A DNA stretch of 64,000 nucleotides from Liolophura sinensis (Eukaryota; Mollusca; Polyplacophora; Chitonida; Chitonidae). Position 1 is the stretch's first letter. Each line of letters begins with the position of its first letter. The stretch lies in contig NC_088300.1 in NCBI RefSeq assembly GCF_032854445.1, positions 72,142,984 to 72,206,983 on the forward strand, in the 5' to 3' direction. The notes beneath the pieces are model-generated. The model saw only the letters and a list, made by a program, of their open reading frames with translations, was not told where the DNA came from and searched no databases. Positions 1 to 64,000 of the stretch are shown in pieces. Position numbers and translations under genes: made by a program.

Positions 1-518
1 ACTGCACTGACAGCTCTGGCACAAGTCTCTTCTATAATTATACCAAACAATAAACCCCAGGTCGACTTTAAATAGCTATATATATATCCATGTTCAAAAT
101 TCTTGCTGCTAACACCCATTTCCAAAATCATGCGTTCCAAATATTAATATGTAATGAGTCCGACATAAAAATGTCCCAAACCGTACATTACAAAGTGGTC
201 TCTCATGATGGCATTGGCTCAGAAAATATCCCTTCTGTTATTTCATTTTTAGCTGGTAATATGTATAAATAGGACTTCAATAGAATTCCTCCAAATGACA
301 TATGTACATGAATTAAAATGGAATTGCAGAAAAATGATGATCAGGTAGCCAGGATTTTAGGCTCATCCACAATAATAACCTATATATGTACAACAATTAT
401 CAGCCAGAACATGCATGGTTCTGAGAAAATATAGTTATCAGATGGTCACTGTGACTGAACTGCCCAGGATGACAATCCTCATCCTGAGAACATTTGCTAC
501 CACCAAGCTTGTGCCAAA
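1..518. other. No gene seen; NSD 3' UTR or downstream DNA
   Basis: AT-rich sequence downstream of the NSD stop. I see no coding exon, no convincing polyadenylation signal on the minus strand and no known repeat. Part of it may be 3' UTR. Confidence 0.3.
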
Positions 519-1163
519 CAGTTCTATAATGTGCGAATATCTATAACCAGACCTCGTCCTGAAGCTGTGGCAGACGCAAGGCTTATACCCAGCAGTTCAC
601 AGATCTATACTGTGGGAATATCTGTAACCAGGCCTCCTCCTGAACCCGTGGGCTAACAAGGCTTATACTCAGCAGTTTAAGGTTCTATACTGTGGAAATA
701 TCTGTAACCAGGCCTTCTCCTGAACCCATGGGCTAACACAAGGCTTATACTCAGCAGTTCAAGGTGGGAATATCTATTACCAAGTCTTGATCTCGGGCTC
801 CTGGCTGACAATGCTTACACCCAGCAGTTCACAGTTCTATACTATGGGAATATCTATAACCAGGCCTTCTCCTGAACCCGTGGGCTAACAATGTTTACAC
901 CCAGCAGTTCAGTTCTATACTATGGGAATATCTATAACCAGGCCTCATACTGCATACGTCCTACCAAGGCTTACACCCAGCAGTTCACGGTTGTATACTG
1001 TATGAATATCTATTACCAAGCCTTGTTTTCAGGCTGTTGGCCGACACAAAGCTTATAACCAGCAGTTCACAGTCCTATACTGCGGGAATATCTAAAACCA
1101 GGCCTCATACTGAATACGTGCTAACAAGGCTTACACAGAGCCAGAACAAAGCAGTTCACGGTT
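519..1163. repeat. Degenerate ~80-bp tandem array derived from the NSD stop region
   Basis: About eight diverged copies run from AGTTCTATAATGTGCGAATA to the true end of the coding sequence. On the minus strand most contain a version of GATATTCCCACAGTATAG, which is the last five codons and stop of NSD. Some extend upstream to read GLVIDIP in frame. Copies are about 70-90 bp long and differ by indels. They lie just after the stop, so they are probably transcribed as 3' UTR. Confidence 0.85.
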
Positions 1164-2971
1164 CTATACTGTGGGAATATCTATCACCAATCCTCCAAAC
1201 CCTTCCTCATCGCTATCATCAAACATGGGCCTGTCTTTGACTGCAGCAATGTTTGGGTTCTCTACTACCCCATGCTGTACATCTTTGCTTTTCTTAGCTG
1301 CACTTTGGGAAACGTTGGCAACTGTCACCTTAGTCTTCACAGTTCTTTTTTTGCCCTTCAGTTGCTTTGTCTTCTTCTCATCATTCAGTCCGTTAACTTC
1401 CAAGACATCAAGGCTTGGTCGTTTGATCCTGCGCCCAGTTCGACTGACCTTCCCTACTGCTGCTTGCTTCTCGGATGCACTTTCAGATGGCAGCGATGTG
1501 CGTTCAGATGTTGGATTCTCCGTGGATGACTTCTCGCTTTCTTCTGCGGACATCTGGCTATCAGAGTCAGTCACTGTGGATTCCCCGTTCACACTGGCCT
1601 GGTCTGCCTCCATATGGTCCTTCACACCTAACGGGTCAACTTTTGTCACAGTGATTTTGGACAACAGGTCTTCATGTTCCCAACAGATCAGTTTCTCATC
1701 CTCTGTAGCGAAGATCTTACCATCCAAGTGGCTCTTGCAAAAGGAGTTGGGACACTCGGAGCAGAGTTGTGACGAAGGCTTGCCACAATCATCACAGTGG
1801 TGCCATGGACACACCCATTTTCCTGCAACACAAAACAGCTCTACTTAAAGATTGGTAAAACACTGAAAAATGAATATAATAAATTATCAGGTTATATTTG
1901 GAGGACGAGCCCATTTTCATACTATTTATTTGATCGGTGTTTTACATCGTACAAGAATATTTCACTTGTATGAAAGCCGCCAGCATTATGGTGGGGAACC
2001 CCACGACCATCCACCAGCTGCTGACAGCCCTTCCCGCATATGTCTATAGAGGAAACCACCATGAGCTGAACTCAGCAACCGCATTGGTGAGAGGCTCCTG
2101 GGTCACTGCACCGCGCTCCCCACCTTGGCCACCCATTTTCATCTGAAATATCACCTAAAAATAGGAATACATACAATATCAGCACTGCAGAAATGTATTT
2201 GACTATTTGTGTGAAGCAATGTCTCATAAGCTTGAAAAAACTGAACTTTATCATAATTTCACAGGCCTACTCGTCAGGGCTCATGGTTGTAAGCTCACTA
2301 ACTAACAGCTGAGAAGAGTGTTATTCCATCTGCTGCTTTTGTTCAGGCACATTTCTACTCATTTTTAAACTCAATTATCACAAACTTAAGGTTTATCTAA
2401 CAGAGCAAGAGAAATAGTATCCTCATTTCTGCCACTGAATTCTCCAGCAACTGACGTTACCACAGTTTATACATAAACAGATTAAACAGTTTTAGAGATG
2501 CTAGAAAACAACTTTCTGCAAAAGAATGTCAGCATCCAATATACAGTAACTCTGATTTGTTCTGTAGTCATTTTATAGTTCAGCCCACAACATATGTAAT
2601 ACAGGCTTGATGACTTCAAGGCTTTTCCAGGCCAAATTACAAAAATTGCTCTAATTTTCCAGTGTTTTCAAGCCTGGAAAAAATTACTCTCAAACCTGTG
2701 TACAGACCCTGAAAGGTTCACCTTTCTTGAAATATTATATTTAACTAGTCGGAAAACAAACATCCATACCATGTGGGGGCTTTGCCAAATTTAGACACTG
2801 AAGATGATAGGCCTTGGGACATGCTGATTTGTCACACATAACCAGCTCTCCTCCTTCCCCACAGCGAAAACAGTCATCATCATGTTCTTTCTTCACATCT
2901 GTCTTTGGTTTCTTCTTTTTTCGCTTCTTTGTCTCTTTGGCGCGTTTTTCATTGGCTGCAGCTGCAGATGT
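1164..2971 (-). CDS. NSD2: NSD exons: C-terminal PHD5/C5HCH and acidic tail
   Basis: Exons 2971-2770 and 1822-1164, residues 1265-1550. A Lys-rich stretch precedes [19 protein letters not shown] and AYHLQC. The last exon completes it with [14 protein letters not shown] and CPNSFCKSH, the C5HCH module that binds partners in NSD proteins. A disordered tail of about 170 residues follows. It ends with the acidic DDSDEE and the hydrophobic LVIDI next to the stop, which looks like a SUMO-interacting motif. The stop TAG is at 1166-1164. Confidence 0.94.
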
Positions 2972-5900
2972 CTGCAAGTATAAAAGCATTTGGATGTATT
3001 CAATAATTTCACGAAAGGTCACTTTGTTGACAGTTTTATGCACCATTGTGTTGTGTGGAAATTCACCAATGAAATATAGGAATTCAATTGGACTTTCTTT
3101 CCATTTTTTGACTCCTTCAAAACCCTGACATTGTTTCGCTGTAAAGTATACAATTTATTTAACTGCACCGAGCTGGGAGAACCTGCAGAGGCTTGGGGAG
3201 AACCTGCACTGAGCTGCACAGAGCCTGTACTGAGCTGGGGAGAACCTGCAGAGGGTTGAGGAGAACCTGCACAGAGCTGGGAGAACCTGCAGAGGGTTGG
3301 GGAGAACATGCAGAGGGTTGGGGAGAACCTGCACATTGCTGGGGAGAACCTGCAGAGGGTTGGGGAGAACCTGCATTGAGCTGGGGAGAGCCTGCAGAGG
3401 GTTGGGGAGAACCTGCAGAGGGTTGAAGAGAACCTGCAGAGGGTTGGAGAGAACCTGCACAGAGCTGGGGAGAACCTGCACAGAGCTGGGAGAACCTGCA
3501 GAGGGTTGAGGAGAACCTGCACTAAGCTGGGAGAACCTGCACAGAGCTGGGGAGAACCTGCACTGAGCTGGGAAGAACCTGCAGAGGGTTGTGGAGAACC
3601 TGCACAGAGCTGGGGAGAACCTGCACTGAGCTGCACAGAACCTGCACTGAGCTGCACAGAACCTGCACAGAGCTGGGGAGAACCTGCAGAGGGTTGGGGA
3701 GAACATACAAAGAGCTGGGGAGAACCTGCACAGAGCTTGGGAGAAACTGCACAGAGCTGGGGAGAACCTGCAGAGGGTTGGGGAGAACATACAAAGAGTT
3801 GGGGAGAACATACAAAGAGCTGGGGAGAAACTGCACAGAGCTTGGAAGAAACTGCACAGAGCTTGGGGAACCTGCAGAGATCCACAAGGAAGTGGCAGAT
3901 AGGCTGGGTGAAACTGCCTATTGCTGCAGTTTTCACTGATCAGACTATCATTAAAATGTGTTTTGGGGTAACCCCCATGACCCTCCAAAAGCGGACTATT
4001 CCTTTCTTATTACTCTCTCCACATTAACTTCTTAATCTCATTAGCCAGAGTAAAAAAAATTGCCTAATCACCTCTCCTATTTTTCCGATAGATGGATTAG
4101 TTTCCTAAAAGCTATAATTCTTCAACCTTTTTGCATGTTTGCAAGGTGTTTATTCAAGTATATTCTGAAGGCATTATTCTGTGTAGACTGATATTTTTTT
4201 TGAAGCCCCGAAATTGGCCTACCCAGCCAATGTAGTTTTGCCTCCAAAATTAAATTAAAAATGTGTATAAATTGCACTGAAAGTTGCTCTTTCATATGTG
4301 AAAAGGTTGAGAAATTAGGGTAAATATTTTTGTGAACTGTTAAGACTGTGTTGACAAACTATACCTTTGGTCTGACCCCCAGGAATCCACTACAGATTGG
4401 TGCCCCACATGCACACACTGTCTTCTCATTACCCAAACAATCCAGGTTGTAGTTGAAAGTAAGCTCAGATTCTGCAACACAAAATGATTTGCACTTAACT
4501 GATTAGCACTGTATACTGCAATCAAGAATTTTACATTAACTTCCAGGATAACAATCATATTTATGGGTGGCCGAGAAATAACAATCATATTTATGGGTGG
4601 CCGAGAAATAACAATCATATTTATGGGTGGCCGAGATATAACAATCATATTTATGGGTGGCCAAGAAATAACTAGAAATCTGAGGACATAACAAAAGGAG
4701 ACAGTATTATTTATGCGGGTTGGTTGAGGGAGAATACAGTATACCAACGCATCGAGTGTGGAAATCAAGTCAGCTTGATGGCAATCAATTTTCACACTCA
4801 CCATGTAAATACTTTGTATCAAGCTCAACCAACCACGAGAATGATTTTATTATCCTGAAAAACTAACTAACTAAAACTGAAAAAAAAAGTTGTACAAAAT
4901 CTAATTTATATAGAAATACCAATTTGTTGGTCTCATCCTTCATGTATGTATCACTCCAATGCCTTGCAAAGACCTATTTTACATCAGTTTCTTACAGCTA
5001 TTCCAACAAAATTGTATGTTGGAGGAGTGTTGGTCATTGAACAACTCTTACATCTGAAGCTAGAATTTGTCAAATTGTTACAGTGAAAGGAGAGAGCATG
5101 TCAAAGGCCTGGCAAGGTTTAGGCTTTGAGTGAAGGGTGTTTGATATCGTCGACAAATTATTCTGACTCTGAACACGGGTTTTAATGTTCGAATAATACC
5201 TCTTTATTGCACACGAACAAAAGATCATTTCATAAAAAATATGCCTGAAGGTGAAAACAAGAAAGCAAGCAGACTGCAAATATAAATGTCCCCTCTTCCC
5301 TCCAGAAAAATATAAAAACAGCATGATCAGCCATTGCACAGTATTAAATTATTTTTTTAGGAGATTGAGTGTACTTGTGAGTGTAAGTGAGACGCAGATG
5401 AAACAAAAGACATCTTCACAGAGATATCAATAAAAACGCGGACAAATGCATGGAAAGGGATGCCATATATTCATCCACATTCATCACTTCAGATCATTTT
5501 CGACACTTTGTAAGCGTTTTAGAATCCTACACATTAGCTTTTACAGACACCTAACATCATATAATCATCAGTCATATATGGTTGGTTGCTTTGTTCCCCA
5601 GCAGTATTTCAGCTCATATGACAGCAGCCAGTAAATTATGGCGGGAGAAAACCAGACAGGGCCTGGAGGGAACACATGCTCCTCGGCAAGCTTCACCGAC
5701 AAAGGCTTACCCACTTAAAGCCAAAGAGAATACAGCACGATTTGGATTCTAGCCTCAACTTCACTGGTGGGAGACTCAAGCAATTGTCAGATGACAACTT
5801 GGACACAGAGGGTGCTGTGTAACTTTGAGAATCCTACAATACATGTATGCCGTATAATACCAGAGATACACTCAGCCACAGAGGGTTCTGTGTAACTTTG

Positions 5901-8900
5901 AGAATCCTACAGTACATGTATGCCATATCATACCAGAGATACACTCGGCCACAGAGGGTCCTGTGTAACTTTGAGAATCCTACAGTACATGTATGGAGTA
6001 TCATACCAGAGATACACTCGGCCACAGAGGGTCCTGTGTAACTTTGAGAATCCTACAGTACATGTATGGAGTATCATACCAGAGATACACTCGGCCACAG
6101 AGGGTCCTGTGTAACTTTGAGAATCCTACAGTACATGTATGCCACATCATACCAGAGATACACTCGGCCACAGAGGGTCCTGTGTAACTTTGAGAATCCT
6201 ACAGTACATGTATGCCATATCATACCAGAGACGCACTCGGCCACAGAGGGTCCTGTGTAAGTTTGAGAATCCTACAATACATGTATGCAGTATAATACCA
6301 GAGATACACTCGGCCACAGAGGGTCCTGTGTAACTTTGAGAATCCTATTTGCATGCCATATTATACCCGAGATACACATATATCCTGCTGTATGGACAAG
6401 TGCAGACAACTACTCAAATAATCAAAATGTGACAAAATTATCTAACACTGCATCACCTCAGGTTATCTTGCACAATTGGGAATTAAAGAAACTCTGTGCT
6501 TTACTTGTATAAGGCAATGTACTTAGCAATTTGAAAAATGTAGGAAGACCAATTTTTCAAAGATAAAAACAGCAGCATGCTATGCACAATAGCCACTGGT
6601 CGGTTCTTTTGTCTCAATTTCAAGTCTTTTCCAAGCTGAACTACAAAAACCACTAACTTTCAAGGCTTTTCAAGGCCTGGAAAGGTTACTTTCAAATTCC
6701 AGGCTTTCCAAGGTCTGTCAGGCCAAGATATGCTCAGCACAAATTTAAGAGAGATGGACTGACAAAGAAAGAGATTTCTATATGTCTCTCATTAAGAGAT
6801 GCGGAGTCAAAGAGCCCATGGTTATGCAAACAGGTTAGGTCAACCCCGTTTTCACAGGTATCAGTGGTGAAATTAAGGTACTATTTAGATTTAACAGTGG
6901 TTAAATTTTACATTGGACACTCCAAGTACAGCAAGCACCAGTACTCTTTGGCTGAGTAATCAGGCGGTAGAGCCATAATCTGCGGCACCCGCTTCTATCC
7001 CTGTCAATTTGATCAACAAATAAAGTTTTATCAGCCCACTTAACTGATGTAGATGGAATAACATCACTATCTTTTATACTTTTTTTTTTCTATGTCATTT
7101 TGCTCGAACAGAAGTCATTCGCCCAATTTTGAATATGCGTAACAACTGCACAAAATGAACGATAAACAAACAGCCCCACTGTCAGGACCCCTTATCTTTG
7201 GTTAAAAGACCCCATCCACTGCCCAAACAAGACTAGCACTTACCGGCTGGTATATCCTGGGCAGCAAACAGTCCAACCCTGACTTCTCCGTTGATTGTCC
7301 ACTTCTGAGTCTCAAGGTTAGGCTGACAGCTGTGGTTCATGAATCGAGACAGGTTACCCTTGGGGCCAGCATCAATTATCCTGAGAAAAAACAAATCAGT
7401 TTTCTGACCTATAGATTTTTAATCTGAGAATTCTGACTTTCTCAAGCAATGAAAAACAACTCGCAGAAAAAGACAGCCGCTTTCTCAAAATTTTTGAGTC
7501 ATATTTCTCGTAATGGTTTACACAAATGACCCTGTTCTGGAGGTATATGTTTCATAAAGACACATGATTTTGGAACCTATATAAGTACACCCACCAGGAT
7601 CCATTTTCAATAGGCTTCTGGGCCCAAAGTAGATACATTAAAACCTCAAAATGATGAACTCTATAAATGGCACATTCTGTAAATATACACATGTAGTGTT
7701 AATAGTATGTAAATCAGTCATCCATGAAGGGCGTACATATACATGTAGTTCTGAAGTATCCAACAACCCTGGTGTGTTACCTGTTCTTGTCAATTGTCAG
7801 CATGTAGAAGTTGGTGATGTTTTCTTCATGAGCCTTAACAATTCTTCTCCTGCATTCTTCTTCATCCACCAATTCACCAACGTACTCGTTCACAAACTGA
7901 CCCTGGTTAATGTAATACACCAGCTGATTTAATACAGTGTTTACTCATTCACAAATTGACCCTGGGCAATGTGGTACACCAGCTGATTTAATACCGTGTT
8001 TACTCATTCACAAATTGACCCTGGGTAATGTGGTACACTAGCTGACCTAATACCGTGTTTACTCATTCATAAATTGACCCTGGGTAATGTGGTACACTAG
8101 CTGACCTAATACCGTGTTTACTCATTCACAAACTGATCCTGGCTAATGTTATACACCAGCTGATTTAGTAACGCATTTACTCATTCACAAACTGACCCTG
8201 GCTAATGTACTACACTAGCAGATTTAGTAACGCATTTACTCATTCACAAACTGACCCTGGGAAATGTGGTACACTAGCTGACCTAATACCGTGTTTACTC
8301 ATTCACAAACTGACCCTGGCTAATGTTATACACCAGCTGATTTAGTAACGCATTTACTCATTCACAAACTGACCCTGGCTAATGTACTACACTAGCTGAT
8401 TTAGTAACGCATTTACTCATTCACAAACTGACCCTGGCTAATGTACTACACTAGCTGATTTAGTAACGCATTTACTCATTCACAAACTGACCCTGGGTAA
8501 TGTGGTACACTAGCTGACCTAATACCGTGTTTACTCATTCACAAACTGACCCTGGCTAATGTTATACACCAGCTGATTTAGTAACGCATTTACTCATTCA
8601 CAAACTGACCCTGGGTAATGTGGTACACTAGCTGACCTAATACCGTGTTTACTCATTCACAAACTGACCCTGGCTAATGTTATACACCAGCTGATTTAGT
8701 AACGCATTTACTCATTCACAAACTGACCCTGGGTAATGTAATACACCAGCTGATTTAGTAACGCATTTACTCATTCACAAACTGACCCTGGGTAATGTAA
8801 TACACCAGCTGATTTATTACCGTGTATACTCATTCACAACCTGACCCTGATTAATGCCATAAACTAGCTGATTTAGTAACTTATTTACTCATTCCCAAAC

Positions 8901-11900
8901 TGACCCTGGGCAATGTATTACACCAGCTGATTTAATACTGCATTTGTGCTGACACTGAAAGGTGAGATAAGAGACGCGCTCATTTCCCAAGTCTCTACAG
9001 ACAGTATCTAGAGCATAGCCATGTCCAGAATAGTTTTCACAATTAACAGACGAGTTCATCAACAAGACTTGAAATAATTTAAAGACGGTGTGTGATACGA
9101 CTGTCGAATTTTCCAGCTACCCACAGTTAAAAGTTACTGTGTTAGGTATATATCTGTTTCTTCCTACACCAGTCAGCCCGTCAAAGTACTATTGAGTGCA
9201 GTACACTGCCCTTAACCCGCTGCTTATTTCCAGGCTTGATGAAGGCTTAGCTACACTGGTCTATCAGAATATTCCACCTAGTACTTTGCATGAATGTATG
9301 AATATTAAATTTGCACCATCTGTTACTTTTCAAATCACTTACTACAGAATTCTTCAGCTTCAGTGCAAATTTCACTCTCTCATAAAGTGAAAATGGAACC
9401 TTACGTTCACTTATATGTATCTAACGATAAATTTCCTCTGCACAGTTTGAAAATGTGCCCTCAGATGAAGACATGGTGCAGTGTGTGTGTATCTACCTTT
9501 TTGATATCTACCAACGTTTTGAGTCCCCACCCTCTTCCTGCTGTCCTGAAGGGGGTAGATTTTGGGTACTCTCGTTTCTGGAATCTCTGGTTCATACATT
9601 TCTCTCCGGCGGGGCAGACAGCTGGGTGACATTCATACATCAGCATGCGGTTGACACACTCCGAGTCTGGCCCACACGGACTGTCTTGATCTGGTCGACA
9701 CTCACACCTGGGCAGCTCAGCAAGGTCTGGCTTGTAGATCTGGACATTGCCATATGGCGCATTGACCTGAGAAATACACAATAATCAACCTTCACACATA
9801 CTCAGGCAGGGCAAAAGCTTTCTGAAATTTGTACATTAACTAGTCTCCATTAGGCTCCTTTCCAAAATAAATGCCTTAAATTTCCCTTCTTGAAACATCT
9901 GACATAGTAATGGAAAAATATTCATTGGCGTCAAGAAATTCTTTTTCCCACCCAGTTATTGGAGTACAAGATTGAAAGTGGAGCATCATACTTTCCCCCC
10001 AACACTCATAAGGACTCTTTCTGATGCTTATTTTTAACAAAAAATTGCATTTAAATGACAAGCAGGTTGCAATGTGATAGAGCTTAACTGGAAAAAAAAA
10101 AACAATACAAAACATTGAAACATTGATGTGGTGTTATTTGTCTTATTACCTCGTCATTGAATTCTGCAAGTCAGTATCACAAAACACATCATGCAACAGT
10201 GGTTTGCCTGTATTTATTTGAGATTCATTGCACTTGAACGCTATGAAGAACACTTTTACAGAAATATCTCCTATTAACCCACTTTAAGCCATGAACATAT
10301 ATGATTTCATCATGTTTGACAACGATCTCTTCCTTCATGGGAGACTGGCTTATTGAAAGGAAAAAATGCACGTCAAACTTCAACTTTTCCATCCTTTCCA
10401 CATGAATGAAAAAAAATAGTCATTTCACTTCCTACGTCACTTTTAAAATGAACGAAGGCGTAATTTGGTGTCTACTTTGAGTCATTCAGTGGAAGGTATT
10501 CCTCTCAATAAATCTGCAAGGATGGTGTCTTACCATATCATATCACAGAACAAATGAATGAATCCAAGCAAAAAACAGCAGCAGTCTTACAAAAGCCTAA
10601 AATGTAGTACTGTAGCAAAATTTTTTAAGAACTTTAGTAACTGTTGAACCGTGGAAAAAAAAAAAGAACACTCTACGAGTTTGTTATCCAATTAAGCTGG
10701 TGACCATCAAGTTCAGAAATCCACACCTACCTTTATAAGTTTGAATGGAGCAGGTTTCTTTTCATTTTTCTCTACATCCTGCTGAGCTTTATTTTCCTTG
10801 GCAGCCTTCCAGATTCTGAATGCCTTTATTCCCTGCACTATAGCTGCAAACAGAGCAGGCAAATGGTGCAACAGCATTGTGATGGAAGGTAAACAGTATT
10901 TTCTTGGCAATGTAGAAAAAAACAATAACATCAGCCAATAACAGCCATGTAAATGTTGGTCATAATGATGTTTTTTCCTCCAATCTGTAGCTAATTACAG
11001 TGTTGAAGGGCACTATCCTGTACTTCACATTTTAGTGATTTATCTGATTGGTGTCTTAGGCCCTACTCAAGAATATTTCACTTATAAGACTGTAGCCAGC
11101 ATTATGGTGGGAGGAAATCAGGCATACCTCACCTGCCATGTCAGTCTTGAAAGTACCTTTACTTTTTTACCTTTTGGGAAGGGCGTATCTGACACAGTAA
11201 CACCCCCTCACGTAAAGCTAAAAGTTATCCAACTAAAGTTTGAATCCAACTTTCTGTCAACAGTACCCTTATCAAACAATTGTGATGCAGGCCTCATATC
11301 TATATCTCGCAAAGAAGCGAAGTAAAGCTCTACTGATAATAACCAGTCTATTGCCAGAGTACACACCTATGTGTACCTTGACATTTTTTTCATGTACACA
11401 TAGCACATAAGACAGGAATATTTGATGAATAAAATGATGGTCTTTGCAAACACAAACCTTTCCTGAACACAACAGCTAAGTTCTTATTGCCCGATGACTC
11501 CTTGGAAGACTTGTCCCCTTCTTGGAAAAGAAATACCCTAAAAACAAAATTTGATTGCTGTTTACTTTACCTATACTCTAAATTTTCACTTTACGCCACT
11601 GACTTTTACAGGTGGAGGAAACCTGAGTACTCAGGGTATACTGACAACCTTTGACAAAATACTGATGAACTTTCCAAAATGCAGCATACATCCAGCATAC
11701 GAAGTTGAACAACTTTGCAGAACTGTGCAAAAGGCCACATAAAGGAAGTTGTTTGTTTCTTGTTACCAAGGCAATGTAAACAAGAGCCAGAAATCTAGAA
11801 ACTGACAGTTGAAGGCCAGGATGAAACCCAAACATGCTTTTCCTTGTCGTTTAGAGCTGGGTACAAATCAAAGTGATTTATATGTTTTCATTCAAACTTA

Positions 11901-14900
11901 CATTTCACCTCAAATCACACATAATTTGTTATAACAATATTTCACAATGGATCTTGATCAGCTCACCTGAACATTAATAAATAGTTAAAACAATATTTTC
12001 TCTGGATGGGATATACCCTGGTAAGCAGTAACTGTTCAGTCTACATATTTCTTAGAGGCAAAGAAAACACAAAATTGAAGTAGATTGTAGATGGAAGACG
12101 ATCAAACACTGTCCAGAAAAATAGGTCCATTTATTTTTTTCAGAATTTTGTTCAAATTCTTTTTTTTCTGGAAATTGCTCATAGAATATTGGTCGCTACT
12201 CTCTCTGACCACATTTGTCAAGTGGCATCATATCAGGTTTTTCTTCACACACAATCCCTGCCAATACACACAGCTATAAGTGCAATCGCCAAATGTAAGT
12301 TGAAATAAACTTTCATAAGCATAAAGTATAGATGTCACATCACTGGTATCTATTGGATCACAACAGACCAACGTACAATTTAATGTTTTTACTTGGCAGG
12401 GAAACTTCTGAAGAAAATAAATTCAACCATTTTCCCAGACAGTGTTTAATGGTCTTTCATCTGACATATACTTGTTCTAGTTTTCTTTACATTTAGCAGC
12501 CCTGAAGCCTACCCTTGGCCTCCTTCACCCACCTGCCCTGGTGGATCCAGTAATACTCATCCGAGCCGAAGAAGCGTACCGGAAACTGCCCAACCTGGTG
12601 CTTCAACTCCTGGATGTTTTTAGGCACATTTCGGGGGTGACAGATTTCCCCTGGCCACCACCTAAACTTACCAGGCAGACAAAAGAACAAACAGATAAAT
12701 GTCAACAAAATTTTTCAGACAAAGGACAAGAAATGTATTCCATGGATAACTTGACATTTGTCTACTTGATTGTTGAACCAGTCTGAGAGTGAATCACTAC
12801 TGAATCACGACTGAAATTCTGACTGATTTTTGTTTATTTTAACAGCTGGTTTTGAAAGCATTTCTTTACTGTTTGTTACTTATTTTGGATCTTATCATCC
12901 TCACGTAGAAAGACAACTATTTCCAATTTCTCACATTAAACCTGCTAAACATTCATTCATTTTCAAATTCCCAACACAAAGCTACTGAAATCAAACTGAC
13001 AGATTCACCTATAGTTTCCCAGCTTGATCCAGATTATGTCCCCGTACAATGGTCGTTTTCCAGAGGTACAGTCTGAGCAGTACCAGCTCCCTTCTGGCCT
13101 CTGTATACGCAGACACTCCTCGTGGAAGGCCGCTGGACACGACTCACAACACAAAAGAGTTCCTCCTGCCATGACAACAACAACAACTCCTCCATGAACA
13201 CCTACCAACAACAACTAACAAACTCCACGTTTATTTTTAACATGACTTGAAATGATAACAAAAGTTTGGTAAGCTTTAGTACAGATAAATTAAGATATCA
13301 TATCCATCAAATTAGCCGATGGCAAAAGTACTAAATAGGTTTTCTGATTGCTTCTTAATGAAGTAAATTTTTATTTGAAACTAGGTCGGTAATTTGGGGC
13401 TAATAACACGAGCTCCTACAATGAAACATGTTTAAATACTACCACATTTGATAAATTTGTAGGAACATGTAACAAAAAACAAAAAAAAAAAACAACCAGA
13501 AACAGAAAAAGCAATAACCTGACCATCTAGTGCACAGAGCCCTGCAGATACATGCTCCATTAGAGCATGGTCAAAAGATTACATACAAACATTGTTCTGC
13601 TGAAAACATGAAAAGCTTGACGTGCATACTATCACAGCAAAACTGTATAAAGTCCACACCAGTGTTGTCACACGCTGCTGCCTATGGTACATCTACACAC
13701 AAGCACGACAGACTAAGATAATAGGTTTGTAATGGCCTCACCCTCACTCTCACCATTATTGCAGACAAAGCACCAGCTAACATTGACATGGGTGTGATGC
13801 GAACGGCCTCTTTTAACCTGTCCTTTTTTGACAGGTTTGAAATGTTTACTACAAATAATGTTACATCCTGGGAGATGTTTGCTGCCAGCTGCTATGCAGA
13901 AATCCCCTACGTGATACGCTACTGGGCACCGGACACACCGGAACATGCGACCTGCAAAAGAAACATTATTAATGTTAATATCATTAAGAATGACAAATGC
14001 TTCTCCTCTACTTTATCATTATGTCCATATCCTGTCAATGTTTCCTTCGAGATTACAAAGAGCTAGGCCTGAGTGGGACTGACCTGTTACTCTTGTAGGA
14101 CAGATACCCTAACCACTCATTTATCCCTGTGGACAGCTTTTTCTGTAAGATACATCAATTGCCTTTATCTTATAAATTCACATGAAAAAGTGCCTGTGTT
14201 AGAAGTCAAAATACTACTTTTGGTGATCAACCTCTGGATGTTTCTAAGATAGACAGAACTCTTAAGAATCAAAATGAACTTAGCCATTGTTGAAATGTTA
14301 GGGGGGGGGGGAGGGGATGAATAAAATTTCCCTTATGACATGGTCGTCAGTTTTATTTAGTACTTAGAGGTGACAGGCAGACCTTCCCACATACAACCAG
14401 ATAAGAAGCCAGCATGAGCTAGACTTGAAATGAGAGCGACTGCATTGGCTCCCGAGTCATTGAGCTGCATGTGCATGCTGAACACTACCCCCCAGAGGCC
14501 CCGCTAACTTATAAGAAAGAAACAAAACATGGAGAGCAAAGTTGATTTGTCTACTTCACTATTTTCCATGTCTTATTACGTACTGTTGTACACCATTCTC
14601 AAAAATGTTGCCTATGAGCATACCTACAGACATGCATGATGAGGAGGAAATAGGAGAGCCCATGCTAAACCATCAACCTTGTCAAGTTACAGGCAAACTT
14701 TGCCCATGAACATACCCCTACAGACATGCACACCAAACAGTTGGAAGACAAAGTGTCTTCAACAAACGTAAGACTGCGCCAACAGTTTCTAAACTTTGAC
14801 ACATGACTTACAATACTAACACCATGTTTACCTTTGGAAGCTTTAATACTTTTTGGGTGGTCTGTGGCACAGGTAGCACACACATGCAGAGGACAGATAA

Positions 14901-17900
14901 AGCCTTTAGATTCAGTCCGTGTGAATAGCAGTCCTTTCACACAGTCCTCATGGTAGAAGCGACCGCAGTGTGGGGCAGCACATCGCTCTATATCACCTGA
15001 GCTAGTCTTACAGCTGAAGCAACTGTGGATGCCTAAATACAACAAAAAACAAAAAACCTCTACAGTCTACTCATGCACAAAGAATATTCCAACACAAGCT
15101 ATTCCAACACAATAGGAGTCAAATAGAAGACTTCACTGAAATCTTAAAGAGTAAACTTGATATAGTTTTTAATGATCTTTCACCAATGCTTAATTAGCTG
15201 GTTTGGGGATATTCCTTCACATTAAATCAGGTCTTAATATAAAGAATTTTCACAAAATGTCATGCATACGAATCATGTTAGCTGGACACACCTGAGGTGC
15301 ACTCTGTGCACTTCACTGGAGAGCTGGAAGCATGTTCCAGCCCTAGACAATCAGTGTGGAATGATCCTCCGCATGGCCCTTCACAGCTCACCAGGTTGTC
15401 TCCCTTTTCACACTTCCAGCACACATTCTCCTTTTTGTTGGGGTAGGCCGAGGATAACCGGCTGATGGCTAGGGGGCGCTCCTCCCCATCCTCCATCGGA
15501 GGCAGCACGCTAGATTCCATCTACACATACACATTGGGCACACTCTCAGGTTTTGCATGGAGCTGATCACATGTTAAAGGATACATGAAAGACTTGTTTT
15601 TCATCTTAACATGGAGTTCATAATCTGGCAAAAAAGTACAAGAAAGCTTTGCTTTCTTCTTGGGGTGTAAAAATTGCTTTAAACTAGTGGTCCCCAGTGG
15701 TCAAACCAGAAATTAAATATCTTGCTTTGGTAATGCCAACAGTAACAGCTGTCAAAAGAACTTTGTTGAGGGAGGCTCTGGAGGGCAGTAAGCTGGTCAT
15801 GCCCTCTCAGTATGTTCACATGTTCATCAATCACATTTCCGCATATTCCTGACCATTGATATGCATAAAATAGGTGTTATTTTATAAAATATGCCTCAAA
15901 ATTGAAAAAAAAAAAAAATCTCATTGTTTTGGGTATATCTTTCTTCGTTTTCCTTAAGTTTTACTCTTAAATTTATTAGTACCTTTTCATGTATCAATGT
16001 AAAATATGTCAACGACCCTATCAAATATTTGAATATTAATGTAATATCTGAAAATCAGGATTGAAACAACCAGGTATCCTGTTCCATTACATGACAGCTG
16101 ATAACTTTCTGGTTGCGAAGAGGTGCCACATAGATGAATGCTGTGTGCTTCACCAACATGAAATTAATCTGGTGGCTGCCTGAATCTTCTAAAACAACAT
16201 TTCTTTCATGTTCCTTTAATAATACTCAATAATACTTTTTGTCAACAAAAAACAATGATCTTAAGGAAGTACTGATTCGTCTAAGGAAGCCACACAATCA
16301 TTTCTGCAGACTTATGATTGCTGTCCGGAGAACTGATGACCATAAATGGTTAATTGAAATCTTACCAGAGTTTCCACACCAGAATCAGAGTCTGTTTCCG
16401 TAGTCTGTGCCGTTTTCTTTGATTGCCTTCTTTTCTTGGCTTCTGGTTTGGGCTGAGCATTTCCCTTCGACTTCTACAACCAAAGTAATCAGAGTAACTG
16501 AATTTCATTCTATTTTTTATATTCAATATTATAAAAGTAAGAAATTCGCAGAAGACAAATTCTCCGAATAGCCCTTTTTCTTTTCAAACTTAAGTACCCT
16601 ATTTTAACCTTTTCACCCACCACTGCAACCAATATTCTGAAACATTCTGAGAGAACTATGCGCTATAGATACATAATTTACCCTGTTCTGTGAAGTTTGC
16701 ATCTTTAGCAACATTGTTATCATAATCGTCCGCATAAATTCCACCGAAAAAAGCGATTTAAAGGTAGAAAAGGTTGAAGATTTACTCTAGGCAAGCATCC
16801 AACATCATTTATCAGGTAGTGACATATCAGCTGGTTGCTGTCACCTGTTTGTGTTTGAAGAGCTGCCTGATGGGACACCAGGCATAATACAACCACAGTA
16901 AACCAACACCAACCAAGGCCTGTCCAGATATACGTGTACAAATCAGACAATGTTTATTATCTAGAGTACACTTTGTAGTCCTGTTTTAAACCACGGTATG
17001 CTGATTCATGGACAACTCGCATTGGTGCACTTGCCTTTGCCTGATCTGCTGAGCTTCTCCCATCAGAAGCCTCTGGTTCAGGGGATGCCCTTGGGGAAAG
17101 CCGTTTAGGGGTGTCAGATGACTGTGGGGAGGATGGGGGCAGGTCAGTACGCTCCTTGGTGTGCTCAGATGAGGCCTGATGGTGAAAATGTAAACAAAAC
17201 CTATGTTTCTTTAACATCACTTTCAATATTATTTCAGTCATATCACGACGGTGTCTGCCTCTCTAAAATGCTGAAGAAATCAGAGTGTTCCATCCAGTCA
17301 TGGATACTGGGCCGGCAAGAACTTGGCCTATACCTCTTACACTGAACACCAAGGCAGTACCATGATTACCAGTGTTTAAGTCTCCGGTAGGACTTAATTT
17401 GGGACTGAACCATGTATCTACCATTTACGAGGCACACAAGCTTGGCAATACTGTGTAGCCAAGCATGTAGCATAATGATAAACTGAGGTATTTATTAGTA
17501 AGGGCTGCCATGTTGGTTTTCAAGTAAATGTGGAAACTAACAGGTAAGCAGCTACTTTAACTATAATAAAAAGTAACTTATGAGAATAAATGACAAAAAA
17601 ACCCTTGACTAAAGTAAAAGAAAAAAAAGGATAAGTCTCATTGCCTGTGAATCCATTGCAGAAAATTCCAAATTTCACTGAACATGTCAAAAGCTCTGAA
17701 GTATGTACATTTCTTTTGTAACTTATTGGTGCAAGGTTTTTTTTGACATTTTAGATGAACAACTCTTCCTCGTGACCCCCAAGATCTTACATTTGGAGTT
17801 TTCTTGCCAGGAGAAGACAGCTTTTTGATTTCTTCTGCTTCAAGTTTCTTCTGGGAGGGTTTGATGACACGCCCTGAACGCTTTGTCGAGTTTCCATCTG

Positions 17901-20900
17901 AAAAAAAAAGAAAAAGAAATTCAAACTCAACTTTAGTTTAACTTCGAAAATAATATGAACTTTATTGAACCTGATTACAAGTGAAGATTGTAAGAAACAA
18001 GACATATTAGGTCATGTTCAACTGATATTGTGTTTGTTATACATTGCTTAGCCTTTTTACACATAATTTTCAGACAAATATGAATGAATCTACACTGAAA
18101 ATCTGCAAAACCCAAAAATTGCAACAGCCATTTATATTAGTCTGTCGGATTATAGATTTTCATTGCTGGCTATGTATGTAGTAGATGTCCAGAATTTTAG
18201 GCGTATTGTACCAATATAAAGTTAATATTTGATAAAATGCCCTTCTGTTTACGTTTGCCACACAGGTTTGAACCACTAGCATCTAAATGTTGGAGACAAG
18301 AAACAGAAATTCAACTTCTTAATTCCTCAGCAGATTTAGCTTTAATTTCATCATTGTAATCTTATGAATTTAGAGACTGATCAAAAGCGTATGCCTGAAT
18401 TGGTTCACCATCTTATATCTAAGCAGGTTTCAGGGTTCTTATTATCATTAACACCATACTGATAATGCCCAGGCAATCCATCTTGTCAAATAACACAGCC
18501 AAATAATCCTCATGTTATATTTTTCACTTGCTCAGTGTTTTCGGTTGTAGAAGCATTGAAGTGAAGGAAGAAAGAATCAGTAGAAAAATCGCTACAAACT
18601 GTATTCAAAACTGGTCTCATTTTTTAAAATTGTTTAAAATTTGTAGACACATGCTTTAAATTCTATAGTGGACTTAACAAACAATAAGTATAATGTTGGA
18701 TGCCAGTGTTGTGAAACACTTACTATAAATGACCATAAATTTCGTCCATGAGCAACTTGCCCATATTTCCTGATTCTACGAGTTCTACTGAGTTTGCTTG
18801 GAACATGGGATGACCTTCTAGTGGAAAATTGCAAATTTCAGCTCCAAAAATATTTTGTGACATTTATTTACCTCTATAAATAAAATTTGTGTGGAAAATG
18901 TTTTGTTATTTATGGTATGTTATTTTCACCTTTGGGCAAAATTCCTGTCTTTTACTTTATGTCAACTGATCACATGCACAAGAGGAACAGGTACACTGTA
19001 TGCCAACATTAACCATGATGTGACTGTGACTGTTCAAGGCACACTGGTTTCAATGGTCAGGAAATGACATCGTGTATATGTAGAGTAGGTTTTTGTGCTT
19101 TCAGGTTGTTCTAGGCACACAATTTCGACTAACCGTTTCAAACACAACATGCATGTATTTGGTTACTGACTAAAGTTTTCAGTCTTGGATATTAGTCAGA
19201 TGTGGAAGTAGGGAGGAAGCAAATTCGGCCTTAAGAGTGTTCAATTTTGAATGTTTATTTTTTCATTCAATGTTGGAGACAAAAAGGAATAAACCAGCCT
19301 CTTTCAGTAGAGGAACATCTTTTCATACTTCATAAATCATCAAAATGCATCCACTGATTTCCTACTGGGAGAGTTATGGCTCTTTGTTCATAAACTGTCA
19401 AGAATGCAAATGGAGAAATTAACATCTTTCAGTTATTTTTAGATAGTAATCAGATGTATTTATATTTACTAATTTAACCGTAGAACCACCACAAAGCATT
19501 TAGACAGTTTTACTTTATGAAATGGCTTAGTTACCTTTTGTTGTAGACTGCTTACGGTAGCCAGCTTAACAAGCCTTAGCTGACTAACCAATCTTAGATG
19601 TTACAAAGTCAAGCCTATGGAGGTTCCTGCACTGCCAAATTGTTCAGGGAACACCGCTGGTTACGAGATCCGGGAATACTGATGGTTACATGTTGACAAA
19701 ATTAATACAGACGTATGCAGTCCTGCAAACCCCCTCTCAAGCCAACACAAAAATAACTGGAGATTTTGAGCTGCAACAAGGGTTAGTCAACCTAACATCC
19801 CATTTCTGGATGGCCTCACAGAATCATGATGGAGTCTTTTCAACAACGGCCATATTGCCACTGAGTTATGCATCAGAAAAAAAATCTTAAACTAACTGAT
19901 TCTTGTTGCCCTAGTCCTGTTCTGATTTGTCTACTGGCCATTGTGGCTGGTGGCTAGGAGTCCCTTTCTCACTACATCACATATAAATAATGAAAATTTG
20001 AGAAAAAGTCTACAATGTTGAATACCTCAAAGCCGTATGCATCAGCGGATTTGGAGCTAAAGCAGCTATTAAATGTGAACAAGAGTTCAGATGAACACAA
20101 CATACACCCCAACAAATGCATTTGTTTGAAATGTAGAAAATACCAGCAGCACTGTGGTGTGTATAACCCCTGAGCGGAGTCTTCATGGGTGTTCATGATA
20201 GGTATGTGGTAACCATGACAACTGCGCAAGTATACAAATGTGTATTTTTTTTATAGTAAATATAAGAAAAACAGCTACCTCATTACCATAAAAACCGCAA
20301 AAACAGACAAATGTGAGTTGTGACACCTCGTCATCTGTGTATCCATATATCCACCAAAATTAAAACTCTGTGGAAAACTGTTGGAGTTATATCTCAGACA
20401 TGAAATCATAGCTATATAGTATACATAGGAAAATGGCAATCTGGTAACCATGACACCTGTGGAGATGAACAAACGTGGGTTGCGACATATCGTCATCTGT
20501 GTATGTATGTATCCACCAAAAATTAAAACAGAGTTATATCCAGGACACCAAATCTTATCTATTTGTACAGTATATATGGGGAAACTCGCGATCTGGTAAC
20601 CATGACAACCACAGAAATGAACAAATCTGTCATGTATGTATCCACCAAAAATGAAACCTATGTTGAAAACTGTTGGAGTTATAGCCCGGGCAGGAATCTT
20701 GATGGTCGGATAGACGCATAAAATTGCTAGGACACAATGCGCTACACCTATTGGCGAGGGCATATAATGAATGAAGGATGGCGTAACGCAATATTGCAGC
20801 TACACAGTGACCAAAAGTATACAGTGAAAAGTATAGTCTAAACATCTGGCTATGACATTGATTCAGAGTTTCATTAAATGTTATGTACATACTGTTTACA

Positions 20901-23900
20901 CAACTGAAGATTATTAAAAACAAGGACAAGAAGGGACAGGATCATGATACTGTGGTCTGAAAATAAATGGATGTGAGAATGCATCACCGACTCTCTACAG
21001 CTGAGCATGTGCGACAGTGTCTTACAAATAGAAAACAGTATCAATCCACAAATAACCCTCAGTGCAGGAATTACTTGGTCAAACAACAGGACATATCTTT
21101 CTTCATCCTTTAAACCAAAACTTATTTTATTTCAATTTATTTAATTTCAAGTGCAAGCTCAGCAGAATGTCTGGTTGTACGAGACAGTCTGACCTGTGAT
21201 GGCCTGGATCTACAACATGCCAAACAATATCCAAAAGATGTTAGTGTAAACTGGCAACATTATACATGCATTTATCAACTATATCTACAGTGTCTAAGCT
21301 TTTACATGTATGTATCCTCACCCTACAGGTTTTTATCAACGGATAAACTAGGCAATCCCACTTTTTATTGCAGCCTGCAATTGAATTACATTTTCAAACC
21401 GAAGTACTGGTACTACTTTTACATTAGGATGCACTCATTATCAAGACTATACAACGGCGGCCATTACTGTGGGAGGAAACCAGGCGGAGGGAAACGCGCA
21501 ACCATCTGCAGGTATTATCCATGTATGTAAAGCTCTCTTCCTACACTTCTGGAGACATTGTGCAAGTCTAGACACCTAATAAGGAAAAAAATCTGAACAT
21601 CACTCAGGCCTGCTGGTAGGCATTAATGAAAGATAGGCGTAGCTAACATTAACCTGATGTATTACAGGTCTTGAAATTTAACGATAAAGGTGAAGTGTAA
21701 CATTTTCCTCAAAATGTGTTGTTTATGGTTTAAGACTGTGAAACTTATTAAGTATTTTTTATTCACATGTTTACAACTCTCCACTGGAACATACAGAAAA
21801 TGTTTCCTTTTTTCACTCTTTCCTTTTACAATGTCAGGACATCATTGGTGGTACTGGTAATCAATGTTTCCTCAAAGATGTGGAAGACTTTCTGGTGTTG
21901 TTGAGTGTTAAATGAAAAAGGGCCACCTGGACAACAATGTTCTAAAATAGAATGGAACTAGCCACAGCTTTCTGAACACATCACCCAATCTAGAAAAGCA
22001 AAGTTTATTTCTGTCCAAATATAAGCTACAGACTGTATATATCTGTACAAAATAATAGAAAACGAGACACTCATTACTTTGATAACTTTCGGATCAAAAG
22101 CCTTCAGCACTCAGTTGACCTTTCAAGTTTCTGTCGTGTAAATGTTGCCCCATTGTAATTTTAGCATGTTTTCATTAATTTATGAAGCTCAGGATGCATC
22201 TCCAGGTGTCTAGGGCCAAACAGCTACCACTGAATCCTCGCCTACTTGGCCTCTTATGTTACATAATGATGCATGTACTTAGTGATTAACACCGTAAGTT
22301 TTGTACACAGCAGTCTGTTTTATTGGAAGGAGGAAACCTACATGCAAGTGCCAGGTCTACATTACTGCCCTTTGCGACATACCTGACTTAAGACCACTTT
22401 ACAACCATACTCCATAAAGCGCTTGCACCACTTTCTACTGTTGCTTTCCATCAGTGCCAACACTAGCAAAATGTGTACATAAATCTTAAACACAGAGATC
22501 ACTGGGGTCGCGATGATGAAGCAGGAAGTGATGTCAGAAAACACAAAACTCTATATGCAGGCATTTACTTTATCTAAGCTGTGTTCAATATGGTTCTAAC
22601 CAACAAATAAAAACAATTTTATTGATGAGGCTAAATGTGAACAAGTCTACATGTGTCACACAGGCTCCAAAGGCCAAGCTTGTCTAGTGGTGGAAGTGAA
22701 GAAAGGGGAACATAGAGAGTAGCACAAGCGCTTTAAAGATTATGCTTTGCAACTGCTACCTCATACTTTGCATTCTACTGAAAACACTGGACATCAGATG
22801 GTCAAAAAAAAAGTTAAAAAGCTATAAAGAAACTAAAAATTCAAATGTGTCAATATCTGCTTCTTATTGTTTAACAAAAGATTTGTGGTCTCTGTCCGTG
22901 ATACACCCAAAATGAATCTATGTTTAAAATACTGGACAGCAGATCGTAACTCTAAACCAAAAGCTAACTGACAGGACAGGCACTAATACATTTTAGTTTT
23001 TTGCACAAGTCTTTGCCTTCTATGTAAACGAAGTGTTGGTGGCTTTCCTTTTTAAGCTTTGTACATCATGCCTCTGCAATGAGACTATTTCATTGGATAG
23101 CTTTGCCCTTGCTCTGCGATACACATCAGTATGAAATAACTACTTTTAGTCCTTCACCGACTCAAAAGTTTGAAAGAAAATTTGTAAATAGGGAAAAAAG
23201 TTTTACGAAGAAACTTATTAAACGACACAGTCCCAGACTTTCCTCAAGTCATCAGCCAAAAGGAGCACATATATACAACTCTCCTGATATTCTCCGACCA
23301 ATAATGTATTTTTTTTTTCATGTATCATTGTCCTAAAACAGGACAGGTAAGCATGATTGTTGAAGACCATTATCACCATTTGATGTAGACAGTAGAACAG
23401 AACCGCGCACACCACACTTCCACACGCAAGCGAAACTGATTTACCTCAGATGAACATTACATTACTAATCATACCAGGTAACTAACACAAAGCCAAAACA
23501 GCTTCCACTCACTAAAATTCCTGCAACATGAAAACATATCAGGACACAGCTTGCTGATCTATTTGGTGATACTTTATTCTACCATAATTTAGAGCATAAC
23601 AGCTGGTCACCAAGGACAAACTTGTGTACATAGACATCCACCGAAAGTCCCTCCAATAAGCCAAGGACAACGCATGGCATAATATACAGTAATATACTTA
23701 ACTGTGCACAGTACAATACAGGCCCAAGCCAGGTACATGTACTGCAAATATACTATATTACATAAATGTAAGCAGATGTAAATGAATGTGATATGCTACT
23801 TACAAGTAATGTACAAGTGTATTCAATGGAGAAAATGGAAATGCTTGCATGGAAAATTTATTACCTTTGAATTCAATTCAATTTTCCCTCTTTCTTTAAA

Positions 23901-26900
23901 AATGTTAAATATCAATCCTACAAATTGTAGTCAAAGCTACAATCATGTCTTCATCTCTCACAATTGCTTTCACAGATTTAACAGATTTAGTTTGCATGTA
24001 GCTGCTAATCATCATCAAGCATTTACCATCTGTTTATGTGTTCTGTTTCCCTGAAGAGTTATCTCCCCTATTTCATCATAACCCACATGTTCAGCTAAAT
24101 ATGACTCCAGGCTAATGGATATAAATTCTTTGGTGTGAAATATGCGATACATGTACATGGAAATTTAGTGTGACAGGAAGACTATGTCATGATTGCAAGG
24201 GCATCCACACTGGGAAATCAAGTTAAACACTCCATGTACGGTAGCCCTCCACATCTTTCATGGACATATGTTTATGAAATAATTTATACATGGGTTAAAA
24301 CAGTATAAGACCACAGCATAATTTCATATAAAATATTCCTGTTAAAGTCTTAACAATTTGCTAAAAGAGCTAAAGAAATGACAGATTTAACGACTAACAA
24401 TGTATGGCACAAGAACAATACCATTAAATTTAACAAACAAGCTGTCACAATAAAAGTAGGTCTACCACAGAAACGTGGGTTCTTACACATTCCTAAATTG
24501 TGGGACTTGTTGAGGTGAAATGCAAGCCAAATTTTTGGATCATAAAAATTATAGTTTGCTGAGATGTTTATCTAAGTCTTAACAGTTTTGCTACACAAAT
24601 TTACCTGAAATACTAGAAAATTTTAAAATAACACAAAGTATAAATAAACTATTAAGGTCTAGTAAAAATGTTCAGAGCATTGTCAGATCTTTTGTTCCAT
24701 TTAATAAACACATCAGATCTACATGCAAGTCTTAAAATAGTTTACACGCTTTGCTCTCAAACTAGTAATACAACAGAATCAAAGTGCTACTCCTAGACAC
24801 TGAATGCAAGTCTGCAAGAATTGGACATACAATGATACACGTACTGTAGACTGGATTTAGATACATGTGGTGGTTTAGGTTTTGGTAAAGACACGTTACA
24901 CATACCTCTGCATAAATGTAAGTGCAGCATGAAAAAGAGCTTCTCATGAAAAGCATACATAATTTTAGTCTACCTGTATGTTACAATTTTAATCTAATCT
25001 AGCTTCTACTTCTCAGATTTAATTTCTTTTTAACTACTGGGAGTTTATTACTATAAATCATGGTTTTTTAAAATTACACATATTGAAATAGTATTACAAC
25101 ATTGTGTTGACATATGGTTGTGTTCACGATCATCTCAACTGCTTGACATTTTCTGTTTATAGCTGCCAGATTCATAAAACACAGAGCATTTCTTAGGGAC
25201 CGACAAAGGAATATATATCACTTGACAAATGAAGAAGGAAATGGACACTTAAATTAGATTTGTAGCCTTTGCGAACATATTCTAGCATATTTAGACAGTT
25301 CAATGAACAATCAATTCAAAATACTCGTATTCCATTTACTTAGATGTATCTTCAAGTAAGTATTTACTGGAAAAGTGACGTCTGTAGGTTTTAGCACAAT
25401 CATCTGCTCTGTGATGTATGATTATGATACAAGGAAAGAAATTCAAGGTTATCATGTACTAGATTTTCAGGCACGGACACATACAGTACATCTCGGCACA
25501 CACCACAGACTGGTGCGTGAAATCGGCACAGCTGAAATTTCAATGATGCATGTGATAGCTCCAGGTGATTTTAGCCTGACTACATTTTCTCATACATAAC
25601 CAGAAAGTCTTTAAAAATTCTGGACATCAACTCATATTTTCAATTTTATGCCTGCAACGCCCAATGTCAACATCCAAATTTGTGAAGTTTAATGCACCAA
25701 CTTCCCATGTACCAGCTTCATAACATTAATCCATTATTAAGGACATCAACTGGAACGAACACAAAGACTAGAGGTCTTCCAATGTTGTCAAATTTCCTCC
25801 CCTGCCTGGCTGTGCAGCAGAAAAGCTAGAAACATTTTGGAGATTCAACACAAAAGTAGACAGAAAGGACAAACATAACAGCAATGTTACAGGAAATACT
25901 AATAAATGTGGGCAGTGCTAATGACTGTATTATTTGCCCTTTGAAACTGCATTCAAATCTACCTTTAAAATACTTCTGACAATGCTGCAAAGAGCACTGA
26001 AATTGTTTCAGAGAAGCCTGGTATAACGAACAACCAAAAGTCATGCGAGCAAACACAAATCCAGCGAAATTTTGTAATTTCACAAGCCAAGCCAATCCGA
26101 TAGGCTGCAGGGGTGATATCAAAGGGCAGATAACTCAGTCTAACGAAGCTGTTAGATTTGTCTAACCACCATGGAGCTATGATGCATCTATGACAGGAGT
26201 TTGTACTATGCCATCTTGTGCCGCAGTATTGCTGGTTTTACAGCTCGCTATCAATGAACGTTCACTTTCGGTAACGAAAACACTAAGTCAGATATGTCTG
26301 TTTTCGACATTCGCTCAGATATATAACTGAATTCAAATGTACTGATGTTATGTCCAGATAAAAGTGAATTTATATCAGGAGTTCAACATTTGATGTTTCA
26401 TGAACCCCAACATGATAGCAAAACCATTCAAAATGTCTCCACTTCACACTTCGACTCCAAACACGTAGTTCTGGTTTCATTCAAATTAAATCAGTCACTT
26501 CATAGCCCAAGGACAGCAAAACATGTCAAAGAGCCATAAAATCCAGACTTGGAAAATAGAAAGTGATGGACTCCAAATGGAACCCCTGCCAGAGATATCA
26601 TAGCTCCATGGAGTGTTAGTGCAGGCGTTTTTAGTTTCCATTCAGACGAATAGCAAATGAAGGAAGATATGGCCAAATGGCAAAAGGATGAATGGCTGGA
26701 TATTATTCACCTTTGATTGGTTGTTCTGCCTCCTCACTGGACCTTTCGGGTCTGGCCGCAAACTTGCAGCGGTAGCGCGATCTCTGCTTACTATCCATCA
26801 TTTCCCACTGTTGCTGCAAGTACTCTGTCAGAGTCTTGTCATCAAACTCAGGGTGATCAGATAACACATTGTCTCGATGCTTTTCACAAAACACGTCAAA

Positions 26901-29045
26901 CGAACCATCTGCCTTTTGAGTCCTGTGTGACTTTTTAGCAGAGCCTTCCCCATCACCAGAGACCGAAGTGTCCAACTTTTTCCGTTTCCTTCGCGGCGAC
27001 GGTTCATCGTCATGGTCATCCTCACTATCACTTTCTGCATACTGAGGTTGTTTACGTTTGCGCCCTTTCTTAGAGGTACTATCACCATTCAGACCCTCCT
27101 CTGAGGTAGGTGTGGCAGATCCCGTACCACTATTCCCCTGCAGACGACTGGTGCGTGCCGTAATCAATGCCTTCTTTAACTTTGCTTTAGTTTTGGTTCG
27201 GCCAGTCCCAGTGTCTTCTTCAGAGGCCTTATTCACCGTAGGCTCCAAGTCATCACTGATCCCTTTTGATGGACCTAATTCATACACGTAGGTGTATTTC
27301 TGTTTTCGTTCAGAATTTGACAACGGGAGTGCCTCTTCTGCATTCTTGTAAGCTATCTCCCAAGCATGTCGCCTTCTGGCACTAACATCCAGTTTATACT
27401 GCGCTCTCTGTTTGTGTGTTACTCTCATCTGCATGGCTTTGAAATAGTCCTCGAGCTGTCGTTTCCCTTCAAAAGGCAAAGTACCTGTTTCAGTCACCCA
27501 GCCTCTTTCACCCTCATTCCCAAAAAATTGCACATGGTACAGTCGGTAAGATAGATTTTTTCCTTGCCCTGTTAAGAAATAAGAAACACTCAGTCAGACA
27601 TACGTGAATAATAGACCTGAATTTTACAAATATTGTAGTTTATTGGACAAAACAATGGGCAAGTTCCACAATTTACAAATTTGTATAACAAGTTTAAATA
27701 CATGTATGAATGTCTGTCTCTATTTGGGATGCAGTCGTAAATTATAGGTCAGAATCATGTTGTACTTATTGCAACTTTTAAAGTTACTAAAAGCTGAGAT
27801 AAATATCTTGTCTCATACATGAATATGTAGTTTTTCCATGCCTGAAAGTGCAACACAAACCAATGGACAGGCCATTAGGAGCATATTAAATCTGCACACA
27901 GATACACATAAATTTATGACAGCCCACTGAAAGCAAAGATTATGATTGATACAAACCACAGTACATGTACTTCGATGCTTAATTAGACATATATGCCCCC
28001 GTGATTGAAACTAACTATCGAGTATGGTTAACAGTCAGATGTATATTATAAAGTGAACTGTATGAAAATTCTCATTTGTCGTTTCAATCGTCGAAGCATT
28101 TATCCAAATATTTTCTGCAAAAATACAAAACATAATACTTAATCGCCAAATTCTTGAACACACTTTACTAAACATGAAGTCAAGGTCTGGAATCTGTTTT
28201 ACTATTGGTTTTTTTTTTTTTTTAAACCGCTTACTGAATGGTCTGTTGCAAAGACAAACTGTGAAATGCTTACTGAGTTTGGTGTAGATGCCTTCAAATG
28301 GGTCGGGAGAGATCATACAGGGCCACCAGGGGTGACCCGTCACTTTAGACCACACCAAGTCACCAACAACCCACTTTGGGGATTTGTCACTAGTTTTGGG
28401 TTTAAGGAGTGTGGTTACTGCAGGACATCCTACAGCACTGCCTCTATAACGCCCCTTTTTCGACTTTCCTCTTCGTCTATGTGCACCTGGTGTGCTTGAA
28501 CTGATGTTCAACTGTCCTGGGGAGTCCGTGTTCAAATCACAAGCTCCCGATTCACTAAAACTATTATCCACAACGCTATTGTTTTGTGGCGCCTCATCTA
28601 CGCATGAACTTAGGTCCAGTTCGCCGTCACGATTGGCCCGTCGTATACGAAGCTTGATGGGAGTTCCCGTCATGTCACCATATTTGTCTTTTGTGCTGCC
28701 ATTTTTGGCCTGCGGTTTAGCATCTCCCGGGGAGGAGTTAGAACTGGACTCGGTTTCAGGAGGAGTAAAAATTTCCTCTTGTCTCCCAGAGCCACTTATC
28801 TCCACAATCTTGCCTGTACCCTCAATGTGGAGTTTTGTAGTTTCTGACGATTGGTTGTCTGACAATGCTCTGTTCACATCCTGCTTGGCACTAGCCTTGC
28901 TTTGAGCGATCTTGTGGCCCACATTCATCATAGGTATCTGAGGTAAGTGGTGTCGGAAGCCAGGTGTCACTTTAGGACCGGTTGCTGGTTTGGGGGGGTC
29001 AGCATCGCCATTGTCCGAGCCCTGTGAAGGTGACTCGGCATCCAT
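1164..29045 (-). CDS. NSD2: NSD-family histone H3 lysine-36 methyltransferase, 18 coding exons, 1550 aa
   Basis: Nuclear enzyme that transfers methyl groups from S-adenosylmethionine to H3K36 (family knowledge). Coding exons in transcript order: 29045-28274, 27568-26711, 17897-17791, 17175-16972, 16473-16366, 15520-15292, 15032-14832, 13951-13754, 13165-13009, 12661-12533, 11537-11458, 10843-10731, 9766-9497, 7902-7781, 7380-7244, 4471-4365, 2971-2770, 1822-1164. Every junction is GT-AG, all phases agree, and the sum is 4653 nt. Domains: PWWP1 about 225-300, HMG-like box about 470-520, PHD1-4 about 716-945, PWWP2 from about 935, AWS from 1073, SET with GRGWG (1129-1133) and NHSC (1198-1201), post-SET cysteines 1248-1255, C-terminal PHD5/C5HCH. 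The ATG at 29045 sits in AAACAATGG just after a splice acceptor at 29060. The symbol means the NSD1/2/3 group: the HMG-like box favours NSD2, but an invertebrate co-orthologue of all three is just as likely. Confidence 0.95.
1923..2135 (-). mobile_element. tRNA-derived SINE, 5'-degraded
   Basis: Reverse-oriented SINE in the last NSD intron. It shows the A/T tail (TATTTATTTGATCGGTGTTTTA), the AGAATATTTCACTTGTATGA tail domain, the central CAGCATTATGGTGGG part and AGGCTCCTGGGTCACTGC from the head. Compare the complete copy at 32971-33228. Confidence 0.8.
2595..2715. repeat. Dispersed ~110-bp repeat (copy 1 of 2)
   Basis: Contains CTTCAAGGCTTTTCCAGGCC, AAGCCTGGAAA and a trailing ACAGACCCTG. The same order of motifs recurs at 6612-6725 in another NSD intron. 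No protein or known element is recognised. Confidence 0.5.
3175..3885. repeat. 21-bp G/A-rich minisatellite, ~33 copies
   Basis: Units such as GAGAACCTGCAGAGGGTTGGG and GAGAACCTGCACAGAGCTGGG alternate across about 710 bp within the NSD intron between the post-SET and PHD5 exons. The period is a multiple of three, so several frames stay open on both strands and give 7-residue peptide repeats. It does not resemble the flanking exons. Confidence 0.9.
4112..4324. mobile_element. Small inverted-repeat element, family 2 (copy 1)
   Basis: About 213 bp with imperfect inverted ends: TATAATTCTTCAACCTTTTT at the left and the complement of GAAAAGGTTGAGAAATTAGG at the right. A homologue lies at 54726-54942 in ACADSB intron 9. 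No coding capacity: a MITE-like non-autonomous DNA element by inference. Confidence 0.6.
4365..7902 (-). CDS. NSD2: NSD exons: catalytic SET core and post-SET
   Basis: Exons 7902-7781, 7380-7244 and 4471-4365, residues 1143-1264. [15 protein letters not shown] and [10 protein letters not shown] come from the first. The second has [14 protein letters not shown] with the NHSC cofactor and active-site motif (1198-1201). The third has ELTFNYN with the SET tyrosine (1236), then the post-SET zinc motif CACGAPIC after C1240. All catalytic motifs are intact, so the enzyme should be active. The 59-bp array upstream of the first exon repeats its acceptor. Confidence 0.96.
4549..4668. repeat. 30-bp tandem repeat, 4 copies
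   Basis: Four near-identical units of AACAATCATATTTATGGGTG plus GCCGAGAAAT in the NSD intron, just upstream (in transcript sense) of the post-SET exon. The unit contains nothing recognisable from the exon. Confidence 0.9.
5795..6375. repeat. 73-bp minisatellite, ~7.5 copies
   Basis: Regular units containing CACTCGGCCACAGAGGGTCC, TGTGTAACTTTGAGAATCCT and ACAGTACATGTATGCCATAT, spaced exactly 73 bp over most of the array (for example 5847, 5920, 5993, 6066, 6139). It lies in the 2.8-kb NSD intron before the post-SET exon. The short open frames here are by-products. Confidence 0.95.
6612..6725. repeat. Dispersed ~110-bp repeat (copy 2 of 2)
   Basis: Contains AGTCTTTTCCAAGCTGAACT, CAAGGCTTTTCAAGGCCTGG and AGGTCTGTCAGGCC, paralleling 2595-2715 in the same orientation. 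Rich in short palindromic CCTGGAA/TTCCAGG steps. Confidence 0.5.
7903..8950. repeat. 59-bp minisatellite carrying copies of the NSD SET-exon splice acceptor
   Basis: About 17 units at 59-bp spacing continue directly from the 5' edge of the exon 7902-7781. On the minus strand a unit reads ...ACATTAGCCAG then GGTCAGTTTGTGAATGAGTA; the true site reads ACATTAACCAG then GGTCAGTTTGTGAACGAGTA. So each unit repeats the acceptor and the codons for GQFVNE, and in most the next codon is TAA instead of TAC. The true exon edge is the last member of the array. Confidence 0.93.
8951..9496. other. NSD intron sequence, nothing further recognised
   Basis: Between the 59-bp array and the AWS exon donor. AT-rich; no exon, RNA gene or known repeat identified. 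Confidence 0.4.
9497..9766 (-). CDS. NSD2: NSD exon: AWS domain and SET N-terminus
   Basis: Residues 1053-1142. A cysteine-rich AWS (pre-SET) module starts [17 protein letters not shown] and continues [16 protein letters not shown]. The SET domain begins at about 1115, with the AdoMet-binding motif GRGWGL at 1129-1134. Acceptor and donor (GTAGAT) are phase 0. The AWS zinc cluster supports the SET fold in this family. Confidence 0.96.
9767..10730. other. NSD intron, nothing recognised
   Basis: AT-rich intron between the AWS exon and the connector exon. No coding similarity or clear repeat found. Confidence 0.4.
10731..12661 (-). CDS. NSD2: NSD exons: PWWP2 core and connector
   Basis: Exons 12661-12533, 11537-11458 and 10843-10731, residues 945-1052. 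[19 protein letters not shown] and [18 protein letters not shown] form the second PWWP domain. [12 protein letters not shown] continues it, and a basic helical exon ([19 protein letters not shown], ending APFKLIK) links it to the AWS region. Phase 2, 1 and 0 at the successive donors. A small inverted-repeat element lies in the intron only about 36 bp from the 12533 donor. Confidence 0.92.
11036..11132 (-). mobile_element. tRNA-SINE fragment (3' part)
   Basis: TTTATCTGATTGGTGTCTTA, AAGAATATTTCACTTATAAG and CAGCATTATGGTGGGAGGAA match the tail half of the SINE family in reverse orientation. The head is missing. Lies in an NSD intron. Confidence 0.75.
12051..12496. mobile_element. Inverted-repeat element, family 1 (copy A)
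   Basis: About 446 bp. Left end CTTAGAGGCAAAGAAAACAC ... GAAGACGATCAAACACTGTC; right end is its imperfect inverted copy (GACAGTGTTTAATGGTCTTT ... TTTTCTTTACATTTAG). Related copies with the same terminal sequence lie at 35891-36361 and 37010-37473. Non-coding, MITE-like. It sits in an NSD intron close to the donor of exon 12661-12533. Confidence 0.7.
13009..13951 (-). CDS. NSD2: NSD exons: PHD fingers 3 and 4, leading into PWWP2
   Basis: Exons 13951-13754 and 13165-13009, residues 827-945. The first carries [17 protein letters not shown], a CNIICSKH segment and [11 protein letters not shown]. The second carries [18 protein letters not shown] and WYCSDC, completing PHD4, then [11 protein letters not shown], the start of the second PWWP domain, which is cut by the intron within the Arg codon before WWP. 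Donor GTGAATC and acceptor GGCAG are normal. Confidence 0.94.
14377..14470 (-). mobile_element. tRNA-SINE fragment (middle part)
   Basis: GCAGACCTTCCCACATAC, GAAGCCAGCATGAGCTAGAC and GACTGCATTGGCTCCCGAGT match the body and head of the SINE in reverse orientation. Confidence 0.65.
14832..15032 (-). CDS. NSD2: NSD exon: PHD finger 2
   Basis: Residues 760-826. Shows [23 protein letters not shown] and [11 protein letters not shown], the second PHD finger and the start of the third, spaced as in vertebrate NSD proteins. The acceptor TTGTATTTAG precedes GCATCC and the donor GTAAACATGG follows; phase 1 at both ends. Confidence 0.93.
15292..15520 (-). CDS. NSD2: NSD exon: PHD finger 1
   Basis: Residues 684-759. 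The zinc-finger pattern begins C-x2-C in [17 protein letters not shown] and continues through [10 protein letters not shown] to CTEC. This is the first of the tandem PHD fingers, which in NSD proteins recognise histone tails and aid chromatin targeting. The acceptor TGTGTAG precedes ATGGAATC, so this methionine is internal and not a start. The exon ends phase 1 before GTGTGTCC. Confidence 0.93.
15521..16365. other. NSD intron, nothing recognised
   Basis: AT-rich intron between the PHD1 exon and the short linker exon 16473-16366. No exon-like segment with suitable splice sites was seen. Confidence 0.4.
16366..17897 (-). CDS. NSD2: NSD exons: three short linker exons
   Basis: Exons 17897-17791, 17175-16972 and 16473-16366 encode residues 544-683, a Lys/Ser/Pro-rich disordered linker between the HMG-like box and PHD1. 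No domain is recognisable. They are accepted because they lie between certain exons, have good acceptors (TTTTTTCAG, CACCATCAG, GGTTGTAG) and keep phase (107, 204 and 108 nt). The donor of the middle exon, AAA before GTGTAC at 16971-16966, is weak and is the least certain junction of the gene. Confidence 0.8.
17898..20204. other. Large NSD intron, 5'-proximal segment on this map
   Basis: First part of the 8.8-kb intron 17898-26710. AT-rich, with many short frames interrupted by stops; no conserved exon or known element identified. Confidence 0.4.
20205..20710. repeat. Degenerate ~150-170-bp tandem repeat, 3 copies
   Basis: Three diverged units each contain CTGGTAACCATGACAACC or similar, GTATGTATCCACCAAAAAT and, in two of them, GAAAACTGTTGGAGTTATA. 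Lies inside the 8.8-kb NSD intron. Frames through it are open by chance and give no recognisable protein. Confidence 0.7.
21446..21520 (-). mobile_element. tRNA-SINE fragment
   Basis: ACAACGGCGGCCATTACTGT, GGGAGGAAACCAGGCGGAGG and CAACCATCTGCAGGT parallel the SINE body (GACGGCGGCCAGCATTATGG...) in reverse orientation. Short and diverged. Confidence 0.55.
21521..26710. other. Large NSD intron, remaining 5.2 kb
   Basis: AT-rich intronic DNA up to the HMG-like exon. I see no exon in phase with its neighbours, no RNA gene and no intact mobile element. The exons on either side join in frame without any insertion. Confidence 0.4.
26711..27568 (-). CDS. NSD2: NSD exon: second half of PWWP1 and HMG-like box
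   Basis: Residues 258-543. Begins with [10 protein letters not shown], the second PWWP strand set. A charged helix region ([14 protein letters not shown]) follows, then lysine-rich and acidic linkers with probable nuclear localisation signals ([14 protein letters not shown]). Near residues 472-520, [18 protein letters not shown] and a downstream QQW resemble the short HMG box found between PWWP1 and PHD1 in NSD2. The donor is AAAG before GTGAAT. Confidence 0.93.
27569..28273. other. NSD intron within the PWWP1 coding region
   Basis: Separates the two halves of PWWP1. Acceptor CTTAACAG and donor GTAAGC. AT-rich, no recognised content. Confidence 0.5.
28274..29045 (-). CDS. NSD2: NSD exon: N-terminal linker and first half of PWWP1
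   Basis: Residues 1-257. A low-complexity Ser/Asp/Pro-rich N-terminus leads into [16 protein letters not shown], the start of a PWWP domain that binds methylated H3K36 nucleosomes in this family. The exon ends CTCA before GTAAGC, phase 1, and joins the next exon to complete the PWWP barrel. Basic stretches [12 protein letters not shown] just before the domain could serve as a nuclear localisation signal. Confidence 0.95.
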
Positions 29046-29060
29046 TGTTTAAACAATGTC

Positions 29061-31687
29061 CTGTAACAGACAAGAAAACTGAAAACCACTGTACCACACA
29101 CGCATTTAGCCAAAGCATCCAAGATCTGTGTAACATTAATGTGAAAATATTACCAGATGTTATTACAATTGACCGCGTAACAAAACTAATAACTACACCC
29201 AACAAACTTGATCCCACTGTTGGCTTCACAGGCTAACTGGACGGCAATCCTGTCAAGTTTTCAAATTAACTGATGTAGTATCCTGACTGGCAGTTGCAGT
29301 TGGTCAGATCACTCTGACTGACACCAGCAAATGACCAATTGTTTTACTGAAACAAGGGGAAAAGTTAAACAATGTCTTTTGATACCATCATGAAATTTAT
29401 ACTAAATTTCAGAAGTTCTCCAAGAACAAGACCAAGATAATAATGATGGCCGAAAGTTGGACACAGAAATTGTCATCAGATGAATACCAAGATCAGATTC
29501 ATGTTGATGCTGATCGAAATATAATTATAAAAGAACATTACTTTTTTAATATGTCCCACAACGCAGTACTTGGTGGATCAAACATGTAAACAATATGACA
29601 GGCTGAAAGTGCATAGCAAGACTACTAAATCAAATACAGTTTTCCTTTTTATCAATAATGCATTATAAAGTACATATTCATAATTCCCTACAATCTGTAC
29701 GGTGGAAATGAAATTAAATGTACATGGTAGGCTATATAATTACAACACAACATGGTGTGAAAGTTCGCTGAACATCTCCCGTCTTCTAGACAACCAGTGG
29801 AAGTAATCTGGGAGTCTCAACTTAATGTTGATGACGTCTAAAATAACATCATGTTTTTTCGCAGTCAGCAAAGTTCCTTTTAATGGACAGAAATATATGC
29901 AGTGTTGTGTATTAGTGCACATTCCAGCATTTTACTTGTGTACACCAGTACCTAGTGGACAAAATAAAAGACAACATGGGATGGTTCAGAGAAATTAAAT
30001 GATTTTTTAGCAGAGTCTTCTGTTACTACAACATTTTCACCATGCAAGTTCACCTTGTAGGCTTAAGTACAACATCATATGTCTGATTGTCTGCAGTCAC
30101 GAATTAAAGCCAGGCCGAGTGTTTTTCACCATGAAGTGAAATATCCCGTATGAAGACCAAACACAATATCCACGATAGTAGTCAACTTAATATGTGCTTT
30201 GAATAAAAAAAGGTTACTGATAGGATAGCATATAAACAGTAAATTTTCAACAAAAAGTGTAGTACATGCACAGAATGACAGGGTCTCTGACCTGAGATTA
30301 TGAGTATCCAAATATTTCTCAACCTATTAGCCAATCCATTTAGATGAAGTCCATTCCTGCTCTCAAAAAACATGGTGCAGAATTTAAACTCCTACCTCCC
30401 TCTCGATCAAGGTAATCAACTTCTGTTTATTCGACTCAAGGAGCTACACAGAAGGTCCAAATGTCAGTAGAATGCATTGTTTTCTTCTGTGACGTTGCAG
30501 TGCGTGTGTACTTCATATGTGTTTTATGAGCACACATACACAGATAATTGTGACGTAATAAAGGAACGAACAATTGAGTTGAACCATCTTAAAAGTTCCC
30601 CATTTACTACCATCATCCATGACATTGAATATCTCCCCATTTTGTGGTCACATTTAACAGTACCACACATCTTGCTGTGGGCAGTTGTTTTGAAATGACA
30701 CGTGTCTTACTTGTGGTTTTCAAATGTAGCCGTAATCAAATGAAATCTTCCAGAAAACACAACTTCAATCTTCATAAACCAATCCAGAAGAGCATACAAA
30801 AGAACTTGCATTTCAGTGCAGTTAAGTTGCGTGTAACCAGCTTGGATTTCACTTAAGCCTATTCCAGTTGCCGTTCAGAAATGTTCAGCAAAATTTTATA
30901 GAGGAAGTGTTGAACTCAGTGTTATGATGAATGTCAGAATTTCAAAGCAGCACTCTAGATGAACTTTCTGGTCTGGTTTAATACATGTTTTACACCATTT
31001 AATAACACTGCACAAAACTAAATATGTGTCCATTAATAAACTGTGACGAGGTAAGGAGAAAAGGGATGACAAAGAATTTAACTGCATCCATCAAAAGCCT
31101 GCTACACGATTTCGACGTTACAACCACTTCGGCCTTTGTGCTTGTGGAACGAAGCTGTCTCCGCAAAGGCTGTGTAACGCAACACCCGTGCCGTCTGTCA
31201 TCACAGGTTATATATCCCTTTCAGGATACGGACGTAAAGCGGTTAATGCTCCACTGGGAGTAAGCGAATCGATTGAGGCACAGATATATTAACGGCATGA
31301 AACACCGATCAATTGACCAGAAAAAAATCTACCGTTATGTTTAGATCATTTTAGAACCCTGGAGAATATACACCATTCCGTATGTCGAGAAATGTTAAAC
31401 AAAAACGAGGATGAACCAAGATGAACTCACGCAGCCTCAATAAAGTGACCCCCTGATGTTTGTTTTTCGTCAAGCGGAACACCTAGCACGTTTTAGATCG
31501 GCGGCATGGGAATAAGCCATGAGGTAGCCATCTTGAAACAACTCCAATTTCTACACAACGAGGTCGATTTGTCCTCATATTACCTAATTTCCCTTCACGT
31601 CACACATCAACTGCAACGACACGATTAAAACAAAATTACGCGAGAGCTAAATGTTAGGTTTTCAAAAAGCACCAAGTGAAAAATTAC
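29061..31687. other. Putative first NSD intron (5' UTR intron)
   Basis: Ends at the clear acceptor GTTACAG (minus) before 29060. Its 5' end is set only by the putative donor at 31687. No coding exon or known repeat recognised. Confidence 0.4.
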
Positions 31688-31800
31688 CGGTAAAGCAAGT
31701 AGAATTGTCCAGTAGAGTCTTGGCCCGCTTTTCTTCCGCACAGCTTCCTTTCTGTCTCCGGCCCGCGGTTCGGGATTTTACGGCGGGAAAATATACATTG
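31688..31800 (-). other. Putative non-coding first exon of the NSD gene
   Basis: The first coding exon begins at a splice acceptor (29060), so a 5' untranslated exon must lie upstream. The GC-rich stretch here, read on the minus strand, ends in TTTACCG followed by the donor GTAATT (31687-31682). It follows CCAAT and E2F-like motifs. The donor and promoter placement are inferred; transcript data would be needed to fix the start. Confidence 0.45.
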
Positions 31801-31813
31801 ATTTGATTGGTTG
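31782..31813 (-). promoter_or_regulatory. Candidate NSD promoter: E2F-like and CCAAT motifs
   Basis: On the minus strand CAACCAATC (31813-31805) lies about 15 bp upstream of TTTCCCGCC (31790-31782), an E2F consensus match. A GCGGAAG ETS-like core follows near 31735. No TATA box is evident. The spacing suits a CpG-type promoter of a growth-related chromatin gene; this is inference from motifs only. Confidence 0.4.
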
Positions 31814-32075
31814 AGAGGTGACGAAGACATCCGAACAATCGACTAAACGACTTGGCGGCAAAGATCACACAAATGGTGCAAAGCTGCCAGCACTAATAAT
31901 GTGATATCCTCAAGGCCAAAATAATTCCGGGAAACCAGACATTGAAAAATTGTGGAAAACGGGATCATAATGTTCACAGTCGTTGAGTGCACATGTGTAG
32001 CCCTATGTTGAAATCGTGGGGGTTATATAGGCCTGCTTAACTGTAGGCCCTATCATATTTTATTAAGGCTTTTAA

Positions 32076-32205
32076 ATATTTATTTATTTGACGTTTTACT
32101 CCGTAGGCTGTTCAAGAATATTTCACTTATATGCCCACGGCCAACCGCAGGTTGCTGCAGATCGACCTTTCCCCGTACGGCCGGGAGGAAGCCAGCCTGA
32201 TGTAT
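32076..32205 (-). mobile_element. tRNA-SINE fragment (3' half)
   Basis: TATTTATTTATTTGACGTTT, AAGAATATTTCACTTATATG, CCGCAGGTTGCTGCAGATCG and GGAGGAAGCCAGCCTGATGT match the tail and body of the SINE in reverse orientation, upstream of the NSD promoter. Confidence 0.75.
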
Positions 32206-32214
32206 CCGTACGTA

Positions 32215-32530
32215 TGAATGCTTGGGGTGTAGCGTCGTCAATTTTTCAATCATATGACGACGATGAGTCATTAGATTATGTACATAGGCCTACATGTATA
32301 CAGTGTCTTCTTAATTGTGGTAGGGCGAGCCCATACCGCAAAGTGCTGCCGCCACTGAAGTATCATGCCCAATGCACCAGACATGACACCTGACGCCGTC
32401 ACATTATACTGACACCAGGCCAACCAATCCTGCTTCCTTGCTCTCGTCCCTAGGTGCTGTGCGCCAAGAGAGGCAGCAGCAAATACCATATCAAAACTCT
32501 TTGGTATGACCCGACCCGGGTTTGATCACG
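32215..32530 (-). mobile_element. Second dispersed family (copy 1), probably SINE-like
   Basis: GCTTGGGGTGTAGCGTCGTC, AATCATATGACGACGATGAG, a central GGCGAGCCCATACCGCAAAG, ACATTATACTGACACCAGGC and a distal GACCCGACCCGGGTTTGATC. The same blocks in the same order occur at 39195-39505, and related blocks at 35010-35345. Its end, complemented, gives the GACGTTAAACCCC type of tail seen at 37836-37898. Confidence 0.65.
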
Positions 32531-32574
32531 GCGTTTCCCAGCTTCTAGGCGGAAACTAACCATTAGCCTAATCG

Positions 32575-32650
32575 AAGCGGTACCAGCATGATGAGCTGGG
32601 CTTCAACCGGAGCTCACAGCGACCGCATTGGTGATGCGCCCACGAATCAA
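32575..32650 (-). mobile_element. tRNA-SINE head fragment
   Basis: CAGCATGATGAGCTGGGCTT and CACAGCGACCGCATTGGTGA match the SINE region around the B box in reverse orientation. Confidence 0.55.
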
Positions 32651-32970
32651 ACAGTCTTTGAAATTGAAGTAAATGTTCAGCGTATATTTGACCTTGCACG
32701 TGATACAAATAAATTTTGAACAGCACTAATTGCTTCGTTGATACTTCCACGACGGGTCACAGCTGCATGTAGGCTATACTGCATACAAAATACAACATAT
32801 ACTGGTATGCATATAGGCCTATTTGACTTCTCAAAGCCTCCCCAAATCTACTTACTTTTACTATAGCTGAATGTTATCAGGGGCCTTCCGTGGTTCGTAG
32901 CGGATGTTAAGCTTATATAATTAAGCTTGTTTGAGATATATATAACGTGGCGTGATCGAGGGTGAAATAG

Positions 32971-33228
32971 GGACCTCCGTGGCTCAGTTGCTTAGAGCGC
33001 TAGCGCAGCGTAATGAACCAGGAGCCTCTCACCAATGCGGTCGCTGTGGGTTCTAGTCCAGCTCATGTTGACTTCCTCTCCGCCCGTACGTGGGACGGTC
33101 TGCGGCAACCTGCGGATGGTCGTGGGTTTCGTTCGGGCTCTGTCCGGTTTCCTTCCACCATAATGCTGGCCGCCGTCGTATAAGTGAAATATTCTTGAGT
33201 ACGGCGTATATAAATATATAAATAAATC
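32971..33228 (+). mobile_element. Full-length tRNA-derived SINE
   Basis: Complete copy: head GGACCTCCGTGGCTCAGTTG with an A-box-like TGGCTCAGTTGCTTAGAG, a B box GGTTCTAGTCC at 33049-33059, a body with CGTACGTGGGACGGTCTG and ACCATAATGCTGGCCGCC, the tail domain TATAAGTGAAATATTCTTGA and an A/T-rich end. The RNA polymerase III boxes place the head as tRNA-derived. This is the best reference copy for the many fragments in the window. Confidence 0.9.
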
Positions 33229-33829
33229 GAGGGTGAAATCTCATGATAGTTACTTCTTACAGGCCTGTTGACCTGTGGTTTATGTAGGTTAAGCACTGCA
33301 GACACCTCTGTTTTCTTACCCAATTAATAAAACTGGTGACTGGTTTCAAGACGAGTACGGGTTTAATACCATAATAAATAAATAAAAAAATAATTCAAGA
33401 ACATTTAAGAGTAATTATCTGATGTCGCAAGTTCGAATTCATTTCCAGCCAAATGGACCGAGGGACGAGGAAAAGCATTTGTGGCACATCATAATAGGCC
33501 TATCTTGAAACAATATGAGTTTCTAATGTTCAACCGTATTCGAAAGGTAACAAGAATATTTTCAAATCTTTGTAGGCTACTCGTGAAATGTAAAGAATCT
33601 GTCTTGATCTTACACATACGGTGTTCGTGGAACACACATATATACGCTAGGCCTTTTAGCCCGCGTGGCTTAAGGTCGAGATCGTAACTGGATGGAATAA
33701 AGCACCATAATTTGCACACAGGCTCATTTTGACATATAAGGAGTTATCTAAGGTAGTGGAAGAGCCCTAATTTGCATAAATCCAATATTGCCGCTATGTA
33801 ACATACATGTAACTTCCTATCATTGTCCA

Positions 33830-34660
33830 GCAGATTACTTAAACAATAGCTCACTTGGTGATACAAGCATCAGATTTGGCACGAGAACTTCTTAGGTACT
33901 TCTTAGCTGAAAAAAGCAACAGGCACCTAAAAATACAACATGGCATTTTTGTTAAGATGGCCACCATAAGATATTATTATAGTATTAAAACAAATCTTCA
34001 AATAGCGCTACAAATTTTGGGGTAAGTACTAAACTGGGAATGTTTACTCATGTATGAAGCCCTAGTACTTAAAAACCTTAAAAATCTAAAATGACAGTCA
34101 TTTTTCCAAGATGGCCGCCATTTAAGGTTATTCGTTTGTTCATTTGTATTACCTGTATTATAGTTCAGAAGGTTACTCAATCAACAGCTCACTTGGTGAT
34201 ACATGCAGCATATGTAGCTATTTAACTATTCCGTAGCAGAAAAAAAAAAAAAAACATTGGCCACATAAAAATCCACAATGGCTGCCATTTTCCCCAAGAT
34301 GGCCACCACCTAAGGCCATTCGTTTATTCACATGATACGTGTATATTAGTCAAGCAGATTACTGAACCAGTATAGTTCATTTGTTGATACAAGCAGCAAA
34401 ACCGACAGTTCAAGTAATTTGAAGTAGTTGAAAAATATCCCTTTAGCCATCTAAAAATCAAAAATAGCGGCCATATAGAATTTGTTTTATATTAAACGAG
34501 TATGATAATAGCCATTTTCATTGTAGTACAAGTACGAAACTTGGAATATACAACCATGCTATATATGCCTTACTAGTTGTAGATCATGAAAATCAAAATT
34601 AACGGTCATTTTTTTTCTGCGACGATCGTCATTATGGCCATTCTTATGTTGATATATGGA
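33830..34660. repeat. Degenerate direct repeats with AAGATGGCCGCCAT core
   Basis: At least three diverged units each contain a GATTACT...CAGCTCACTTGGTGATACA block followed by CAAGATGGCCGCCAT and ATTCGTTTGTTCA. Spacing is irregular (about 190-340 bp). Intergenic, no coding potential. Confidence 0.55.
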
Positions 34661-34672
34661 CACTAAAACGAG

Positions 34673-34935
34673 GCGTCCGTGGCATTGTGGTTACGTGCTA
34701 TCGGAGCGCAATGACCTTAATGACGCGAGGCCCTCTACCCAAACTGATCGCTGTGAGTTCAAATCCAGTCCTTGCTGGTTTCCTTTGCCGTCGTACTAAG
34801 GAAAGTCCTTCAGCAACCTACGGATGGCCGTGGGTTTCCCTCAGGTTCTGTTCTGTTTCCTCCCACCATAATGCTGTCAGCCGTCGTATAAGTGAAATAT
34901 TCTACAGTACGGCGTGAAATAAATAAATAAATAAT
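34673..34935 (+). mobile_element. tRNA-derived SINE, near full length, diverged head
   Basis: Starts CGAGGCGTCCGTGGCATTGT and has a B-box-like GAGTTCAAATCCAG, GGATGGCCGTGGGTTTCCCT, TATAAGTGAAATATTCTACA and ends in (AAAT)n. Head substitutions suggest an older copy than 32971-33228. Confidence 0.85.
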
Positions 34936-35009
34936 AGTGACACTGCTTAGAATGCTACGCCGTCATCGCGTTTCAAAAGGGTAATCATCTGGGCTTAGAT
35001 AAGTTAGAA

Positions 35010-35345
35010 CCTATAGATGAGTCAATGAGTGTTCAGGGTTTAACGTAGTACTTAATACTTTTTCAGTCATAAGACGACGAAGGAATCCTTACAGTGCATG
35101 TACGTGTAATGTGCCTCCATGTTGCAGGACGGATTTCCACCGCTCTTTTATCTAGTGCTCCCTCAATGAGACAACATACCGAAGGAAAGTAAGCGGCCCA
35201 CCCGAGCCATCATACCGACACGGGTTAACCAGTTGTTGCACTATCCCCTTAATGCTGAACGCCAGCGAGGAAGCTACACCTTCCTCTTTTAAGGTCTTAG
35301 GTGTAGCCCGGCCCAGGATTGACTGTGTATCTACCTTCCCCGAAG
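35010..35345 (-). mobile_element. Second dispersed family (copy 2)
   Basis: Begins TTCAGGGTTTAACGTAGTAC and CAGTCATAAGACGACGAAGG, then GGACGGATTTCCACCGCTCT, CCATCATACCGACACGGGTT and a distal GTAGCCCGGCCCAGGATTGA. Order matches the copies at 32215 and 39195, with a different central part. Confidence 0.6.
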
Positions 35346-35890
35346 AACTTGTAGATGAATAAATAAACTTATTAAATGGCTCCATAAAAATCAAAATTGC
35401 GACTATTGCTTCATGCCACTTTAAATCGACTAAAAGCTGAGCAAGACTAGTTTGCCTTTTAGAATGGCAGTTAGTATCAAAACAATGTCAGTGTCGAGAT
35501 GTATTGTATCATACAAAAGCAGATATACTGGCGTATCAGTTTACTAAACTCACTCCATTTTCTGAGTTTTCAGGCCATTAATTTTATGCTTGTTCAGGAA
35601 TTTGCAGTCACACGGGCAACGCGGATTGGTAAGATATAGTTTTGTGCTAGATTATATCACGTCTACCCCTGCTATACAGAGCTGTACCAAACACGACTAC
35701 TAACGACAGGGTGATACTTCAGCCTTGTGCCATGTATTGAGCCAAATTGTCCATCCTTTCAGTCGGTCTAGCTGCAGTGTAATCGCTTGTCTGAGTTTGT
35801 AAGTTGGAGACTCTCCATAGCGTAAGAAACACGTTTGACTTTCAATGGCTGCCCTTCTCGTTGTACTTCATGTTGATTATTACACGAAAG

Positions 35891-36361
35891 CTTAAAGGCA
35901 AAGAAAAACACTTTAATAACCATTAAAGCATTAAGCACTGTCCAGGAAAATAGTTTGATTTTTTTTTTTAAAGAATTTTTCTAACCGACTAAAATGCATG
36001 TAAAACACGGGATTCTGTGATTCTATGGTTGCCTGTGGGGATCGAGAAGATATCAGTGGCGTCCAAAAAATAGTTTTGGCTTGAAATAGTTCGTTTCAAG
36101 TCCCTTCTGTTGAATGCATTCATATAACCCTAAATGAAAATGCATTTTGAATGATGAAATATAGCAGTCTACATGTGTCAAGTTGCAAAAAGCTGAAGTG
36201 ACATATCTGGTCCCAATATGGTTAGAAAAGTCCACAGTGAAATCCCAAATTTTTAATACAACTTACTACGTCGAAAAATGTTCTAAAAAAAGTAAATCAC
36301 ACTATTTTCCTTGACAATATTTAATTGTACTTCGTGCTAGTGTGTTCTTTGCCGTTAAGAG
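35891..36361. mobile_element. Inverted-repeat element, family 1 (copy B)
   Basis: About 471 bp. Left end CTTAAAGGCAAAGAAAAACA and CACTGTCCAGGAAAATAG; right end CTATTTTCCTTGACAATATT ... GTTCTTTGCCGTTAAGAG, the inverted counterpart. The internal sequence (GAATGCATTCATA, GCATTTTGAATGATGAAATA, AGCAGTCTACATGTGTCAAG) is shared with copy C. Confidence 0.8.
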
Positions 36362-37009
36362 CACCCTCTCAGATTTGGTGAAGATAAGTTTGCAGGTATG
36401 ATATTTTTCATTGTACCTTCCTGTTTCTATACCACTATCGTCATCTAATCGAGTGGAGTCGAAGAGGAACATTGGCTGAAATTTGGTGAATGAATGAATA
36501 ATGTGTAAGGCTTTAACGCCATTGTGGCAGCATTGCAGCCATATCTTGACTGAGTGTTATTCCGTTCATAGTGGCAAGAATTGTGGTCGATACATCCGAT
36601 CTTCATTACTCTTATCAACCACATATACAGCAAGTGCTCAAATCAGTGTAAAATGTTTATGTCAACGGAAAACATCTCCTTCACACCATGTTAACGAAAA
36701 TACAGATGTTTTAGATCAAGATCAAAAATGTTATAAATTATCGTATGAGACCCAGGGATTATTACTAAGGGGTGTAACCAGTATGACCTGGCTATGGGTC
36801 AATATTCACTATTTTGTCGTCAAAATATAAAGCAAAATACTTCGAAGGGTCTATAATTTGAAGGAACTGTCTGCATGTTTAGCTCCGTTTTAAAGACAAG
36901 TATGTGGTTGGCACAAGAATTTAAATTTTTTTTATCAACTGAAAATGTCGGCCATTTTGGAAAATGATCGCCATTTTGAAAACTGTGGTGGTAAACAGGA
37001 TGGGGTACC

Positions 37010-37473
37010 CATAAAGGAAAAGTCCACTGAAGTATATATCAGATGAAAGACCATAAAATGGTCTAGGAAAATAGTTAATTGTTCGTTGTTTTTTTAAATT
37101 TTTCTAACCGAGTGAACTTGGATCAGATTCTACGGTGATCTGTTGTGACCCAGAAAGTATCAGTTACGTCATATCTACACTTTTTGTCAGAAATAATTCG
37201 TTTCAAGGTCAAATAGGCGAATGCATTCATAGATCTATGTGAACATGCATTTTGAATGATGAAATGTAGCAGTTTAATGTGTGTTAAGTAGCAAAAACCT
37301 TATGACGTCCCATCGTGGTCAGAAAAGGCCACCATACAATAAAAAATTCAAATAGTAGGTTAAACACAGGTCCCTATTGTAAAAAAAAATGAATGCAGTT
37401 GTTTTCCTGGACAGTTTTTAATGGTCTTCATCTGCTACATATTTGATTTTAGTGTTTCCTTTGCCTTTAAAGA
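37010..37473. mobile_element. Inverted-repeat element, family 1 (copy C)
   Basis: About 464 bp. Left end ATAAAGGAAAAGTCCACTGA ... GGTCTAGGAAAATAG; right end TGTTTTCCTGGACAGTTTTT, AATGGTCTTCATCTGC and CCTTTGCCTTTAAAG. Internal GAATGCATTCATAGATCTAT and GCATTTTGAATGATGAAATG match copy B in the same orientation. No transposase; presumably mobilised in trans. Confidence 0.8.
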
Positions 37474-37829
37474 ACATACCATATTTTGCGCTTGTATATC
37501 ACCAAGTAATTCATTGTCCTAAATAAGAACATAATTTGCTAAACTATTGGTGATAATTAGACAATGGGATTGGTTTCTTTTACATCATATTACTTTCCGA
37601 AGGACCAAACAAGTTAATAAATATTAACGAAAACTATATGCCTCAATACATTTCCCAGAATGAATGACACATCTCCAGTATGGTCCACAGCATCACAACC
37701 CTTAGTTAAATACACCTAATTAGCGTGCCTCAAACAGCCTAATATCAGCAGTCTGCATTTCTGGTTATTATTAGCGGTAGTTCTCAAAATATTATCCGAT
37801 GTTGTTCATTTCCCCATACCTTCCAAACT

Positions 37830-37900
37830 TATTTCATCGTCATATGACTGAAAAATTGTTAAATACGACGTTAAACCCCAAGCACTCACTCACTCCAGAC
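37830..37900 (+). mobile_element. Second-family tail fragment
   Basis: TCGTCATATGACTGAAAAAT, ACGACGTTAAACCCC and a CACTCACTCACTC end. This is the opposite-orientation tail of the family at 32215, 35010 and 39195. Confidence 0.65.
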
Positions 37901-38237
37901 TTACTTTTCCCTTCGTCATCTCCTTGCTGCTGCCACATGCGAATTAAGTGCCGAATGTGCCCCACCACCACAACACCCACCCCCTCCCCCACCACAGGGC
38001 CTTAATGGGCAACAGTGACCGTGGGACCTCGAAATCGTGGGCACCCCTGCTGCTATTGTTAGGCCTACCTGTGCTCTAGACTACCTGTGTGCCAAATGTA
38101 TTTATTCCACTCGCTAACATAATGTTCAAATTTGGCCTTAAGCCATGGGATTATTTACGGCAACGTCTGCATGATCCATTGAGTCGTATTTCTAAATCAG
38201 CCAACATGCAGTGAGCGTTATAATTCCTACTCGAAAT

Positions 38238-38490
38238 TCATTTATTCATTTATTTATTTCATTGGTGTTTTACGCCGTACTCAAGAATATTTCACTTATA
38301 CGACGGTGGCCAGCATTATGGTTCGTGGGAAACCCACGACCATCCGCAGGTTGTTGCAAGACCTTTCCACGCAGGGCCGAAAGGGAAGCCACCATGAGCT
38401 GGACTTGGACGCACAGTGACCGCATTAGCGAGATGCTCCTGGGTCATGACGCTGCGCTAGCGCGCTAAACAACTGAGCCACGGAGGCCCC
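38238..38490 (-). mobile_element. Full-length tRNA-derived SINE
   Basis: Reverse copy: TTTATTTCATTGGTGTTTTA tail, ATTTCACTTATACGACGGTG, CCATCCGCAGGTTGTTGCAA, CCACCATGAGCTGGACTTGG and a head ending AACTGAGCCACGGAGGCCCC. Head and tail are both present. Confidence 0.9.
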
Positions 38491-39194
38491 TACTCTAAAT
38501 TTAGGAATAAGGCGTAGTATCAAGCAATCATTCATCCATCAGTATAGGCTTATACTTGTTAAATATATACATTTCATGACTGAAAGATAATAATTTGAGA
38601 CAGTATCTGACATATTTCAATATGCATGCAAGATGTTGCCTATGTCAATAACATCTGTATTCTCCTAAAGCCGTGATATCATATAGAGGAACTTTTAAAC
38701 AACAATGTAAATATTGCGTGCTTAGCTTTGTACATAGATTTATTCTCACAGCTTCACTCTGGGAAAGCTGTGTATAGAAGCTACGCATGTTATCATTGCC
38801 GTGCATGCTTCCATGTTTCACTGTAACATGATCTACGTTTACCGGCGGTACCGCCCTTTCTCCAGACAACAATTTCTGGATTTTTGTAGACACTGACAAT
38901 TGAACTCTGTTTTTGGCAGTTAATGCAAAACGTATATTTATCAGCGGCGAGACTGCACGTAGACCAACTGCGTATGGTGCATAAGAGGAAGTATTATCAG
39001 CAAATAGCAAAATAGACTGTTGATGTTCTGAGAACATGCAGCATCACTATCCGAAGTGGTCACATGGTTAACCGATGACATTGAACATTTCCTCCCACTT
39101 TCACTCTTTGCTTGGGGCCTAGCTTGGTACCGTCGGCATGTGGTCGTTTGCTCAATATACCGTTCGTTAAAGACATGCATTTACTTGTCTTGCA

Positions 39195-39505
39195 TGTATG
39201 CATGCTTGGGGTTTTACGTTTTCAGTCATATATCGACGAGGAATCATTAGATGTGTGTACATATACTCTGCGTTTTTGTAGCAGGGCGAGTGCATGCCGC
39301 CAAAGTGCTTACGGCACATCTCATGGCAAAAACACCCGACATGACACCCCACAAAGTCACATTATACTGACACCGGGTCGACCAGTCCTGTTACCTTGCT
39401 CTAAGCTCTCGGTGCTGAGCACCAAACGAGGGTGCAACAAGTATCGACTTTTTTTTACAGTCTTGGATATGACCTGGCACGGGTTTGATCTCAATCTCTC
39501 AACTA
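39195..39505 (-). mobile_element. Second dispersed family (copy 3)
   Basis: TGCATGCTTGGGGTTTTACG, CAGTCATATATCGACGAGGA, GCAGGGCGAGTGCATGCCGC, ACATTATACTGACACCGGGT and TGACCTGGCACGGGTTTGAT. Nearly collinear with 32215-32530. Confidence 0.65.
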
Positions 39506-40980
39506 TAGGCGACCGACGCGGTTCTCTTGCACCAATACGGTGGGCATATAAATATGTTCTTGTCATAAGTCGGTGGTTTAATCTAAGCACTCCAATTTAC
39601 TCCACCCATAAAACTGTAGTTAAAAATGGCGGGGCCTAGAGAATAACCTTGCTGCACTCCAAGAGGACATTCAAACACATGCAGGCTGTAAAACTCTGCT
39701 ATAGGCAGGTGTTTGACACAAGATCAAACTAAAATATACATGTACTTAGGCCTATATGCCCTTTAGTGGATATGACATAAGTTTTTCTGATCGTTCAAAC
39801 TGCTTGGAAACTATATAATTTTTTCGTTTGTCCATTCACCATGCATGTCAGACGCTTTCTTGAAATGGATAACTGCAATATGGAGATTGCCTGTATATGT
39901 TTACAGAAATGTTTTAGAACACAGGGAATACATGCAATGTATGTTTAACAGGAGGCAGCCATGCTGGTGTAAAAACCCGTTTGCGAGTCTGATTGCCTTG
40001 TCCATAAGATGTTAACACATGAGCAACAAATTCAGCATATAAACTCGACAATTTTCTGCTCACACAACTCTCAAAAAAGACAATCGGTTAAATTCAACAG
40101 AAAATCCGTTAACTGACTGTATTCTTTTGTTCCAGTATATTGTTTTGTCAAAAATTTGGTTAAATATGGCAAACCTATTCTGTTAAATTAAATTCAACTT
40201 AAAGATTGTTAGGCTAACAGGACATTATATTGAATATGACATATTGTTATGTTATAATAACAGGATATACCTTCTAGTACTCTTACAACAGTCTCTGTGT
40301 TAAAATTAACAGATAATTATAATTAATTTCCACCCTCTAACATTTGTTAGATACTGTGTAAAATGCGATGACGATGACACGGATAGGCCTATAGAATACT
40401 GGGGCTCTCCAACATGGTTCAGTGTATGGATTTTCTTTAGACCATTTTCAAGAATTATCTAAAATGTATACTGAGGCATTTATAGGCCTACACACGAGTC
40501 GATGCGTTTGAAGTAATGGGGACACACAAGTGAAATGTCATCAATATACAATCATGCAGTCCTACCTTCCAGCTAGTCAGGCTGAGGCAGTGTAGCGGTA
40601 TAACCACGTAACTTATTTCATCAGATGCTTTCTACTATTATATTCCTATGGTAGCTTGTTGAGATTGGGAGCATTGTTCGTTTTACATCTCATGAGTTCT
40701 CATCATATTTACTCAATAGCCAGTTGGCGAACATGCCGTGTCGCTACCATTTCTGGATTGGATTTTTAGGAGGTTGTAGTTTAAACTAATTACACGTCTT
40801 TGCCTCAGTCAGATGTACAGAAAAAAAATGTTCTAGTATTTGTATTTATTGATTTAAATTAATAAATGGATGTGTTCTTAAGACCAAAATGATGTGAACT
40901 TTGACGTTATCAGCGCCATCTGTCGAATGATCCACCACTTCCCATTGAACTGTAGGTACGCACTTTTAAATATATTTCAA
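39506..40980. other. Intergenic, no gene seen
   Basis: AT-rich DNA upstream of SMIM8. No exon, RNA gene or known repeat recognised. The last few hundred bases presumably contain the SMIM8 promoter, but no TATA box is clear. Confidence 0.4.
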
Positions 40981-40981
40981 G

Positions 40982-41023
40982 ATGTCAGCCTCCACAAGCC
41001 AAAACGTTGTGTGTGGTAGTTAA
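40982..41023 (+). CDS. Possible 13-codon upstream ORF of SMIM8
   Basis: ATGTCAGCCTCC... ends in TAA 28 bp before the SMIM8 start. It matters only if transcription begins upstream of 40982, which the sequence cannot tell. No similarity to a known peptide. Confidence 0.2.
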   Translation: MSASTSQNVVCGS

Positions 41024-41051
41024 CTTGATTTTCTTTGATCTGTCCGAAAAT

Positions 41052-41999
41052 ATGGCGGAACAACAAGAGGGAACAACGAACAAAAAAGCCCCTAACACTT
41101 ACCGGGAACCAGGGTTGCGAAACATGCAAACAACGTCGTTGTTCCGTGCTGTCAATTTCGAACTCTTCGCTAAACCGGTATGGCACAGGTTCTCCATCAT
41201 CTATGACAACTGAACTCACTCATTTGACTGCCCAAGTCCATTTTTATTCAGAACTCGAAGCACAACCATGTCAGTCAAAAAGTGCCGTTCATTTGAGCAG
41301 TCAGTCATTGCTGAACATTGTTCAACATGTTTTATTCTAGGTACATGTATGCAGGTTACGTTGTGCTTTCTGCGAAATACTGTGTTTTCAATTTTGAATG
41401 GAACAATGTTGACAGGACTTAACTCTTTAAATCTTTTTTTCTAATCGGTGACAGTGCCATTTATGATCAGCTGTTCAAGAATAATTCATTTACATGACGA
41501 TGAAGAGGCTTAAGTGCTTGAGTATCAAATATGATGTTCAATGTGTAGCCCCCCCCCCCAAAAAAAAACACCCTATCACAGTTTTACATTTGTACATACC
41601 CTTTATCTTGCAAAATTTTGCATACAAACATGTGTATCACATACTAATTTGTATGTTGAATTAAGTCTGCCTCTTTAGTAAATGTCCTGATGTTCATTGG
41701 TGGGTAGACCAGCGAAGGTAGATGTCAGATGTTGAACCAAGAAAAGGAAGGCAGTTATTTAGCAACCTGAATTAACATGTCAGTTAGAGTGGCTTTCTGA
41801 AATGACAGTGTAGCTTATACATTTTTGCGTTGTATTTCAGAACAAGTTCACCATGATCCTAGGTGCAGCCGCCTTTTCTGGCTGTCTGGGCTACATCTTG
41901 TACATGAACATGACTGATGATAAAAAGTCCAACTCTTACCCAGCTGTCAATCCAGATGGGTCACTCACTACACGCGTGCGGACGTCACGGTGGGACTAA
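41052..41999 (+). CDS. SMIM8: Small integral membrane protein 8, two exons, 94 aa
   Basis: Exon 1 41052-41177 and exon 2 41841-41999, phase 0, with donor GTATGG and acceptor TGTATTTCAG. Exon 1 contains EPGLRNMQTTSLFRAVNFEL, the conserved SMIM8 block (vertebrate form SPGLRGVRTTTLFRAVNPEL). Exon 2 gives one hydrophobic segment, about residues 45-63 (FTMILGAAAFSGCLGYILY), and a conserved end RTSRWD. Length fits the family (about 97 aa). Molecular function is unknown; a single-pass membrane protein is expected. The ATG at 41052 is in AAATATGGCGG. An AATAAA at 42409 is a plausible polyadenylation signal. Confidence 0.93.
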
Positions 42000-42408
42000 C
42001 CACACGGTTGCCAAAAACATTTATCATGGTGCCAGATAGTCACTGGATACCACATGAGTACCACATGAGTATAGTAGATCTGGATGCCAGGCCAGCCACA
42101 CTTCCTACACATAGGAAAAATAGGCCTCTGCTTCACCACAATCCTATTGAATTGTCAGATGTTCCTTAATATGTGTTGTCCACTCAAAATTTACAGGTTG
42201 TGACATTTTGCAAGATGAAAAGAATGTTGGAAGAGTAATATGAAGATAATATTGTGTTTTTAGAATTATAAATAACAGGTTGCAGATGATTGTTGTTTTG
42301 TTTCTTGAGAATAATTTGTTCTGTGAGTAATTTTACTGCTTGAAGTATACTAAAGGAAGTGAGAATTCCCATTTTTCTCTGTGTGTTTGTTTTAGTGTAG
42401 AAAATGTG

Positions 42409-42414
42409 AAATAA
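42409..42414 (+). terminator. Putative SMIM8 polyadenylation signal
   Basis: AATAAA about 410 bp downstream of the SMIM8 stop, followed by TG-rich sequence. The cleavage site is not determined. Confidence 0.4.
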
Positions 42415-42749
42415 AATCAATTGTATATTTATGACAAGAAGAAAAGGAAGGACAAAACAAAGACTTTGTTTTCATTTGCACTGTATAATAGTTTCGTCTA
42501 ATGATATAACAAACATTTGTCATATTAAAGGCTGTACATAATCACAAAACCATACATTAGATTAGTGGTTGATCAAACAAGTTTTCAGTTTATGCATACA
42601 TGGGGAGACAACTCATGTCAGGAAAGGCTTTCATAATATATACTCACCAGTCAGTCATGAACATGTGATGCGCTGTGTTGAGAGGGCTGCAGATTTTGAA
42701 TAGTATGAAATAGGCCATAGTTGGTTTAAGCCTGAGATTTATTCATTTG

Positions 42750-43017
42750 TATATTTTATTTGATTGGTGTATTGAGCTGTACTCCAGAATATTTCACTTA
42801 TATGACGGGGGTCAGCAGTGTGGTGGGAAGAATCCGGGCAAAGACCAGTAGAAACCCATAGCTATCCAAAGGTTACTGGTAGATCTTCCCAAGTATAGCT
42901 TGAGAGGAAGCCAGCATGAGCTGAACTCGAACTCACAGCAACCACATTGGTGAGAGTCTCTTGGGTCATTGCGCTGCACTGGTGTGGTAACCACCTCGGT
43001 CACGAAGGCCCGGGGCC
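42750..43017 (-). mobile_element. tRNA-derived SINE, near full length
   Basis: TTTTATTTGATTGGTGTATT, AGAATATTTCACTTATATGA, AAGCCAGCATGAGCTGAACT, TCACAGCAACCACATTGGTG and GGTCACGAAGGCCC form an ordered, diverged reverse copy. Confidence 0.85.
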
Positions 43018-44100
43018 ATGGCATCACTTGAAAACTGGTCAAAAAAAGTGCCAGTGTCACAGTTAATATTAATCATGGTCTTTCTAATTCAGATCGGTTC
43101 GATGATGATTATTATTTTTTTGTAAATATGTATATCTTCCATCGAAAATTTTGCCATGATTTTGCTTAAATATTGCCAAATATGAATATTCATATGGTCG
43201 AAAATTTATCATTAGGCCGGTTTGTTTGTTAGAGGTCCTCACAGGCTCATTAATACATTATTGTCTTATGTGATCAGCCCCTGCGTCAAATCTGGCTCTT
43301 GTTGGTTTGGCTGGAACTCTCAGCATAAGGAGGTTTGTCTTGTACTTGGAGAACAGTGATGAGCCGAACTGTAGAAATGGCAGTTCATGAGTTCTGATAA
43401 CTTTATTATATACTGGTAACAAATTTAATTCATAAGGATGTAATGAGGCAATCTCACTTAAATGGCACAAATATTGCACTGTCAATAACTTTGCTCTTGT
43501 TCCTGTGAAAACAGCTACATTCACTGTATGACTGATTTTTTGATATATCACTATTTCATTGTTGTATATTATTTTTCTGGACCATAAATGTGTCTGAAAT
43601 AAACACAGTCTATGAATCTATCTATTATTACCAGCATTGAAATAAGTAGAAATGTTGTTTTATCCCATGCTCAAGAATTAGTATGGGATTAAGATCACAG
43701 ATGTGAGAAATAGATCAGTGTGTTCTGCATATGCAGAAGCCTAACATCAAAGCAAGAAATTAACGTGTTCTCCTGTTTAGAACAACACCAGTTACGAGTA
43801 ATGAAGGCCAACTTGGGACATTGCTTGGATAAGTTTGAAATGGCCGGCTTACAAGTGGTTCACTCTCATCAAACATCGCAAAAGGCTACAAGAAAAGAAT
43901 TTACATGCTACATGGACTAGATCATCAGGACAGCAGCAGAAACAATTGCATGTATCCACAATCCAATATGTGCATTGATAGATATGGGCCAGCTTATACA
44001 CGCAGTGGGAATAACAAGCACGATTTTGGTTAGATCATCCAAGTCTACAACTCTCTATGGTTAGATGTGCGCCCGCTGTGGGGCTTTACACTTCGGATGT
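43018..44100. other. Intergenic between SMIM8 and ACADSB, no gene seen
   Basis: A 97-codon minus-strand frame (43551-43258) and a following AAATAAACACAG were examined; neither resembles a known protein or a definite retroelement end. The last part should hold the ACADSB promoter, without a visible TATA box. Confidence 0.35.
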
Positions 44101-44138
44101 AGGTTAGCCTGTTTTTCTTGGCTGTGACAGAAGAAGAC

Positions 44139-47100
44139 ATGGCGACCAAGCATCTGCTGCACCGGGTAAGTAGCTGTATGTCGAGTGTTTTGTATACTTT
44201 ACAAGATGTATCTGCTTTTGGTCTATGTCTTGATCTCTTTGTCACATGTACATGGATAGCTGTACGCTTGGTTTGCAAACTGATCATGGCTGGGAAAGGG
44301 AGGGAACAGAAAACAAGCAAATAGTACAACAACAACGCAGAAGAGAAGAACAGTCAGGACAGTATCAAACACTTTGAGTGTGAGTGCTGTACACATCTAC
44401 AAAACGCACATGGAAAGTTACTTTTCCACACACGGTTAATGTCGTGGAAGTGATGAGTTTAGTTGATTACTTAGTCTGCAACCAATCAATTAGCTCTGTA
44501 GGGCTGTGATTACGTTAGCCCTGGATAGCCTCTTAGGGCCTCGCATAGTCATAGCTGGGTCCCCTGTAACCCTGTAGGATGAATTTAGTTCGGAAGACAG
44601 TCGATTACTTAATGTACCTTGCCCATCCAGCCACTCCTTTACAATGCATTACTTAATGTAACTTGCCCATCCATCCACTCCTTTACAATGCATAGGATCC
44701 TAGGGCACCTGACTGTTAAAATCCGGAGATGTTGATCATCCCAAAGGTAAATGTCCATCCATATTTATTAAAGTCCCCCTCTCTGCTGACTTTTCATTTA
44801 TGAAATGGCCACCATCTACGCGGCGCGCATGCGCAGCCAGTCAGCTGGATGCGAAAGGGCTGACCCTTACTGGCTTCATTTGTGAAGGTCAGGCATGTCA
44901 AAACGATGGCACATACTGTAGTTTTGTTCCCTGACATGCTATTTGTACCATCTAAAGTAAATGGGACTCAAGCCAGTCTGTGCATGATTGCATAACATAA
45001 AAACGATTTCATAACCAGCATAAGTGAAGAGAGGGATAGTTTCGTATCCAGCTGCCTGGCCACACATGCATGCCGTGTAGAAGGTGGCCATTTCATAAAT
45101 GAAAAGTCAGGAAAGAGGGGCACTAATAAAAATGGATGGATATTTACCTTTGGGACTATCAGCAATTTGGGATTTTAACAGTCAGGTGACCTAGGACCCT
45201 AGGCATTGTGAAGGAGCGGCTGGATGGGCGAGGTACATTAGTAATCGACTGTTTTCTGAAATTTTACAATTCATCTTATCGGGCTAAAGGGGACCCAGCC
45301 ATGACTACGGAAGGCCCTACATACGTTGCCATCCAGGGCTATGATTACTTATACGACCGTTATTATCATAGCTCTATCTCTTTCCATAAGCTTACCTTGA
45401 ACACCTTTGTACTTCCCGTGCTGGCCTCAATACAGTACTGCTGTCTGACAAATAATGAATCTGTCCACATTCATAGTCGTCTTGGCTATCAATTCCACTG
45501 CAAGTGCCTTATTGAAGAAATGTGTGAAGTGATGATATTGCAAGGTACAGTCAGCAATAGAATTTATGCAACATTTCCAAAAAATATGCGAGTATATCAT
45601 ACAATCACATCCAAAGTATATATCCCCACATCAGTAATAAATCAACATAAGCATGAAGCTGGTGGAAACTGGATAAATTCGAAATTCATATAAATTTGAG
45701 CTGGTGAACAACAAAAAGCATTTCCCTGCAAAACATGAGAACAATTATGTTAAAGCTGCTTGTAAAGATATATATAAAAAGATTTTCTTAGTGGGAAAAT
45801 TATCTGATCAGATCAGAAAGGGCGTGAATAAAATGACTGGTACTGGTATGTCCATGCAATTTTCCTTGTATGTATGTTTCTTGTTATGCCCAGGGCCTTC
45901 AGCTGGTGAAGAGTGGCCTGAGCAGACGATGTTTCAGTTCTGGAAAGGTTACAAGACAAAACCTGATATCTCCTGCAGCGACGCTGGGGACAGCAGATGG
46001 TCTTAAGCCTTCACCTCTGGATCTCTTATCCCCAGATGAACAAATGATGAAAGACACAGGTGAGAAAGTTTTCTACAACAGGGACATCAGAGGATGGGTA
46101 GAGTAGAAATAATACATGTGCCTTTGTGTTTTACACACGTAATTTCATGATTCTTCATTTGTTAGATTTTAGATGTTTTTAAAGTTGGGTGTAGGAACCC
46201 CAAAATGGTATTAATTGTGTATTTCTGTAACCCTGTTAATATTTTGCACTTTCTCCTGAACCTTTACAAGCTCTTACTTCCCGACAATAAGCAATCAATG
46301 ATGCTCCTGTAGCCATTTGAGCACTCTCATATTGATTGAAGACAACCCAGTATGGGGGGCATCCATGGCTCAGTTGGTTAGCGCGCTAGCACAGCGTAAT
46401 GACCCAGGAGTCTCTCACCAATGCAGTCGCTGTGAGTTCAAGTCCAGCTCATACTAGCTTCCTCTTTGGCCGTACGTGGGAAGGTCTGGCAGCAACCTGC
46501 AGATGGTCATGGGTTTCCCCTGGGCTCTGCTCGGTTTCCACCCACCATAATGCTGGCCGCCGTCGTATAAGTGAAATATTCTTGAGTACGGCGTAAAATA
46601 CCAATCAAATAAATCAATAAATCAAACCAGTGTGGTGTTTGTACATTACATGTGGGAAGTGTGTCAACAGCTTGCCAAAGGTGGGTGGTACCCAGGATGC
46701 TCCAGTTTCCTCCACCAGATACACTGACCATAAGTTAAAGGGAGAGGAAAGCTTAAAAACATGACACTATAGGCTGAAAAGAGCACATTTTTGTGTACGG
46801 TGGTACCTGCTGCATAATTTTGCGATTTTTCCTTGCCATACTAGTAAGGCCTGAAAACGGCAAAACCAGAATAAATCACTGAATCCATCGCGTCCTCCAT
46901 CTTTAACACCCTTTAATTTATGCTGGGGGTGTATTGCCTCTCAGCCAATGAGATTTGTTAAAACTGCCAGCTTGTTCGTGTAAACTCGGAACCTACGTCC
47001 AACATTCCGGTTTACCGATCAAGCAGAAAACGAACTGTACTGTTCACTACCTTCTGGGAAGAATAGTTCTACCGGAAATGTATGAAATGCACTTTGACGG

Positions 47101-50100
47101 TTTCTGACGGCAGTTCTCCTCCACATAAGACTTCAGGACTAGTTCTTGAGCAAAAGAGAGTCGCCCACAGCGGATTTTGGCGCTGACTCTATTTATAATT
47201 TATCAACTTGAGGTACATATTAGAATTTGTTTTATGGCATGCACGTGCAAGGAAATGCATACTCTCTTTGATGGTATTTGATTGAGATTTAAATTTACTT
47301 CTCCTTTAAAGTTTACCAAGCAATAAACAACAAAATAAGTAAATTTTCCTGAATCTCTCTATATCACTAACAAATTTTTGAGTGGAGACAAGGTATTGCA
47401 TGTAACAAAATTATAAGTTGTAAAGAAAAAAGAATATTTTTCTTAATCATAACCATCAGATATTTAAGTAGTGCTTGACTGAGGTATGATTCAGCACTGC
47501 ATAAATTACCAGTCAGACAACCAAAGAGGTGGCCTTGATTGTATTTCAGTGGCTAAGGTTGCCACAGATGTGATTCAACCCCTGGTCAGACGGATGGATG
47601 AGGCCAGCAACATGGACCCTACAGTCCTTCAGGCACTTTTTGATAATGGGGTGAGAAGTTTTACTCAATCAAGCAGAAGTTCGCAGATATCTGGCGGGAT
47701 GAACGGGATAATTCTGACAGGGAGGTTTTCATGAATGTAATGCATTAGTGACTTTAGGCTTTGTCACTTGATCATTGTCAGGGTGAAATACTACTATTTT
47801 TATATTTCTTGTAGATCCATCCTAAAATTTTCTATCTTTTTATTTATGAAAATGCAGCATCATTCATGGTATTCATAAACTTTCATGTTTATCACCTGGG
47901 ACTTCATATTACTCTCAGTATGTGTCAAGTTTATTTATTTATTTAATGTTCTACACCGTACCTAAGAAAATTTCACCGACATAGCCACGGAGCCCCCCCC
48001 CCCCCCCCCATATGTCTCAAGTTCACACCACATAAACATGATGTGATTAAAGAACGCCAGTTAGGCAGAGCGATGCAGACCTCACCTGTAAACACATCAG
48101 TATTTTGTGGGACAGATATTAGTAGTGTTGAAAGCAGAATATTACATTTATTTACCAGCCTTTTGGAAATGTGAAGATATGAGTATGTTCATTAGAAGCT
48201 CACCGTGTGAGAAAACAGAAATTCAATATTCCTGCTACAATTACATACATACTGGATAAATTGAGCAGGCTAGGTTTCTCAAAAATGAGAAGAAATAGGG
48301 TGTATTGAGTGTTTGAATATCTCTTCTGTGTTTGTCCAGCTGATGGGAATCGAAGTGGAAGAGGAGTATGGTGGTACAAATGGCACATTCTTCATGGCCA
48401 ATCTGGTGATAGAGGAACTGGCCAAAGTGGATGCATCGGTCAGCGTGATGGTCGATGTCCACAATACACTCATCATAAACCTGCTTCGCCAACACGGCAC
48501 CACCGAGCAGAAATGCAAATACCTACCTAGGCTGGCCTCCAATATGGTAGGAAAACAGTGATGAATATTTTGATATAATTTAAGGTTTGATTCACTGTCA
48601 GTATGCAGATGAGTGAGTTCTTCATTAAATGTTAACACAGTGGCTGTCTTTGCTGCTGATAATCCCCTTTTCATGTAGATATAAGGGTGTGTTTGTATTG
48701 TGCCATTTTCATGCTGAAGTGTCCTAGTCCCAAGACTTTTACTTTGCTGTGACCATACTGTGTGATTGTTGATTGTTTGAGCCAATTTAAGGACGAACAG
48801 CACATAGTCATTTACTAAATGACTGCGACTGGTTCTGTTTTATTCACTCATGCTAAGTGTATAATTTATCTCACTCTCTCCCTCTGTTTGTGGGGCCTAG
48901 GAGACAGTAAATGGTCTTTGACAAACGCATGACTTTTCGTGCCATCCAACGTTAAGACCACATGTCCTCCACAGAGATGGTGGGCATATCTTCTTGTCAC
49001 ATGTGGGAAGAGGTCCATGGTTTACCTCCGGCACTCCAATATCCCCTTAAGCCTCCAGCTATAATACTGATTGTCATTTTGCAAGTGAAAAGTTCTTGAG
49101 TACATGTATGGTGTTAAATAACAAATAATTGAATTAAATTGGTCTCACTGTTTCAGGTAGGAAGTTTCTGTCTGTCCGAAGCAGGATCTGGATCAGATGC
49201 CTTTGCTATGAAGACTTCTGCTGTGAAACAAGGAGACCATTATGTGCTGAATGGCACTAAGCTGTGGATCACCAGTGCTGAGCACTCTGGGGTGTTCCTG
49301 GTCATGGCTAATGCCAAACCCACAGATGTAAGCTCAATATTTATTACACCCTGAATGGCACTAAGCTGTGGCTCACCATTGCTGAGCACTCTGGGGTGTT
49401 CCTGGTCATGGCTAATGCCAAACCCACAGATGAACGCTCAGTATTTATTACACCCTGAATGGCCCTGAGCTGTGGCTCACCATTGCTGAGTTGTCTAGGG
49501 TGTTCCTGGTCATGACTAATGTCAAACCCACAGATGTAAGCATAGTATTTATTACACCCTGAATGGCACTAAGCTGTGGCTCACCAGTGCTGAGTACTCT
49601 GGGGTCTTCCTTGTCAGGTCTAATGCCAAACCCACAGATGTAAGCTCAGTATTTATTACACCCTGAATGGCACTAAGCTGTGAATCACTAGTGCTGAGTA
49701 CTCTGGGGTGTTCCTGGTCATGACTAATGCCAAACCCACAGATGTAAGCATAGTATTTATTACACCCTGAATGGCAATAAGCTGTGGCTCACCAGTGCTG
49801 AGTACTCTAGGGTGTTCCTGGTCATGACTAATGTCAAACCCACACATGTGAGCATAGTATTTATTACACCCTGAATGGCACCAAGCTGTGACTCACCAGT
49901 GATGAGCACTCTGGGGTCTTTCTCTTCATGGCTAATGCCAAACCCACAGATGTAAGCATAGTGTTTATTACACCCTGAATGGCACTAAGCTGTTGATAAC
50001 CAGTGCTGAGTACTATGGAGTGCTCCTTGTCATGTCTAATGCCAAACCCACAGATGTAAGCTCAGTATTTATTACACCCTGAATGGCACTAAGCTGTGGA

Positions 50101-53100
50101 TCACCAGTGCTGAGTACTATGGGGTCTTCCTTGTTATGTCTAATGCCAAAGCCACAGTATTTATTACACCCTGAATGGCACTAAGCTGTGGATCACCAGT
50201 GCTGAGTACTCTGGGGTGTTCCTTGTCATGTCTAATGCCAGAGCCACAGATGTAAGCTCAGTATTTATTAAACCCTGAATGGCACTAAGCTGTGAATCAA
50301 CAGTGCTGAGCACTCTGGGGTGTTCCTGGTCATGTCTAATGCCAAACCCACAGATGTACGCTCAATATTTATTGCACCCTGAATGGCACTAAGCTGTGGA
50401 TCACCAGTGCTGAGTACTCTGGGGTGTTCCTGGTCATGACTAATGCCAAACCCACAGATGTACGCTCAGTATTTATTACACCCTGAATGGCACTAAGCTG
50501 TGGCTCACCAGTGCTGAGTACTCTAGGGTGTTCCTGGTCATGACTAATGCCAAACCCACAGATCTACGCTCAGTATTTATTACACCCTGAATGGCACTAA
50601 GCTGTGGATCACCAGTGCTGAACACTCTGGGGTGTTCCTGGTCATGGCTAATGCCCAAACCCACAGATGTACGCTCAGTATTTATTACACCCTGAATTGC
50701 ACTAAGCTGTGGTTCACCAGTTCTGAGTACTCTGGGGTGTTCCTCATTATGGCTCATGCTAAACCCATTGATGTAAGCTCAGTATTTATTACACCCTGAA
50801 TGGCACTAAGCTGTGGATCACTAGTGCTGAGTACTCTGGGGTGTTCCTGGTCATGACTTATGCCAAACCCGCTGATGTGAGCTCAGTATTTATTACACCC
50901 TGAATTGCACTAAGCTGTGGCTCACCAGTTCTGAGTACTCTGGGGTCTTCCTTGTCATGGCTAATGCTAAACCCATTGATGTAAGCTCAGTATTTATTAC
51001 CCCTTGAATCGCACTAAACTGTGGCCCACCAGTGCTGAACACTGTGGGGTGTTCTTGGTCATGTCTAATGCCAAACCCACAGATGTACGCTCAGTATTTA
51101 TTAAACCCTGAATGGCACTAAGCTGTGGATCACCAGTGCTGAGTACTCTGGGGTCTTCCTTGTCATGTCTAATGCCAAACCCACAGATGTACGCTCAGTA
51201 TTTATTGCACCCTGAATGGCACTAAGCTGTGGATCACCAGTGCTGAGTACTCTGGGGTGTTTCTGGTCATGACTAATGCCAAACCCACAGATGTACGCTC
51301 AGTATTTATTACACCCTGAATGGCACTAAGCTGTGGATCACCAGTGCTGAGTACTCTAGGGTGTTCCTGGTCATGACTAATGCCAAACCCGCTGATGTGA
51401 GCTCAGTATTTTTTATGCCTTGAGTGGCACTAAGCTGTGGCTCACCAGTGCTGAGCATTCTGGGGTGTTCCTGGTCATGACTAATGCCAAACCCATAGAT
51501 GTAAGCATAGTATTTATTACACCCTGAATGGCACTAAGCTGTGAATCAACAGTGCTGAGCACTGTGGGGTGTTCCTGGTCATCACTAATGCCAAACCCAT
51601 AGATGTAAGCATAGTATTTATTACACCCTGAATGGCACTAAGCTGTGAATCAACAGTGCTGAGCATTCTGGGGTGTTCCTGGTCATGACTAATGCCAAAC
51701 CCATAGATGTAAGCATAGTATTTATTACACCCTGAATGGCACTAAGTTGTGGAGTACTCTGGGGTGTTCCTGGTCATGACTATGCCAAACCCACTGATGT
51801 GAGCTCAGTATTTATTATGCCCTAAATGGCACCAAACTGTGGCTTACCAGTGCTGAGCACTCTGGGGTCTTCCTTGTCATGGCTAATGCTAAACCCACTG
51901 ATGTACGCTCAGTATGTGTTACACATGGGTAAGAAGGAAGTAGGAAGTCCTGCTGGTACACAGTAATTTGAACTGTTACTGAGTGATCTAAAGTGTTTTG
52001 CTAAGAGTCTGGTTACATATACATATTCACATGTATAACCCTGCTCTTAAACTGTAGTGGTGAATATATTGATGTGCTTATTACTTAAGACCAATAAGTA
52101 CAAGTGAAATAAGTGAGTACAGTGTTAATCTCCAATCAGATAAATCAAATTATTGCTTGTTTGTTTCAGGGCTATAAAGGAATTACAACATTTATAGTAG
52201 ATCGTGATACTGAAGGCCTGAGCATAGGCAAGAAGGAGGACAAGCTTGGCATCAGAGCATCCAGCACCTGTCCTGTACATTTTGATAATGTCAAGGTGAC
52301 ATGTGTTTATGTATTTTTACAACTTAAAATAAAAGCAACCTGCATATGTGGGTTTCCATCAGGCCTTGCCAGATTCCACCCCCCCCCCTCCACCGTCCCC
52401 ACCATGATGTTTGCCACTGCTGTTTAGGTGAAATATTCCGGAGTATGGCTTAAAGCACCAATCTAATAAATGAATGAATAAATATAAGTACATTAAATAC
52501 AGCAGGAATACACTTAGATATGATAAGAGCCCCCCCCCCCCCATCCCCCGACAATTCGTGATTCTAAAGACTTTGCTTTGTTCTCTACATGTAGGTTCCG
52601 GAGTCCAATATCTTGGGGAAGTTTGGACATGGGTATAAGTATGCCATTGACATTCTGAATGAAGGGCGTATTGGAATAGCCTCACAGGTAAAGATAAGAT
52701 AAGGGCACAGGGTAGTCCAGCAAATGGAAAGTAGAAAGCTAATTTATTCCAGAAAAGAGAGATTTTATTACCTGTATAGCCCAGCATTTTGGGACTTGAC
52801 TATCAATGTGGTCCCGCAGTGGGGGATTGAATACCCCTGTAGTTCAGCAATGGGGAACATGAATACTAATGTCGTTCAGCAATGGGTGATTGAATACCAG
52901 TGTAGTCCAACGATGGGGCAATTCGGAATGACTGAATGACTCAGGAGCCTCCCACCAATGCAGTCACTGTGAGTTCAATTCTTGCACATGCTGGCTTCCT
53001 TTCCGTCCATGGGAAGATCTGCCAACAACCTGCGAATCGTCGTGGGTATCCCCCAGGCTTTGCCCTACATCCTCCCACCATCATGCCATCAGCAAAAAAA

Positions 53101-56100
53101 GTGAAATATTCTTGAGTGTGGTCTAAAATACCAGTCAAATAAATCAATAATAAATGAATTGTCCAGCAGTGGGAACTTGAATAAGTGAGAAGTGTAGATT
53201 TATGTATCATTAACAGTGGTATTTAATATGGCTGAGTTGTTTACATACTTAATCATGCATTTTTGTTTGCTTTATTTTTAGATGTTGGGTCTGGCTGAGG
53301 GCTGTTTCAGTGCCACAGTTCCTTACACAAAAGAAAGGAAGCAGTTTGGTAAACGCATCTGGGATTTTCAGGTAGGAACAAGGTCGTTCTTGTATGTACA
53401 AATATCCGTTTTTGGCTGTGTGTACATCTCACCTTGTGGACAGTTAAAAGTTTAGTTATTTATGTATTTATTTGACTGGAGTTTTATGCTGCACTCAAGA
53501 ATATTTCACTTGTATGATGGTGGGAGGAGAAATCCACCATCATCCATGCCATCTGCAGGATGAAGGCAGGCCTTCCCACATACGACTGGAGTTTATAAGT
53601 CTACTAAATTACCAAACATGAAGGGCTGCTTTGGTGGGTTGAACTAAAGACCTGATCAGCTTTTAATTTTGCCAAAGATCTGTTGATCGTCTGCATTGTC
53701 ACTTTTACTTTTTCAGGAAACTTTATCGTTTAAGGGATATTCTGGGCTGACTTTACAAATACTCCCAATAAATCTCTCCCAATAGGGCAGACATGTATCT
53801 TGGGCTGGAAACTTGTTTTCTATGAACAACTCTGTAAATTAAAGCTATTGTCTTTCACCTAAAAGACCACAACTCGTGTTTGTTACAGTCCATGCAGCAT
53901 CAGATTGCTCACGTTGCCACACAGATTGAGTGTGCCAGGATGTTAATCTATAATGCAGCTCGGCGGAAAGAGGCTGGACTTCCATTTATAAAAGAGGCTG
54001 CCATGGCCAAGTACCACAGTGCAGAGGTATGGGCATTGGAATGAGGAAGGTTTACCTAGTGAGTTACATAGTCTGTTGTCATGATGGTTTTATGGGAAAA
54101 CTGATTGTGTAGTACATACATGTATATACATGTATCACAAGAGAAAACTGGCAAGCCCAGCTTGATCCAAGTAGCCAGTATGCGGGAAAGGAAATCCCAT
54201 TGCTATACTGTGGGGCTGTTTTTCTTAAAGTGTGTATGGTAATACTAGGTATGGATTGTTGTTAAAATAACTCCTTTTTTGGCATAAGGGAGGCCATTTC
54301 AGATCTAAGGGCTAATTTGGTTACATGATACCATTCATAATCCATGTATTCTGTACATGTACCTAATGACTCCTCATCATCATATGACTGAAAAATTGTC
54401 AAGTATGACGTAAAACCCAAGGCTACATACCGTATACTTGTTTAGGTACAGTACACCGCTAGAATACCAGTGAGCTCTCTTTTTACCAGGGGGTTTTGAA
54501 AGCAGTAAGTGCTTGACAGAACAGAACATGTGGGACTGTTTGCACTGTCTTGCGTTCGTTTGAAGACCACATCTGTAACCATGCAAGTCACACCATCAGT
54601 CAGTGGGTTTTGTCAGTAATTTGCCAAAAATAGGTTTTTTTACCCTAGGCACTCTGGTTAGGAGCACCCAGAAAACTGACTGCCATCTCATCTGTTCTTG
54701 AGTAAATTGTTTAACAACAATTAGATACTGTAATTCTTCAACTTTTTCACATGTTTTCCAGGTGTTTATTCAAGCATATTCTGAAGGCATTTTTCTGTGT
54801 AGACTGATAAAATTATACTTTTTGTGAAGCATGAAATCGACTGATCCAACCAATGCAGTTTTTGTGTCAAATTATATGGGTGCATAAATTACACTGAAAA
54901 TTGCTGTTTCACAAGCGAAAATGTTCAGGAATTAGGGTAATTATATAAGTATATCCTCTCCACTACCCATGTTTGACATTCTCTGTATGTAATGTAGGTG
55001 GCGGCACTTACAACCTCCAAGTGCATAGAGTGGATGGGAGGGGTCGGTTTCTCTAAAGAATACCCAGTGGAGAAGTTCTACAGGGACGTCAAAATAGGTA
55101 AGTTGATCAGTCATGAGGGTTATCGTGTTGTCTGTTAATCCTAACTGGCTGAGTGGTCTATAGTTCCTCAGTTGAGACCTCTAGGACTCTACCTAAGAGA
55201 GTCTTCGGATTGGGTCTAGGTAAATAGCTGCACCTCATACAGGAAAGGTGTCTCAGGTAGATGTGACACTGGTCAAGGAAGCCAGGTAAATAGCCACAGC
55301 TAATACAGGATGAAGTTTGTCAGGTAGATGTGACAGTTGTCAATGAAGCCAGGTAAATAGCTACGGCTAATATAGGATGAAGTGTGTCAGGTAGATGTGA
55401 CAGTTGTCAAGGAAGCCACGTAGATAGCTACAGTTAGTACAGGATGAAGTTTGTCAGGTAGATATGACAATTGTTAAGGAATCCAGGCAAATGGTTAATA
55501 CAGGAGAAAGTTTGTCAGGTAGATGTGACAGTTGTCAAGGAACCCAGGTAAATAGCTACAGTTGATACAGGATGAAGTGTGTCAGGTACATGTGACAGTT
55601 GTCAATGAAGCCACGTAAATAGCTACGGCTAACACAGGATGAAGTTTGTGAGGTAGATGTGACATTTGTCAAGGAACTCGGGTAAATAGCTACAGTTAAT
55701 AGGTCTATAGTTCCTCAGTTGAGACCTCTAGGACTTGACCAAAGAGAGTCTTCGGATTGGGTCTAGGTAAATAGCTGTACCTCATACAGGAAAGGTGTCT
55801 CAGGTAGATGTGACAGTTGTCAAGGAATCCAGGTGAATGGCCACAGTTAATACAGGATGAAGTTTGTCAGGTAGATGTGACAGTTGTCAAGGAAGCCACA
55901 TAGATAGCTACAGTGAGTTCAGGATGAAGTTTGTCAGGTAGTTATGACAATTGTTAAGGAATCCAGGCAAATGGCTAATACAGGAGAAAGTTTGTCAGGT
56001 AGATGTGACAGTTGTCAAGGAACCCAGGTAAATAGCTACAGTTAATAGGTCTATAGTTCCTCAGTTGAGACCTCTAGGACTCGACCAAAGAGGGTCTTCG

Positions 56101-58421
56101 GATTGGGTCTAGGTAAATAGCTGCACCTCATACAGGAAAGGTGTCTCAGGTAGATGTGACAGTTGTCAAGGAAGCCAGGTAAATAGCTACAGCTAATACA
56201 GGATGAAGTTTGTCAGGTACAAGTGACAGTTGTCAAGGAATCCAGGTAAATAGCTACAGCTAATACAGGAGGAAGTTTGTCAGGTACAAGTGACAGTTGT
56301 CAAGGAATCCAGGTAAATAGCTACAGCTAATACAGGAGGAAGTTTGTCAGGTAGATGTGACATTTGTCAAGAAATCCAGGTAATAGCCTCAGCTAATACA
56401 GGAGGAAGTTTGTCAGGTAGATCTGACAGTTGCCAAGGAATCCAGGCAAATAGCTACAGTTAATACAGGATGAAGTTTGTCATGTACATGTGACAGTTGT
56501 CAAGGAATCCAGGTAAATAGCTACAGCTACTACAGGAGGAAGTTTGTCAGGTAGATGTGACAGTTGTAAGGGAATCCAGGTAAATAGCTACACTTAATAC
56601 AGGAGGAAGATTGTCAGGTAGATGTGACAATTGTTAAGAAATCCAGGCAAACGGCTAACACAGGATGAAGTTTGTAAGTTGATGTGACAGTTGCCAAGGA
56701 ATCCAGGTAAATAGCCACAGTTAATACAGGAGGAAGTTTGTCAGGTAGATGTGACAGTTGTCAAGGAATCCAAGCAAATAGCCACAGCTAACACAGGAGG
56801 AAGTTTTGTCCGGTAGATGTGACAGTTGTCAAGGAATCCAGGTAAATGGCCACAGCTAATACAGGAGGAAGTTTGTCAGGTAGATGTGACAGTTGTCAAG
56901 GAATCCAGGAAAATATCCACAGCTAATACAAGATTAAGTTTGTCAGGTAGATGTGACAGTTGTCAAGGAATCCAGGTAAATAGCTGCAGTTAATACAGGA
57001 GGAAGTTTGTCAGGTAGATGTGACAGTTATCAAGGAATCCAGGTAAATAGCCACAGCTACTACAGGATGAAGCTTGTCAGGTAGATGTGACAGTTGTCTG
57101 GAATCCAGGCAAATAGCCACAGCTACTACAGGATGAAGTTTGTCAGGTAGATGTGACAATTCTTAAGGAATTCAGGCAAATGGCTAATACAGGAGGAAGT
57201 TTGTCAGGTAGATGTGACAGTTGTCAAGGCACGCAGGTAAATGGCTACGGTTGATACAGGAGGAAGTTTGTCAGGTACATGTGACAGTTGTTAATGAAGC
57301 CACGTAAATAGCTACGCCTAACACAGGATGAAGTTTGTCAGGTAGATGTGACAGTTGTCAAGGAACTCAGGTAAATAGCTACAGTTTATAGGTCTATAGT
57401 TCCTCAGTTGAGACTTCTAGGACTCGACCAAAGAGGGTCTTCGGATTGGGTCTAGGTAAATAGCTGCACCTCATACAGGAAAGGTGTCTCACATAGATGT
57501 GACAGTTGTCAAGGAAGCCAGGTAAATAGCTACAGCTAATACAGGATGAAGTGTGTCAGGTAGATGTGACAGTTGTCAATGAAGCCAGGTAAATAGCTGC
57601 GGCTAATGCAGGATGAAGTTTGTCAGGTATATGTGACAGTTGTCAAGGAATCTAGGCAAATAGCCACAGCTACTACAGGATGAAGTTTGTCAGGTAGATG
57701 TGACAATTGTTAAGGAATCCAAACAAATGGCTAACACAGGAGAAAATTTGTCAGGTAGATGTGACAGTTGTCAAGGAACCCAGGTAAATAGCTACAGTTG
57801 ATACAGGAGGAAGTTGGTCAGGTAGATGTGACAGTTGTCAATAAAGCCACGTAAATAGCTACGGGTAACACAGGATGAAGTTTTTCAGGTTATGTGACAT
57901 TTGTCAAGGAATCCAAGCAAATGGCTAATACAGGAGGAAGTTTGTCAGGTAGATGTGACAGTTGTCAAGGAAGCCAGGCAAATAGCTTACAGCTGATACA
58001 GGAGGAAGTTTGTCAGGTACATGTGGCAATTCTTAAGGAATCCAGGTAAATGGCTAATACGGGAGGAAGTTTGTCAGGTACAAGTGACAGTTGTTAAGAA
58101 ATCCAGGCAAATGGCTAATACAGGAGGAAGTTTGTCAGGTACAAGTGACAGTTGTTAAGGAATCCAGGCAAATGGCTAATACAGGAGGAATTTTTGTCAT
58201 GCACATTTGACAGTCAAAAAAGCCAGGTAAATAACCATAGCTAGTACAAATGAAAGTTTGTCAGGTGCTTGTGAAAAGTGATTTATGGTCGATTTAAACA
58301 ATGATAATCCAGTTCAGTAATTAGACATTCAATTCTTCTTTTTTCAGGAGCAATCTACGAGGGTACAGCGAACATACAACTTAACACCATTGCCAGATGT
58401 TTGGATATGGAAACTCGATAA
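44139..58421 (+). CDS. ACADSB: Short/branched-chain acyl-CoA dehydrogenase, mitochondrial, 11 exons, 430 aa
   Basis: FAD enzyme of isoleucine breakdown that oxidises 2-methylbutyryl-CoA and passes electrons to ETF in the mitochondrial matrix (family knowledge). Exons: 44139-44165, 45894-46059, 47550-47650, 48340-48546, 49157-49327, 52170-52295, 52595-52687, 53282-53371, 53889-54026, 54998-55097, 58348-58421. All GT-AG, phases agree, 1293 nt; human ACADSB has 432 aa. The N-terminus [20 protein letters not shown] is a basic mitochondrial presequence. The ACAD signatures [13 protein letters not shown] (exon 5) and [20 protein letters not shown] (exon 10) are intact. The catalytic base is Glu411 in IYEGTANIQ (exon 11). 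Within the ACAD family the closest match I recall throughout is ACADSB, including SPDEQMMK and NIQLNTIA. Confidence 0.95.
44516..45341. mobile_element. Foldback-type DNA element with ~310-350-bp inverted arms
   Basis: The left arm starts TAGCCCTGGATAGCC and the right arm ends GCCATCCAGGGCTA. The arms match through GGGTCCCC, ACAGTCGATTACT, TGCCCATCCAGCC, CACCTGACTGTTAAAATC, CCCAAAGGTAAAT and TGACTTTTCATTTATGAAAT, up to about 44860 and 45030. The flanks carry TGATTACGT (44507-44515) and TGATTACTT (45342-45350), a probable 9-bp target duplication. The left arm has an internal duplication of about 46 bp. No transposase. Long arms with a 9-bp duplication suggest a Mutator-like non-autonomous element. 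It lies in ACADSB intron 1. Confidence 0.8.
46353..46618 (+). mobile_element. Full-length tRNA-derived SINE
   Basis: GGCATCCATGGCTCAGTTGG, an A-box region with TTAGCGCGCTAGC, B box GAGTTCAAGTCC, ACCATAATGCTGGCCGCCGT, TATAAGTGAAATATTCTTGA and a (AAATC)n tail. Inserted in ACADSB intron 2, in gene orientation. Confidence 0.9.
46619..47549. other. ACADSB intron 2, remainder
   Basis: AT-rich intronic sequence up to exon 3. The polypyrimidine/acceptor is GTATTTCAG. Nothing else recognised. Confidence 0.4.
47930..47996 (-). mobile_element. Internally deleted tRNA-SINE
   Basis: TTTATTTATTTAATGTTCTA and ACCGTACCTAAGAAAATTTC from the tail join directly to GCCACGGAGCCCCC from the head end, so the body is missing. 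ACADSB intron 3. Confidence 0.6.
48930..49130 (+). mobile_element. Diverged SINE-like fragment
   Basis: CACATGTGGGAAGAGGTCCA, CCTCCAGCTATAATACTG and AAGTGAAAAGTTCTTGAGTA with an A/T-rich end resemble the SINE body and tail, strongly diverged. Just upstream of ACADSB exon 5. Confidence 0.4.
49328..51930 (+). repeat. 104-bp minisatellite made from ACADSB exon 5 and its splice donor
   Basis: About 25 units at 104-bp spacing (for example 49351, 49455, 49559) repeat the 3' part of exon 5, from CTGAATGGCACTAAGCTGTG to AATGCCAAACCCACAGAT, with the donor GTAAGC and about 20 bp of intron ending TATTTATTACACC. Many units keep GATGTAAGC; others have GATGTACGC or GATGAACGC. 104 is not a multiple of three, and in frame the first unit adds VSSIFITP then stop. 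Only the 5' member is true exon, because the exon's 5' half and acceptor are not repeated. Confidence 0.95.
52350..52482 (+). mobile_element. tRNA-SINE 3' fragment
   Basis: GTGGGTTTCCATCAGGCCTT, ACCATGATGTTTGCCACTGC, GGTGAAATATTCCGGAGTAT and a (AATG)n-type end match the SINE tail half, interrupted by a C-run. Confidence 0.65.
52926..53155 (+). mobile_element. tRNA-derived SINE, 5'-truncated
   Basis: ACTCAGGAGCCTCCCACCAA, B box GTGAGTTCAATTC, CATGGGAAGATCTGCCAACA, AAGTGAAATATTCTTGAGTG and a CAAATAAATCAATAA tail. ACADSB intron 7, sense orientation. Confidence 0.8.
53452..53592 (-). mobile_element. tRNA-SINE fragment (3' half)
   Basis: TATTTATTTGACTGGAGTTT, CAAGAATATTTCACTTGTAT and GGCCTTCCCACATACGAC in reverse orientation. 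ACADSB intron 8. Confidence 0.75.
54375..54428 (+). mobile_element. Second-family tail fragment
   Basis: CATCATATGACTGAAAAATT and AGTATGACGTAAAACCC match the tail of the family at 32215-32530. ACADSB intron 9. Confidence 0.5.
54726..54942. mobile_element. Small inverted-repeat element, family 2 (copy 2)
   Basis: Starts ACTGTAATTCTTCAACTTTT and ends with the inverted relative AAATGTTCAGGAATTAGGGT. The interior AGGTGTTTATTCAAGCATAT, TCTGTGTAGACTGAT and CATAAATTACACTGAAAATT parallels 4112-4324. ACADSB intron 9, just before exon 10. Confidence 0.65.
55120..58270 (+). repeat. ~67-bp minisatellite, ~45 copies, with interspersed longer block
   Basis: Fills nearly all of ACADSB intron 10. Units contain CAGGTAGATGTGACAGTTGT, CAAGGAATCCAGGTAAATAG and CTACAGCTAATACAGGAGGA, AGTTTGT. 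A longer block with GGTCTATAGTTCCTCAGTTG and GTCTTCGGATTGGGTCTAGG recurs near 55157, 55699, 56047 and 57389, giving a loose higher-order structure. Units resemble neither flanking exon, but each carries one or more CAGGTA steps that look like splice donors. Confidence 0.92.
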
Positions 58422-59257
58422 CGTTAGATGTGCAGGTTTTGTGTGTCTGGTTGTGTAATTCTGGTTATGTACATAGGCTTGAATCTCTGATGTAAATTTT
58501 GTTTGGTGAAGCGAGATCCAGGTGGAGCACATTTCGTTTGCTGTTCAACTCTGCATGAACGAGTGCACAAAATTGGGCCATGAATCGACTTATTGTAAAT
58601 TTTCAAGTGTTATAGTCTGACATTCACTTTGATCTGTCATTGCCAGACATTCGTTCACAGTGATGTTTTCTTGAGATATTTATTTACACTCATCTCCATT
58701 TGACAGTGTTCCGTGTGAAAATGTATTGATGTGTATATTGTGAAGTTCAAGAGCAGCGTATATCAGATTTTTATACAGGTTTTTAGGTACTGTACACAAT
58801 TGTGTATATTTAGTTTGAGATTTTGTTCTTTTTCATACGTTTGCAAGTGGAGTGAGAGTTTTGTTACCATGTGGTAACTGTTCTAGGTTAGGGATATATA
58901 GGTAATTGTCATTGTTTTTTTGTGGAAGAAATGGAATGATATAACGGTGTTCATGTAGAATCCTGCAGGTTGGGAAAAGAATAATCTACATAGGTATTAA
59001 ACAGTGTGTTGAAGCTAAAAAAACAGAATTCGTGGAATGTTACGTGCAGCTTCAGTGATAAAATTCCACAAGCATGTACAGTTTTTATTTCAACATTTCC
59101 AGAATTTTACTGGAAAGCTTTCTGATCATAACAAGGTGTTTTGATATTGCACATGTATTACTATTATAGCACAAATATCAGTTCATAATCAGCGCTTTCA
59201 ATTAGAGATAAGTACTCGAGTACTGCACCAAACACCAGTGAAATCCATAACTTCAGG
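58422..59257 (+). other. ACADSB 3' UTR and downstream DNA
   Basis: TG-rich and AT-rich sequence following the ACADSB stop. There is no clear single polyadenylation signal; ATTAAA near 58996 is a candidate. No gene seen. Confidence 0.35.
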
Positions 59258-59412
59258 TAGTTTATTGATTTATTTGATTTATTTGATTGCCGTACTCAAG
59301 AATATTTCACTTACACGACAGTGGCCAGCATTATGGTGGGAGGAAACCGGGCACAGCCCAGGAGAAACCCACAACCATACACAGGTTGCTGGAAGACCTT
59401 CCCACATACGGA
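59258..59412 (-). mobile_element. tRNA-SINE, 3' two thirds
   Basis: TTTATTGATTTATTTGATTT, CGTACTCAAGAATATTTCAC, GGCCAGCATTATGGTGGGAG and ACAGGTTGCTGGAAGACCTT in reverse orientation. Confidence 0.85.
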
Positions 59413-60545
59413 AATTCAGTTAGAGAGAGGAAATTAGGCCAAAATGTGTGACTTCACTGTGACAAACAAAAAAAAACACATGAACTTCTGGGACTCAAAT
59501 CTACATCCACCATTCGAAGGAAGGTTGTTGTACAGTTTACTTCCTGAAGGTGAATGGAGATTGGAAAAGTACAAATAGGTGGTGCTGATTAATGGAAAGC
59601 CTGTACATTGCAAAAGTTTTGTATATGTGGTTCTGAGACATTCTGGTAATATGTTATTTTTCTGCCTGTAATATTGTTTGTGGGATCTTAGTGACAATAA
59701 ATGGTTGACACTCATAGGGCTGTTTGTGCACACTAAGGTTGTTGAAGACCACTTTCTCCTAGGACGTTGGTGTACATGTACATACCATTATTGTGGGAAA
59801 GTTCATCAGTAACCTTCCAGAGGTTGGTGGTTTACTGTGGACACAAACATTTCCTCATAAATATGACCGCTAACATTGAAGTGGAAGATTCCTGAATATG
59901 CCAGAAAAAAAAATTAAAAAAAGTAAGTAATCTACTGTAGTTCAAACACATCACTACTTACCATAAATATTATCTTTTGTGGATTCTGATGAGAATTTCT
60001 TTCACACTACGAGTACTTGCATGGATGTGTACCGTTTACTGCTAGTAGTGATTGTGCTTGGATGGTTTGCAGTGTTAAGCATGGCATACAAAGGAACCTA
60101 AGATGTATCTCAGCTCAACTGAGACTAGACCTGTATCAAAAATATCACCACAACTAAACTGGAATTGGTTGTACTCATTAAAATCTTAAAAGCCTTATAT
60201 AACTAGGTCCAACTCCAGACAACCAGTTGGGTTGTGTGACTAACAAATTACAACATATGTTGAACTATTTAAGTCGTATGTCCAGTGGTGACTGGGATCG
60301 ACATTTGAAACCCAGGTGTATTCTGCATTTTAGATTCTCAAATGTGTTAGCACTGCTGCATGCGAATCTCTTAACATAACTTTTTTGTGCCGAATCCTGT
60401 CTTGTACAGATGATACTGTTATTTCAAAAACAGACAGGATGTTTTGTAATAAAAGGACCTTGTTTGATTGTGAAAAAGGTGTATCTTTTTGCATAAAATG
60501 CAATAGTTTGGTAAATGTTTATCACTTTAATGAGAAATGCATTGG
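59413..60545. other. Intergenic, no gene seen
   Basis: Between ACADSB and KAT7. AT-rich, with short interrupted frames. No known protein, RNA or definite repeat recognised. Confidence 0.35.
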
Positions 60546-60772
60546 TTTCCAGTATTTATTGTTTGGTGTTTTATGCCGTACTCAAGAATACTTCACTTAT
60601 TTGTGGGAAGAGCCTGCCAGAGACTCGGGGGGAAAACCAAGACCATCTGCTGGTTGCTGACAGACCTTCCCAAAGTATAGCCAGAGAGGAAGCCAGCATG
60701 AGCTGGACTTACCGACGGCATCCGCATTGGTGAGAGGTTCCACTGGCATGCTGACCACTAGTCCATGGTGAT
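60546..60772 (-). mobile_element. tRNA-derived SINE, near full length
   Basis: TATTTATTGTTTGGTGTTTT, TCAAGAATACTTCACTTATT, AAGCCAGCATGAGCTGGACT and GCATTGGTGAGAGGTTCCAC in reverse orientation. Confidence 0.8.
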
Positions 60773-61187
60773 GTAATGGATGTAACTTTTGAGGAAAACC
60801 TAAAGCCCTGTTAGTCACAGAATTACATCTCACTTGATTTCCACAAATGACAAAACACCAATGGGGAGTTTGCATTAGCGTATAACAGAACCCTGAGCCA
60901 CATTTTTCATCAAAACTTGATTGTAGCTGAACACCTGCAGTGTATCAGCTTCTATTGTGATGTGGTTCTGTCTTTAATGCAAGGTCACTGTGGCAAGCTG
61001 GGAAAGGTGTTTGACATCAATAAAATGGCATCAAGGCCCTCCTGCCGGGAATTTGACAGGTCCCCAGACACAAGTTCTTGGTTTCATGTTTGAAGCGTAT
61101 ATAAAGAGGTCTTTGGTTGCACGAGTATTGGCTGAGTCAATTCTAGCTCTTTTTGGCATTCTTAGTTTTTGTTTCCAGTATTCAACA

Positions 61188-61295
61188 GGTTCAGTGGTTA
61201 GCGTGTGAGTGCAGCACAATGGCCCAGGAGCCTCTCACTAAAGTGACTGCTGTGGGTTCAAGTCCAGCTCATGCTACCTTCCTCTCCAGTGATAT
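61188..61295 (+). mobile_element. tRNA-SINE head fragment
   Basis: GGTTCAGTGGTTAGCGTGTG, CCCAGGAGCCTCTCACTAAA and B box GGGTTCAAGTCCAGCTCATG. The body and tail are absent after about 61295. Confidence 0.75.
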
Positions 61296-62662
61296 GTCAA
61301 AAATTCTGCCAGCAAACTGTGGAACTTATAGAAATTCACAAATACATTGTCTTAGGATATAGCAAACATTTAATCAGTCATAAACTTTCACAAATTTAAC
61401 AGTACACATTATCCTGTAAACTTAACATGCTGGTAATAACGTATTATTTAGTACATATGACTGATCTTGATACACGTGTAATGTGTAACAACAGCATTAG
61501 TAGTACATCTATGAGAAAGGTATACAATATGAGTAGCAAGCTGCAGCTGGTGGGTTTTCATCAGTTCTGTATATCTGTCAGCAGAATACTCCGGAAACCA
61601 ATAATCTTTATTTACATTACATTATGTGGACATCATTCTACTCCACATTCTTGTTATCTACGATGTCTTTTTTTTTTTCTTTTCACTCAGCTACATCTGA
61701 ACAATATACCCAACACTGCTGTTACAAGCCAGATTGTTGTTTCGAGTGTTTCATCTGTACCCATGCGCAGAATGGGTTATACAGGGCATGAATGATAGCA
61801 TATAGTCATTTAAGCCTTTTCCAAACTTTGGTGACAACCTAGCTTTCAGCTCAGTTCTACTTTTCTATGTGCATTTCTCTACATTTTCAATATGAAACTA
61901 TGCTCAGTTCCACGTAAAATCTCAGGTGTCACACATACCTGCATGACTGCCAAAAGTTGCAATGCCTTAACATAGTGATGTGGGCATGTTTGTCTCACAA
62001 AGAAGAAATCACTGTCTTGACTACTTGAAATGTTTATCTGGCTTATCCTGACAAATTCTGCTGACTACTGACTGTACTATCTATACAGGTTACTGTAATC
62101 AAGGAAGCCATTCAGGAACATTTTACCATCAAAATCAGAGGAGTAAGAAACTACAAAAGAGCTATAAAGTGACGCACAATCCACATGAGCCTATGCATGC
62201 CTGCTCTGTAACCTGCCATAGTTCTTGAAGTCCACTAACACTTACTACCAGGTATGTATCATTGCAGGCAGACCTTAATCCTGCTGTATTGATAGCTAAG
62301 CAAGTTTTGTGCTTCTTTGCATGAATGATTAAAGCTTCATGCTTCATGACATGAACAATACTCCATGCTGGAGTTCTCATTGGTCAACATGTTAGACGTC
62401 TCAATGGTAATCACATACAAAAGTTCTCATTGGTCAGCACGCTAGACTTCTCACAGGAAATCACATAAAAGAGTTCTCATTGGTCAACAAATGCTTCACC
62501 CTATCTGACCATACACTATAAAAATTAGTATTTTTAACAACTGTTCATAATCACCCCCCGGATAAATACATGATGTGAATGTAAAAACTATGGATCTAGA
62601 ACTTAAAACTGGGCTTTGTAAAGGACTAGGGTAGGCATGCCACATAAGCAACAAAAAGCTCT
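61296..62662. other. Intergenic or KAT7 3' UTR, no gene seen
   Basis: AT-rich, with a short triplicated segment at 62371-62490. A 122-codon plus-strand frame at 61427-61795 has no recognisable similarity. The right part is presumably KAT7 3' UTR. Confidence 0.35.
62371..62490. repeat. ~57-bp degenerate repeat, 3 copies
   Basis: GAGTTCTCATTGGTCAACAT, AAGTTCTCATTGGTCAGCAC and GAGTTCTCATTGGTCAACAA with GACKTCTCA and AATCACATA spacers. Each unit contains an ATTGG (inverted CCAAT) step. Downstream of the KAT7 stop. Confidence 0.7.
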
Positions 62663-63894
62663 TCATGACTTTACTGGAGGTGTCCATTTCAAACAGCTGG
62701 GGTCGACTTGGCGAGACTCGTGCCGGCATTTGGCCTTCTTTTGAAGAAATTCATCTATTAAATCCTGAAGTTGACAAAAAAAAGAATATCTTTATAAAGG
62801 TTTGTATAAGCAAGATCAACATATCACATGTAAGCACAACAAAAATGTTTTTGCTCATGTTATCTGATTGGGCAGATCATATGTAATCATAAACCTTGAG
62901 GTGTAGATCACAGTTACCCAGGGCACTGCTCCACTCTCAGGTTTAATCAAAGGATTTTAGCCACACAGATTTCAGATTAGGTTTTTCCTGATGGCAACTG
63001 TTTAGTGTTCAAGCCAAAACCTGAAAGTTACATTTTGCTGTTCCAAGGACATTGCCTTACCTGTCTTCGCAGAACAAGATGTTTGCCCTTCCAGTATTTG
63101 AGCATGCCTAGAGCCTGCAGAGTGCTCACTATATCATTGGCGTTGATACCCGTCTCTTGGCTAACATCTAAAAACAACACCAAAAAAAAAAAAGTAATAA
63201 TAATAAATAAATAAACAGATAAAAATATCTTTTATTCCAACCATAATAAAATTCTTCTTGGTCGTACATCAAAAGTAAATATAGTACTTTGCTAAAAATG
63301 GCACAACAATCATTATGACGTCAAGAAAGATATAATGAAATCCATGCAAATCAAGCCAGTCTTACCATGATTAACTGCAGGAAAAAAAAACAAGAATTTA
63401 TATGCCATGGTAAATATGCAAAACTTCAGCAATAATTAAGTTAGTTCTTGAACTTGATCTGCACAGAAACCATCAGCCAATCAAAATCAAGGAAATTGTC
63501 AAATAACACCAAAACTTGTTCAAAGATAAGGCTGGTACTGATCTCGGGGTAAACCATTCCACAATATAAACCAGTTCACAAACTTTTGGTAGAAATAAGA
63601 CAACAGCCAACAGTTTCCTGTGTAAAATTTTCACTCGGGAGAAGCAAGTTTCAAACTCACGGCATCACTAATACAAGATCGTAGATGATTACAACAAAAA
63701 GAAATAGCTCAATGTAATTTTGTTGACTGTAACATAAACGCACATACCTTTGATGGAAATCTCATTACCACGGTACTTGTGTAAATATCCTAGCAACACT
63801 TCCTTCCAGTAACTACGGTAGCTTAGCAGCCCCAGATCAGAAAGAGGACGCTCTGGCGACCCTATCTTGGACTCTATCCTACTCAAGAGGTAGC
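62663..63894 (-). CDS. KAT7: KAT7 (HBO1) MYST histone acetyltransferase, last three exons, partial
   Basis: Nuclear acetyltransferase of the HBO1 complex, acting on H3K14 and H4 tails (family knowledge). Exons 63894-63748, 63167-63061 and 62764-62663, phases consistent. They encode [83 protein letters not shown] and [10 protein letters not shown] before TGA. This is the C-terminal winged-helix part of the MYST domain. The [11 protein letters not shown] and SCLKWTPP segments distinguish KAT7 from KAT5, KAT6 and KAT8. The zinc finger, acetyl-CoA site and N-terminus lie beyond the right edge. The gene converges with ACADSB. Confidence 0.93.
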
Positions 63895-64000
63895 CTTTAA
63901 TCATACACAGAATAAATCAGCTTTATTAACTGCTAAGGTATTTGACTTATGGTAAAATAACAAAAAGAGAAAAGAGAAAACACATTACAAATAAAGGCAC

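What the first reader, a model, noticed from the sequence alone, without database searches (positions are those of the whole stretch)
7781..8950. NSD SET exon is the end member of a minisatellite of its own splice acceptor
The 59-bp units upstream of exon 7902-7781 (transcript sense) each repeat the acceptor (ACATTARCCAG) and the first 18 or so exonic bases. This gives about 17 decoy acceptors that look as strong as the true one, which itself has a poor pyrimidine tract. In most units the codons for GQFVNE are followed by TAA, so use of a decoy would stop translation inside the catalytic domain. The splicing machinery must pick the last site, or decoy use may regulate the amount of active enzyme.
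Basis: partly seen in the sequence, partly recalled or inferred. Interest (0 to 1): 0.82.

Follow-up and report, generated by a model that had tools for sequence, protein, structure and literature searches.

The report
Repeated decoy splice sites in chiton
In a chiton genome a short repeat has copied the start of a histone-methyltransferase exon, splice site included, seventeen times into the intron before it; such repeated splice sites were described in amphioxus, and here they look like a common by-product of abundant minisatellites rather than a purpose-built switch.

Summary
Before NSD exon 7902-7781 (minus strand) lie 17 tandem 59-bp copies of its acceptor plus 21 exonic bases. All 17 keep CAG, and all 17 would stop translation within ten codons. 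The true acceptor is weak; 3 of 17 decoys score higher, 3 about equal, 11 lower.

The genome matches a published chiton assembly (Liolophura sinensis). The structure is a "mirage", a minisatellite across an exon-intron boundary, described in amphioxus. The window holds a second: 26 copies of a 104-bp unit with a splice donor in an acyl-CoA dehydrogenase gene. Among 67 other sampled exons I found five more (5 of 134 edges).

Arrays cover 8.3% of sampled sequence outside domain hits and 1.0% inside, and overlap exon edges no more often than random placement (5 against 10.2). So nothing seeks out splice sites. In six of seven mirages at least one decoy equals or beats the true site.

Best reading: by-products of a minisatellite-rich genome, tolerated because splicing takes the exon-proximal copy by exon context (inferred). 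Regulation by decoy use has no support here, but no RNA was available. Known kind; no molluscan report found in the held library.

The parts
9497..9766 (-). NSD exon with the AWS domain and the start of SET; ends ...AAAAAG|GTAGAT
   Evidence: Pfam AWS E 4.6e-19 and SET 22.6 bits over a cut-off of 22.4 on the joined exons; PDB alignment; junction letters
7781..7902 (-). NSD SET exon ([11 protein letters not shown]...), the functional end member of the array; acceptor CATTAACCAG|GGTCAG, donor GAACAG|GTAACA
7883..8945 (-). 59-bp minisatellite (also fitted as 177 bp); 17 decoy units, each 38 nt of intron end plus 21 nt of exon start, and the overlap with the true exon
   Evidence: TRF; unit table
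7961..8905 (-). Decoy exon starts (first base after CAG) at 8905, 8846, 8787, 8728, 8669, 8610, 8551, 8492, 8433, 8374, 8315, 8256, 8197, 8138, 8079, 8020, 7961; each followed by an in-frame stop
7244..7380 (-). Next NSD exon (IIDAGPKGN...NHSCQPN...), so the SET domain continues downstream
   Evidence: read from open frames; junction letters
49157..49327 (+). Acyl-CoA dehydrogenase exon ([14 protein letters not shown]...AKPTD), functional first member of a donor-side array
   Evidence: profile hit PF02770; junction letters
49247..51924 (+). Second mirage of the window: 104-bp unit, 26 copies counting the true one, each 81 nt of exon end plus 23 nt of intron start; 22 of 25 decoys keep GT
   Evidence: TRF
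52170..52295 (+). Next acyl-CoA dehydrogenase exon (GYKGITTF...), its acceptor outside the array

Best explanation
It is a splice-site mirage. A tandem duplication that happened to straddle the boundary between an intron and the NSD SET exon grew, by unequal exchange or slippage, into an 18-copy minisatellite. Coding selection keeps the exon-end copy; the 17 intron-side copies are passengers that still look like acceptors. The right copy is used because it alone is continuous with the exon body and nearest its donor (exon definition). Shown here: the array, the kept decoy cores, the stops, the same layout in six other genes on both sides of exons, and no excess of arrays at exon edges. Inferred: the growth mechanism, and that exon context rather than site strength makes the choice in living cells.
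For: Array and decoys. Seven mirages seen in this genome: NSD (acceptor) and an acyl-CoA dehydrogenase (donor) in the window, plus L010, L011 (acceptor), L018, L025, L070 (donor) among 67 fetched exons. Arrays of period 20 or more cover 8.3% of sampled sequence outside domain hits and 1.0% inside; 5 of 134 exon edges are overlapped against 10.2 expected by rotation, so background density is enough. In the three arrays tested the decoy cores are kept at or above the mean for any dinucleotide of the unit: NSD 17/17 (mean 12.4), L011 6/6 (mean 5.4), acyl-CoA dehydrogenase 22/25 (mean 20.8). Strength alone cannot choose: 28 of 71 scored decoys reach or pass their true site, in six of seven mirages. 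In amphioxus, published Adh3 data and globin RT-PCR suggest that mirages do not disturb regular splicing (PMC3087553, passages).
Against: No RNA from this animal was available. In L010 the true site is the best of the 8 scored, and in NSD it beats 14 of 17 decoys (11 of them by more than a bit), so strength may help in some genes. In L018 one of five scored decoys has lost its GT and a further unit lacks the site. In the NSD array, variants shared between units sit at 1 of 21 exonic and 11 of 38 intronic sites (Fisher P 0.04), which simple drift after duplication does not predict; the other window array shows little contrast (diversity 0.109 exonic, 0.128 intronic).
Confidence: 0.82

Rival explanations
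1. Decoy acceptors are used at a real rate as poison sites; the resulting mRNAs stop early and are degraded, so the array sets the amount of NSD enzyme.
For: All 17 decoys give a stop; 3 of 17 outscore a weak true acceptor; 9 of 17 carry a TACTAAA word, branch-point-like by recall, that the true unit lacks.
Against: Stops in retained intron sequence are expected by chance, so they are no signature (inference). The same layout occurs in kinase and acyl-CoA dehydrogenase genes at a rate no higher than array density predicts. Conservation across species could not be tested.
Confidence: 0.07
2. The array is raw material for a new intron or exon, as proposed for amphioxus globins: a unit may later become an exon.
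For: Units carry exonic and acceptor sequence; the model is published (PMC3087553, passages).
Against: In the NSD array the frame of each decoy stops within ten codons. Other donors inside the units were not examined.
Confidence: 0.05
3. Assembly artefact: a collapsed or inflated array.
For: Tandem arrays are error-prone; contig C99 carries at least seven cytochrome oxidase I copies about 15.5 kb apart, probably a mitochondrial concatemer.
Against: HiFi reads average 8.3 kb against a 1.06-kb array; units fall into recurring types rather than one copied block; the search found one matching place in the genome.
Confidence: 0.03
4. New units were repeatedly copied from the functional, coding-constrained end, or the exonic part of decoys is itself under selection.
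For: Shared variants at 1 of 21 exonic against 11 of 38 intronic sites (Fisher P 0.04).
Against: Singletons are even (5/21 against 6/38, P 0.50), against selection on decoys; the acyl-CoA dehydrogenase array lacks the contrast; no NSD decoy carries the AAC codon of the true exon, so the true copy has not been a recent donor.
Confidence: 0.1

Closest known systems
'Mirages' of amphioxus: Adh3, globins BflGb6 and BflGb9, troponin C, PGBD5 (PMC3087553 and PMC3902484, passages only; the 2002 Adh3 paper is not held and was not read)
   Same: Repeat unit spans an exon-intron boundary, on either side of an exon; many copies keep AG/GT signals; the functional copy is at the exon end; for BflGb6 the array edge is excluded from homogenisation.
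   Different: Another phylum. 17 and 25 decoys here, against 2 to 7 repeats in the globin and PGBD5 passages that I saw (Adh3 copy number not seen). A frequency is estimated here. No RNA or allele data here, whereas the passages report RT-PCR for globins and somatic instability for Adh3.
Internal tandem repeats at exon-intron boundaries of human segmental duplications (PMC2812944, passages)
   Same: Minisatellite expansion at gene boundaries that can activate cryptic splice sites.
   Different: There the repeats change exon or intron structure of recent paralogues; here the functional exon is unchanged and the extra copies lie in the intron.
Test genes with duplicated competing splice sites in splicing studies (recalled; not read)
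   Same: Several near-identical sites compete in cis and exon context matters.
   Different: Natural and many-copy here; not tested by experiment.

Membership tests
Mirage minisatellite (as described in amphioxus) | Tandem repeat unit spans an exon-intron boundary | tested here: met
   38 nt intron plus 21 nt exon per unit; junction placed by alignment to NSD structures
Mirage minisatellite (as described in amphioxus) | Decoy copies keep splice dinucleotides (many, not all, in the published cases) | tested here: met
   17 of 17 keep CAG
Mirage minisatellite (as described in amphioxus) | Functional copy lies at the exon end, outside homogenisation | tested here: met
   Only the last copy continues open; its AAC codon and the bases after GAGTA occur in no decoy
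Mirage minisatellite (as described in amphioxus) | Does not disturb normal splicing | not testable with these tools
   No reads at hand; public RNA-seq of five tissues exists (PMC11068029, passages)
Mirage minisatellite (as described in amphioxus) | Copy number unstable between alleles or cells | not testable with these tools
   One matching place found in the assembly, so no second allele
NSD H3K36 methyltransferase | AWS plus SET closest to NSD proteins | tested here: met
   Pfam AWS and SET above cut-off; best PDB hits are NSD-type entries, then ASH1L and SETD2
NSD H3K36 methyltransferase | PWWP and PHD modules around the catalytic part | tested here: inconclusive
   Matching peptides read by eye on the minus strand in order; no profile search was run on them

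The most novel reading that the evidence does not exclude
Splice-site mirages are pervasive in chitons, so that many genes carry one, and in NSD the number of decoy acceptors beside an unusually weak true acceptor sets how much productive mRNA is made: a heritable, fast-mutating dial on an H3K36 methyltransferase.
Probability: 0.06. Interest if true: 0.82.

Novelty: new member of a known kind. Interest (0 to 1): 0.47.

Why it matters
The reports of mirages that I found all concern amphioxus. Finding them in a chiton, at about 4% of the exon edges sampled, suggests that any animal with enough minisatellites in its introns will have them. That would be a large natural experiment on an old question: how a cell picks one splice site among near-identical neighbours. 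Decoys equal to or stronger than the real site sit beside it in several genes here; if the small sample is fair, many genes of this animal carry such arrays, and public RNA-seq could score them at once. It also warns that gene predictors may make false exons at such places.

Tried and rejected
Organism: I first took it for amphioxus because of the mirage literature; the mitochondrial contig and contig lengths showed a chiton.

Finding mirages by clusters of profile hits: the acyl-CoA dehydrogenase profile shows the window array as a ladder of hits and I saw no other ladder among its 38 matches; kinase (131 of 835 candidates scored) and SET (53 scored) listings showed none. Short exonic parts are invisible this way (the NSD array gave no hit), so I fetched exons instead.

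Sample: 67 pieces, chosen by hand from the three hit lists as partial-domain hits with an open frame up to 135 aa and E below about 0.01. Left out: hits in the window itself, two second hits that lie inside pieces already fetched, and one further acyl-CoA dehydrogenase hit (C12:21580705). The lists hold only best-scoring candidates, so the sample is not random. Exon edges are domain-hit edges except in the five mirage loci, where I used the splice site read by eye; this favours the observed count, which is still below expectation. With margins of 3, 5 and 8 bases the count is 5, 4 and 3 against 10.2, 10.0 and 9.9 expected (P of as few 0.06, 0.04, 0.01). Some edges may be gene ends, not splice sites.

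Arrays near exons judged not mirages: L033, L035, L042, L051, L064, L072 (wholly intronic) and L056 (repeat at what looks like a stop codon).

Codon positions in the acyl-CoA dehydrogenase decoys: minority bases 58, 24, 49 at positions 1, 2, 3, no third-position excess, so no sign of coding selection. Pattern counts of decoys drop units with deleted or much changed sites (at least one each in L010, L018 and the acyl-CoA dehydrogenase array), and the L070 array runs off the fetched piece. The donor matrix rests on 18 donors placed by eye. In one search the acyl-CoA dehydrogenase exon ends were set one base short; the shared stop lies in the first retained intron piece, so the result stands.

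Literature: ten searches were run. Eight bear on mirages; none listed a molluscan case, but searches showed 12 of 818 and 12 of 105 papers, and the library lacks most subscription papers. PMC7931591 (gastropod hemocyanin introns; passages) and PMC12005716 (chiton genomes; passages) do not mention the structure in the passages shown.

Full report
What is there. On the minus strand an NSD-type methyltransferase gene crosses the window. Exon 9766-9497 (AWS, start of SET) joins exon 7902-7781 in frame, and the joined 130 residues align over 129 residues to NSD structures without a gap at the junction. The 1,594-base intron between them holds a 59-bp minisatellite, 7883-8945, also fitted with a 177-bp unit. 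Each unit is 38 nt of intron end, finishing in CAG, and 21 nt of exon start; there are 18 copies, the last being the real exon. All 17 decoys run into a stop, 16 at codon 7 and one at codon 10; joined to the real donor they would make exons of 181 to 1,125 nt.

How strong the decoys are. I built an acceptor matrix from 23 other acceptors in this window and in sampled loci, placed by eye from conserved peptides and frame. The true NSD acceptor scores 2.19, lower than 22 of the 23. Three decoys score higher (8846, 8787, 8728), three within 0.1 bit, eleven lower. Nine of 17 decoys have a TACTAAA word upstream, where the true unit has TATTAAA. So the statement about equal strength is true for about a third of the decoys.

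Which animal. G000 has 632 contigs and 609,464,459 bases. A chiton assembly published as Liolophura japonica, later corrected to L. sinensis, has 632 scaffolds and 609,495,693 bases. The mitochondrial contig is 15,209 bases, the length reported for L. japonica (PMC12111177, passages). Its gene order is of the chiton type by recall.

A second case in the same window. On the plus strand an acyl-CoA dehydrogenase exon (49157-49327) is followed by 25 further copies of its last 81 nt plus 23 nt of intron with the donor. Of 25 decoys 22 keep GT, near the mean for any dinucleotide of the unit (20.8), and use of any of these 22 would retain an in-frame stop. Eleven of 24 scored decoy donors equal the true one.

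How common. I fetched 67 other exons (kinase, SET and acyl-CoA dehydrogenase hits), each in a piece of 2,701 bases, and ran TRF. Five have arrays across a splice site: L010 and L011 at the acceptor, L018, L025 and L070 at the donor. That is 5 of 134 edges, 3.7%, 95% interval 1.2 to 8.5%. L011 is the clearest: six decoys with a strong pyrimidine tract score 9.9 to 11.4 against 10.8 for the true site, five of them 0.9 bit below it. In L025 four of five decoy donors beat the true donor (7.74 against 5.96), and in L070 seven of seven scored are equal. Over all seven mirages 28 of 71 scored decoys reach or pass their true site; L010 is the exception, its true site being the best of eight.

Chance or targeting. 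Arrays of period 20 or more cover 8.3% of the sampled sequence outside the domain hits and 1.0% inside. Rotating arrays within loci gives 10.2 overlapped edges on average against 5 seen (P of as few 0.06; with wider margins 4 against 10.0 and 3 against 9.9) (an earlier run gave 3 against 9.9). So edges are not sought out; if anything they are avoided, as selection on exons would do. A genome rich in minisatellites is enough to explain mirages.

Evolution of the array. Among the 17 NSD decoys, diversity is 0.174 per site in the intronic and 0.043 in the exonic part; variants shared by several units sit at 11 of 38 intronic and 1 of 21 exonic sites (P 0.04), singletons at 6 of 38 and 5 of 21 (P 0.50). 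One reading is that older units were seeded from a coding-constrained exon end and have drifted freely since. The acyl-CoA dehydrogenase array shows little contrast (0.109 exonic, 0.128 intronic), so I hold this lightly. The true exon's AAC codon occurs in no decoy: the true copy has not seeded units since that change.

How it most likely works. In the three arrays tested the decoy cores are not being lost faster than other sites, although L018 has lost some. That fits decoys which do little harm and so are rarely used, though homogenisation within arrays could hide slow loss. In each of the seven cases the copy that keeps the reading frame is the one attached to the exon body. Exon definition would explain this; I infer it and could not test it. 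In amphioxus, Adh3 data and globin RT-PCR suggest that mirages do not disturb regular splicing (PMC3087553, passages).

What is known. Mirages were named in amphioxus (Adh3, then globins, troponin C, PGBD5; PMC3087553 and PMC3902484, passages). Eight searches of the held library that bear on them listed no molluscan case (two of these listings were cut at 12 papers). The finding is a new member of a known kind, apparently in a new phylum, with an estimate of how frequent it is.

Noticed in passing
window 49247-51924: Donor-side mirage in an acyl-CoA dehydrogenase gene, 26 copies of a 104-bp unit; two large mirages of opposite kind in one 64-kb window.
   Followed up: yes
L010, L011, L018, L025, L070: Five further mirages among 67 sampled exons; L011 has six strong decoy acceptors nearly identical to the true one, a better test case than NSD.
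   Followed up: partly
window 3163-3880, 5797-6347, 55218-58266: Other minisatellites (21, 73 and about 67 bp). Adding the rows, the window has about ten arrays of period 20 or more, roughly 9 kb in all.
   Followed up: no
G000 contig C99: At least seven cytochrome oxidase I copies about 15.5 kb apart, probably a mitochondrial concatemer or an assembly artefact.
   Followed up: no
L056 1446-1537: A 32-bp repeat, about three copies, over what looks like the stop codon of a SET gene.
   Followed up: no
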